The notes beneath the pieces were generated by a model that made no database searches, was not told the origin of the DNA, and saw nothing but the letters and a program-made list of their open reading frames with translations. A stretch of 42,665 nucleotides of DNA from Verrucomicrobiota bacterium (GTDB taxonomy: Bacteria > Verrucomicrobiota > Verrucomicrobiia > Verrucomicrobiales > DEV007). Positions 1 through 42,665 of this stretch are shown here, one piece after another. A program made the translations under genes and the position numbers. Position 1 is the stretch's first letter, and every line of letters starts with the position of its first letter. Location of the stretch: contig JAGWVU010000042.1 in assembly GCA_018970725.1 (NCBI GenBank), forward strand, positions 1-42,665, read 5' to 3'.

Positions 1-134
1 TCACTGCTGTCCATCGCCAGGATCGCCTTGGCACGCTGGACTCGAAAGGCACTGGCATTGCGCTTCGATGCCACGGACTGCAGATGCTTCCTTTCCTCGG
101 AGTCGAGTTTGATGTGATGCTTTTTGACAGGCAT
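1..134 (-). CDS. IS630-family transposase, N-terminal fragment (cut by window edge)
   Basis: A frame opens with ATG at 134 and runs leftward off the window, giving 44 residues that begin MPVKKHHIKLDSEERKHL and continue through a segment rich in RVQRAKAILAMD. This looks like the first helix-turn-helix segment of IS630/Tc1-mariner transposases, where a short basic N-terminus is followed by an S/T-x-E-E-R helix and an R-A-x-x-I/L-L segment. The DDE catalytic domain would lie outside the window, so activity cannot be judged. The CACGGAT-rich repeats directly behind the start, with CTAG at their boundaries, fit the TA/CTAG target preference known for this family. The assignment rests on the N-terminal pattern only. 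Confidence 0.72.
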   Translation of the reverse strand, partial: MPVKKHHIKLDSEERKHLQSVASKRNASAFRVQRAKAILAMDSS

Positions 135-208
135 CACTTAAAAGAATCATAAAGTCAGGAAGTACAAGTGAAAAGTGGGGAAATTACCATCTCTTTAGCT
201 TGGGTGGA
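1..208 (-). mobile_element. IS630-like insertion sequence, right part (partial)
   Basis: The transposase start at 134 is followed by about 70 bases before the first CTAG (212-215) and the repeats. An IS630 terminal inverted repeat would be expected between 135 and about 210, but its partner lies outside the window and the end cannot be fixed. The bases just before 209 (ttagcttgggtgga) resemble the end of the repeat unit found at 392-408 (tttcggctgggcgga), so the element may sit inside an older repeat copy. Confidence 0.4.
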
Positions 209-408
209 CCACTAGGTTAGGAGCACGGATAAAACGGATGGCACGGAGAGGAATCCAAAGAAGAGCATGTCTCTTCCCATCCGTGTCATCCCGCCCCTCC
301 GTGTTTCATCCGTGCCCCCAAAAGCCCTCTTCCGCGTCATCCGCCGACGCGATCCTCCAGGCGGCGGTGAAAAGAACCGGAAGACGCCGTCTGTTTCGGC
401 TGGGCGGA
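209..408. repeat. CACGGAT-rich intergenic repeat, copy A
   Basis: This is the first of three copies of a unit that starts ccactaggttag and then carries a string of short CACGGAT, ACGGAT and CACGGAG words on the left and their complements (ATCCGTG, CTCCGTG) on the right. The unit can therefore fold into a long imperfect stem-loop. A tail follows (gccctcttccgcgtcatccg, then a GC-rich part ending near ggctgggcgga). Copy A lacks the GAGTCACGGAT word present in copies B and C. No convincing protein is encoded. Confidence 0.8.
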
Positions 409-571
409 CCACTAGGTTAGGAGCACGGATGAGTCACGGATAAAACGGATGGCACGGAGAGGGACCCGAAGGAGAGCATGTCTCTTCCCATCCGTGTCAT
501 CCCGCCCCTCCGTGTTACATCCGTGCCCCAAAAAGCCCTCTTCCACGTCATCCGCCTACGCGATCCTCCAG
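409..571. repeat. CACGGAT-rich intergenic repeat, copy B (3' truncated)
   Basis: This second copy begins exactly where copy A ends, at another ccactaggttag. It keeps the inverted CACGGAT/ATCCGTG arms but breaks off after gcgatcctccagg and lacks the last ~40 bases (tttcggctgggcg tail). The following stretch, 572-664, is unrelated, AT-richer DNA with no recognisable gene. The truncation and filler suggest recombination or insertion at this site. Confidence 0.78.
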
Positions 572-664
572 GGGACAAAGCAACCATCATCCCGCTTGAC
601 CGTTAGGTGATCAAAGCACCAATTCAGGCCCAAAGTGTCGGGACAGGATCAGCCCTGAGCGAAG

Positions 665-877
665 CCACTAGGTTAGGGGCACGGATGAGTCACGGATAAA
701 ACGGATGGCACGGAGAGGAATCCGAAGGAGAGCATGTCTCTTCCCATCCGTGTCATCCCGCCCCTCCGTGTTTCATCCGTGCCCCAAAAAGCCCTCTTCC
801 GCGTCATCCGCCGACGCGATCCTTCAGGCGGCGGTGAAAAAAACCGGAAGATGCCGTCTGTTTCGGCTGGGCGAAGC
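665..877. repeat. CACGGAT-rich intergenic repeat, copy C (full length)
   Basis: The third and most complete copy begins ccactaggttag at 665 and ends just before another ccactag at 878-884. It includes the GAGTCACGGAT word shared with copy B and the complete GC-rich tail shared with copy A. After the final CTAG the sequence becomes ordinary DNA, leading to the end of the thioredoxin gene at 937. The 135-936 interval (~800 bases) thus holds only repeat DNA and a short filler. Confidence 0.8.
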
Positions 878-936
878 CACTAGCCCGCATTTCTCAAGCT
901 CTCGCGGACGGCGGCCTCCAATGGCGCGGAGGCCAT

Positions 937-1365
937 TCAGGCACCGCTCCCGGCTTTTTTGGCAACGTTCTCAAGGCGCTTGGCAAAGTCGGACGCCGTC
1001 ATGCCGCCCACCTGCTGCCCGATACTCTTGCCGTCCTTGTCGAGAAACTCGATGTGGGGGATGCCGCTCACGCCGAACTTCTCGGCCAGCGCGGCGTTGG
1101 CGTCCTGATCGACGTCGAGGTAGACCCACTCGAAGCGGTCATGCCACGGTTTCACCTCGGCACTGGGATAGACATCCTTTTTCATGGCCTGACAGGGAGG
1201 ACACCACGAGGCGGAGAAAACAACCACCATCGGTTTGCCCGAGGCCTTGGCCGCCTTGGAGGCAGCGTCGAAACTGGTGGAAAAATGCGGACTGCCGGAG
1301 GGAAAATCCGCACCGGAAGCAAGACAGGGCAACAACAGGCTGAGGGATGCCAAAACGGTTTTCAT
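937..1365 (-). CDS. Exported thioredoxin-family protein
   Basis: The 142-residue product has a hydrophobic N-terminal signal (residues 1-19, likely cleavage near SGA-D) and a thioredoxin fold. The redox motif WCPPC lies at 54-58, after the strand MVVVFSAS, and the cis-proline loop GIPH is at 101-104. These are the features of a periplasmic thiol-disulfide protein; the CPPC dipeptide is also found in reducing or isomerase-type periplasmic thioredoxins. LLPC (residues 11-14) is not a good lipobox because proline precedes the cysteine. The gene lies 92 bases behind the vWA protein gene at 1458-3662 on the same strand and may be the last gene of that operon, perhaps serving Cys-containing envelope proteins (inference). 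Confidence 0.88.
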   Translation of the reverse strand: MKTVLASLSLLLPCLASGADFPSGSPHFSTSFDAASKAAKASGKPMVVVFSASWCPPCQAMKKDVYPSAEVKPWHDRFEWVYLDVDQDANAALAEKFGVSGIPHIEFLDKDGKSIGQQVGGMTASDFAKRLENVAKKAGSGA

Positions 1366-1457
1366 GAGATGGAGATTTATCCTCCGAGACGCGTTTTCCC
1401 AACCCTTTTTGCGAAATCCGGCGGAAAAACCGTTGCCCGGAGTCTTTTTGACGGTGC

Positions 1458-3662
1458 CTAGACAACGCCCGCCGATTTGCGCCCGATCCAGAAAGCGGTG
1501 AGCAAGGTGACGAGCAACAACATCCAGGCCCAGTGCGACCAGATCCGGAGCCGGTGCTCCACCGGGGGCGGTTCCGGCAGCGATTCAAGGGCGGCGATGA
1601 CCTCGGTCAGCTTGGATGGTTCCATCATCTTCCCGCGCGTGATGCGGGCGATTTCATCGAGCACGGCGGGACGAGCCGGTTGACCGATTTTCTCCCGGAC
1701 ATCTCCATCCACCAGAAGCGTCGTTTCGAGCGTCTCCCCTTCATCGACGCAGGTGAGCCTGACCTTGTATTCTCCGGCTTCGGCGGCGGTGAACCCTCCG
1801 GAAAAGAGCCCCCAACTGTCTTCTCCGGCGGGCACGAGGCGCACGCGGTCGGTGGCTCCGGAGGGGGTCACGAACTCCACCTGCACGTTGGCTTCCTGCA
1901 AGGGTTCGCCCCCCGGGCTCATGACATTGGCGTTGAGGGACAGGGTATCCCCGGCCTTGGGACGATCCGGGGTGTAGAAGAGCCGCATCCGTTCTCCCTG
2001 GGCCATGTTGCGCTGGTAAGCCATCCAGCGGGCCACCTGCCCCCAAAACCGGTAATGGTATTTGTCCTCCACGCCCTTGCGCCAGCGCCAGGCGCCATCA
2101 GTGCCCATGAGCAGCACCTTGCCGGCCCCGTAAGTCTTCGTCACTATGAGCGGGACTCGCCCGAAATCCGTCTGATCCGAACCGTGCCGGGCGAGGATCT
2201 CCGTGCCCGCCTTGGCGCGGACAATGGGCGCATACCATTGAAAGCCAGGGAGGGAATCCCAGACCGAAAGATTGGCCTCGTCCGTGTCCTCCAAACGGGT
2301 CAGGAGGCTTCGCTGGCCCAGCTCCGTGAGCTGGATCCGCCCCGGCACCACAGAACCCCAGCCACGGGGCTGCGCCGGATCGAGCACGACGGGATAGAGT
2401 TCCTCCAAGGGGGTTTCCTTGAAGGTCTGTTGGTTCCCGCGCAAACCGGGCAGGAAAATCAGGCCGCTGGCCTGGTTGCGCACCAATTTGGCGATCCGCT
2501 CCGCCTCGGCCGGGGTGAGTTGGCCGTCGGTCACCCCGACGTCGCCGAGCAAAACGACATCGTAATCGACGAGATCCTCGTCCGGGGGAAAGACTTTCAG
2601 ATAGCCCTTGCCTTCCCCCACCTTGCCGAGGGAGGGATGATAGAGCAGGCAGGAGACATCCACCCCGGGATCACGGTCCAGAGCGTTCCGGAGGTAGCGG
2701 TATTCCCAACGTGGATAGGACTCGATGACGAGGACCTTCAGCTCTTCGGGCCGGACCGCGAGCCTGGCCCCGCGGAAGTTGTTCTCAAGGACCGATTCCC
2801 CCTCGATCCCGTTGACCTCGAGACGCAGGCGATAATCCCCGGCTTTGTCGGGGCGGAAGGTCTGGCCGAGATCGACGCTGCCCATGGCAGGAATCACCAC
2901 CGCCTCGGTCGCGACTTCGGTCTCATCCACCGTGAAGCGGACTTGCACGGTCTGATCCCGCGGCAAGGTGCTCCGGATCTCGTAGGGAAGGCGCACCGCC
3001 TTGCCCTGCACGGCGAACGCCGGAACGTCGAACCGGCTCACGATTAAGTCCGGAAGCGGCACCTCGCTGCCCACGGGCACGGTGAACACCGGGGTCTCGC
3101 GCAACCGGAGTTTGGTCGCGGCCCGGTCCGGAGAAACGCCGAGATTCCAATCGCCATCGCTCAACAAAACCACCGCGGCGGGAGCCACCGGACGTTCCCC
3201 GAGAGCGGCGAGGGCGGCATTCAGGTCCGTGCCATGGCCCGGGTCCCCGGTCTTGATGGAGAACGGCTGGAGGGAAACGCGATAACGACCTTCCAACTCC
3301 TTCCAGGATTCCGGCGCGATCCATGAGGCCACCGCCTCGCGCCGCGACTTGGCTGGGCCGGAAGATCCGGAGACGACGTCGCGGGTCTCCATGGACCCCG
3401 ACCCATCCCAGAGGACGACCACTTCGGGCGTCACTTGGGGAGGAAAACGTTCCCGCCATTCGGGTTGGTTGAGCGTCACCGCCACAAGGAGGACGCAGAG
3501 GAAGCGGAGGGACTCGAGCAGGGCGATCGACCGCAGCCATCCGGAACGCCGCCACGCCCAGAACCCGAGCCCGGCGGCGGCCAGGACCATGGCACTTCCC
3601 AGGGTGACCATCCAGGGGTTGGTCACCATCACCAGGGAGCGCTGCACCATGCTTTCGTCCAT
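1458..3662 (-). CDS. Membrane vWA protein with amidotransferase-like domain (Bat operon partner)
   Basis: The ATG at 3662 gives about 734 residues; an upstream TTG at 3692 would overlap the preceding gene by 17 bases and is less likely. Two N-terminal membrane segments (about 17-37 and 49-65) are followed by a von Willebrand A domain with the metal-site motif DGSGS (86-90) and a later LLSDGD. Next come Ig/CARDB-like beta regions and a segment beginning LKVLVIESYPRWEYRYLRNAL with the fold pattern of class I glutamine amidotransferases. That segment reads FLPGLRG where a nucleophilic Cys would be expected, so it is probably non-catalytic. A last membrane helix lies close to the C-terminus. Such proteins accompany MoxR, DUF58 and BatA proteins in Verrucomicrobiota and Planctomycetota; their role is unproven, probably envelope complex assembly driven by MoxR. 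Confidence 0.85.
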   Translation of the reverse strand: MDESMVQRSLVMVTNPWMVTLGSAMVLAAAGLGFWAWRRSGWLRSIALLESLRFLCVLLVAVTLNQPEWRERFPPQVTPEVVVLWDGSGSMETRDVVSGSSGPAKSRREAVASWIAPESWKELEGRYRVSLQPFSIKTGDPGHGTDLNAALAALGERPVAPAAVVLLSDGDWNLGVSPDRAATKLRLRETPVFTVPVGSEVPLPDLIVSRFDVPAFAVQGKAVRLPYEIRSTLPRDQTVQVRFTVDETEVATEAVVIPAMGSVDLGQTFRPDKAGDYRLRLEVNGIEGESVLENNFRGARLAVRPEELKVLVIESYPRWEYRYLRNALDRDPGVDVSCLLYHPSLGKVGEGKGYLKVFPPDEDLVDYDVVLLGDVGVTDGQLTPAEAERIAKLVRNQASGLIFLPGLRGNQQTFKETPLEELYPVVLDPAQPRGWGSVVPGRIQLTELGQRSLLTRLEDTDEANLSVWDSLPGFQWYAPIVRAKAGTEILARHGSDQTDFGRVPLIVTKTYGAGKVLLMGTDGAWRWRKGVEDKYHYRFWGQVARWMAYQRNMAQGERMRLFYTPDRPKAGDTLSLNANVMSPGGEPLQEANVQVEFVTPSGATDRVRLVPAGEDSWGLFSGGFTAAEAGEYKVRLTCVDEGETLETTLLVDGDVREKIGQPARPAVLDEIARITRGKMMEPSKLTEVIAALESLPEPPPVEHRLRIWSHWAWMLLLVTLLTAFWIGRKSAGVV

Positions 3663-3675
3663 CGGTTTGCCAAGG

Positions 3676-5676
3676 TCAGGCCGCGGATTCAAAACGTCGC
3701 TTGGCCGGGTCCGGCGCCGGCGGCAGACAGAGGATCGCCTCGGCCAGCAAGGCCAAGCCCATCAGAATCACGAGACTGCGCCAAATCTCATTGGCCAGCG
3801 CGCCTCCCTCTCCGGCGCGCCCTTCAATCACCCGGTAATCGAATCCCGCCAGCAGGGTGGCGAGTTCCGCGGAATCGAGCCGCTCCGGATCCCCTTCCCC
3901 GGCGGGCCGGTTGAGCGCGCGGAACCGTTCCCCGGACCGGTAAGCCCCGGCTTGCAAACCGCGCTCCGCACCAAGAGCCTCCCCGGCGCTCCCGAGCCTT
4001 TCCCAAGTGCCGTCCCCCAAGGCGTCCGGACCGGCTTCCCATTGTTGGGCCCGCGCCCCGGCGCTCACCCCTTTCGCTAGCGCCCGGTGCAACAGGACAA
4101 AGAAGGCGACGCCATCGGCGGCCAGGCTCGTCGCGCCCGGATCCGGCGAGAGACCGCAAAAGAGGGCCGATCCACGGGCCACGTCCCCGCGCATCACCAG
4201 CGCCGCGCCATCGGCACTGCGCGCCAGAATCAATCCATCCCCGGAGACGGCGCGAAACCGTTTCACCTTGAGTTCGCCCAACGGCAGGGCCTTGCCGTCC
4301 CCGGTGTTGGCGAGAATCTCGGCATCCGTCCGCCACCAGGCGACCTGTTGTTCCTCCCGGGCTGCGGTCTTCCAATCCTCCCAGCTGATCCCGAAGAGAC
4401 GATTCGCATCCGGACCGTCCGGCGGGAAAAACAGCACGGTGCGCCCGGACTGGACGAATTGGTTGAGGTGCTTGGCCTCCAAACTGTCCGCGGCGGGAAG
4501 GGCCGCCTGCCAGACGACCAGCATGGCCGCATCCCAATCCACCTGCGCCACTTTGGACAATGCCACGAAATCGGATTCGTAGGCGGCACCCGGTTCCACC
4601 CTGGCCCGCAAAGCGGCGAGCAACGGGGCCGCGATCTTCTCGCTCTCCGCTACGACCACCGAGCGCCGCGCCGCCTCCGGCGCGAAGACGAAGAAAGCCC
4701 GGTCGTCCATCGCGTTCCGGTCCGACGGGAGTTCCACCATCCCCCAGCCTTCGGAACTCTCGCGCCCCACCGCGACCGATACCCCGCGAATTTTCTGCCG
4801 GTCTCCCTCCAACGGGATTTCACTCACGGTGCGGACTCCGTTGACCACCAGGCCGAACGGAAGGGTGGCGGGCCCCTGCCCCTGCCGGCGCACCTCCAAA
4901 TCCAGCAACAACTCCGCCCCGGAATTTCCCGGCAACTCCCTGCGCCGCACCGCCTCCACTTGAACGCCCAAATTGTCCGGGCTCCCGTCCGGAAACGTGA
5001 GCAGGCGCCAGCGGAGATTCGGCAGCTCCCGCGCGGAGGCCCGGAGTGATTCCCAGGCACCGCTGTCCGGCTGCCAATCTCCCGTCCGCAAGTCCGAGCA
5101 CAGCCAGATCTCCGCGTTGCCCAGCTTCTGGGCCACCGCATAATCCATCGCCGCCTGAAGCAGCCCGGGTATGTTGGCCCGCGTCGCCGTCGGCCCGGTT
5201 TGGGGCAGATTGGCCAGATCCGATGGCTGCTGGATCTCCACCGGTTGCAGCAACGCGCTGTCGATCAACACGATCCGCTCGGATCTCACCCCCTTTTCCA
5301 GCGCATCGGCCACGCGGCGCACCGCCGTCTCCCGCTTGCTCAAACCGCTGGCCACATCCGTCTCCTCCATGCTGGCGCTGCGGTCGAGCAGAATCAGGGT
5401 CGTGTCGGCCGCCCCACCCATCGCCAAACCGAGCCAGCCGCTCACCAGGGGTCGGCTCACCGCGAAGATCAAAAACAGCAGGGCCAGAACCCGCATCGCG
5501 AGAATCAGGATTTGCCGCAACTGATCAATCCCGTGGTTCATCCGTTTGGCGTCCATGAGAAACATCATGGCCGCCCATTTCACGGTGCGATGCCGTTGCT
5601 GGTGGATCAGGTGGATGATCACCGGCACCGCCGCCAGGGGCAAGGCGAGCAACATGCCAAGCTGCAGGAAATTCAT
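3676..5676 (-). CDS. BatA-domain membrane protein with vWA domain
   Basis: The 666-residue product begins with the characteristic BatA N-terminus: a first membrane helix (about 5-24), the cytoplasmic IHLIHQQRHRTVKWAAMMFL segment, and a second helix (about 54-73) leading into VSRPL. A vWA domain follows with the metal-site motif DRSAS at 98-102, then long beta-rich regions that should face the periplasm, and a final membrane helix near the C-terminus (SLVILMGLALLAEAIL). Its start overlaps the stop of the DUF58 gene by four bases (ATGA), indicating translational coupling. In other bacteria Bat proteins are linked to envelope stress and oxygen tolerance; here the family is clear but the substrate is not. 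Confidence 0.9.
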   Translation of the reverse strand: MNFLQLGMLLALPLAAVPVIIHLIHQQRHRTVKWAAMMFLMDAKRMNHGIDQLRQILILAMRVLALLFLIFAVSRPLVSGWLGLAMGGAADTTLILLDRSASMEETDVASGLSKRETAVRRVADALEKGVRSERIVLIDSALLQPVEIQQPSDLANLPQTGPTATRANIPGLLQAAMDYAVAQKLGNAEIWLCSDLRTGDWQPDSGAWESLRASARELPNLRWRLLTFPDGSPDNLGVQVEAVRRRELPGNSGAELLLDLEVRRQGQGPATLPFGLVVNGVRTVSEIPLEGDRQKIRGVSVAVGRESSEGWGMVELPSDRNAMDDRAFFVFAPEAARRSVVVAESEKIAAPLLAALRARVEPGAAYESDFVALSKVAQVDWDAAMLVVWQAALPAADSLEAKHLNQFVQSGRTVLFFPPDGPDANRLFGISWEDWKTAAREEQQVAWWRTDAEILANTGDGKALPLGELKVKRFRAVSGDGLILARSADGAALVMRGDVARGSALFCGLSPDPGATSLAADGVAFFVLLHRALAKGVSAGARAQQWEAGPDALGDGTWERLGSAGEALGAERGLQAGAYRSGERFRALNRPAGEGDPERLDSAELATLLAGFDYRVIEGRAGEGGALANEIWRSLVILMGLALLAEAILCLPPAPDPAKRRFESAA

Positions 5677-6593
5677 CGTCGGGTCTTCAATCCTGTGTGC
5701 CGACCCAAGAGGAACCGGGCCAGCACCTCGTCGTATTTCTCCTCCACCACCACCTGATGATAGTCCACCGCCGCGTCCCGCACGATCACCGCCACTTCGT
5801 CCAGATAGCGGCGCATCGCGTCCCGGTAACGCCGCCCCGCCAGACTGGGGTCCACCACCAGCGCGGCGTTCCCTTCCAGATCGACGAAGCGGGTGGGACG
5901 ATCGAAATCGAACTTGATCTCGCGCTCCTCCAGCAGATGGAACACGGCCACGTCATGCTTGCGGAAGCGCAGGTGCTGGAAGGCCTCGTTCAACGTTTCC
6001 GGTTCCACGAAGAGATCGGAGATGATCACCACCAAGGCCCGCGATTTGATCTTCTCCGCGGCCTCGTGCAACGCGGCCACCAACCCGGTGGTCCCGGACG
6101 CTTTCATCCCGGCCATCTCATCCAACACCACCTTGAGGTGCGCCCCGCCACGCTTTGGCGGAATCTCCTTCTGAAATCCTTCCGCCGCGCAGTAAAGCCC
6201 CACGGCATCCCCCTGCCGCGCCGCGAGAAAGGCCAGCGTCCCCGCCAAGCGCCGGGCATAGTCCAGCTTCACGATCGCCCCCGCCTGGTAATTCATCGAG
6301 CCACTGGTATCGACCACCAGGCAGAGCCGCAGATTGGTGTCCGCCTCGAACTCCTTGATGTAATAGCGGTCACTCCGGCCCCAGGCACGCCAATCCATCC
6401 GCCGCAGGTCGTCCCCGGGCACATATTTCCGGTATTGGGCGAACTCGAGGCTCGATCCCTTGACCGGACTGCGATGCCGGCCGGAAACGCTGCCGATCAT
6501 TCCGCGCCGGGCATCCAACGGAATCGTGGAGAGACGCCCCAGGATCTCCGGATCGAGGAAGTCATGCGACGAGGATGGGGAGGGCTCGGCCAT
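5673..6593 (-). CDS. DUF58 domain protein (MoxR partner)
   Basis: The 306-residue soluble protein carries the hallmark DUF58 core at 51-73 (FAQYRKYVPGDDLRRMDWRA followed by WGR) and then a vWA-like region with DTSGSM at 95-100. DUF58 proteins are encoded next to MoxR AAA+ ATPases and are thought to be their adaptors or clients. The gene sits three bases behind the MoxR gene and overlaps the BatA gene by four bases, so the three are almost certainly one transcript. No membrane segment is visible, in contrast to the longer DUF58 variants with two N-terminal helices. Confidence 0.92.
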   Translation of the reverse strand: MAEPSPSSSHDFLDPEILGRLSTIPLDARRGMIGSVSGRHRSPVKGSSLEFAQYRKYVPGDDLRRMDWRAWGRSDRYYIKEFEADTNLRLCLVVDTSGSMNYQAGAIVKLDYARRLAGTLAFLAARQGDAVGLYCAAEGFQKEIPPKRGGAHLKVVLDEMAGMKASGTTGLVAALHEAAEKIKSRALVVIISDLFVEPETLNEAFQHLRFRKHDVAVFHLLEEREIKFDFDRPTRFVDLEGNAALVVDPSLAGRRYRDAMRRYLDEVAVIVRDAAVDYHQVVVEEKYDEVLARFLLGRHTGLKTRR

Positions 6594-6596
6594 CGA

Positions 6597-7625
6597 TCAC
6601 TTCTCGCGGGCCATGTCCGCCACGAGGCGTTCCACCACCTTGCGGCTGTCGATCCCCTGGGATTCCGCGGCGAAGTTCGTGAGCACGCGATGCGCCAGAA
6701 CCGGAAGCGCCACGGCCTCGACGTCCTCCTGCCGGACCTGATAGCTTCCCTGCAGAGCGGCCCGGGCCCGCGCCCCCAGAATCAACCCCTGCACCGCCCG
6801 GGGGCCCGCCCCCCACTGCACCAGAGGCTTCAACCAAGCCGGGGCCTGCGGCTCGGAAGGCCGCGTCCGCCGCACCAGATCGACCGCATACTCAAAGATG
6901 AAATCCGGAACCGGCACACGGCGCACCAGTTCCTGGATGGCCAGCACCTGCGCCCCGTGGATCACCGGCTGCAGGGGCGGCGGAGTCGCCCCCGTGGTGC
7001 TCCGGGCGATCTCGATCTCGTCCGCTCGCGTCGGATAATCCACCGTGATCATGAACATGAACCGGTCCAGCTGCGCTTCCGGGAGCGGATAGGTTCCCTC
7101 CTGCTCGATCGGGTTCTGGGTGGCCAGCACGAAATACGGCGGCTCCAACTCGTAGGTCCGGCCCGCCACCGTCACCCGGTGTTCCTGCATCGCCTCGAGC
7201 ATGGCGGACTGGGTCTTCGACGGGGCCCGGTTGATTTCATCCGCCAGCACGATGTTCGCGAAGACGGGGCCGCGCACGAACTCGAATTCCCGCCGCCCGC
7301 CGCTTCCCTCCTGGAGGATGTCGGTTCCCGTGATATCCATTGGCATCAGGTCCGGGGTGAACTGGATCCGGCTGAAGCTCAACTCCATCGTCTCCGCGAG
7401 CCGTTTCACCAACAAGGTTTTGGCAAGCCCCGGAACCCCCAACAACAGGGCGTGCCCCCGTGCGAAGAGGCAGATGGCCAACTCTTCGATGACCCGGTCC
7501 TGACCGACGATGATCTTGCCGAGTTCCTTGCGCAGGATCGCGTAGGAATCCCGCAAACGGTCGATCGCCGCCACGTCATCATCTGCCAGCGATGGGGAAC
7601 TTTCAGGAGTCAACGATTGGGTCAT
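6597..7625 (-). CDS. MoxR-family AAA+ ATPase
   Basis: The ATG at 7625 gives 342 residues; a GTG at 7643 could add six. Walker A is GVPGLAKT (63-70), Walker B is LADEI (127-131) followed by the MoxR signature NRAPSKTQSAMLEAMQE, and the sensor region reads LATQNPIEQEGTYPLPEAQLDRF. MoxR ATPases act as chaperones that insert cofactors or assemble complexes together with vWA-domain proteins. This is the first gene of the minus-strand operon moxR - DUF58 - batA-like - vWA/amidotransferase-like - possibly thioredoxin. No clear ribosome-binding site precedes either start. Confidence 0.93.
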   Translation of the reverse strand: MTQSLTPESSPSLADDDVAAIDRLRDSYAILRKELGKIIVGQDRVIEELAICLFARGHALLLGVPGLAKTLLVKRLAETMELSFSRIQFTPDLMPMDITGTDILQEGSGGRREFEFVRGPVFANIVLADEINRAPSKTQSAMLEAMQEHRVTVAGRTYELEPPYFVLATQNPIEQEGTYPLPEAQLDRFMFMITVDYPTRADEIEIARSTTGATPPPLQPVIHGAQVLAIQELVRRVPVPDFIFEYAVDLVRRTRPSEPQAPAWLKPLVQWGAGPRAVQGLILGARARAALQGSYQVRQEDVEAVALPVLAHRVLTNFAAESQGIDSRKVVERLVADMAREK

Positions 7626-7706
7626 GAGATTCGGCAATGTCACACGGGATGGCGGGGGGGCGCAAGTGTTGGTTGCGACCGGGTTGACGGAGGCGGGTTC
7701 GCCCGA

Positions 7707-9629
7707 TCACTTGACCACCTCGGGAAAGACCTCACCGAGAGGGTAAACCCAGGCCACGGGCCAGCCGCCGTAACGGATGGTGAAAACCGGTTCCCCCACC
7801 GGGCGTGGCTGGAGCAAGCGCACCGTCCGGTTGAGCAACACCCAATCCGAAGCCCTCCCTCCCTCCACCAGCCCCTCTTCGTTCAACTTGATCACCTGGC
7901 TCTCGATGTCCCCGAACCCGAGCAACCGGCCGTAGGCGAGGTGCAGTTTGGGCACCGTCACGCCCGACGCCCGGTGCTCCCGCATGAGGTGCGCCGCCAA
8001 AGCCACTTCCTCCCCCCAGCCGAGCCAGGGCGCCTTGGCATCGCCGAATTCCACTTCCTCGGTCACCGGGTAACGCATCACCGCCGGTCGGAAAGCCCCC
8101 GCGCAGGGCCAGTAACGCCCCAGGTCCAGCAGCGCCAGAAGCAGGCACCCCGACAGCAGCCCGTATTGCACCCGGGGCCGGAATGACTCGAGCCACCCGC
8201 TCCCCATCACCATCAAGCCCGTCACCAGGACCACGCCGCCGGGCGCCACGTAGCGGTGGCCCGGGGGATTCTTGGTGAGGACGAAGAAGAAGAGATAACC
8301 CAGCCCGCAAAGCAACAACCAGTTCGCCAGCCGCCGGTTCGGCCAGGAACCCCTCAAAAATGGCAGAATGACCAACCCCATCACCACCGAAGGCCACCAT
8401 TCCACCAGTTGCCAGGCGCAGGTCATGAAGTAACTCACCGTGTGGATCAACGGATTGGTCGTCTCGAAATTGAAGCTCCACCCGTTCAATGGCGTGGTCG
8501 TGACAAGGCCCGGGGCCACGTTGTGCGGAGCCATCCAACGGGGTGAAACAAGGTGCGGTGCCAGCAACCCGAGCAGCAGGACCGCCACCAGTCCAATCCG
8601 CGGCAACCGCGTCAGCAGCATCTCCCCCGCCCCGGCCCGCGCCCAGGACTGCAACGCCGCCACCCACCGCCGCAACCGGGGCCAGCCCGGCATCGACAAC
8701 AACGCCGCCAACACCCCCAAACTGAACAAAGCCTGCGCCCAGACCGGGCTCAACAGGGCCTTGATGAGCCCGAAATTCCGCAGCGGCATGGTCCAAACGA
8801 GCAACCCGCCAAAGCCGTCCGAAACCGCCTTGCCCCACTGACCACCGGGCGTCAGAACCCCGATCTCCAAAATGACCAGAATGACCGGCGCGACCAACCA
8901 GCAAAAAGCGAACGCATGGACCCGCGCCAGCTCCCGCCACCCGCCCTCCCGGGTGCACCAACCCAACGCCACCAACGCCACGATGAGAAACGGCAACGCC
9001 GTCACCTTCTCCGCAAAACCCAAGGCCGCCGCCAGAAACGCCCCCACCGCCCAAGCCCGGTCGCCGGTTTGGAAACTGCGCCAGCAGGCGATGACCGAGA
9101 CCAACGAAAAGGCGTTGCTCAGGGCGTCGTAATTCAGGATCTTGTTGGCGAAGTAGACCGAAGGCGTCAGAAAACCGAGACAGGCGATCATTTGCATCAC
9201 CCGGCGCCGGCGTTTCCGGTGCGGCAGCAGGCGGAAGGCGAACGCGAAAAGCCCCGCGCCGAGGCAGGCATGCGCAGCTTTCAGGAGCCGCAGGATCAGG
9301 TCGTCACTCCAGCCGGTCGCCCCCTGCAGGACCGCTCCGAGCGGTCGCAGGATGAGGTAACTGATCTTGAACCCGCCGAAGTTGACACTGGTCTCCGGAT
9401 ACCGCCCCAACAGATCAGCCCCGATCCCGCTCTCATCCACGGAGAGGAACTGCAAGGTCATCGCCTGCAGGGGAAGCATCGCCACCAACCCCAGAAAAAA
9501 AATCTCCGCGGTGGAACGGACGGAATCTCCGCGAGACCGCCAGACCAAGGTCCAAACCAGCGCCAGAGCGAGCCAGAGGAGCGGGTCGAACGTTCTCAGG
9601 AACCAGGGAAACATACGGAAATCGCTCAA
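7707..9629 (-). CDS. Multi-pass membrane protein, possible GT-C-type glycosyltransferase
   Basis: The 640-residue product has roughly a dozen hydrophobic helices spread over its first 500 residues, with an R/K-rich cytoplasmic loop (PHRKRRRR). It ends in a ~120-residue more polar domain. The acidic SVDESG motif in the first long loop after the second helix recalls the catalytic DE/DxD loop of GT-C enzymes of the ArnT/PMT type, which use polyprenyl-phosphate sugars. Beyond this topology I do not recognise a specific family, so glycosyl transfer is only a suggestion. It lies downstream of the YycJ-like gene, separated by an AT-rich dyad (9635-9664), and is probably transcribed on its own. Confidence 0.6.
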   Translation of the reverse strand: MSDFRMFPWFLRTFDPLLWLALALVWTLVWRSRGDSVRSTAEIFFLGLVAMLPLQAMTLQFLSVDESGIGADLLGRYPETSVNFGGFKISYLILRPLGAVLQGATGWSDDLILRLLKAAHACLGAGLFAFAFRLLPHRKRRRRVMQMIACLGFLTPSVYFANKILNYDALSNAFSLVSVIACWRSFQTGDRAWAVGAFLAAALGFAEKVTALPFLIVALVALGWCTREGGWRELARVHAFAFCWLVAPVILVILEIGVLTPGGQWGKAVSDGFGGLLVWTMPLRNFGLIKALLSPVWAQALFSLGVLAALLSMPGWPRLRRWVAALQSWARAGAGEMLLTRLPRIGLVAVLLLGLLAPHLVSPRWMAPHNVAPGLVTTTPLNGWSFNFETTNPLIHTVSYFMTCAWQLVEWWPSVVMGLVILPFLRGSWPNRRLANWLLLCGLGYLFFFVLTKNPPGHRYVAPGGVVLVTGLMVMGSGWLESFRPRVQYGLLSGCLLLALLDLGRYWPCAGAFRPAVMRYPVTEEVEFGDAKAPWLGWGEEVALAAHLMREHRASGVTVPKLHLAYGRLLGFGDIESQVIKLNEEGLVEGGRASDWVLLNRTVRLLQPRPVGEPVFTIRYGGWPVAWVYPLGEVFPEVVK

Positions 9630-9634
9630 CTAAT

Positions 9635-9664
9635 CTTATATTTCATAATTGTCAATAATATAAG
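9635..9664. promoter_or_regulatory. AT-rich dyad between the YycJ-like and membrane-protein genes
   Basis: A perfect 8-base inverted repeat, CTTATATT (9635-9642) and AATATAAG (9657-9664), brackets a 14-base spacer. On the minus strand the spacer reads ATTGACAATTATGA, with a TTGACA word inside. The island is strikingly AT-rich in a GC-rich window and lies 5 bases before the start at 9629. It could be an operator and promoter for the membrane protein; a terminator is less likely because no run of T follows a GC stem. Confidence 0.45.
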
Positions 9665-9692
9665 AATTGAGCCAGCCGACCGCCCGGTCCCG

Positions 9693-10622
9693 TCAAAAGT
9701 CGAAGAGCGAGGGCTGCCGCGCGTGCCAGACCGGTGACGGAGCCCAATCGATCCGCGGCTCCGGCGGTGCCGCGTGGTCCCGGGGATCCAGCGGTTCGGG
9801 CGCGAGGAAGAGATCCTCTTCCACCAAATCGTCCCCGGGCCTGCGGACCGGATAGAACGGCAGCGGTTCCGCCTGACCGGCACATTCGACGAAGACATCC
9901 GGGCGACCTGCCTGACGCAAGGCCTCTTTCACGGCGCGGATCGCAATCCCGGGTTGGTTGCAATCCCGGCTCAAATGCCCGAGGACGACGCGATGGAGAT
10001 TGTCCCGGGCAATGTCCACCACCAGAGAGGCGGCCTGCGCGTTGGACAGGTGCCCATGATCCCCGGAAATCCGTTGCTTGGTGGCCCAGGGGCGCTTGGT
10101 ATCGTTCTGCAACAGCAGATCGTCATAATTCGCCTCCACGAACACGCTGTCGACCCCGTTGAGGTGATGCCTTACCAGATTGGTCGGCTTGCCGATGTCA
10201 CTGACCAAACCAAACCGGGCCCCGTCCCGCCCCCGAAAGACAAAGCCGAGCGGTTCCACGGCATCGTGCGGGATGGAAAAGCTGCTCACCTCGATCCCGC
10301 CGATCTCGAAGCGATCCCCGTTTTCAAAGAGCTTCCAGTTCACCGAAGCACTGACCGATCCCGCGAGCACCGACTTGGTCCGGATCTCGCACCAGACCGG
10401 AATCGCACGCTTGCGCAGGAAAACATCCAGCCCGGCGGTGTGGTCCCCGTGTTCATGGGTGAGCACCACTCCGTCGAGCGACTCCGGATCCACCCCGCAA
10501 CTTTCCAACCGGCGGACCAACTGCCGGGCACTGAGACCGGCGTCGACCAGCAACGTGGTGGATCCGCAACGAACAACGGCGCAGTTTCCGGCGCTGCCAC
10601 TGGCAAGAATGCTGAATTCCAT
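9693..10622 (-). CDS. YycJ/WalJ-like MBL-fold nuclease with C-terminal clamp-type motif
   Basis: The 309-residue protein opens with the metallo-beta-lactamase core typical of YycJ/WalJ (FSILASGSAGNCAVV) and carries the metal motif HEHGDH at 56-61. Further conserved pieces are PHDAVEPLGF, VSDIGK, EANYD and a GHLS motif in HRVVLGHLSRDCN. YycJ proteins are 5' exonucleases connected to mismatch repair in Gram-positive bacteria. After the domain an extra ~60-residue proline-rich tail ends in QPSLFDF. This resembles the QxxLF peptide with which repair proteins dock on the DNA sliding clamp, and would fit a repair role. The gene is divergent from ilvB. Confidence 0.85.
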   Translation of the reverse strand: MEFSILASGSAGNCAVVRCGSTTLLVDAGLSARQLVRRLESCGVDPESLDGVVLTHEHGDHTAGLDVFLRKRAIPVWCEIRTKSVLAGSVSASVNWKLFENGDRFEIGGIEVSSFSIPHDAVEPLGFVFRGRDGARFGLVSDIGKPTNLVRHHLNGVDSVFVEANYDDLLLQNDTKRPWATKQRISGDHGHLSNAQAASLVVDIARDNLHRVVLGHLSRDCNQPGIAIRAVKEALRQAGRPDVFVECAGQAEPLPFYPVRRPGDDLVEEDLFLAPEPLDPRDHAAPPEPRIDWAPSPVWHARQPSLFDF

Positions 10623-10735
10623 GGTGACTCAGGAACGGGAGCCCTGACCGCCCCCCCAATTTGGAAAGATGAACCTGAAACCATTCTTAAACAAACCCCA
10701 TCAAGTGCAACCGCCTCGTGAAGAAATCGACCATT

Positions 10736-10758
10736 GCCGAAAAAACGGCGATTTTTTT
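10736..10758 (+). terminator. Short hairpin with T run in the ilvB leader
   Basis: GCCG (10736-10739) pairs with CGGC (10746-10749) across an A6 loop and is followed by GA and seven T. This has the outline of an intrinsic terminator, but the stem is only four base pairs. It lies within the 285-base gap (10623-10907) between the divergent YycJ-like and ilvB genes. That gap is unusually AT-rich and contains no recognisable leader peptide rich in branched-chain residues. It could be a weak attenuator for ilvBN. Confidence 0.3.
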
Positions 10759-10907
10759 CAGAGCAACCCCTCAATCGGATCAGATTTGACCAAAAAACAG
10801 CAAAGTTTGGATCGCAATTACAAAGAAAAGAGAAAACTTTGACCGAAATCCGCAATTTTCCGTTGCACAGGACTCCATTTGATCGTCTTTTTAGTCTCCT
10901 TCCTGCC

Positions 10908-12641
10908 ATGTTTACACAAAACCAACCCATTGATGGGGCTCAAGCGCTCATCCACACCCTCGATCAGTTGGGGATCGAATACATCTTCGGCTATTCCGGC
11001 GGTGCCGCGCTGCCGATTTTCGATGCCTTGGAGACGGTGAAATCCAAGATGAAGTTCATCCTGGTCCGCCATGAACAGGGAGCCACCCACATGGCGGACG
11101 GGTATGCCCGGGCGACCGGGAAGCCGGCCGTGGTGCTGGTGACGAGCGGGCCCGGCGCCGGAAACACCCTGACCGGGATCATGACCGCGCAGATGGATTC
11201 CGTGCCGATGATCATCCTGACCGGACAACAGGTGACTTGGATGCTGGGCAAGGACGCTTTCCAGGAGGCCGACATCTTCGGCATCACGATGCCCGTGGTG
11301 AAACACAATTACCTGGTGCGCAACACGAACGATCTCCCTCGGATCGCTCGCGAAGCCTACCACATCGCCACCACGGGACGGCCGGGGCCGGTCCTCATCG
11401 ATATCCCCAAGAACATCAGCCAAAGCGTGTTCACCGGCGATCTCGATGCCGAAATCGACCTCCCCGGTTACAGCATCGACGAAGACTTCGACATCGACGA
11501 CGCCGAAGTGCGGGCTGCCGCCGCCCTGATCAACGCGGCCGAGCGCCCCGTGATTCTGGCGGGACACGGCGTGATGATCTCCCGGGCCGAGCCCGAACTC
11601 ATGGAGATGGCGACCCGGCTCAATGCCCCGGTCACCTCCACCCTGCTCGGCAAGGGCGTTTTCCCCGAGACCCATGCGCTCTCGCTCGGGATGCTCGGGA
11701 TGCACGGCACCGCTTACGCCAACAAGGCGATGGTGGAGTGCGACCTGATCCTCAACGTGGGCTCGCGGTTCGACGACCGGATCATCGGCAAAGCGGAACG
11801 CTTCGGGCGCAACGCCAGGATCGTGCACCTCGACATCGATGCCTCTGAGTTCAACAAGATGATCCAGGTGGACGCCAAGATCAAAGGGGACGCCAAAATG
11901 GCGATGCGGGCCTTGATCCCGCACCTCCGGCGGCTTCCGTCCGATGCCTGGCTGGATCATCTGGAGGGTTACAAGCGCAAGTTCCCCTTGAGCTACAAGA
12001 AGCAGGGTGGCCTGCGGATGCAGCAGGTGATCGATGAACTCTACGAGGTGACCGAAGGCAAGGCCATCGTCACCACGGACGTGGGTCAGCACCAGATGTG
12101 GGCCGCGCAGTTCTACAAGAACGACGAACCATGGAAGTGGATCAGTTCGGGCGGCGCCGGCACGATGGGCTTCGGCTTCCCGGCCGCGATCGGTGCCCAA
12201 TGCGCCCACCCGGACGCGGTGGTGGTGGCCATCGTGGGCGACGGCGGTTACCAGATGACGATGTGTGAGCTGGCCACCGCGGTGATCAACAAGCTGCCGG
12301 TCATCATTCTGGTGCTGAACAATCACTACCTCGGCATGGTCCGCCAATGGCAGGAACTCTTCTTCGACAACCGCGAAAGCGGCGTGGACCTCATCGGAAA
12401 TCCCGATTTCGCCAAAATCGCCGAAGCCTACGGCGCGCTCGGTCTCACCGTGAAACGCCCGGCCGACGTGCGCAAGGTCTTGGAACGCGCCTTGGAAAAC
12501 CGCTCCGGGCCGACCGTGATCAATGCCGAATGCATCAAGACAGAAAACGTTTTCCCCATGATTCCGGCCGGGGCCGCCCTCGAGGACATGCTCACCGAAG
12601 CTCCCAAAGAGAAGATGGAAAAGCCTATCGGTTCCACGTGA
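10908..12641 (+). CDS. ilvB: Acetolactate synthase, large (catalytic) subunit
   Basis: The ATG at 10908 gives 577 residues, the usual length for the catalytic subunit; further upstream codons read as non-conserved leader. The N-terminus ([20 protein letters not shown], then [14 protein letters not shown]) is typical. The catalytic glutamate is E56 in [15 protein letters not shown], and the thiamine-diphosphate motif starts at GDGG (about 444) and ends in LVLNN. The enzyme condenses two pyruvates, or pyruvate and 2-oxobutyrate, in the first common step of valine, leucine and isoleucine synthesis, using ThDP, Mg and FAD. The regulatory subunit gene ilvN follows 45 bases later. No ilvC lies beside it. 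No Shine-Dalgarno motif is visible before the start. Confidence 0.96.
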
Positions 12642-12686
12642 TCCTCCCGCTTCCACCCTCCGCAACCCGTATTCCCCAATTCCCTC

Positions 12687-13241
12687 ATGCCTTCTTCCAA
12701 CTCACGCGAGATCGTCACCACCGAGACGAAACTGCCGCCGCAGCCCGACATCATCGGCCTGCACACGCTCAGCGTTTACGTAAACAACCAGCCCGGCGTG
12801 CTCGCCCGGATCTCCCTGCTCTTCTCCCGGCGCGGCTACAACATCGATTCCCTTGTCGTCTCGCGCGGCCGGGACGAACGTTTCTCCCGGATGACCATCG
12901 GGGTCAGCGGTGATCCCAAGATTCTCGACCAAATCATCAAGCAGGTGAACAAACTGGTCGATGTCATCCATTGCTACGAACACACCGAGAGCGATTCCGT
13001 GGTCAAGGAAATGGTGCTCATCAAGCTCCTCACCGGGGCCGCGCGTCGCACCGAAGTCCTGCAAGTGATCGAACACTTCGGCGGCAAAACCGTGGACCTC
13101 ACGGAATCCTCGATGATCGTGATGATCACGGGCGACACCGAAAAAGTCGATGCCTCGATCCGCCTGCTCGCCGCCTACGAAATCATCGAGACCGTGCGAA
13201 CGGGCAAGGTGGTGATGGCTCGCGGGGAAGAAGCGACGTGA
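12687..13241 (+). CDS. ilvN: Acetolactate synthase, small (regulatory) subunit
   Basis: The 184-residue protein contains the ACT domain that binds valine, with the family pattern HTLSVYVNNQPGVLARISLL followed by FSRRGYNIDSLVV near residues 26-60. The longer C-terminal domain of IlvH/IlvN follows (KEMVLIKLLTGAARRTEVLQ, MIVMITGDTEKVDA). The length points to the full-size small subunit (~160-180 residues), not the ~95-residue IlvN of enterobacterial isozyme I. It activates the IlvB dimer and confers feedback inhibition. It forms an operon with ilvB. Confidence 0.95.
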   Translation: MPSSNSREIVTTETKLPPQPDIIGLHTLSVYVNNQPGVLARISLLFSRRGYNIDSLVVSRGRDERFSRMTIGVSGDPKILDQIIKQVNKLVDVIHCYEHTESDSVVKEMVLIKLLTGAARRTEVLQVIEHFGGKTVDLTESSMIVMITGDTEKVDASIRLLAAYEIIETVRTGKVVMARGEEAT

Positions 13242-13244
13242 TCG

Positions 13245-13265
13245 ACGCTTCCCTCACGGGACGTT
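13245..13265 (+). terminator. Possible weak terminator after ilvN
   Basis: Immediately behind the ilvN stop, ACG..CCC (13245-13253) can pair with GGG..CGT (13258-13263) and a T5 run follows. The stem is short and interrupted. The site overlaps the 3' end of the convergent lipoprotein gene, so it is a low-confidence call. Confidence 0.3.
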
Positions 13266-13631
13266 TTTGAGAATCTCGCGGAAAATGCGGCGGGCATAGC
13301 CTTCGTCCCCGGAGGCGCCCGCCTTGATGCGAACCTCCGTGATTCCTCCGGAAACGGGGATCAACCGGATGGCGACTCGGGTTCCGTAGGGATCAAAAGC
13401 GACCATCCGGGCTTTCACGGGATCGCTCACCTCGCGGACGGGAGCCAGTTGCAGGCGGACGCCCGCCTCGCGGACGGCATTGGCCGCCTCGTAAATGTCA
13501 CCGTGGACGTTGGCGGCCAGTTCCCCGTTCTCAAAGGTGGTCCCTTCCAAAGCCGGAAAAACCGGCATGGTGGCGCAACCTGCGGAAAGAAGAAGCACGG
13601 CGGCCCCGGCAATAGATCGAATGGCGTTCAT
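13254..13631 (-). CDS. Small DUF3568-like lipoprotein
   Basis: The 125-residue product has a lipoprotein signal: a hydrophobic stretch GAAVLLLSAGC with the acylated cysteine at position 19. The mature part resembles the DUF3568 type (a YEAANAVREAGVRL helix, then short strands ending in IKAGASGDEGYARRIFREIL), a family of small envelope lipoproteins of unknown role common in Verrucomicrobiota and other Gram-negatives. It is convergent with ilvN. No partner gene indicates function. Family membership is judged by eye from size and pattern. Confidence 0.75.
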   Translation of the reverse strand: MNAIRSIAGAAVLLLSAGCATMPVFPALEGTTFENGELAANVHGDIYEAANAVREAGVRLQLAPVREVSDPVKARMVAFDPYGTRVAIRLIPVSGGITEVRIKAGASGDEGYARRIFREILKNVP

Positions 13632-13676
13632 GGGTTGGATCCGGATCCGGCCACCTTCCCATCATTCCCTTTCCCG

Positions 13677-13997
13677 TCAATGAACCGGTTGCCCTTCCGG
13701 CAACATCTCGTAGGCGGTGACGATCAGGGTCCGGTTCTTCAGCTCGCCCTTGACCTTGAGTTTGGCGATTTTGCCTTCGGGCAGCACCTTGCTCATCAGG
13801 GACTCGGCAGCCCCCCGGAGGTCGAGGGCCAGTTTCTTGCCATCCGCCGTGGTCAGGACCACCCGGGGCCGACCGTCGATCACCCCGAGGCATTCGGCCT
13901 CCCCGGGAATCCACATTTCCTCGGCGGGAGAACGGGGAACCAAGGCGAGCAACGCGCAGCCCAGGACGAGAGGAAGAAGGGGAAACGATGATTTCAT
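13677..13997 (-). CDS. Small exported protein of unknown function
   Basis: The 106-residue product has a clear Sec signal peptide (MKSSFPLLPLVLGCALLAL, then VPRSPAE with cleavage near SPA-E) and an ~80-residue mature domain of predicted strands (ECLGVIDGRPRVVLTTADGK, KIAKLKVKGELKNRTLIVTA). The pattern suggests a small beta-barrel or OB-like fold, but I recognise no family. It lies 45 bases upstream of the DUF3568-like lipoprotein on the same strand, and the two may be cotranscribed. Confidence 0.65.
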   Translation of the reverse strand: MKSSFPLLPLVLGCALLALVPRSPAEEMWIPGEAECLGVIDGRPRVVLTTADGKKLALDLRGAAESLMSKVLPEGKIAKLKVKGELKNRTLIVTAYEMLPEGQPVH

Positions 13998-14085
13998 GGT
14001 GGCGTGGATTTCGACTGCTAGGGACGTTATCCCGGGACGAGTTATTCGCCAAGATCGCTGATGAAAGAAATCCCGCCCCGCCCGG

Positions 14086-15282
14086 TCAAAGGAGATGGCT
14101 CACGGCGCGCGCCACCAAGTCCCGACCGATCGCCAACGCGGCCGTCCCCCCCGCCTCCGGCACGAAACAGACGTGTTGCATGCGTCCCTGCCTCAAGATC
14201 CGCAAATCCTGCTCGAAGGTGCCGTCCGGTTTGAGGGCTCTCCCGAACAAGCCCGGGGGCGCGGGATCGAAGTGCCAAGCCTCCAGTTCCGGGAACAAGA
14301 GCCGGACCTCGTCCACCAAATTCCCGCCGCGACAGCGCCGCCAGCCTTCCCGGAGCACGGAGGGCCACCCGTCCCGCAGCATTGGCCCGAACCCGGGGAA
14401 CCTCATTCCGGAAGCCAAATCCCTCCAGGCACGCAACCATCCGGCGCGGATTTCACGGGAAACCGCCGGGGTCACGGCGGCACCGCACTCCACCCGTCCA
14501 TCCGTCGCTGGCACAAGGCGCACCGGGCCGAACAAGGCTCCGGGCCGGGGGACCCGGCAGATCACCCGGTTCACCCACCGACGCCCTTCGGCATCCAATT
14601 CTTGAAAAGAGGCCCTGAACGGCACCATCCACAGATCCGGGGCGGCCCCGGCCATCCGGGCCAATTCGTCCGCCTGCAAGCCCGCGCAGTTGAAGAGCAC
14701 CTTGCCCGCGTAAGGTCCCCCGCTGCTCTCCACGATCACTTCCCCGGATCGCTCTGCGAGGGAGCGCACCTCGGTTTCCCCGAAAAACTCTCCGCCCAAC
14801 CCGTGAATCCGTTGCGCCAAACGCGCGCAAACCGCCGCGTAATCGACAATCCCGGTCTCCGGCAGGAAAAGTCCCGAGGCCCCGGCCAGTTTGGGCATCT
14901 CCTCCCGCAGCCGCTCCGTGCCCCACCATTCCGACACCACTCCGGAGGCCCCGGCCCGGCGATGCCACTGCTGGAGCCATTCCTCCTCCTCCCCGCCGGC
15001 CACGATCAGACCGCCGCAACGCTCCCAGGGAATCCCCTCCTCCGAGCAGAACCGTTCCAGAGCCTGACGTCCCTCCCGGCCCAGGGCCGGATTGAGTTGG
15101 CCCGAACCATGCCCCCATTCCGCATGGATCAGCCCCGGCAACCGACCGCTCTGCGCCCGCGCGAGACGATCCTCCCGTTCCAAAACCGCCACTTTCAGAT
15201 GCGGCAGCGTGCGCAAAAGCTGAAACGCCGCGGAAAGACCGATCAATCCTCCCCCGATCACCAAGGCGTCAAAACGTTTCAC
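14086..15282 (-). CDS. FAD-dependent oxidoreductase, LhgO-like
   Basis: A GTG at 15282 gives 398 residues and places the dinucleotide motif at the very N-terminus as in the family (FDALVIGGGLIGLSAAFQLL, GxGxxG at 10-15). Far longer versions of the frame are open but not conserved-looking. The GLIHAEWGHGSGQLNPA segment corresponds to the HNSGVIHAG..PGS stretch of L-2-hydroxyglutarate oxidase LhgO and related DAO-fold enzymes, and LFNCAGLQADELA is the second FAD contact. The family oxidises 2-hydroxyacids such as L-2-hydroxyglutarate to the oxoacid. RLPGL replaces the usual HNSGV, so the substrate may differ. A GGAGG lies 12 bases before the GTG, which is far for a ribosome site. Confidence 0.78.
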   Translation of the reverse strand: MKRFDALVIGGGLIGLSAAFQLLRTLPHLKVAVLEREDRLARAQSGRLPGLIHAEWGHGSGQLNPALGREGRQALERFCSEEGIPWERCGGLIVAGGEEEEWLQQWHRRAGASGVVSEWWGTERLREEMPKLAGASGLFLPETGIVDYAAVCARLAQRIHGLGGEFFGETEVRSLAERSGEVIVESSGGPYAGKVLFNCAGLQADELARMAGAAPDLWMVPFRASFQELDAEGRRWVNRVICRVPRPGALFGPVRLVPATDGRVECGAAVTPAVSREIRAGWLRAWRDLASGMRFPGFGPMLRDGWPSVLREGWRRCRGGNLVDEVRLLFPELEAWHFDPAPPGLFGRALKPDGTFEQDLRILRQGRMQHVCFVPEAGGTAALAIGRDLVARAVSHLL

Positions 15283-15364
15283 CTCCCCCACTTTCCTCCG
15301 GCCCCTCCCGTTTCGCCAGCTTTCAAGCTCGCAACCGCCTGTTTCCCGGCGTCCCTTAAAGGTC

Positions 15365-15994
15365 TCAGCCCGGCTCGCTCCGCCGCTTTTTCTCCTCGTG
15401 ATACCGGCGCGTCGGCACCACCAACTGCTGGCCCACCTGCAGGACCAACGTCGGTTCCACCTCGTTGTAGCTCGCCAACTGGCCGGGCGTGGTGAAAAAC
15501 TTGTCCGCCACCGAAACCCAGGTGTCCCCCTGCTCCACGGTGTAATAATGCCAGGTCTCCTCCTGCCCGGATCCAACCGCCCCGGTCTCCACTGGCACCG
15601 GTTCCTTTGCCGATGGCGTTGGCAACTGCTCCGGCCCGGCAGCTCCCGGGACCTTCACCGTTTGGCCGGTCCGGATCCGGTTGGCATCCCCGATCCCGTT
15701 GCGCCGCGCCAGTTCCCCGGCATTCGTTCGATGCAACCGCGCGATGGAAAAGAGCGTCTCTCCCTCCCGGACGACATGCCGCCCTGTCCAGCCGTCCTCC
15801 ACCGCCTTGGTCTCCGTCTCCGGAGCCACAACCGGCTGTGGACGAGCCTGTTCGAGAACGGTCAGCCGGCGCTCCAACTCCGCGATTCGATCGAGCGCGG
15901 CTTGCAGCCCTTGACCGGCAGATTCCTCCTGCGCCCAAAGAACCGGAGCCCCCCCGAGAACCGCGGCAAAGATCATGGCATGGCAAAGGTTCAT
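15365..15994 (-). CDS. Exported protein with coiled coil and two LysM domains
   Basis: The ATG at 15994 gives 209 residues starting with a signal peptide (MNLCHAMIFAAVLGGAPVLW, cleavage near the following A-Q); a TTG at 16027 would only add an unlikely extension. A short coiled coil follows (LQAALDRIAELERRLTVLEQ). The first LysM domain is HVVREGETLFSIARLHRTN... up to TVKVPGA, and the second is HYYTVEQGDTWVSVADKFFT... up to QQLVVPTRR. LysM modules bind peptidoglycan, so this is probably a periplasmic cell-wall-bound protein. It has no catalytic domain. Confidence 0.85.
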   Translation of the reverse strand: MNLCHAMIFAAVLGGAPVLWAQEESAGQGLQAALDRIAELERRLTVLEQARPQPVVAPETETKAVEDGWTGRHVVREGETLFSIARLHRTNAGELARRNGIGDANRIRTGQTVKVPGAAGPEQLPTPSAKEPVPVETGAVGSGQEETWHYYTVEQGDTWVSVADKFFTTPGQLASYNEVEPTLVLQVGQQLVVPTRRYHEEKKRRSEPG

Positions 15995-16259
15995 GGCACC
16001 AAACCATAAGCTACTCCTTATCTCCAATCAATAGAAGTTTATAAAACATGACTCCCGTTTTCTTGAGTTTCTGCGCCTTCGCGTCTCGACCGCCCATTGA
16101 AAACCCGGAAAGTTGCAAAAATTAAAGAGAATCTTCCCCGACATGATGGAGGTTTTCAGCGAGCCCTGCGCACTCCCGGTTGACCTCCCCCCCGATCCGG
16201 GCCACTACTCTGGCGGAGGGTATCGCGTCCCTCTCCCCTTTCCCCCTCGTCCCGATCCC

Positions 16260-16868
16260 ATGCGCTTTCCTTTCTGGTTCCTCTTCCTCCTCGCCTTGGC
16301 AGATCTTCCGGCCCGGGCCGGTTACGTCCCCCGGGAAGGGGATATCCTCTTCCAAACGTCGCTTTCCTCGCAATCACTCGCCATCCAACTGGTCACCAAG
16401 AGCCCCTACACACATTGCGGCATCGTGCAAATCCACCAAGGCAGGCCGATGGTTCTCGAAGCCGTCGGCCCGGTCCGCCTTGAGCCGATGGAAGACTGGA
16501 TCGCCCGCGGCAAAGGCGGTGCCTTCTGGGCCAAGCGTCTCGTCAAGGCCGACGCCTTGTTGACGCCCAAGGCCGTGGCCGCGCTGCGCACCATCGGCCG
16601 CCGCTACATGGGACGCCCATACGATCACCTCTTTGAATGGTCGGACGGTGAGATCTACTGTTCCGAGTTGGTCTGGAAGGTCTATCATCAGGCACTCGGC
16701 GTGGAACTGGGGGCGTTGCAACCCTTTTCCAGCTTGGATCTCAGTTCCCCCGAAGCGATGCGGATCGCCAAGCAACGGTGGGGCGGCAAACCACCCGCGA
16801 ACCAGAAGTTGATCACGCCCGCAGCGATCGCCGCCAGCCCGCGCCTGACCCAGATCTTCAGTCGTTGA
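16260..16868 (+). CDS. YiiX/YebB-like NlpC/P60-type cysteine hydrolase, exported
   Basis: The ATG at 16260 gives 202 residues with a signal peptide (MRFPFWFLFLLALADLPARA). The mature protein starts with the typical GDILFQTS segment of permuted papain-like (YiiX) enzymes. The catalytic His is in YTHCGIV (H52) and the catalytic Cys in EIYCSELVW (C134), the reversed His-before-Cys order of this family. YiiX-like proteins are thought to cleave amide or ester bonds in cell-wall or lipid substrates. The 3' end overlaps the convergent HAD gene by 11 bases. It is divergent from the LysM gene, so the 265-base gap 15995-16259 probably holds both promoters; I see no strong consensus there. Confidence 0.82.
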   Translation: MRFPFWFLFLLALADLPARAGYVPREGDILFQTSLSSQSLAIQLVTKSPYTHCGIVQIHQGRPMVLEAVGPVRLEPMEDWIARGKGGAFWAKRLVKADALLTPKAVAALRTIGRRYMGRPYDHLFEWSDGEIYCSELVWKVYHQALGVELGALQPFSSLDLSSPEAMRIAKQRWGGKPPANQKLITPAAIAASPRLTQIFSR

Positions 16869-17460
16869 CGGCGGCCCGGAGTTCCTCGATCCCCTGGCCC
16901 ACATAATGGAAGGCCCGGAATCCGGTCTCCCTTCCCGCCTCAACGTTCTCCAAACGGTCGTCGATATACAGCGTTTCCTCCGGGAGAACACCAAATCGGT
17001 CGCGGGCGATCCCGAAAATCCTTGCTTCCGGCTTGGCGCACCGTTCCTCGTGACTGAAGACGCGGTCGTCAAAAAGTCCGAACACCGGGTAGCGCGCCAA
17101 AAAGTGTTCCACATGCCACGGGTTGGTGTTGGAGAGCAGGAAGATGCGGTGCCCATCCCGCTTCAGCCGGGTGGCGAACTCCATCATCGGCTCATTGGGC
17201 TCGAAGATTTCCTGCCACGCCGCCACAAAGTCGGCAAACCGTCCGCCATAACCGATCTCCCCGGCGGCCCGCCCGTAAAATTCCTCGACCGGAAGCCCCC
17301 GGGCCTCCAGTTCCCACATCGGGGACCGCAACCGTTCCAATACCTCCGGAGCCGGGACCTCACACTCCTCGGCAATCTTGCGGACAAAAATTTCAAAATC
17401 GAAAAACAACAGGACGTTGCCGATATCGAACACAACATCACGGGGATCGCTACGGTTCAT
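16858..17460 (-). CDS. HAD-superfamily (subfamily IA) phosphatase-like hydrolase
   Basis: The 200-residue product has all HAD motifs in order: I, VVFDIGNVLLFFD with nucleophile D12; II, LLSNTNPWH; III, the lysine in CAKPEARIF; IV, YIDDRLENV. The DIGNV form with Asn two positions before Val is common in YihX/epoxide-hydrolase-like members such as sugar-phosphate phosphatases. The start overlaps the stop of the lipoprotein gene at 17457-18161 by four bases, so the gene is the last of a coupled three-gene operon. The substrate is unknown. Confidence 0.88.
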   Translation of the reverse strand: MNRSDPRDVVFDIGNVLLFFDFEIFVRKIAEECEVPAPEVLERLRSPMWELEARGLPVEEFYGRAAGEIGYGGRFADFVAAWQEIFEPNEPMMEFATRLKRDGHRIFLLSNTNPWHVEHFLARYPVFGLFDDRVFSHEERCAKPEARIFGIARDRFGVLPEETLYIDDRLENVEAGRETGFRAFHYVGQGIEELRAAVND

Positions 17461-18161
17461 GGTTGTCTGGGCTCGGTCGGGGCGACGGCTCGCATCTTGG
17501 ACTGCAGCCAGCCGGGCAGCGCCTCCGCCCCGTAAACTTGTTCGGCCAGGCTTTCAAGCTGTTGCGACGCCTCTTCCCGCTTCCCCGCCTCGCGCAGCAG
17601 GTCCGCGATCACCAGCCGGGTGGTCGGCAAGATCGCCGCCTCGGGTTGGCGCCGCAATTCCTCCGCCAGCTCCAGCGCGGTGCCGCTCAGTTTGGCCACC
17701 ATCGCCCGTTGCTCCAGAAGCATGGGGGCCGGAACCGGTCCGTCCCGGATCACCAGCTCCCCCGCGGCACCGGTGATCGGAACCGCATCGGGAAACCCGA
17801 CTTCGTAGAACCCGGCCGATGGTTGACCTTGGAGCAACCACCACGCCTCCGCAACCGCCCCGGGCCCAAGGCTGGCGGGGAGGGAGCGCAGGACTTTCCA
17901 GGAAACTTCCGGCGCACCTTCTATCCCCGGAACCGCCCCGGCCGGAACCCGGACCCGGAAGCGGTAACGATTGCGGACCTCGACCTTCACCAATACAGGA
18001 ACCCCTTGGGGCACTTCGCAGGCGGCCTGCTGATTCACCGTCCAAACCGCCTCCAGACGTCCCCGGACGGGATCGAAAGCCAAGCGATCACAACCCGTGC
18101 CTGCCATCGCCAGAACCAAGACCCCCCACCCTCCTGCAAACTGGAAACGCGGCATCTTCAT
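17457..18161 (-). CDS. Lipoprotein of unknown function
   Basis: The 234-residue product has a lipoprotein signal ending in MAGTGC (acylated Cys near position 24). The mature part starts with a beta-rich domain (VWTVNQQAACEVPQGVPVLV, VKVEVRNRYRFRVRVPAG) that looks Ig-like. It ends in alpha-helices with a TPR-like character (AILPTTRLVIADLLREAGKR). No family is recognised. Four-base overlaps at both ends with the large exported protein and the HAD gene show tight coupling, so the three products probably work together. Confidence 0.7.
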   Translation of the reverse strand: MKMPRFQFAGGWGVLVLAMAGTGCDRLAFDPVRGRLEAVWTVNQQAACEVPQGVPVLVKVEVRNRYRFRVRVPAGAVPGIEGAPEVSWKVLRSLPASLGPGAVAEAWWLLQGQPSAGFYEVGFPDAVPITGAAGELVIRDGPVPAPMLLEQRAMVAKLSGTALELAEELRRQPEAAILPTTRLVIADLLREAGKREEASQQLESLAEQVYGAEALPGWLQSKMRAVAPTEPRQP

Positions 18162-20047
18162 GATTCAGGACCAAATTCAGCAAGCCCGAGGATCCTCGCC
18201 AAATCCCCGGCTAACGGAACCGGGTCCGCCTGGCCGTCGGTGAAAAGTCCCGGACAACCGGGCCGGGGACGAATCGCACGAAGCGCCTTCCGCTGCGCGG
18301 CCTCGTCTTCCAGACGCTGCAAGGCCGGTAGAAAATGCGCCCGCAAATCTTCCACCACCAACACCTCCTTCATCGCGGTCTCGCCAGGCCCGAGAAAAAT
18401 CAGGTCGATGTCCCAAGGCGAAAACCGCCGCTGCAACGCGATCCGCTCCTCTTCACCCAGGCAATCGCCGGGATCGGTCAGAAAAACCTCCCGCCGCTCC
18501 GGGGAAAGTCTCCGGTGCCGCCCATCCACGATCAGCCCGCGCCACTCCTCGGCCCGGGACAACCCGTCGCCATCCGCATCCTCCGCCCCGCTTCCGAAAC
18601 CCGGGGGCACTCCGTCGGGCCCGGCCCCGGTCGGAATCTTCAGGGCGGGCGCCGGCGCCGCGCCGTCACCGCTCCGGGCGGGCAACTCCTCCCAAATTCC
18701 CTCCACCTTGACCCGGACGACCAACTGACCGCCCGCCCCCCAATCGGCCACCGTCACCTGCACCGGGATCTCCTCCCGGACTTGATCCCGGCCGAGCCGG
18801 AGGTTCCCGGTTCCGTTCCGGTCCACCACAAACCCGGGATGATCGGCCGCCTCCAACGAAAGATCCGGACCGGAATCGATGGGCGATGTCGGCACGATCA
18901 CTTCGGACCGGGTCCAAGACAGGGAAAAATCCTCCTCCCGGAAATCCACGGGGACCCGGCGCACTTTGTCCCGCCAACCGGGGGGACGGCTCAGGAGAAC
19001 CGCCCCGCCATTGCCGGCCACCCCGGGATGCCGGGACACCCCCGCCAGACCGAGCTCGAGTTCCTCGACCAAACCGGGACGGGTCAGTCTGATGACGAAG
19101 GGCAGCTTGCCCCCCATCTCCGGCCATCGCCCGGTTTCCTTGGCCGCCGCAACGGGTCCGAACCAACCCACGTCCGGCGGTTGCCCGAGACTCAACTCCC
19201 AACGGATCTGCACCGCCATCTCGCCAAAACCGCCCGAGACCCCCGGCAACGCCTCGCTGACCGTCCGGGTCAAGACCTCGCCTCCCGCGATCAACCGGCT
19301 CGCGGACAGCGCCCGCGGAATCCGCAAATCCTCGTCCTCGAAAACGAATTCCGGTCCAGAGATCCGCCCGTGCCGCAGGGAACGCCCCTCCCTGCCGGAG
19401 CCGATCGCCAGAGAGTAACGCGGCTGGAGAACCGATTTTCCCGTCACCGGGGCCGACTCCACCCAACGCCCTTGCTGCAAGGTCCGCGCCGTGACCCGGT
19501 CCGTGCGGACTGATTCCCCGCTCCGGACCACGGACCATCCGGGAACCGGGGCCTTCCCTTTCTCCGGGGACAGGGCCATCACCTCCACCAACGGTTGGGG
19601 CCCGGGACCGATCCGGATGCGGAGCGGCGCGCCCCGGATCAGCTCCTCCCAATCCGGCCCGGCCGGAAGCTCGAGCCGCACTTCCATCCGTTCGTCAAAG
19701 CGTTCTTGCACCTCATGCCGGGAGAGCCAGGAGCCGGGAGCCTCGCCCTCCCCGTCCAAGGTGTGGACGCTCCGGTTTGATCCGGAGAAAACCGCGCGGA
19801 GTGCTTTGGGCAACAACTGCTTTTCCCCCGCCATCTCCACCGCCAGAAACTCCTCCGCCTCAAGCCGGAGCCGGGCCTCTCCGACCCGCAGCTCCACAAA
19901 AAAACGGGCCGGGACCGAAGAAACCCGGGGCGCGGCATCGACCGCCCACCCGGGGCAGACCGGGGCGAAAAGGCAGGCAACGAGAATCCGGACCGGAGCC
20001 AACAGGCGGACCGGAGGCTGGCATGGAGGATGCTTCCTCCTCTTCAC
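18158..20047 (-). CDS. Large exported protein with Ca-binding-type repeat, unknown function
   Basis: From a GTG at 20047 the product is about 629 residues with a basic N-terminus and a signal-like helix (RLLAPVRILVACLFAPV..GWA). An ATG at 20098 is an alternative start. The mature protein is beta-rich with no recognised enzyme domain, and near residue ~500 carries DADGDGLSRAEEW, the D-x-D-x-D-G pattern of EF-hand/thrombospondin type 3 Ca sites that often ends exported Verrucomicrobial proteins. The C-terminal ~120 residues after it (WDIDLIFLGPGETAMKEVLV onward) look globular and helical. First gene of the coupled operon with the lipoprotein and HAD phosphatase. Confidence 0.68.
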   Translation of the reverse strand: MKRRKHPPCQPPVRLLAPVRILVACLFAPVCPGWAVDAAPRVSSVPARFFVELRVGEARLRLEAEEFLAVEMAGEKQLLPKALRAVFSGSNRSVHTLDGEGEAPGSWLSRHEVQERFDERMEVRLELPAGPDWEELIRGAPLRIRIGPGPQPLVEVMALSPEKGKAPVPGWSVVRSGESVRTDRVTARTLQQGRWVESAPVTGKSVLQPRYSLAIGSGREGRSLRHGRISGPEFVFEDEDLRIPRALSASRLIAGGEVLTRTVSEALPGVSGGFGEMAVQIRWELSLGQPPDVGWFGPVAAAKETGRWPEMGGKLPFVIRLTRPGLVEELELGLAGVSRHPGVAGNGGAVLLSRPPGWRDKVRRVPVDFREEDFSLSWTRSEVIVPTSPIDSGPDLSLEAADHPGFVVDRNGTGNLRLGRDQVREEIPVQVTVADWGAGGQLVVRVKVEGIWEELPARSGDGAAPAPALKIPTGAGPDGVPPGFGSGAEDADGDGLSRAEEWRGLIVDGRHRRLSPERREVFLTDPGDCLGEEERIALQRRFSPWDIDLIFLGPGETAMKEVLVVEDLRAHFLPALQRLEDEAAQRKALRAIRPRPGCPGLFTDGQADPVPLAGDLARILGLAEFGPES

Positions 20048-20123
20048 AGAGTTCGCCCCAGCGGGTTCTGTCCGGCTGAATCCGTGTAAGGGCGGCATCG
20101 TCCAATCGACAACTCCATTCAGA

Positions 20124-20810
20124 GTGATACGCACCGTTCCAACCAGCTGCAAGCGCCGTCTTGAATCACGGGACTTCGAGTTCATCGCCCAAACCCTCTC
20201 CAACGGGGACCCGCAGGGAACCGAATGCCTCCTGCAACTCGCCGCGGATCCGGAGTCGCTCGACTCCCTGCTCCATCATCCCAAGCTCCTCCGAGCCATC
20301 ATCGGTCTCGAGTCCCCCGTCAATATCACTCCCCAACTCTATTTCTACGTCCTCCTCCGTCACGTCCTCAAGGAGTCCGGCCTCAACCACGCCGGGCTCT
20401 GCGACTACGTCTCCGCCACCCTGGCTGATTTCGCTTCCGGCGAAGGTCCGCTCCGCCCGAAACGCGGCGAACCCCTCAGCGATGCCCCGTATCACATCGA
20501 TTTCATCGAGGAACTCAACGTCGCCAGCACCTACGACAAATTCTATCTCCACGTCCGCTGCGGCAACCAGTTCATGGTCCTCACCGGTCTCTTCCCCCGC
20601 TTCCTTGAACACCGCGAGGAACGGCGCGGCGCCCCGGGCGTCCGCTATTACGAGGGCGTGGCCCGCGATTCCTTCCGCTCCGCCCGGAATCATCCACTGG
20701 CCAACGAGTTCGCCCTCGCGGAAGTCTACGACCTCCTCTGCACGGAGTTCACCCGCACCCGCATGGCGCTGAACCGGATGGCCCGGGAATTCCTCTGGCT
20801 CGGCGCCTGA
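20124..20810 (+). CDS. Unknown protein, first gene of a four-gene cluster
   Basis: There is no ATG near the plausible start; a GTG at 20124 gives 228 residues. The conserved-looking part begins at RDFEFIAQTLSNGD (about residue 16). Predicted mainly helical, with features such as LESPVNITPQLYFYVLLRHV, PYHIDFIEELNVASTYDKFY and HPLANEFALAEVYDLLCTEF. No signal peptide, membrane segment or known motif is visible. Codon use (strong GC3) is like the neighbours, and the opposite strand offers no better gene, so it is likely real. It is divergent from the operon at 18158-20047 and precedes the winged-helix/actin-like/pentapeptide genes by a dyad-bearing gap. Confidence 0.65.
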   Translation: MIRTVPTSCKRRLESRDFEFIAQTLSNGDPQGTECLLQLAADPESLDSLLHHPKLLRAIIGLESPVNITPQLYFYVLLRHVLKESGLNHAGLCDYVSATLADFASGEGPLRPKRGEPLSDAPYHIDFIEELNVASTYDKFYLHVRCGNQFMVLTGLFPRFLEHREERRGAPGVRYYEGVARDSFRSARNHPLANEFALAEVYDLLCTEFTRTRMALNRMAREFLWLGA

Positions 20811-20841
20811 AGCCACGCGCCCCACCCGTCCGCCGGGCCGA

Positions 20842-20892
20842 GGGAGATTTGATTTGATCTTACAGAAGATCAAATTATCCTAACAATCTCCC
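20842..20892 (+). promoter_or_regulatory. Two-step dyad directly before the start at 20895
   Basis: Outer arms GGGAGATT (20842-20849) and AATCTCCC (20885-20892) enclose inner arms ATTTGATCTT (20852-20861) and AAGATCAAAT (20866-20875), with loop ACAG. The whole 51-base element fills the space between two genes and ends two bases before the ATG. As RNA it would be a long hairpin that hides the start region; as DNA it is a candidate operator, perhaps for the winged-helix-like product of the next gene. The inner part is AT-rich and there is no T run, so it is not an ordinary terminator. Confidence 0.7.
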
Positions 20893-20894
20893 GA

Positions 20895-21788
20895 ATGACC
20901 GTCGATCGCCCGCTCACCTCCACCGAAGCCAAGATCCGGCAAAGCATCGTCTCCGCCTTGGAGTCCGCGGCCCGCCCGCTCACCTTCCGCCAGTTGCGGA
21001 CCGCCTACGACGGCCCGGAAGCTTCCGAGGAATTGCTCCGTTCACTCTTGAACCGTGCGGTCGTCGCCGGAGCGGTCTTTCCCTGTGGCGGAGACCGTTT
21101 CTGGCATCGGGACGAGAAGCAGCTTCACCTCAGGGCCGCCCTCGCCTTGATCCAGGAAAAGCCGCGGACCAAGAGCGAGTTGGTCCGGGCCCTCGGTGAG
21201 CTGGACACCGGTGCCACCGAAGTCTGGAGGGAACAGATCTTCGAGGAACTTCGGGAAAGTCCCGGAATCCACGTGCTGCCCGTGCTGGGCAACCAACGCT
21301 CCCACCGCCTCTCCTGCAAACCGCCCCGGCTGGAGGATTACATCGACCGCGCCCGGGCCGAATACAAAAAGGCCCGGACGGCCCTGACCGAGGCCGGTTA
21401 TGCCGAGGCGGACATTCTCCGCGCCATCTGCGGGGTCCAGATCCAAAACCGGACCGACCCGCCCCCGGAGGCCCGCCGCCAGCTCCTGCCCGCGCGGGCC
21501 GACGACGACCTCGATTTCCAACGGGACGCCGCGGAGCTGCTTGTCTTCGCCTGGCAGGACAGCCCGTCCCCGGAGGCCCGCGCCATCCTCGAGGACACGC
21601 TCTTCAGTCTGGGGCTCGACCCCGTCGGCAAACCGGGGGAAGTCACGGGGTTCGATGGCCGGCTGCAACATTGCACGGGGCAGCTCGCCCCCACCCAACA
21701 AGTGCGCGTCACCCGGCAGGGCTGGCAGCTGCGCAACGCCCGGGGCCATCATCTGGTGGCCAAGGCGCGCGTCGAACCCGTTTCCTGA
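20895..21788 (+). CDS. Possible winged-helix protein with C-terminal beta domain
   Basis: The 297-residue product starts with what looks like two successive winged-helix units (residues about 10-70: AKIRQSIVSALESAARPLTF then RQLRTAYDG..; about 75-145: LRAALALIQEKPRTKSELVR). A helical middle follows (LEDYIDRARAEYKKARTALT). The last ~45 residues have the pattern G-x-x-x-x-FDG-x-x-x-H ... V-x-V-x-x-x-GW ... KA-x-V, reminiscent of the short beta-barrel tail found in some GrpE-like or Hsp70-associated proteins. No catalytic motif is visible. It precedes the actin/Hsp70-like gene by 21 bases, so a role as DNA-binding or nucleotide-exchange partner of that ATPase is plausible but unproven. A large dyad covers its start. 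Confidence 0.68.
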   Translation: MTVDRPLTSTEAKIRQSIVSALESAARPLTFRQLRTAYDGPEASEELLRSLLNRAVVAGAVFPCGGDRFWHRDEKQLHLRAALALIQEKPRTKSELVRALGELDTGATEVWREQIFEELRESPGIHVLPVLGNQRSHRLSCKPPRLEDYIDRARAEYKKARTALTEAGYAEADILRAICGVQIQNRTDPPPEARRQLLPARADDDLDFQRDAAELLVFAWQDSPSPEARAILEDTLFSLGLDPVGKPGEVTGFDGRLQHCTGQLAPTQQVRVTRQGWQLRNARGHHLVAKARVEPVS

Positions 21789-21809
21789 CCCTGTCCCCTC
21801 ATTCTTCTC

Positions 21810-23141
21810 ATGAACTACCAGATCAGCATCGATTTCGGAAATTCATTCACCAAGGTCGGCATCCGCAATCAAGCCCCCCTGGACCCGGACGGCCGGGCCT
21901 GCTCGACGACCGGGTTGCTCCAGGATGAATGGCTCAAAATGGACGAACACAACTTCTGTATTCCCACCCTGGCCGCCCGCGGCCTTGAGATGGGCCGGGA
22001 AGTCTGGTGTTACGGAAACGACGTGGTGGCCCGCGCCTCCACGCTGGGCGATGTCCGGGTCTACCGGAACTGGAAACCGCTCTTCTTCGCCAACGGCGGC
22101 CCGGGCTCCACTGCGGACGGCACGCCGGTCCAACAGATCGGCCTCGGTTACTTCCAGTGGCTGCGGGACTTCGTCGATGGCTATTGCCGGGCCACCGGTC
22201 TCCCGGGCGTCACCACCATGCCGGTGCGGATCACCCTGCCCAGTTTCGGTGCCCAAAACGCCGCCGCCGCCGCCCTGGTGGATCTCTTGGCCCGGACCGG
22301 CTGGAGCCCGACCCGCGTCCGCCCCGCCGTCGCTGAACCGGTCGCCAATTCCATCGGGATCTTCTCCGAAGGCCGCAACGCCATCTGGACGCCCGATCCC
22401 GGCATCAGCGGCGGAGAGGCTTATCCCTTTTATCCTGAGATGTTCGGCGATTCCGAGTTCTTCGAGGCCACCCGACAGTACGCGCGATTCGCCGGCCAGT
22501 ATGACATGGAGCGCACCCACTGGGTCTTTGTGGCTGATCTTGGCGGTTATACGACCGACTTCGCCATGCTCGGGTTCGACCTCGCCCGACCCGATCAAGC
22601 TTTCGAGGCCGCCGCCAGCAGCCGCCGGGGCTGCTACGCCCATTACTCGGAACCGATGGGGATCGCGGATCTCGACCGCAGGGTCCGCGCCGCTTTGCCG
22701 GAAGAACAGCAATCCGCTTTCGACGACATGGCGAACGCCAGTGATCCCAGGATCGAAAATTTTCACCGCCTCTTTTACGCCACCCTGCGCCCGTTCCGTT
22801 CCGGCGGGGTGCGCATCGCCGAGGGCGCGGAGATCGAATCGGTGAAGGCCGCGGTGGACGGCTTCGCGGAGGAGGTCGCCCTCAGCGCGGAACGCTTTTT
22901 GGACATGCATCAGTTCCAACGGGTGGATCAGCTGCTCGTGACCGGAGGCGGGTTCAACGTGCCGGCCGTGCGGGACGCCCTTGTGACCAAGTTGGACGGC
23001 TTTGAGTTGCAGCGGGTCTACCGGCCCGTCAGCCGTTTGGAGACCGGCCTGGACGGGCGTCATGCCAGTCTCAGCGCCACCTTGGTGCGCGGCGCTACCG
23101 CCCTCGGAGGCGCCAGCGTCTACTTCGAGGGGCTGAATTGA
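21810..23141 (+). CDS. Actin/Hsp70-fold ATPase (ParM/StbA-like)
   Basis: The 443-residue protein shows the ATPase signatures of the actin-Hsp70 superfamily: phosphate-1 DFGNSFTKVG near residue 8, phosphate-2 VADLGGYTTDFAML near 244, and the adenosine motif LLVTGGGFNVPAV near 375. A connect-1-type segment is PAVAEPVANSIGIF. There is no Hsp70 substrate-binding domain, so the size and layout fit ParM/StbA/MamK-like filament formers or single-domain Hsp70-like proteins. It is not MreB, which has other neighbours and motifs. It lies between the winged-helix-like gene and a pentapeptide gene. A chromosomal actin-like protein with such partners suggests partitioning, a cytoskeletal element or a client-specific chaperone; the sequence does not decide. 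Confidence 0.82.
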   Translation: MNYQISIDFGNSFTKVGIRNQAPLDPDGRACSTTGLLQDEWLKMDEHNFCIPTLAARGLEMGREVWCYGNDVVARASTLGDVRVYRNWKPLFFANGGPGSTADGTPVQQIGLGYFQWLRDFVDGYCRATGLPGVTTMPVRITLPSFGAQNAAAAALVDLLARTGWSPTRVRPAVAEPVANSIGIFSEGRNAIWTPDPGISGGEAYPFYPEMFGDSEFFEATRQYARFAGQYDMERTHWVFVADLGGYTTDFAMLGFDLARPDQAFEAAASSRRGCYAHYSEPMGIADLDRRVRAALPEEQQSAFDDMANASDPRIENFHRLFYATLRPFRSGGVRIAEGAEIESVKAAVDGFAEEVALSAERFLDMHQFQRVDQLLVTGGGFNVPAVRDALVTKLDGFELQRVYRPVSRLETGLDGRHASLSATLVRGATALGGASVYFEGLN

Positions 23142-23182
23142 AGGGTTGCAAATCCCCCTCCGAACCCGCAACATTTCTCCAA

Positions 23183-23668
23183 ATGGCAACCATCACCCCT
23201 GACGAGTTAGCGCAACACGCCCTCTGGCTCGATTCAAAAGGAACCCGCGGCAAACAGCTCGACAAGACCGGCAAGGACCTTTCCAATGCCACCCTCCCCG
23301 CCGCCCGCATGGACCGTGCCCTCTTCATCGGCACCAATTTCAGCGGGGCCGATCTCAGCCGCAGCTCCATGATGCAGGTGGACTGCAGCGGCGCCCGCTT
23401 CATCGGCACCAATTTCACCCGCGCGGATTTACGCGGCGCGGATCTCGGGGGCGTCAATCTCGACAAGGTCAACCTCACGGAATGCGATCTGACCGGGGCG
23501 GACCTTTCCGGGGCTACCCTCCGCGAGGCCGTCCTGTATCGGGCCAACTTCGAGAACGCCGATCTCGCCGCCGCCGACCTGACCGGCTCCACCCAGACCC
23601 ATCTCTGCGTCACCGGCGCAAAACTCAACGACGTCAAGGGACTGGTGGTCCGGGACCAGCGTCCCTGA
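23183..23668 (+). CDS. Pentapeptide-repeat protein
   Basis: The ATG at 23183 gives 161 residues. After a ~30-residue head (PDELAQHALWLDSKGTRGKQ) come about 15-20 consecutive A(D/N)LxX-type repeats, for example FSGADLSRSSMM, FTRADLRGADLGGVNL, DLTGADLSGATL and FENADLAAADLTGS. These should form a right-handed quadrilateral beta-helix. Some such proteins mimic DNA and protect gyrase (Qnr, MfpA), but most have no known role. The repeat helix here is short. It follows the actin-like gene by 41 bases on the same strand and is likely in its transcript. Confidence 0.88.
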   Translation: MATITPDELAQHALWLDSKGTRGKQLDKTGKDLSNATLPAARMDRALFIGTNFSGADLSRSSMMQVDCSGARFIGTNFTRADLRGADLGGVNLDKVNLTECDLTGADLSGATLREAVLYRANFENADLAAADLTGSTQTHLCVTGAKLNDVKGLVVRDQRP

Positions 23669-23713
23669 CCTGCATTCCTCAATCTCCCGGGACTGCGGCG
23701 TTTCCACCGGCAA

Positions 23714-26155
23714 TCAGGCCGCCTTTGAGGTGCCCAGCGTTTCCTGGATGCAGTGCCGGAGATCGTCGAGTGAGACCGGTTTGGTCATGAACTGATCCAT
23801 CCCCGCCTTGCGGCACTCTTCACGCACCCCGGTGAGGGCATGGCCTGTCAGGGCCACAATCACCGGCTGCTTCGGCAGCAGGAAATTCCGCCGGATTTCC
23901 TTGCACGCGTCCAGCCCGCCCATCACCGGCATCTGGAGATCCATCAAGATCAGATCGAAACAGGCGCGCTGGTTGACCAGGTCGACGGCGTCCCGCCCGT
24001 TGTCGGCGATCTCCACCTCGTAACCGAGCTTTTGCAGCATCATGGAGACAATCCGCTGGTTCATCGCCTGATCCTCCACCAGCAACACTTTCCCGGGAAA
24101 ACGTGCGGCGAAGGACTCCCCGTCATTAGGAGATCCCGAGCCGTTCCGGGCGGTGGTCAGGGCGGGGCGATGGCTCAGCGCGTCGGCGGAGCGGCGGATC
24201 AAATCCATTTCCTTGACCGGTTTGGTGACCCATTGCACCAAGTTGCCCTCCTCGCCCAGCCAGGGGAAGGTCTCGCCGAGACGACTCACCACAAGAAGGG
24301 GAAAGCGGGCCTCAAGCAGCTTCCGGAGGAAACCCTTCAGCTCTTCCTCGGGCGCCACATCGGCCTCGATGACCGCCAGTTCCGGTTCCAGCGCCGCCAG
24401 CCGATGCATCTCAGCCGCCCCCAGCCCGGAGACGCATTCCGCCTGGGCTCCCCACGTTTCCAACTGGCGTCGCATCAATTGCGCCAGCGAACCACGGGCG
24501 ATCACCGCAACCCGGCGCTTTTTCATCTCCACCAGCAGGCGCTCCCGGTCCGGACTCGCGGAATACTTCGGCACCGTCCGGTAGGGGAACTCGAGATGAA
24601 AGACGGACCCGACGCCGAGCTGGCTGCGGACTCCAACCTCCCCGTTCATCAGCGTGCTCAGCTTGCGGCAGATCGCCAGCCCCAGCCCGGATCCCCCATA
24701 CTTCCGCGTGGTGGTGAAGTCCGCTTGCTGGAAAGCTTCGAAAATGGTCTCCAACTTGTCTTCGGCGATCCCGATCCCGGTGTCCCGCACTTCGATGCGC
24801 AGACACTGGGGCAAGTTGCCCGCCCTGGGGATGACGTCGGCCCGGAGTTCGATCTCCCCGTCCGTGGTGAACTTCGCGGCGTTCCCCACCAGACTGACCA
24901 GAATCTGCTTCAACCGCTCCCGATCAACGTAAATCTGGAACGGCACCCTCGGGTCCACATCCAGCAGCAAGTCGAGATTCTTCTCCGCCATGGTGGGCGC
25001 GAACATCTCGCCGATTTCATCAAACAGCTTCCGCACCTCGGCCGGCGTTTCGTCCAAGACCATCTTCGCGGTCTCCAACTTCGAGTAGTCCAGCACGTCG
25101 TTGATAATATGGAGCAGCGACTGCCCGCTGGCGCGGATGATCTTCAACATGTCTCTCTGCTGCGGGGCCAGCGGGGTCTCCACCATCAGGCTCGTAGTCC
25201 CGATGATCCCGTTCATCGGCGTCCGGATCTCGTGACTCATGTTCGCCAGGAAATCGGACTTCGCCACCATGGCCGACTCGGCCTCCTTCTTGGCCGCCAT
25301 GAGATCCCGCATCGCCTCGTTGTCCCGCGCCCGCCCGTGTTCCAGGTATTGGGCCAACAGGTTGAATCCCATCTGAGCCTGCCCGATCTCGTCTTTCCGG
25401 TTCACCCGGATGCGATATTCGTAGCGCCCTTGCGCCACCTCATCGATCCCGGCTACCAGGGACCGGATGTCCCCGACCACGCTCCGCAGGATGAGCCACC
25501 CGGCCGGAATCGCCAACCCGAGGGAGACCAGCAATGCCAGCCCCACACAGAGCAGAAACCACAGCCAGTTCATCGGTGGCGGCGCGAAATCATCGCGCAA
25601 CATCACCACCCCGCCCACCCGGCACTCCCCGTCACTCCCGGGCACAAGGGAATAGATCGGGGACCCCACGGTGATCCGCCGGATCCGCGTCTCCACCTGC
25701 CTTCCGCCCGGTTTTGATGCCACGCTCCGGACCATCTTGCGGACGTTCACCGAAGTCCCGCCCTCCTTGGCCGTCCGCAGTACCGCCCCGCCCTCAAGGT
25801 CAACCGCCATCTCCACCTTGTCCGGTGCGTTGGCCACCATCATCCTCCATCCGCCCCCCTCCGGGCTCCGGGCGAAGACCACGTATTCACGCTCGCCCGG
25901 ACCAAGCGATTTCAGGATGTTCTCCAACGCCTCCTTCTCTTCCAAATCAGCCCCGCGCAGGGCTTGGCTCATCCGGAAGGCAAGTTCGGTGAGCATCCGC
26001 TCCTGAGCCGTTTCCTCGTCCCGCCGCTCAAGAAAATGCAGCGCCACGGCCATGATACAGCCGGAGACAAGAACCATCAGGCAGGTGAAGGTCAACTGCC
26101 GGAAGGAGATGGAAGTGAATGGACTCATTCGCCGCGAAGCGGCAGAGTTCCACAT
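23714..26155 (-). CDS. Hybrid sensor histidine kinase with degenerate and intact receivers
   Basis: The 813-residue protein has an N-terminal membrane helix (about 20-40), a periplasmic sensing region (to ~195), a second helix (~197-225), a HAMP domain (to ~275) and a HisKA box with phosphoacceptor H308 ([20 protein letters not shown]). The ATPase domain shows NAAKFT (425-430), DTGIGI and GGSGLGL. A first receiver-like domain (~546-660) has Glu (E597) where the phosphorylated Asp should be and lacks the acidic pair, while keeping the TKP lysine. The second receiver is complete (VED at 693-695, D739, K792 in TKP). No separate output regulator is adjacent. An ATG at 26128 is an alternative start. 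It is convergent with the pentapeptide gene. Confidence 0.92.
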
Positions 26156-26210
26156 TTTTCGTAATATTCAAAACATATTTACTTCCCGGAGCTTTTTCGC
26201 GTCGGGGAAG

Positions 26211-26684
26211 CTACACGAGCAAGGCCGGAGGCGCCGCCTCCAAGCGCCCGCGAATCCAGCCCGGCACTTGGATCGACTCCATGCGCGCTTCCGCCTCCAG
26301 AAACCGGACGCAGACGACGCTGAAACGGCCGGTGGCCGCCAACCGGCGCTGTGTCTCCGGCTCTTTCCAGAACCGGAACACGTAACGGATCGATTTGTTG
26401 CGAACCTCCTCCACCAACACCTCGATCTCGACTTCCTCCTCGAACTCCAGGGGCAGCCGGAAATCAGCTTCCGCATGGACCCGCGGCCAACCGATCCGCG
26501 GTTCCCCCGGGCCGGGCCGGAAGTCATGGACTGAAAATCCGAGGCTGCGGTAGAAGGCATGCTCCGCTTCCTCCATCATCCGGAAGTAGTTCGCAAAGTG
26601 AACGATCCCCGCCATATCGGTCTCGGCGAATTCAATGCGGCGTCGATAGAGAAATCGGTGGGCGGGAACGGCGACGGAATCCAT
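26211..26684 (-). CDS. Hotdog-fold acyl-CoA thioesterase (YbgC/4HBT-like)
   Basis: The 157-residue product shows the hotdog thioesterase start of the YbgC/4-hydroxybenzoyl-CoA class: RRRIEFAETDMAGIVHFANY, with the catalytic Asp (D23) in TDMAG and the following FRMMEEAEH helix. Length fits the family. Members hydrolyse short acyl-CoA or aromatic acyl-CoA thioesters; the exact substrate is not readable. The gene lies 55 bases upstream of the kinase gene on the same strand, separated by an AT-rich stretch (26156-26210) that may carry the kinase promoter. Confidence 0.88.
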   Translation of the reverse strand: MDSVAVPAHRFLYRRRIEFAETDMAGIVHFANYFRMMEEAEHAFYRSLGFSVHDFRPGPGEPRIGWPRVHAEADFRLPLEFEEEVEIEVLVEEVRNKSIRYVFRFWKEPETQRRLAATGRFSVVCVRFLEAEARMESIQVPGWIRGRLEAAPPALLV

Positions 26685-26779
26685 GGGGTGGACTGAACCA
26701 CGAAACCATCCGTCCGGAAAGCCTTGGCGCAGGGTTTCGCTGGAAATCGGAGGCGGGAAGGAGAAGATTGGCGGCGGTC

Positions 26780-27586
26780 ATGATGCTTCCCTTTTGGCAA
26801 ACCTACCAAATTGCCCCCGGGCAGACCCGGCATTGGCAGATCGGTCCCCTTGACCTCTGGGTGCGGCACCTTCCGGGCGAGTGGCAGATCATCCACGAGA
26901 GCGCCCTCGATGACCGCCACGATACCCGCTGGACCTTGGCGGCCGAGTCCGCCTGGCCCTCGGACAAAGTGGTAAATCGATTTTCCGTGGATACCCTCCA
27001 CGCGGATGACCGGATCACCTTGAGCCCCGAACTGCCGGACCGCCCGATCGTTTCCAAACCCACTTCCCGCATCGAAATCCCCGCGGGCACCCATGCCCGA
27101 TTCTACTGCGGCATTCCCCTCAACGTGCGGCTCAAGATCGGCCCGCCCGAATCCCCGCTGGACCTCACCAGTGTTCCCACCCGCTCCCTCTCCCGCACCT
27201 GGTTCGGCACCCCCCAGCAAGGAGAACCCTGTTACGCCACCCTCACCCGGGCCGTCCGCACCCAGGAAGAGCTGCAACCCTACCTCTTCCGCGTGATTTG
27301 CCCCGTGAAAATCCGGAATCGCTCCAACGCCGTGCTCCCGTTCGAACGCATCTGCCTCAGGGTCCAACATCTCGGCATCTACCAGGGGAAAACCTATCTC
27401 TGGACCAACACCTCATCCGTCGTCAAATCCACCTCCCAACCGCTCAGCCAGGTCACCTTCAGCAAGGGAGCCCCCGGTGAGGAACGGGACGCCGTCCTCA
27501 TCACCCCGCCCCGTGAACGCGCCTCCGGCGGAAACCTCCTGCTGCGCACCTTCGGAAATTTGCGCCATCTCGCGGACCTCCGCTGA
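26780..27586 (+). CDS. DUF432 family protein
   Basis: The ATG at 26780 gives 268 residues; the open frame extends farther upstream but overlaps the divergent thioesterase gene. The sequence resembles DUF432 proteins (WQIGPLDLWVRHLPGEWQII ... IEIPAGTHARFYCGIPLNV ... RSLSRTWFGTPQQGEPCYAT ... YLFRVICPVKIRNRSNAVLP ... SQVTFSKGAPGEERDAVLIT). It has no signal or membrane segment. DUF432 genes are commonly next to small MscS-type channel genes, and here the MscS gene follows after 13 bases, supporting the assignment. Its function is unknown; a cytoplasmic accessory of the channel is a reasonable guess. Confidence 0.8.
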   Translation: MMLPFWQTYQIAPGQTRHWQIGPLDLWVRHLPGEWQIIHESALDDRHDTRWTLAAESAWPSDKVVNRFSVDTLHADDRITLSPELPDRPIVSKPTSRIEIPAGTHARFYCGIPLNVRLKIGPPESPLDLTSVPTRSLSRTWFGTPQQGEPCYATLTRAVRTQEELQPYLFRVICPVKIRNRSNAVLPFERICLRVQHLGIYQGKTYLWTNTSSVVKSTSQPLSQVTFSKGAPGEERDAVLITPPRERASGGNLLLRTFGNLRHLADLR

Positions 27587-27599
27587 AGCACTCCCCGCC

Positions 27600-28469
27600 A
27601 TGCCCGACTCCTTGTCCATCGCGCTGCCAGGGCCGCTCGCCGCCCTCCAGCCTTATGCCACTCCGATCGCCCGCAGCCTCGTCATCCTGGCCCTCGGCTT
27701 TTTCCTCGCCCTGATCCTGAGCCAGCTGATCATCCGCCCCCTCAGCGCCCGGCTCTCCGCCCAATCCCGGCTCATCATCCGCAAGGCCGTCAACTACTCC
27801 CTCTCCCTCGTGGTCATCGTCATGATCCTCAAGGAGTTCGGTTTCCAGTTGACCACATTGCTCGGCGCCGCCGGCATCGCGGGCATCGCCATCGGCTTCG
27901 CCGCCCAGACCAGCCTCTCCAACATCATCAGCGGAGTCTTCCTCCTCTTCGAAAAACCGTTCGAGGTCGGCGATGTCATCAAACTCGGCGAACACACCGG
28001 CTTCGTCGAGTCCATCGACCTCCTCTCCCTCACCCTCCGCACCTTCGACAACACCTCCGTCCGCATCCCGAACGAGACCTTGGTCAAGGGCATGCTCATC
28101 AACGTCACCCGCCACCCCATCCGCCGTTACGATATCCAGATTGGGATCTCCTATGACCAGGAGATCGATACCGTCATGCAAGTGCTCCGCGAGGTGGCGG
28201 ATGAAAACCCCCATGTGCTCGTGGAACCGGAACCCCTCGTGGCGTTGACCGGGTTCGGGGAATCGCAGCTCAGCTTCTTGCTCGGGGTCTGGCACGAAAA
28301 GGACGATTTCATCGAAATGCGCAATTCCATCCTCCGGGATCTCAAGACGCGTTTCGACCGGGACGGAATCGAGATCGCCTACCCTCACCGGGTCATCATC
28401 AATCGCCCGGAAAATGGTCCCGGCGTCAGGGCGGCGGAGGCAGGGCCCCCAACTGCACCAGAGCATTGA
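27600..28469 (+). CDS. Small-conductance mechanosensitive channel (MscS family)
   Basis: The ATG at 27600 gives 289 residues. Three membrane helices are visible (about 22-45, 60-79 and the pore helix ~86-115, LLGAAGIAGIAIGFAAQTSL) with the Gly/Ala-packing pattern of MscS TM3, followed by the conserved EKPFEVGDVIKLGEHTGFVE beta domain and RTFDNTSVRIPNETLVKG. MscS channels release solutes on hypo-osmotic shock. It pairs with the preceding DUF432 gene. The last 44 bases overlap the 3' end of the convergent MarC gene. Confidence 0.94.
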   Translation: MPDSLSIALPGPLAALQPYATPIARSLVILALGFFLALILSQLIIRPLSARLSAQSRLIIRKAVNYSLSLVVIVMILKEFGFQLTTLLGAAGIAGIAIGFAAQTSLSNIISGVFLLFEKPFEVGDVIKLGEHTGFVESIDLLSLTLRTFDNTSVRIPNETLVKGMLINVTRHPIRRYDIQIGISYDQEIDTVMQVLREVADENPHVLVEPEPLVALTGFGESQLSFLLGVWHEKDDFIEMRNSILRDLKTRFDRDGIEIAYPHRVIINRPENGPGVRAAEAGPPTAPEH

Positions 28470-29076
28470 GGGTGAATTGCACCGCGATCGCCGTCACGAT
28501 CAACCCCATCAACCGCGTCAGCACCCGCATCACGATCGGTCCCAGCCAGACCGCTCCGCGCGACGCCAGACGCAAGGTCAGATAGGAGACGGCGCACACC
28601 GCCGCGATGCTGAGATAGAGCAATACCCAACTCACCGGACCACTGGCCTGGTTGACCAGGATCAGGGTGTTCGACAGGGCTCCCGGCCCCGCCAGCATCG
28701 GCACTGCCAAGGGCGTCACCGCCACATCATCCTTGGCCGAACCGGCCCGGGCGTCTTCCGCCGTGCCGTGCACCGGAGAATGCTTCGCCTGCAACATGTC
28801 CAAGCCGATCCGCAACAGCAGGATGCTGCCCGCGATCTGGAAAGCCGGCAGGGTCAGGCCAAGCAACTTGAAAATCCACAGGCCGGTGGCGGCAAACCCC
28901 ATCAGGATTACCGCGGCCACCAGACAGGCGATCCGCGCCATCCGCTCCCGCACCGCCGGCGTGTCCTGCGGCGTGATCGCGAGAAACCAAGGCACCAACC
29001 CAATCGGATCCACAATCGCCAGCAGCGAGCTGAAGGCGAGCAGCGCGTAGGCCCACGGATCCATGGGCGCTCCCAT
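28426..29076 (-). CDS. MarC-family membrane protein
   Basis: The 216-residue product has about six membrane helices and the MarC signatures IVDPIGLVPWFLAIT near the N-terminus and TPLAVPMLAGPGALSNTLIL in the middle. A second start at 29064 (MDPW) fits the family equally well. MarC proteins are inner-membrane proteins of unresolved function; the old link to multiple antibiotic resistance in E. coli was withdrawn. It starts one base after the stop of the upstream small lipoprotein gene, so the two are cotranscribed. Confidence 0.93.
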   Translation of the reverse strand: MGAPMDPWAYALLAFSSLLAIVDPIGLVPWFLAITPQDTPAVRERMARIACLVAAVILMGFAATGLWIFKLLGLTLPAFQIAGSILLLRIGLDMLQAKHSPVHGTAEDARAGSAKDDVAVTPLAVPMLAGPGALSNTLILVNQASGPVSWVLLYLSIAAVCAVSYLTLRLASRGAVWLGPIVMRVLTRLMGLIVTAIAVQFTLNALVQLGALPPPP

Positions 29077-29077
29077 G

Positions 29078-29368
29078 TCAGGGTTTGGCGTTGGTTATCT
29101 TGGCGAGATAGGTCAGCGGATCCTTGCGGAAATCCCCCTCACACCCGCTGCAACAGAACTTGACCGTTTTGCCCTCGTAGACAATCGCGGCCGGCTCTCC
29201 CATGCTGCCCAACGGTTCTCCGCTGACCACGCAGACTTTGAGGGGATACCCGTCGCCCAGGGGATACCCGTCCCCTTTCGATGCCTGTTTTTCCTCGCAT
29301 CCCGCCAGAAAGAGCCCGCAAAGCCCCCACATGCCGAGCTGCACCCCCGCCCAGAATCCGGTCCTCAT
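29078..29368 (-). CDS. Small lipoprotein with a YHS/TRASH-like cysteine site
   Basis: The ATG at 29368 gives 96 residues: a signal ending in LFLAGC (lipid-anchored Cys), a tandem GDGYPLGDGYPL duplication, then a compact cysteine domain (KVCVVSGEPLGSMGEPAAIV ... VKFCCSGCEGDFRKDPLTYL). The C-x(n)-FCCSGC-x(n)-F-x-x-D-P pattern is that of YHS/TRASH-like metal-binding modules seen in copper and heavy-metal proteins. It could hold or sense a metal at the outer or inner membrane. It lies between ubiE/menG (31 bases upstream) and marC. Confidence 0.82.
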   Translation of the reverse strand: MRTGFWAGVQLGMWGLCGLFLAGCEEKQASKGDGYPLGDGYPLKVCVVSGEPLGSMGEPAAIVYEGKTVKFCCSGCEGDFRKDPLTYLAKITNAKP

Positions 29369-29399
29369 CCCTCCATTGAAATCCCGTTCCGCCCGCGAA

Positions 29400-30107
29400 T
29401 CAAGCCTTTGTCGCGCCTTCCCCTCCCCGACCCACATAGATCGCGGAAATGCCGCCGCTCAACGGCCGCCATTCCGTCTCCGCGAACCCATTCGCCTGCA
29501 ACAGATCCTGCATCGCCCCGCCGGATGGAAACCGCTCGATCGAGTCCCCCAGATATTCGTAAGCCGCCCGGTTTCCTGTCATCGCGCCCGCCACTACCGG
29601 CAACACCCGGTGCAGATACCAGCGGTAGGGCTCCCGCATCCAACCCGCCGGCAAGGAGAAATCCAGGATGATCAAAACGCCCCGGGGACGCAGCACACGC
29701 CGCATCTCACCTACCGCCCCGGCCCAGGAGGACATGTTGCGCAACCCGTAAGCCACCGTCACCACATCAAAACTTCCGTCCGCGAACGGCAGATCCAGCG
29801 CGTCCGCCTCCAACGTCTTGCGCACCCCGCTCCGGCGCGCCACTTCGAGCATCCCGGGACAAAAATCACTGGCCGTGACCTCGGCCCCGGGGCAGCGGCG
29901 CTGCAATTCCAACGAAAGATCCCCCGTCCCCGCCGCGACGTCGAGGATCTCGCGCGGTTGCTCCGCGGCCACCATGGCGGCGACCCGGCGACGCCAAAGC
30001 ACATCGATGCCCAGGCTCAGGATGTGATTGGTCAGGGAATAACGCGCCGCGATCGAAGAGAAGGCGGCCTTGACGAAAACCGGGTCTTGGTCTTGAGACA
30101 CTCCCAC
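29400..30107 (-). CDS. ubiE: Demethylmenaquinone/ubiquinone C-methyltransferase
   Basis: The 235-residue protein (GTG start at 30107; GTG at 30101 also possible) carries the UbiE/MenG signatures: FSSIAARYSLTNHILSLGID near the N-terminus, the SAM-binding motif LDVAAGTGDLSLEL, and the second motif FDVVTVAYGLRNM with RRVLRPRGVLIILDFS. The C-terminal YEYLGDSIERFPSG stretch is also diagnostic. It methylates the quinone ring in the last step of menaquinone (and/or ubiquinone) synthesis. Whether the organism makes both quinones cannot be read here, so menG is an equally valid symbol. Confidence 0.93.
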   Translation of the reverse strand: MGVSQDQDPVFVKAAFSSIAARYSLTNHILSLGIDVLWRRRVAAMVAAEQPREILDVAAGTGDLSLELQRRCPGAEVTASDFCPGMLEVARRSGVRKTLEADALDLPFADGSFDVVTVAYGLRNMSSWAGAVGEMRRVLRPRGVLIILDFSLPAGWMREPYRWYLHRVLPVVAGAMTGNRAAYEYLGDSIERFPSGGAMQDLLQANGFAETEWRPLSGGISAIYVGRGGEGATKA

Positions 30108-30218
30108 ATTGGTATTTACGCCCGGAGCGCTCCCGGGGACGGCGGGCGAAGCGGAGAATTTCCACGGATTCGCGCGAGCCGCAAGCGCACGCCGAAAAAC
30201 CGGGCTGAATTCGTAACT

Positions 30219-30233
30219 CCCTCAAAAAGAGGG
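30219..30233 (-). terminator. Hairpin behind tRNA-Leu
   Basis: Just downstream of the tRNA on the minus strand, CCCTC and GAGGG form a 5-bp stem (extendable by one T-A pair) around a T5 loop. There is no T tail after the stem, so this is either a weak terminator or a processing hairpin. Confidence 0.3.
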
Positions 30234-30235
30234 AA

Positions 30236-30317
30236 TGCTCTCGAGAGGATTCGAACCTCCACGGGTCTCCCCACTAGATCCTGAATCTAGCGCGTCTACC
30301 GATTCCGCCACGAGAGC
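30236..30317 (-). tRNA. tRNA-Leu (anticodon CAG)
   Basis: The minus strand folds into a class II tRNA: acceptor stem GCTCTCG/CGAGAGC with discriminator A, D-loop GGCGGAATCGGTAGACGC, anticodon stem CTAGA/TCTAG with loop TTCAGGA (anticodon CAG), a variable arm (TGGGGAGACCCGT), and T-loop GGTTCGAATCC. The A73 discriminator and long variable arm fit leucine. No CCA is encoded. Confidence 0.95.
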
Positions 30318-30395
30318 TTTGCGCTTGAGCCGGGAGAAGAAGGTAGAACGGTTCGTGCGGTCCTCAACCGAAAAAATGCCCGCGCCGCAAATCAA

Positions 30396-31628
30396 TCAGG
30401 GTTTGAGGAGCTCACCCAGCTTGCGGATCTCGTTCAAGGGATTGTGTTCGGGAAGGGGATTAGTGATCAGCGGCTGGTAGAGCGGCTTGACCCGGTAAAC
30501 CATAAACGGAGCCATCGCTTCATCCTGCCCGTCGCTGAACCAGGAACAGCGGTTCAGCTGGCTGCAGTAAAAATAGAGCCGGCCATCGCCCCCGAAGGTC
30601 AACCCATCCGGCCAGGCCATCTTTGGATCGGACACATAGGAAATCAGGCGCCGGTCCTTCGGGACGATGATCCGGATCCCGTTGGTCGTCAGATCCCCGA
30701 CATAGATGTTGTCCTTGGAATCGATCGCGATCGAATCACAGATCGGTTTGTCAGAATACTCCTCGACCGCCGCCGCCAGAGCATCCGCCGCCAGACCGGG
30801 ATCGTTGAGGGCGGAGATGGGGATCCGGTAGAGCTTCCGTCCCTTGAGCGGACCATAATACAGATACTTCGCCTTGCGATCCAGCGCGATGGGGTTGACC
30901 CCGGCCAGGGGCTCCGCCCGGGATCCATCCTGACACTGCGCGTGCACCTTGCGCCCGCCCACGAGGAGCGGGATGTCCTGCGGCACGACGCTGCGATGCC
31001 CTTGCAACACGCGGCGGGACACCCCGGTCCGGAGATCGAGCACGATCAGGGCCGCATCCGCCCCGGAGGCTGGATCCGCGATGTAGGCGTGTGTTTCCCC
31101 GGGATTGATCGCAAAATCCGCCACGAAGGAGGTCGCGATGACGGAAGGCTCCGGAAGATGGAAGACACGGTGCAACTTGCGATCCTGAAAGTGCCAGCCC
31201 ACCAACTTCGGCATCTGCTCCGCGCGGCGTCCGTTGTCGAGCATCCAGATGATCCCGCGCTCCCCGCCGTGCACGCCCATCACCGCGTCCAGAACCTCCG
31301 CGCCTTCAGCCGACTCCCGTGCGGCCAGTTCCGGAGAGGGAAAAGCCAGGGATTCCCCCTGACGGTCCACCCGGACGACCCGTTCCCGCGTCTTGAAATA
31401 CTGGTGCAGACCGACGATCAAAGAGTTGTCCGGAGCCACCGCCAAGCCGCTCGGTCCGTGCCGCAACTCCGCGGCCACATCAAGCCCTACCTCCCCGGCC
31501 CACAACGATCCCGCCGACCACACCGCCCCCGACGCGAACCAGGCAACCAAGACGGGCGCAAGGCTCCGACGCCATGTGCCACCCGGGGAGGCGGTCGACT
31601 GAGTGATGCGGACCAACGCGGTTTCCAT
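30396..31628 (-). CDS. Secreted major royal jelly/Yellow-family protein
   Basis: The ATG at 31628 gives 410 residues with a late signal sequence (WRRSLAPVLVAWFASGAVWSAG). The six-bladed propeller pattern of the royal-jelly/Yellow family is clear: GIIWMLDNG, SFVADFAINPGETHAYIADP, ALIVLDLRTGVSRRVLQGHR, GVNPIALDRKAKYLYYGPLK, CDSIAIDSKDNIYVGDLT, WPDGLTFGGDGRLYF and the Arg-Cys-rich end. Bacterial members are exported and of unknown substrate; relatives include lactonase- or dopachrome-like propellers. It is transcribed towards tRNA-Leu and is not obviously in an operon. Confidence 0.85.
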   Translation of the reverse strand: METALVRITQSTASPGGTWRRSLAPVLVAWFASGAVWSAGSLWAGEVGLDVAAELRHGPSGLAVAPDNSLIVGLHQYFKTRERVVRVDRQGESLAFPSPELAARESAEGAEVLDAVMGVHGGERGIIWMLDNGRRAEQMPKLVGWHFQDRKLHRVFHLPEPSVIATSFVADFAINPGETHAYIADPASGADAALIVLDLRTGVSRRVLQGHRSVVPQDIPLLVGGRKVHAQCQDGSRAEPLAGVNPIALDRKAKYLYYGPLKGRKLYRIPISALNDPGLAADALAAAVEEYSDKPICDSIAIDSKDNIYVGDLTTNGIRIIVPKDRRLISYVSDPKMAWPDGLTFGGDGRLYFYCSQLNRCSWFSDGQDEAMAPFMVYRVKPLYQPLITNPLPEHNPLNEIRKLGELLKP

Positions 31629-31817
31629 TCGTACTCGATACGGGAAGCGCCACCTTCCCCAATGTTCATTAGATGCGAAAGATCGCACGCAGTCAAAAAT
31701 TTCCTGCCGTTTCGCTCCGGGTTTTTCGCAATCCGGACAAGCGGAGAAAAATGCTTGGCCACCCGCGGTTTTGGGGCTATCGTCCCACTCGTCCGCGGGA
31801 TCACCGTCCCGCCTTTC

Positions 31818-31890
31818 GGGGCATTAGCTCAGTCGGTAGAGCGTCTCGTTCGCAATGAGAAGGTCAGCGGTTCGAACCCGCTATGCTCCA
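31818..31890 (+). tRNA. tRNA-Ala (anticodon CGC)
   Basis: GGGGCAT/ATGCTCC acceptor stem with discriminator A, D-arm AGCTCAGTCGGTAGAGC, anticodon stem TCTCG/TGAGA with loop TTCGCAA (anticodon CGC, reading GCG), and T-arm AGCGGTTCGAACCCGCT. No CCA is encoded. The GGGGC start, with a G3-T70 wobble, is the alanine identity element. A broken Fic gene lies 86 bases downstream. Confidence 0.95.
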
Positions 31891-31976
31891 GAATCTCAAT
31901 CAGGAAGTCACGACGATTCAGGGGTGAGGTCGTCATTCACTGCGAAGGCAGCGAGGTGGGAGCAACCATCCGGGCT

Positions 31977-32956
31977 TCAGCAGGCGTCGTCCTCGTTCAG
32001 AATCTCAAGGAACTGCGTGTAGGCATAGGTGCGGTTGTATTTGGCGCCGGTGATTTCGTGAAGCATCCCGCGTCGCTCCAGCGTTTGCAGGGCTTTGATC
32101 GCGGTGGGGGCCGAGACGTTGATGGCCTTGCAGGCGCTTGGAGACGACGAGATGGGGACGCGCTGAAGATGTTCGTGGAGACGCAGAACGGAAGCGGCCT
32201 CTCCCTGGATGAGGCGGCGATCCTCCTCGAAGAGTTTCAAGAGGCGGGTCGCAGCCGAAGTGGCCTGCCTCGATGCCTCGACAACGCCGGTCAGAAAGAA
32301 ATCGAGCCAGGCCTCCCAGTCGCCGTTGACGTGGACCTCCTGAAGAAGCCGGTAATACTCCTCGCGATGGCGCTTGAAATAGAGGGACGGGTCCGGACCG
32401 GATCGTCGTGCATGAACTTCTCAAGGGCGCCCAAGCAGCCCAACACCTCGTCGGCCGGGGGCGGGATGAACCGGGCATTGCCAGGTCGGGAACCGCCGAT
32501 CCAATTTTGGCTGCGCCTGAATCCGCCGGGTTGCTGGAGGCTTCCTCGCCCATGAGTCAGGAGTTTGGCATGGATGTCCCGGATGAGCCGATCCAAACCG
32601 TGTTGCATGGCGGAAACGTAGCAGGACACCTCGGTGACATCATCAACCGGGACAGAAGGAGCCCCGTCGATCTCGTGCCGAAGGAGGTCCGATAGGGAGG
32701 ACTGGGTGCCTTCGATTTGGGAGGAGAGGACGGCTTCCTTGCGGATGTAGGTGTAGAGGAAGAGACGGGGATCCGGCAGCACCAGCGAGAGACCATCGAG
32801 CCGCCCGAGCGCGGTGGACGCGGCATCCAGCAGGGTCCCGAGATCACCGTCAAGATCTAACGCCGGAACGGGCGGCAAGGGATGCGGCACGAACGCCCGG
32901 ACCTTCTCGCCCACGGACGAAATTGGAACATGGTGGCCTGTGAGACCTCACTTCAT
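31977..32956 (-). pseudogene. Fic/DOC-family AMP-transferase gene, inactivated
   Basis: Reading from ATG 32956 gives MK, then a stop (TGA, 32950-32948), then GLTGHHVPISSVGEKVRAFV, an otherwise normal Fic protein start; CGA to TGA at codon 3 is the obvious cause. The N-terminal domain is intact (PHPLPPVPALDLDGDL ... RKEAVLSSQIEGTQSSLSDL ... GALEKFMHDD). Near 32390 the frame jumps: after DDPVRT the next recognisable piece is SLYFKRHREEYYRLL in another frame. Family members have about 50 residues between these, including the catalytic HPFxDGNGR motif, which is absent from all frames. The rest (EAWLDFFLTGVVEASRQATS, LLKLFEEDRRLIQGEAASVL, winged helix SAPTAIKALQTLERRGMLHE) continues in the new frame to 31977. 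The product cannot be active. Confidence 0.88.
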
Positions 32957-33173
32957 CGAATTAAAGAAAATCGACGAAATCGTTCATTTGGCGAATGGAA
33001 ATGAAAGCCCGCTTAAATTTGCCTAGGGCAAAATAAAGCTTTCACCGGATTCCTTTCAATCGGGGGGCCGAAATCTCCGGAACGCCGCTGCAGGCTTCTG
33101 CCGTCCATGCCACTGCGGTTCACCGGCGGAAAGGATCAGCGCAAACATCCTCCTGATGCTCAGCCCACAGTCT

Positions 33174-34505
33174 TCAGGGCACCGAGCGCAGCCTCCATTT
33201 CGAGGCATACAGGTCGCTCGTCGATCCCCCTTCCACCTCGCGAGTCCCGAACTTCGCCGGCGCACCAAACGCTCCCGCCATCACCAACTCGTCCGGAGCC
33301 CGGAAGATGAGCGGATAGGCGCTGTCGTTCAACTTGCCTCCGGCCTGCTCCACCCAGAGCAGATCTCCGGTCGCCCCAAAGGCCGCGAGAAAGATGTCCC
33401 CACTCCCACGGGTCGCCAGCCGGTGCCCGGCCAATTCGGTGTCCTGATTGAAATCACCGCAAACATAGGCCGTGCCGGCCCCATCGGTCGCCACGCCAAG
33501 GCAGTAATCGGTGCCCGGTCCGCGCATCGTTTTCGCCCATTGCACCCGCCCCCCGGCATCGAGATGGACGATCAATCCATCGTTGTCCTTCTCTCCGCCG
33601 CTCGCGAAGGTTCGCCCGGCCACTTGCACGGTCCCCTTGAACATCCCGACCCCCCAGACCCGCCCGAGGGCATCACAGGTGATCTCATGGTAAAGCGCGT
33701 TCGGCGTGCCCGGAATCACGCTCGCCCAGACACCTTCCCCCTCTTCCGTCAATTTCAGGACCAGCGCGGCGGTCGTCTTGGAATCGATCCCAACCTGGCC
33801 GAATGCCCCGGTCCCGGACGAGTTTCCCCCGAGGTAAATCTGATCCCTCGCATCGACCGCCACGCCGTGCACGCTCCCGGAAACCGCTCCGGAAGAGGTG
33901 CGATGCCAAATCTCGCGCCCGTCGGCGTCATACTGGGTGCAAAACAATTGCCGCCCGATGGCTCCGGCGACGACGATCCGGCCCTTGGAATCGACGGCAA
34001 TGCCATGGCCATAATCATACCCCTCACCGCCCTTGACGCGGGCCCAGAGCAGCTTGCCGTCGGGGGAAAACTTGGCGGTGAAGGCGTCGTAGCTTCCGGC
34101 ATTGGGCAGCGTTTCCCCATTCACGACCACGTCCGTGCTCTCGAAATGTCCGGTCACATAAGCGTTTCCCGCCGCATCCGCGACCACGCCGTAAGCCCGG
34201 TCCGTCTTGCTCCCGGCGAAAGTTCCCACCCAGAGCACGCGGCCCGCGCCGTCGAGTTTGGCGAGGCACATATCCATTCCCCCGGCAGAGCGATGCGGCT
34301 TGTCACCAAACACCGCATCCCCGACCGACTCGGAAGCCACAAACACATTCCCGGACCGGTCCGTCGCCACCGCCCGTGTCTTGTCATGGGCGGCGCCGCC
34401 TCCCGCGAAGACCCACTCACAGACCGGCGGCCCCGCCGGAAGAGGCGGGATGAACGTGAGGAACATGGGAAAGAAACAGAGCCGGGTCCAGGTCAGGGTT
34501 TTCAT
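33174..34505 (-). CDS. Exported SBBP-repeat beta-propeller protein
   Basis: The 443-residue product has a signal peptide (LTWTRLCFFPMFLTFIPPLPAG) and about seven repeats of the SBBP type. Each runs D-x-x-GN-x-Y/F-V ... F-x-x-DG-x-x-LW, for example ATDRSGNVFVASES, DAAGNAYVTGHFES, VDSKGRIVVAGA, VDARDQIYLGGNSSG, DALGRVWGVGMFKG and TDGAGTAYVCGDFN. Such propellers are exported and usually of unknown function. It is 6 bases beyond the stop of the M81 gene on the same strand and may be read through from it. The 217-base gap on its other side (32957-33173) shows no gene. Confidence 0.85.
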   Translation of the reverse strand: MKTLTWTRLCFFPMFLTFIPPLPAGPPVCEWVFAGGGAAHDKTRAVATDRSGNVFVASESVGDAVFGDKPHRSAGGMDMCLAKLDGAGRVLWVGTFAGSKTDRAYGVVADAAGNAYVTGHFESTDVVVNGETLPNAGSYDAFTAKFSPDGKLLWARVKGGEGYDYGHGIAVDSKGRIVVAGAIGRQLFCTQYDADGREIWHRTSSGAVSGSVHGVAVDARDQIYLGGNSSGTGAFGQVGIDSKTTAALVLKLTEEGEGVWASVIPGTPNALYHEITCDALGRVWGVGMFKGTVQVAGRTFASGGEKDNDGLIVHLDAGGRVQWAKTMRGPGTDYCLGVATDGAGTAYVCGDFNQDTELAGHRLATRGSGDIFLAAFGATGDLLWVEQAGGKLNDSAYPLIFRAPDELVMAGAFGAPAKFGTREVEGGSTSDLYASKWRLRSVP

Positions 34506-34511
34506 CGGTCT

Positions 34512-35984
34512 TCAGTCTAGCGGATAAACGGGTCGTCTGATGCGTCGGTAAGGAAATGTCCGCAAATTGCTCCCACAGGGGCCGGGGGTGTCGACCCACC
34601 ACATGCGCCCGGCAATCGGATCGTAGGCACGGCGGTGGGCCACGGCGGCCTTCACCACAACGACCGAAAGCTCCCCCGGCTCGATCCCCTGGCTGCGCCA
34701 TTGGCCGAGATCAAAGGGCGGTGTCTTGATGCTGGTGAGGAGAATCGTGAGCCCTGCCCATCGCACCACCGCGCAGAGCCCCATGTCAAACCAATCCCCG
34801 CACATGCTCGCCAGGTGGCTCTGTTTGTCCTCCAGCTCAAACCGGCCGTCGTTCACCGTCAGGATTTCCACCTCGAGCTCCACCGGCCCGGCGTCGAACC
34901 GGCTTCCTTTCCCCCCGAGACTCAACCTGACCCGCGCTCCAGGCCCGGCCTGCGCGGCGGCGCGAACCGCGGCCGGATCCGCCAGGCAGATGGCGGCGTT
35001 CCCGATCCGATGCTCGATCAGGGCGCGCAAAAGCCCGGTTCCATCTCCCGGCGCTCCTCCGCCGATGTTGTCCGAGGGTTCCACCAACACGGTCAACCCG
35101 CCGCCGGCTTCCCCGAGGTCGCGCATGACTTGGGCGAGGGGCGGATCGACCACGTTTCCGATCTCCCGCAGTTCCCACGCGAGGTCCGCAAGCTGACGCA
35201 AACAGGAGTTCAGGTTGGTCTCATCCTGACCGCTGGCCACAAAACTCACTCCGGTCCATTCCGCGTCCGCAAAGGCGAACCCGGCCACCACATTCACGGC
35301 CCACACACCCGGCAGTGCTTCAAATTCCCGCGCCCGGCGTTCCAACGTCCGCATCGGATCACCCGCCGTGGCGGTGCCGGTCGGCGGCCAAACGATCGGC
35401 GTTGGCAGAAAACACTGCACGGGAACTTCCCCGCCGGCGAGACTCCGCTCCAGCAGATCCGCAGCCAGGCAGGCCGCCTCGCGGGCATCGGTGTGCGGAT
35501 TTTCCCGATACCCCACCAGGCACTGGGACAGGGCGGCCATGCGCGGCGTGAAGTTGGCGTGGAGATCAAATACCCCGAAGACCGGCACCCCGGCCAGTCC
35601 GGGCATGCCTCGCAAGCGCTCCAGCACCTCACCCTCCACATCCTCGAGGGCGCGCGCGGTCATCGCGCCGTGCAACACCAGATACACGGCATCCACTCCC
35701 CGCTCCAGATGAGGCCCGGCCTCGCGGGCGAGCTCGGCGAAAAATGCGGTGACCACCTCATCCTCAACGATCGCGCCGGGCTGGGCCCGGTAGTCAACCG
35801 TCGGCAATACTTCCCATCCATGGCGCTCCGCCCGGGCCAGAACCCCGCCCAACGGGGAACTGTCTCCCGCACAGCGCAGCAGTTCCGCCCCCCGCAGGAT
35901 CTGGAAGTCGGCAAGGCCGGTGCTCCCCTCGAGGAAGGTATGGGTCTCGTGAAACAGACCCGCGATGAGGACCCGCTTGTTCAT
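34512..35984 (-). CDS. M81-family (MlrC-like) metallopeptidase
   Basis: The 490-residue protein starts with VLIAGLFHETHTFLEGSTGL, the MlrC N-terminal signature, and has the further metal-site motifs FDLHANFT (D140, H142) and NPHTDAREAA (H164, D166). EPSDNIGGGAPGDGT in the second half marks the C-terminal MlrC domain. The namesake MlrC opens linearised microcystin; most homologues act on unknown small peptides or related amides. It lies 6 bases behind the aminotransferase gene, so they form one operon. Confidence 0.92.
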   Translation of the reverse strand: MNKRVLIAGLFHETHTFLEGSTGLADFQILRGAELLRCAGDSSPLGGVLARAERHGWEVLPTVDYRAQPGAIVEDEVVTAFFAELAREAGPHLERGVDAVYLVLHGAMTARALEDVEGEVLERLRGMPGLAGVPVFGVFDLHANFTPRMAALSQCLVGYRENPHTDAREAACLAADLLERSLAGGEVPVQCFLPTPIVWPPTGTATAGDPMRTLERRAREFEALPGVWAVNVVAGFAFADAEWTGVSFVASGQDETNLNSCLRQLADLAWELREIGNVVDPPLAQVMRDLGEAGGGLTVLVEPSDNIGGGAPGDGTGLLRALIEHRIGNAAICLADPAAVRAAAQAGPGARVRLSLGGKGSRFDAGPVELEVEILTVNDGRFELEDKQSHLASMCGDWFDMGLCAVVRWAGLTILLTSIKTPPFDLGQWRSQGIEPGELSVVVVKAAVAHRRAYDPIAGRMWWVDTPGPCGSNLRTFPYRRIRRPVYPLD

Positions 35985-35990
35985 CGGCGA

Positions 35991-37331
35991 TCAGACGGAT
36001 TTCCATTCGGCGGCGTGCCTCGCCAAAGCCGCCTCGGCCCGGACCAGCGCCTCGTCGATATCCCGGGGCTCGTGCGCCAGGCTGACAAACCACAGCCCCC
36101 GCTCGATGGCGCGGACCCCGTTCTCGAGCAGGCAGACCCGGAGATGCGCCCAACGCGGGGCATCATGACGCCGCACGTAATCGCGGTAATCCCGGACCTG
36201 TCCCCCGGCGTCCCCCGGCTTGGTCATGACGCAATGGAAAGCGGGACCGGGTCCTTGCGGATGAAGGGGAATGCCGAATCGTCCGGCCAGCTCCCGCAAA
36301 CCCGTCATCAACCGGCGGCCGAGATCCGACACCACCCGCGGATGGCTTTCGCCCAGAGACAGAAGGTGATCCAGACACCACTTGGAGGCCGCGAGACAGA
36401 GCGGATTGCCGTTGAGTGTTCCCGCGTGGACGACCCCGCCCTCGATGATCTTCCGCATCGCCTCCCTCTTGCCGGTCAGGGCCGCGAAGGGAACGCCTCC
36501 GCCGATGGCCTTGCCAAGGATGGTCAGATCCGGGCTAAACCCAAGCGCTTGTTGGGCCCCGCCCGGCGCAAAGCGAAACCCGGTGATGGTCTCGTCGGCG
36601 ATCATGAGCATCCCCTCGCGGTCGCAAAGCTCGCGGATCGTGTCCATCAGGCCGGGGACCGGTTCCATGCAGCAGGTGTTGCACATGATCGGCTCAAAAA
36701 GGATTGCGGCGATCTGGCCGCGATGCCGCTCCACGACCCGCCGGAGGTGGTCGGGGTCGTTCCAACGGGCGACCACGAACGTCTCGAGCACGCCCGGGAT
36801 CACCCCTTGGCTGGGATGCAACCGGGTCGGATGCTCCTCATCGCCCCACTGGTCCGCCGGGGGGCAGAAGCCGACGAGCCCTTCATCCGCCCAGCCGTGA
36901 TACGCTCCCTCGAACTTGAGGATCAACGGCCGCCCGGTGTGGGCCCTCGCCAACCGCAGGGCGGAGAGCACCACCTCCGTGGCGCTGTTGTTGAACCGGA
37001 CCAATTCCGCCGCGGGCATGAGCGCCTGCAACCGCTCCGCCACCTCGATCTCCAACTCGCACTGCGCCGCCCAGTGGGTGCCCAATTTGGCCTGCTCTCC
37101 GATGGCCCCGGCCATCCCGGCCGGCGCGTGACCGAACAACAGGGCTCCCTGACCGATCTGGAAATCGATGAATTCGTTGCCGTCCACATCCCAAAGCCGC
37201 GGACCCGACCCGTGGGAAAAATAGAGCGGCACGGGTTGCTCCATCTTCCGGATGCCGCTGTTCACGCCGGCGGCAATCGAGTGTTGGGCTCGGGTGAACA
37301 GAGCTCGGGATCGGGCGTAGCGGTCGGTCAT
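35991..37331 (-). CDS. Class III aminotransferase, glutamate-1-semialdehyde-mutase-like
   Basis: The 446-residue PLP enzyme has the class III features in order: GPRLWDVDGNEFIDF, VRFNNSATEVVLSALRLAR (phosphate cup), EGAYHGW, the PLP-nitrogen Asp D246 in IADETITGFR, and the Schiff-base lysine K274 in TILGKAIGGGVPFAAL. It is similar in layout to HemL, but RFNNSATEV replaces the HemL MVNSGTEA core and the genome context is not haem synthesis, so a transaminase or aminomutase in catabolism is more likely. Operon with the M81 gene; divergent from the kinase/aldolase/sialidase set with a 98-base gap. Confidence 0.9.
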   Translation of the reverse strand: MTDRYARSRALFTRAQHSIAAGVNSGIRKMEQPVPLYFSHGSGPRLWDVDGNEFIDFQIGQGALLFGHAPAGMAGAIGEQAKLGTHWAAQCELEIEVAERLQALMPAAELVRFNNSATEVVLSALRLARAHTGRPLILKFEGAYHGWADEGLVGFCPPADQWGDEEHPTRLHPSQGVIPGVLETFVVARWNDPDHLRRVVERHRGQIAAILFEPIMCNTCCMEPVPGLMDTIRELCDREGMLMIADETITGFRFAPGGAQQALGFSPDLTILGKAIGGGVPFAALTGKREAMRKIIEGGVVHAGTLNGNPLCLAASKWCLDHLLSLGESHPRVVSDLGRRLMTGLRELAGRFGIPLHPQGPGPAFHCVMTKPGDAGGQVRDYRDYVRRHDAPRWAHLRVCLLENGVRAIERGLWFVSLAHEPRDIDEALVRAEAALARHAAEWKSV

Positions 37332-37384
37332 GGGGACGGTATCGTGGGCTTTCGGCCGCGGCTTGGCAAGGGCGCGGACGGAAC

Positions 37385-37413
37385 TTGAGAAACGGTGGAA
37401 CCGCCCTTAGACT
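37385..37413 (+). promoter_or_regulatory. Sigma70-type promoter for the kinase-aldolase-sialidase operon
   Basis: TTGAGA (37385-37390) and TAGACT (37408-37413) are separated by exactly 17 bases, close to consensus TTGACA/TATAAT spacing. Transcription would start near 37420, leaving a ~10-base or nearly leaderless 5' end before ATG 37430. It sits in the 98-base gap between two divergent operons. Confidence 0.55.
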
Positions 37414-37429
37414 TTCACCACTTTTCGCG

Positions 37430-38497
37430 ATGCCCGACCGCAAGGACGTTTACTATTGGAAATGTGACCGGTCAGCCGCCTTTCACGGCACTTCGGACCG
37501 GCGCGAACTCCCCCCGTCCATCGAGGCCGGGTTGCGCCGGGTGCTCGGGGAACGGTTCCCCGGTCAACGCCTCACCCTGAGCCCGGGGGGCGGTCAAGGC
37601 AATCACCTGACCTGGAACCTCGATATCGATGACCAACCCCTCTTCGTCCGGGTGGAACATGGTCCCGAGCAGGATTCCCAACTCGCGATCGAGTCCGCCA
37701 TCCTCGAACAGGTGGCGCAAACCGGGGTCCCGGTCCCCAAAGTCGCCGCCGTCGATGTCTCCCGCCGCGAGGTCCCGTTCGCCTGGCAGGTTCTCACCAG
37801 AATCCCGTTTCCCGACCTCAACCATTGGTTCAAGGAGGGGACCCTCGACGAACCCGTCATCGCGGAAGCCGTCGGCAGGGCGGTGGCCACCTGGCAGGAA
37901 ATCCGGCCCTCCGGTTTCGGCCCTCACGAAACACCCCTCGCCTGCTTCCACGCCCGGTATGAGTCTTACTTCAGGCTGCGGCTCCCGGAGCATCTGGCGT
38001 TTCTGCAAGACCACGGCTTCCTCGCCCCGGATCGTCACCGGGACATCGCCCAAGCCGTCGCGGCCCATCGTGATCTCCTGCAACTGGAATCCGCCTGCCT
38101 CGTCCACAAGGATCTCGCGCTTTGGAATGTGTTGGGCAGCCCCAACCACATCGCCGCGTTCATCGACTTCGATGACGCCATCGGCGGAGATCCCATGGAC
38201 GATCTTTCCCTCCTCGCCTGTTTCCACGATCCCCCCTTTCTCGCACACGCTTTCCGCGGTTATGCCAGCGTCCGTCCCCTGCCCCCGGAATACCGCAGCC
38301 GTTTCTGGCTCCACCTCCTCCGCAACATGCTGGTCAAGGCCGTGATCCGCGTCGGAGCCGGCTACTTCGAGCGCACCGACCGCTTCTTTCTCATCCCTTC
38401 CGGCGGCACCGGTGACGATCTCCGCCGCCTCACCCATGAACGCCTCCAACTGGCGCTCGACGGCTTGTCCGGCCACGCGGACCCGACCCTCCCATGA
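37430..38497 (+). CDS. APH-like phosphotransferase (small-molecule kinase)
   Basis: The ATG at 37430 gives 355 residues with the aminoglycoside phosphotransferase/choline kinase fold. The catalytic loop is HKDLALWN (226-233, HxDxxxxN type) and the metal motif IDFDD (245-249). An N-lobe glycine/Asn loop SPGGGQGNHLTWNL precedes VRVEH. Such enzymes phosphorylate hydroxyls on small molecules (amino sugars, homoserine, ethanolamine). Nothing here resembles a resistance cassette; its overlap with an aldolase gene points to catabolism, where phosphorylating a substrate before cleavage is typical. Confidence 0.87.
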   Translation: MPDRKDVYYWKCDRSAAFHGTSDRRELPPSIEAGLRRVLGERFPGQRLTLSPGGGQGNHLTWNLDIDDQPLFVRVEHGPEQDSQLAIESAILEQVAQTGVPVPKVAAVDVSRREVPFAWQVLTRIPFPDLNHWFKEGTLDEPVIAEAVGRAVATWQEIRPSGFGPHETPLACFHARYESYFRLRLPEHLAFLQDHGFLAPDRHRDIAQAVAAHRDLLQLESACLVHKDLALWNVLGSPNHIAAFIDFDDAIGGDPMDDLSLLACFHDPPFLAHAFRGYASVRPLPPEYRSRFWLHLLRNMLVKAVIRVGAGYFERTDRFFLIPSGGTGDDLRRLTHERLQLALDGLSGHADPTLP

Positions 38498-39228
38498 ACC
38501 CGCATCCCCTTCCCTCCCTCGGCACTTGGCTCTCCATCGGCTCCCCCGCCATCGCGGAATTGGCCGCCCTCTCCGGATTCCACTGGTTGCTCCTCGACCT
38601 CGAACACGGTTGCGCCTCCGAGAGCGCCATCCCGGACCAGCTGCGCGCCCTCCGCGGCACGCCCGCCCAAGGCATCGTCAGGGTCGGCGCCCCCCATCCG
38701 GATCTCGTGGCCCGCCTCCTCGATTGGGGTGCCCACGGCCTCATGTTCCCCCACGTGGAAGACCCGGACCAAGCCCGGCAAATCGTGGCCACCACCCGAC
38801 ACACCCCACGCGGACATCGCGGCGTCTCCCGCACCGTCCGCGCCTCCGAATACGGCCTGAAAAACCTCGCGGCGGAATCCGGGGACCCCATCGTCATGGC
38901 CCAGATCGAAACCGCCCGCGGCGTCCGCCACGCCCCGGAAATCGCCCGCGTCGATGGAATCGATGTCCTCTTCGTCGGTCCCGCCGATCTCCAGTTCGAC
39001 CTCGCCAACGGCCTTTCACGGGACAATCCTCCCGGGGACTTCGCCCACTGCCTCTCCAGCGTCGTGCAAGCGGCCACCATGGCCGGGAAAGAAGCGGGGA
39101 TCCTCCTCCGTGATCCAGCTGACCTTTCCTTTCACCTCGATCTCGGCTTCACCCGCATCGCGCTGGATTCCGATTTGGCAATCCTCCGCAAGGCCTACCT
39201 GCAATCCCTCGCCCGAATTCCCTCCTGA
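38494..39228 (+). CDS. HpcH/HpaI-family aldolase
   Basis: The 244-residue protein carries the family motifs: LLLDLEHG (H38, catalytic base), MFPHVEDPDQAR, QIETARGV with metal ligand E139, and VGPADLQFDL with D165. Members of this class II aldolase family cleave 4-hydroxy-2-oxo acids (e.g. 2-keto-3-deoxyrhamnonate, 4-hydroxy-2-oxoheptanedioate) to pyruvate and an aldehyde. The start overlaps the kinase stop by four bases (ATGA). The 7-base gap to the sialidase-like gene suggests one transcript. Confidence 0.92.
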   Translation: MNPHPLPSLGTWLSIGSPAIAELAALSGFHWLLLDLEHGCASESAIPDQLRALRGTPAQGIVRVGAPHPDLVARLLDWGAHGLMFPHVEDPDQARQIVATTRHTPRGHRGVSRTVRASEYGLKNLAAESGDPIVMAQIETARGVRHAPEIARVDGIDVLFVGPADLQFDLANGLSRDNPPGDFAHCLSSVVQAATMAGKEAGILLRDPADLSFHLDLGFTRIALDSDLAILRKAYLQSLARIPS

Positions 39229-39235
39229 TCCGGCC

Positions 39236-41515
39236 ATGAAATGCCTCATTCCGCTCCTGCTCGTTGCCGCCTGCAGCGCCGCCGCGGCCCTCGAACCCGC
39301 CCAACTCGATCTCTCACTCGAGCCGCCCGCCATCAACACCCGTCCCGGACCAGAATATGACGACGCCGTGCGCCCGGGGAACATGATCATCGGGATCGAC
39401 CGCACCCCCAAAGGACGCCTCTGGGCCGCCTGGGTGGGGAACGGGGACAGCCCGAACGGTTTTTTCATGCTCGCCAGCAGCGATGACCATGGCAAGACTT
39501 GGTCGAAGCCCCGCGTCGTCATTGACCCCACCGATCCCCCGGGCCTGCCGCAACGCCGTGCCTTGGTCGGCAATTTGTGGACTGATCCACTCGGCCGACT
39601 CTGGCTGTTTTTCGACCAAAGCCTTGGTTACTTCGACGGCCGCGCCGGAAATTGGACGATCCGCTGCGACAACCCGGACGCTGCCGAACCGGCTTGGACG
39701 GCCCCGGCCCGGATCACGGACGGTTGCACCCTGAACAAACCCACGGTTCTGGCCAACGGAGACTGGTTGCTCCCGGTCGCCCTCTGGACCCGGGACCGGA
39801 TCGGGCCCGCCGTTTTGCAGGAAGCCCACCATGACCTCGATCCCATCCGCATGGCCAATGTCTTCGCCTCCAAGGACCAGGGAAAAACCTGGAAACGCAG
39901 GGGCGGCGCAGCCTTCCCGGAGACGGATTTCGATGAACACATGATCGTCGAACGACGGGATCACAGCCTCTGGATGCTGGCCCGGACCAAGCGGGGCATC
40001 AGCGAGAGTGTCTCTTATGATCAAGGAGCCACCTGGACGATTCCCCAACCGGCCAAAATCGCCAACGTGAGCGCCCGTTTCTTCATCCGGAGGCTCGCGT
40101 CCGGCCAGCTGCTGTTGGTCAAGAACGGCCCGATCGACCTTCGTCTCCCCCGCCGCTCCAGCCTCACCGCATTCCTTTCCGCGGACGATGGTTATACCTG
40201 GAGCCCGGGTCTGCTTCTCGATGACCGCGCGGAGGTTTCCTACCCTGACGGATTCCAAGCGCCTGACGGCACCATCCATCTCCTCTATGATTGGAACCGG
40301 CACACGGACGGGGAGATCCTCCTGACAAAGTTCACCGAGGCGGACATCAACGCCGGCCAACGCCCTGCCCGAACCCTCGTGAACAAGGCCGCCGCTCCCA
40401 AACTCCCGGCCGCCATCCGACCCGATCCCAAGTGGAGCGCCCAGGCCGCCCTCGACGCCCGTCAGGATACCCACAGCATCCCCTACGACGGCGTCTCACC
40501 GAACAAAATGGTGTGCGACACCACGCTCCGCGAACTCCCGGACGGCTCATGGATTCTCTTCATGCTCGCGGGGGGCGATACCGAACCCTCACCACTCAAC
40601 TTCATCGGGGTGACCCGAAGCCCTGACAAGGGCAAAACCTGGACGCCCCTGCAACCGTTCGACTGCGGCTTTCCGCGCGAGTTCAAAACCAAGGGTCAAG
40701 GCCCCACGGAACTCATGATTCTCGGAAATCGCCCGGTGCTTTTCTTCTCCACGCACTCCCGCCATTGGTCCGACGACTGGCGTTCATGGTTCCTCACCGG
40801 CGACAGCTCCGGCAAAACCTGGGGCCGCCCCGAGGAAGTCCCGGGACGCCTGCGTTACCGCACCTTCATCCGGAATCACATCCGGACCCGGGACGGCCGC
40901 ATCCTGCTGCCCTTCCAACACTATGTCGGACCCGAGGCAGAAAAGGATCTCGCCCCCCTGCAACGAGCCTTCACCAACCCCCGCAACGGCGTGCTCATGA
41001 GTGCCGATGACGGCAGGACATGGTCCGAATTCGGCAACATCCGCCTGACCACGGATGACCAATACTTCGGCTGGGCGGAAAACAGTCTGGTCGAACTCGC
41101 CGACGGGCGGATCGTCATGATCATCCGGGCGGATCGTCTCGGTGGGATGCTGTTTCGGGCGGAATCAAAGGATGGCGGCCGGACCTGGCCGGAGATTGCC
41201 AGCATCACTCCCATCCCCAACCCCGGCAGCAAGGCCACCCTCCACGGGTTGGGCGGGGATCGGGTGGCCCTGCTCCACAATCCCAACTCCAGGCACCGCT
41301 CCCCCATGGCCCTTTGGATCAGCTTCGACGGCATGAAGACCTGGCCTTACCAACGCGTCTTGCAGGCGGAGAGTTGCGATGGTCCGGGCGGTCGCATGAA
41401 CTATCCGGACGGCTTCGTCAGCGCGGACCGCCAATGGCTGCATTTCGCCTTCGACGACAATCGGCACCGCGCCGTCCATTACAGCGCCAAGTTGCCCCCG
41501 GAATCCCTGCCCTAA
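39236..41515 (+). CDS. Double sialidase-like (BNR/Asp-box) lipoprotein
   Basis: The ATG at 39236 gives 759 residues, about twice a single sialidase domain. A signal ending in LLVAAC fits a lipid-anchored Cys at 13 (or Sec cleavage after SAAAA). Eight Asp-box-type motifs S-x-D-x-G-x-T-W are visible in two halves: SDDHGKTW, SKDQGKTW, SYDQGATW, SADDGYTW, then RSPDKGKTW, TGDSSGKTW, SADDGRTW, SKDGGRTW. Each half should be a six-bladed propeller. Whether both keep the sialidase Arg triad and Tyr/Glu nucleophile cannot be settled by eye. It may release sugars that feed the aldolase/kinase pathway, or bind glycans. Confidence 0.88.
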   Translation: MKCLIPLLLVAACSAAAALEPAQLDLSLEPPAINTRPGPEYDDAVRPGNMIIGIDRTPKGRLWAAWVGNGDSPNGFFMLASSDDHGKTWSKPRVVIDPTDPPGLPQRRALVGNLWTDPLGRLWLFFDQSLGYFDGRAGNWTIRCDNPDAAEPAWTAPARITDGCTLNKPTVLANGDWLLPVALWTRDRIGPAVLQEAHHDLDPIRMANVFASKDQGKTWKRRGGAAFPETDFDEHMIVERRDHSLWMLARTKRGISESVSYDQGATWTIPQPAKIANVSARFFIRRLASGQLLLVKNGPIDLRLPRRSSLTAFLSADDGYTWSPGLLLDDRAEVSYPDGFQAPDGTIHLLYDWNRHTDGEILLTKFTEADINAGQRPARTLVNKAAAPKLPAAIRPDPKWSAQAALDARQDTHSIPYDGVSPNKMVCDTTLRELPDGSWILFMLAGGDTEPSPLNFIGVTRSPDKGKTWTPLQPFDCGFPREFKTKGQGPTELMILGNRPVLFFSTHSRHWSDDWRSWFLTGDSSGKTWGRPEEVPGRLRYRTFIRNHIRTRDGRILLPFQHYVGPEAEKDLAPLQRAFTNPRNGVLMSADDGRTWSEFGNIRLTTDDQYFGWAENSLVELADGRIVMIIRADRLGGMLFRAESKDGGRTWPEIASITPIPNPGSKATLHGLGGDRVALLHNPNSRHRSPMALWISFDGMKTWPYQRVLQAESCDGPGGRMNYPDGFVSADRQWLHFAFDDNRHRAVHYSAKLPPESLP

Positions 41516-41597
41516 GAATCCGTCGCCCCCCGGGGTGGCGCTGAGGACTCAACCAAGCCCCGAAGGAATCAGCCCGCTTGACCGTCCGTCTCCATCC

Positions 41598-42470
41598 CTA
41601 GCATCCGCCGGGCCTCAGCTTCTGCGATGCCGCTGGCCACCAACCGGCAGACCGCGGAAGCGTCGCGCCGGTTTTCTGGATGAAATAACTTACCCACGCG
41701 CCGAACTTCACGCACGCGAGCAACAACAGGCCGTGCGTCAACAAGGGGGGGCCAAAGCCCGAAAGCGCACCCAGGTCGGTGAGGATTCCAGAATCACCTG
41801 AGCTCCCCGCTTCGAGATGGGTGTCCCGGGCGGCGGAGGTTTTCAAATTAAAGCGCCGCATGAGCCGCCCGCCGATCGGCCCGCCCAGCAATCCGCCCAT
41901 CACGAGCCCGAAGGTCGCCGCCGCCACTCCCAGGACTTTCGCGTTGGCAAGACCCGCTTTTTCCAGCACGTCAGCGAAACCAATGGCCGCGCCGTGCCCG
42001 CCGGTCTTCGTCACGCTGCCGCACACGACGCCGAGCACCGGGGAGACGCCCAACAGTTTTGTGAGTCCAATGCCGATGAGATTCTGGAACACCGCGAGCG
42101 CCGTGGCCAGCAGCAGAAAGACCAGCACCTGCACGCTGCCGCGCTTGACGAGCGACCAGCTGGCATTCAGCCAGATGCACGTAAAGAACGCCATGAGGAA
42201 CGGGCGGTTCACATCCACGAGTTTGGTTTGGTCGAGCAAGGTTTCCGGCGTGACGAGCCATACCCAGAAGCGCGCCCCGACCTGCGTGGCGAATTTCGCT
42301 TCAAGCCAACCGGCGGCGCTGAACGCGAGGATCAACAGCGACAGGAGCAATCCGCCCACCACGGGCGCGGGAATGTTGAATCGTGCGAGCACCCGGACGC
42401 GTCGCACCAGCCACTCACGCGTCAGCAGCACGGGCACGGCCAGCAGCAGGGTGACCTAGGCGTTGACCAT
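41598..42470 (-). pseudogene. gltS-like sodium/glutamate symporter, degraded
   Basis: From ATG 42470 the reading is MVNA then an amber stop (TAG 42458-42456), then VTLLLAVPVLL leading into the normal GltS start (RFNIPAPVVGGLLLSLLILA). The core is well kept: PFLMAFFTCIWLNASWSLVK, SPVLGVVCGSVTKTGGHGAA, GLVMGGLLGGPIGGRLMRRF. The protein breaks off after FGAWVSYFIQKTG near 41675, where homologues continue ~130 residues with LPVYIGAM. The downstream frame (31 codons, containing VCRLVASGIAEAEARRML) is unrelated. GltS proteins carry about 400 residues; ~290 remain, so a nonsense and a C-terminal truncation make this a dead gene. Confidence 0.8.
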
Positions 42471-42559
42471 GGTAGGATTCAAGCGGGTTTGGGCGGCAAC
42501 GAAGGTGATCCAATGCTGCGACCGCGCTCAAGCGGTGACCAGCGACTCCGGCGCTCCGG

Positions 42560-42585
42560 GCAGCACCCGAAGCCGACGGTGCTGC
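42560..42585. repeat. 8-bp inverted repeat upstream of the gltS remnant
   Basis: GCAGCACC (42560-42567) and GGTGCTGC (42578-42585) form a perfect stem with a 10-base loop, lying ~90 bases upstream of the dead gltS start. The remaining 195-base right edge (42471-42665) shows no gene. Confidence 0.45.
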
Positions 42586-42665
42586 GCGACAACTGAAAGG
42601 GTTTTCCTTTTCGAGCCCGCCCGCCCACGAGTCACCGGTCGGCGTGGGATGGTGGGGGTTCAGTC

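Follow-up and report, generated by a model that had tools for sequence, protein, structure and literature searches.

A conserved gene pair encoding a predicted stand-alone Hsp70-type ATPase and a partner protein with a GrpE-like domain

Introduction

Hsp70 proteins are usually defined by an ATPase coupled to a peptide-binding domain. In the passages cited here, prokaryotic Hsp70s fall into three types, DnaK, HscA and HscC; the last two are specialised, patchily distributed relatives of the generalist DnaK beside which they occur, and they keep the substrate-binding domain and dispense, or probably dispense, with GrpE (PMC8215388). The gene pair described here resembles HscA and HscC in its patchy occurrence alongside an ordinary DnaK, whereas its domain make-up is the reverse: the substrate-binding domain is absent and a putative GrpE-type partner is encoded next to the ATPase. 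The pair lies in a 42,665-nucleotide contig of a Verrucomicrobiota bacterium (lineage DEV007, assembly GCA_018970725.1, contig JAGWVU010000042.1), which as a whole is referred to as the window.

Like the DnaK/GrpE machine, the pair combines an ATPase modelled with the Hsp70 fold across the full nucleotide-binding domain (NBD) and a partner whose beta-domain appears to be a remote GrpE homologue. Unlike it, the pair has no substrate-binding domain, and its sequences are too distant for Pfam. The winged helices predicted in the partner stand where GrpE, as far as the cited part of its description goes, has a disordered N-terminus and a stalk (PMC12987570). Some GAP1-N2 conflict systems likewise hold an HSP70 domain without the peptide-binding part and encode a GrpE nearby, according to the section cited (PMC7159879); GTPases and FNIII-repeat proteins are described there, whereas none were noticed at the present loci, of which ten proteins were scanned with Pfam.

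Some relatives of both pair members show distant profile similarity to the PADLOC candidates PDC-M61A and PDC-M61B, which we did not find named in the open-access literature searched. These profiles are, however, far longer (489 and 588 positions), the matches are weak and partial, and the pair in the window has none. A last comparison is NCBIfam PRK11678, a 'molecular chaperone' profile of similar length (450 positions) that matches the window's ATPase weakly (E 0.26); the score of 10.1 bits lies far below the cut-off of 331. PRK11678 is YegD, for which we know of no dedicated GrpE-like partner. Curated libraries gave weak matches at most for either protein of the pair, and no description of the pair was recognised in the open-access literature searched.

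Results

Gene layout and the conserved unit

A preliminary description, made from the sequence alone, had proposed a four-gene cluster at 20124-23668 as a candidate for an undescribed system. The four co-directional open reading frames are indeed present on the + strand, with the following features:

20124-20810, + strand: 228-aa gene, GTG start; family without match in the libraries searched
20842-20892, + strand: inverted repeat in two parts, either a hairpin or an operator; its end lies 2 bases ahead of the start codon of the partner
20895-21788, + strand: partner gene, 297 aa, with a pair of predicted winged helices, helices, a linker and a C-terminal GrpE-like beta-domain
20919-21323, + strand: predicted winged helices of the partner, the first at aa 9-72 and the second at aa 73-143; alignment with L032, L033 and L035-L038 made by eye
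21501-21785, + strand: GrpE-like domain at the C-terminus of the partner (aa 203-297), made up of two helices and a beta-domain at 241-295; from hhalign and Foldseek
21810-23141, + strand: stand-alone ATPase of predicted Hsp70-NBD type, 443 aa, from an AlphaFold2 model and structure search
21828-21854, + strand: phosphate-1 motif IDFGNSFTK, aa 7-15; I7, D8, G10 and K15 invariant
22335-22340, + strand: E176-P177, invariant, aligned to the NEPTAA motif of DnaK
22536-22559, + strand: phosphate-2 motif DLGGYTTD, aa 243-250, aligned to DLGGGTFD of DnaK; D243, G245, T248 and D250 invariant
22941-22952, + strand: adenosine motif TGGG, aa 378-381, in which G379-G381 are invariant and T378 is conserved to 90% or more
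23138-23668, + strand: pentapeptide-repeat gene, 176 aa from a TTG start; Pfam PF00805, E 8.7e-30

Conservation of the ATPase motifs refers to 34 aligned rows. Two orthologues of the pentapeptide-repeat gene from the genus start with MANITPDELAQH or MANISPDELAQH, so translation more likely begins at the ATG at 23183.

The conserved unit consists of two of these four genes, those encoding the 297-aa and the 443-aa protein. It was delimited with 34 loci from 25 genomes, mainly of Verrucomicrobiota and Planctomycetota but also of Myxococcota and Gemmatimonadota. An HMM of the C-terminal domain of the partner placed it directly upstream of the ATPase, on the same strand, at 30 of the 34 loci. A profile made from the window's family and genus alone recovered the partner at 24 of the 28 loci that had not contributed a partner to it. 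At L046, L052 and L059 there is room upstream and the HMM found no partner. The spacing between the two genes runs from -11 to 50 bp with a median of 10 (31 pairs, some start codons having been chosen by hand).

The 228-aa and pentapeptide-repeat genes are neighbours outside this unit. Each was found at two of the 34 loci, the former at L032 and L033 and the latter at L032 and L034, all within the window's genus. Furthermore, 18 of 57 genomes hold the 228-aa family at E <= 0.001 (the window's own included), and in 15 of these 18 no ATPase was detected (G010 being marginal, E 6e-4, and G034 partial), while G020 has the ATPase and lacks the 228-aa family. A four-gene system was therefore rejected, the 228-aa family being independent and the pentapeptide-repeat gene confined to the genus. 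The refuting outcome named in the preliminary description, that homologues are nowhere adjacent in other genomes, does not apply to the pair and does apply to the 228-aa gene outside the genus. The suggested role as a topoisomerase modulator loses its basis, because neither outer gene belongs to the conserved unit.

Distribution and co-diversification

Occurrence of the pair is patchy. The ATPase was detected in four of 57 genomes (E <= 0.001). Two wider searches scored at most 4 or 5 candidates per genome, so that copies may be missed; in 387 genomes drawn evenly from the window's phylum strong matches were limited to the window's own genome (six others at E >= 1.8e-4), and among 294 Gemmata-phylum genomes to the centre genome (17 others at E 2.2e-8 or weaker). 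Of 20 genomes, 17 carry one copy; in the window's genome there are two additional paralogous pairs, three in all. Since an ordinary DnaK and an ordinary GrpE are also encoded there, the pair is an extra set.

The two genes appear to have diversified together. Each subtype groups alike in the ATPase and the partner tree, and the distance matrices correlate with r 0.86 (34 rows; none of 2000 permutations equally high), a value that reflects shared species history in part. The nearest neighbour of the ATPase differs from that of the partner in 11 of the 34 rows. Eleven of the 34 loci occupy a fixed chromosomal place behind his-like genes, and no sign of mobility was seen at the loci. Many neighbouring genes look housekeeping-like by eye.

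The 443-aa ATPase

The preliminary description read a stand-alone actin/Hsp70-fold ATPase directly from the motifs, and both parts of that reading were borne out: the motifs are invariant as listed above, as is K89, and the AlphaFold2 model (mean pLDDT 89.0, pTM 0.90) superposes over residues 1-440 on the NBD of DnaK (6w6e_I; Z 28.9, rmsd 3.3, 322 aligned). All of the best 50 Foldseek matches listed are chains of the Hsp70 family; the best solved structures listed also belong to it throughout, one being an Hsp110. From end to end, the model adopts the fold of an Hsp70 NBD. Linker and substrate-binding domain are absent; the ATPase ends at residue 443, inside the NBD fold, and the pentapeptide-repeat gene comes next.

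A profile search of the PDB ranked DnaK/Hsp70 highest (3e-7, positions 233-387) and also matched the actin-like ATPase 5jyg (2.2e-4), and hhalign against two DnaKs of the same genome gave a local probability of 83.4 (run without a control). Pfam HSP70 does not match the window's ATPase and matches one of the 34 ATPases (E 0.041), against MreB-like_C in 14, PilM_2 in 11 and ParM_N in one. The invariant K15 is an actin/ParM-like feature.

The 297-aa partner

The winged helix and beta-domain tail suggested earlier for the partner agree with its AlphaFold2 prediction (mean pLDDT 90.1, pTM 0.59). The best superposition on a winged helix has Z 10.7 and rmsd 1.6 over 64 aligned residues; winged helices fill the VIA-align rows for this protein, and its C-terminal domain is hardly covered by them. 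The recognition helices of the two winged helices carry net charges of 0 and -2 in the window, which makes nucleic-acid binding by the partner doubtful.

Aligned by hhalign with GrpE, the C-terminal domain reached probabilities of 91.5/93.4 (89.8 global) and scores of 41.7/44.4, whereas 50 column-shuffled controls reached at best a probability of 3.1 and a score of 18.8, and the reversed control 0.4. The GrpE set comprised 23 of 25 GrpE loci, leaving out L076 (contig edge, misread) and L098 (stop in frame). This profile comparison argues that the domain is remotely homologous to the beta-domain of GrpE. Foldseek matches to GrpE were weak (3a6m_A, E 0.03; 8gb3_E, E 0.044), with poor full-length superpositions (rmsd 24 and 17). 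Pfam GrpE is absent from the best 25 of 26 families listed for the 32 partners. The window's partner matches neither Pfam GrpE nor NCBIfam GrpE over the cut-off; NCBIfam GrpE gave a single match (E 0.081).

The inverted repeat

The exact core of the inverted repeat occurs once in the genome, and comparable repeats (arms of at least 9, loop of at most 10) are found in one of 355 blocks of the window. Over three orthologues, three pairs have changed on both sides, a value equalled by 40 of 500 shuffles. The repeat may be an RNA hairpin; neither the C94 nor the C9 paralogue has it. A known RNA was rejected at this position, as the two Rfam matches are at chance level, scoring 13.2 and 12 bits where the gathering scores are 46 and 70.

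Discussion

Alternative explanations

The pair could be a conflict or antiphage module, with the ATPase as sensor of some disturbance and, as regulator or effector, either the partner or a gene replacing it. In line with this, the PADLOC candidate PDC-M61B matches 21 of the 34 ATPases (best 1.7e-8) and PDC-M61A two of the 32 partners (best 5.4e-4), the window's partner weakly resembles LmuA (15.6 bits, E 0.0013), a lipase-SLOG-CHAT protein is encoded immediately upstream of the ATPase at L046, and the patchy occurrence and the GAP1-N2 systems introduced above point the same way. The window's ATPase, however, matches no PADLOC profile at E 0.1, and for three relatives listed singly the best PDC-M61B stretch covers fewer than 100 of the 588 profile positions. 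Neither PDC-M61 profile matched in 288 genomes of the phylum (E 1e-5 and 1e-10), a search in which the controls were equally silent. Single copies, housekeeping-like neighbours and the lack of mobility signs also speak against such a module, which we regard as unlikely.

Operons of the parM-parR kind combine a filament-forming ATPase with a DNA adaptor, and a polymerising ATPase with the winged-helix protein as adaptor to chromosomal DNA or other cargo would agree with the ASKHA fold, the MreB-like_C and ParM_N matches, 5jyg, the predicted winged helices and the repeat ahead of the operon. Yet the best solved structures listed all belong to the Hsp70 family, the C-terminus of the partner is GrpE-like, the place behind his-like genes is fixed at a third of the loci or so, and two paralogues do not have the repeat. 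Moreover, two ATPase queries against 72,556 plasmid records found no relative, nor did a single query against 50,697 phage records or a search of viral contigs. Plasmid partition, one of the roles first offered, was rejected on the strength of these searches, being unlikely also in view of the chromosomal synteny, and a filament is quite improbable. A secretion ATPase like PilM/GspL, an idea prompted by the PilM_2 matches and by GspE/GspF-like genes seen by eye beside C9-type copies, was dropped, since the fold matches Hsp70 and that neighbourhood was not seen at other loci.

Very improbable is a regulator pair, with the winged-helix protein repressing its own operon at the repeat and the ATPase as an ATP-dependent co-regulator: the position, conservation and rarity of the repeat and the fold of the partner would suit it, but the recognition helices carry no positive net charge, the repeat is missing at the C94 and C9 paralogues and may act as RNA, and simple repression needs no ATPase.

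Proposed mechanism

We propose, with a probability of about 0.6, that the pair works as a switch, in which an Hsp70-type ATPase stands alone and a GrpE-type exchange factor dedicated to it provides the targeting. This reading draws on computed evidence: the adjacency, the co-diversification of the subtypes, the fold modelled for the ATPase, the remote homology to GrpE, the winged helices predicted in the partner and the absence of a substrate-binding domain. Against it stand the preference of Pfam for MreB-like_C and PilM_2 over HSP70, the missing Pfam GrpE match and weak GrpE superpositions, the invariant K15, the three loci without a partner, the charges of the recognition helices and the discordant nearest neighbours. 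A chaperone-like or switch role agrees best with the Hsp70 and GrpE homology.

The two proteins would form an ATPase machine related to DnaK-GrpE minus its peptide-gripping half. ATP and ADP would drive opening and closing of the 443-aa NBD, and the GrpE-like beta-domain of the 297-aa protein would dock on it and speed up nucleotide release. Targeting, to a protein complex or a nucleic acid, would fall to the winged helices, so that the exchange factor would have taken this task over from the ATPase. Binding, exchange activity and targeting by the winged helices are what we infer from the computations.

More tentatively, the pair may add a fourth kind to the Hsp70 machines of bacteria: a bare ATPase, stripped of the chaperone part, that recognises clients or nucleic acid through the winged helices of its own GrpE-type exchanger, has been duplicated into specialised copies in one genome and has spread across several phyla. 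If the proposed mechanism is true, the Hsp70 cycle would be used as a switch without a peptide-binding domain, and it would become testable whether target specificity can come from exchange factors. It would also provide a lead to the function of two families that are unnamed in the curated libraries searched.

A conserved pair within the four genes

The window lies on C23, a contig of a draft genome of 4.9 Mb whose nearest relatives are, by record name, Verrucomicrobiota MAGs. The preliminary description had proposed a system of four co-directional genes, and all four are indeed present on the plus strand, among the following features.

18158–20203, minus: 681-aa ORF, no Pfam match; relatives exist within the genus, and a DADGDGLSRAEEW stretch looks calcium-loop-like by eye
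20124–20810, plus: 228-aa protein
20842–20892: two-part inverted-repeat stem, ending two bases upstream of the partner's ATG
20895–21788, plus: 297-aa protein (the partner)
21810–23141, plus: 443-aa protein (the ATPase)
23138–23668, plus: pentapeptide-repeat protein by family-library search (176 aa from TTG; likelier ATG start at 23183)
23714–26155, minus: 813-aa protein resembling, by eye, a hybrid sensor kinase that has a receiver domain
30236–30317, minus: tRNA gene
31818–31890, plus: tRNA gene

The 228-, 297- and 443-aa proteins had no confident match in Pfam, PHROGs or NCBIfam. The ATPase was detected in four of 57 genomes, counting the window's own, which holds three copies (contigs C23, C94 and C9). 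A gene for a partner-type C-terminal domain lies immediately upstream of all three and of the copies in genomes G001, G002 and G020. Scanning genome contigs for the ATPase yielded 34 loci, which by record name come from 25 genomes of Verrucomicrobiota, Planctomycetota, Myxococcota and Gemmatimonadota, plus an uncultured bacterium and a Bacteroidales MAG with a copy that clusters with those of Planctomycetes. A profile of the partner C-terminal domain, made from the partners themselves, matched the adjacent upstream, same-strand gene at 30 of the 34 loci. An earlier profile of ten rows from the window's family and genus recovered the same 30, including 24 of the 28 absent from that profile. The sequence of locus L034 starts inside the ATPase, and the profile search found no match directly upstream of the ATPase at L046, L052 and L059. 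Spacing between the two genes ranged from -11 to 50 bp with a median of 10 (31 pairs, some with start codons chosen by us; L033, with a cut ATPase, was excluded). At L053:3106-7200 two pairs stand in tandem, partner-ATPase-partner-ATPase.

The conserved unit is this pair, and the two outer genes are neighbours only. The 228-aa family was matched in 18 of the 57 genomes, 15 of them lacking a detected ATPase (one of these matches marginal, one partial), and was absent from G020, where the ATPase is present. Neither the 228-aa gene nor the pentapeptide gene was found at C94-type or C9-type loci, and within the 34 loci they occur only at those of the window's genus. The 228-aa protein, without a family match, occurs independently of the ATPase.

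The inverted repeat is kept in both genus orthologues. Three stem pairs change on both sides and sliding controls gave no such pairs; because 40 of 500 shuffles reached that count with the three sequences, the covariation is suggestive only. A single site in the genome matches the core of the repeat exactly, and 104 places match with up to two mismatches, versus 9 for the pattern read backwards. The C94-type and C9-type copies inspected lack the repeat, so it is not a constant element of the system.

Among 20 genomes reached via the loci, 17 gave one ATPase match, one verrucomicrobial genome five and one Myxococcales genome two; the last gave a weak second match. By even genome draws, the module encoding the pair is rare within two phyla.

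ATPase and partner have diversified as a pair. The window's genus has three paralogous subtypes, and each of them is a group of its own both in the ATPase tree (support 100/100 for all three) and in the partner tree (100/94, 100/100 and 98/92). Correlation of the two distance matrices was r 0.86 (34 rows; none of 2000 permutations as high), to which shared species history contributes; trees and matrices left out L033 and loci without a partner. The nearest ATPase neighbour is also the nearest partner neighbour in 23 of 34 rows and differs in 11. The window's subtype, with two winged helices, was also recognised by eye in a planctomycete (L035), two Myxococcota (L036 and L038) and another verrucomicrobial genome (L037). 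Identity to the window's ATPase is 37–44% for these, 33% for the C94 copy and 31% for the C9 copy of the same genome.

The ATPase resembles Hsp70 without a substrate-binding domain

The ATPase carries three motifs of the actin/Hsp70/sugar-kinase superfamily: phosphate-1, phosphate-2 and adenosine. For its AlphaFold2 model (mean pLDDT 89.0, pTM 0.90), all 50 Foldseek matches listed were Hsp70-family chains, the best at E 1.1e-13, with TM-scores of 0.52–0.57 by query length. The 50 matches listed by VIA-align were Hsp70s plus one Hsp110, with Z 28.9 to a DnaK nucleotide-binding domain (rmsd 3.3, 322 residues aligned) and Z 27.5 to the DnaK that was crystallised with GrpE. In a collection of predicted viral proteins, those leading matches that carry a name were again mostly Hsp70 homologues. 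When the PDB was searched with a sequence profile, DnaK/Hsp70 came first (3e-7), covering positions 233–387 only, and an actin-like ATPase reached 2.2e-4. Alignment to the two DnaK proteins of the same genome by hhalign (probability 83.4 local, 96.3 global, values without a shuffled control) paired the phosphate motifs and set E176-P177 opposite NEPTAA. K89 is invariant and lies near the expected position of the Hsp70 catalytic lysine; since the hhalign pairing is shifted by some residues in that region, we infer this equivalence. A second full-length DnaK-like gene is on contig C14 (L002), besides one on C50.

A simple Hsp70 label is weakened by the Pfam tallies over the 34 ATPases (HSP70 in one, at E 0.041; MreB-like_C in 14; PilM_2 in 11) and by K15 in the first motif, an actin-like feature. 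Nothing resembling a substrate-binding domain follows the nucleotide-binding domain.

The partner combines predicted winged helices with a GrpE-like domain

The AlphaFold2 model of the partner has a mean pLDDT of 90.1 but a pTM of 0.59, as for domains that would be loosely placed. The winged helix suspected in the preliminary description is borne out in this predicted model, residues 7–73 matching winged helices such as 9j89_D (Z 10.7, rmsd 1.6, 64 aligned). A further predicted unit, residues 73–143, matches 5zi8_B (Z 8.8, rmsd 2.3, 71 aligned). Profile alignment of the C-terminal 95 residues to GrpE gave probabilities of 91.5 and 93.4 and scores of 41.7 and 44.4, against a best of 3.1 and 18.8 in 50 column shuffles. 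Foldseek also listed GrpE (3a6m_A, E 0.03; 8gb3_E, E 0.044), with poor superposition and weak on their own. A canonical GrpE is encoded elsewhere in the window's genome, as in all 24 genomes of the GrpE search.

Genomic context and possible role

Eleven of the 34 loci share a fixed chromosomal place. All of them are Planctomycetota going by their titles, and in each the pair lies downstream, on the same strand, of at least one hisD-, hisC- or hisB-like gene (read by eye; clusters 2–4). By eye, genes near the C94 copy look ribonucleotide-reductase-like or export-like, and those near the C9 copy GspE/GspF-like. No ATPase relative was found in plasmid, phage and viral-contig collections.

A role in conflict may still be considered, because 21 of 34 ATPases weakly match the PADLOC defence candidate PDC-M61B, two of 32 partners PDC-M61A, and the window's partner LmuA (E 0.0013); the window's own pair matched neither PDC-M61A nor PDC-M61B. 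In the five-copy genome, at L046:952-7242, the partner's place ahead of the ATPase is taken by a protein of 1678 aa that has lipase, SLOG and CHAT domains. The nearest precedent encountered (PMC7159879) is that of some GAP1-N2 conflict systems, where an HSP70 domain lacking the peptide-binding domain stands next to GrpE. Searches of an open-access library turned up no recognisable account of the pair itself.

A mechanism of exchange plus placement is most likely, for which we infer binding, exchange and target alike. The GrpE-like domain of the partner would open the ATPase and allow ADP release, and the winged helices would position the complex. DNA binding by the latter is uncertain because their recognition-helix charges are 0 and -2 in the window, and docking onto protein is as likely. 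We class the pair with the Hsp70-GrpE kind and, since the substrate-binding domain is absent, place it outside the DnaK, HscA and HscC families.
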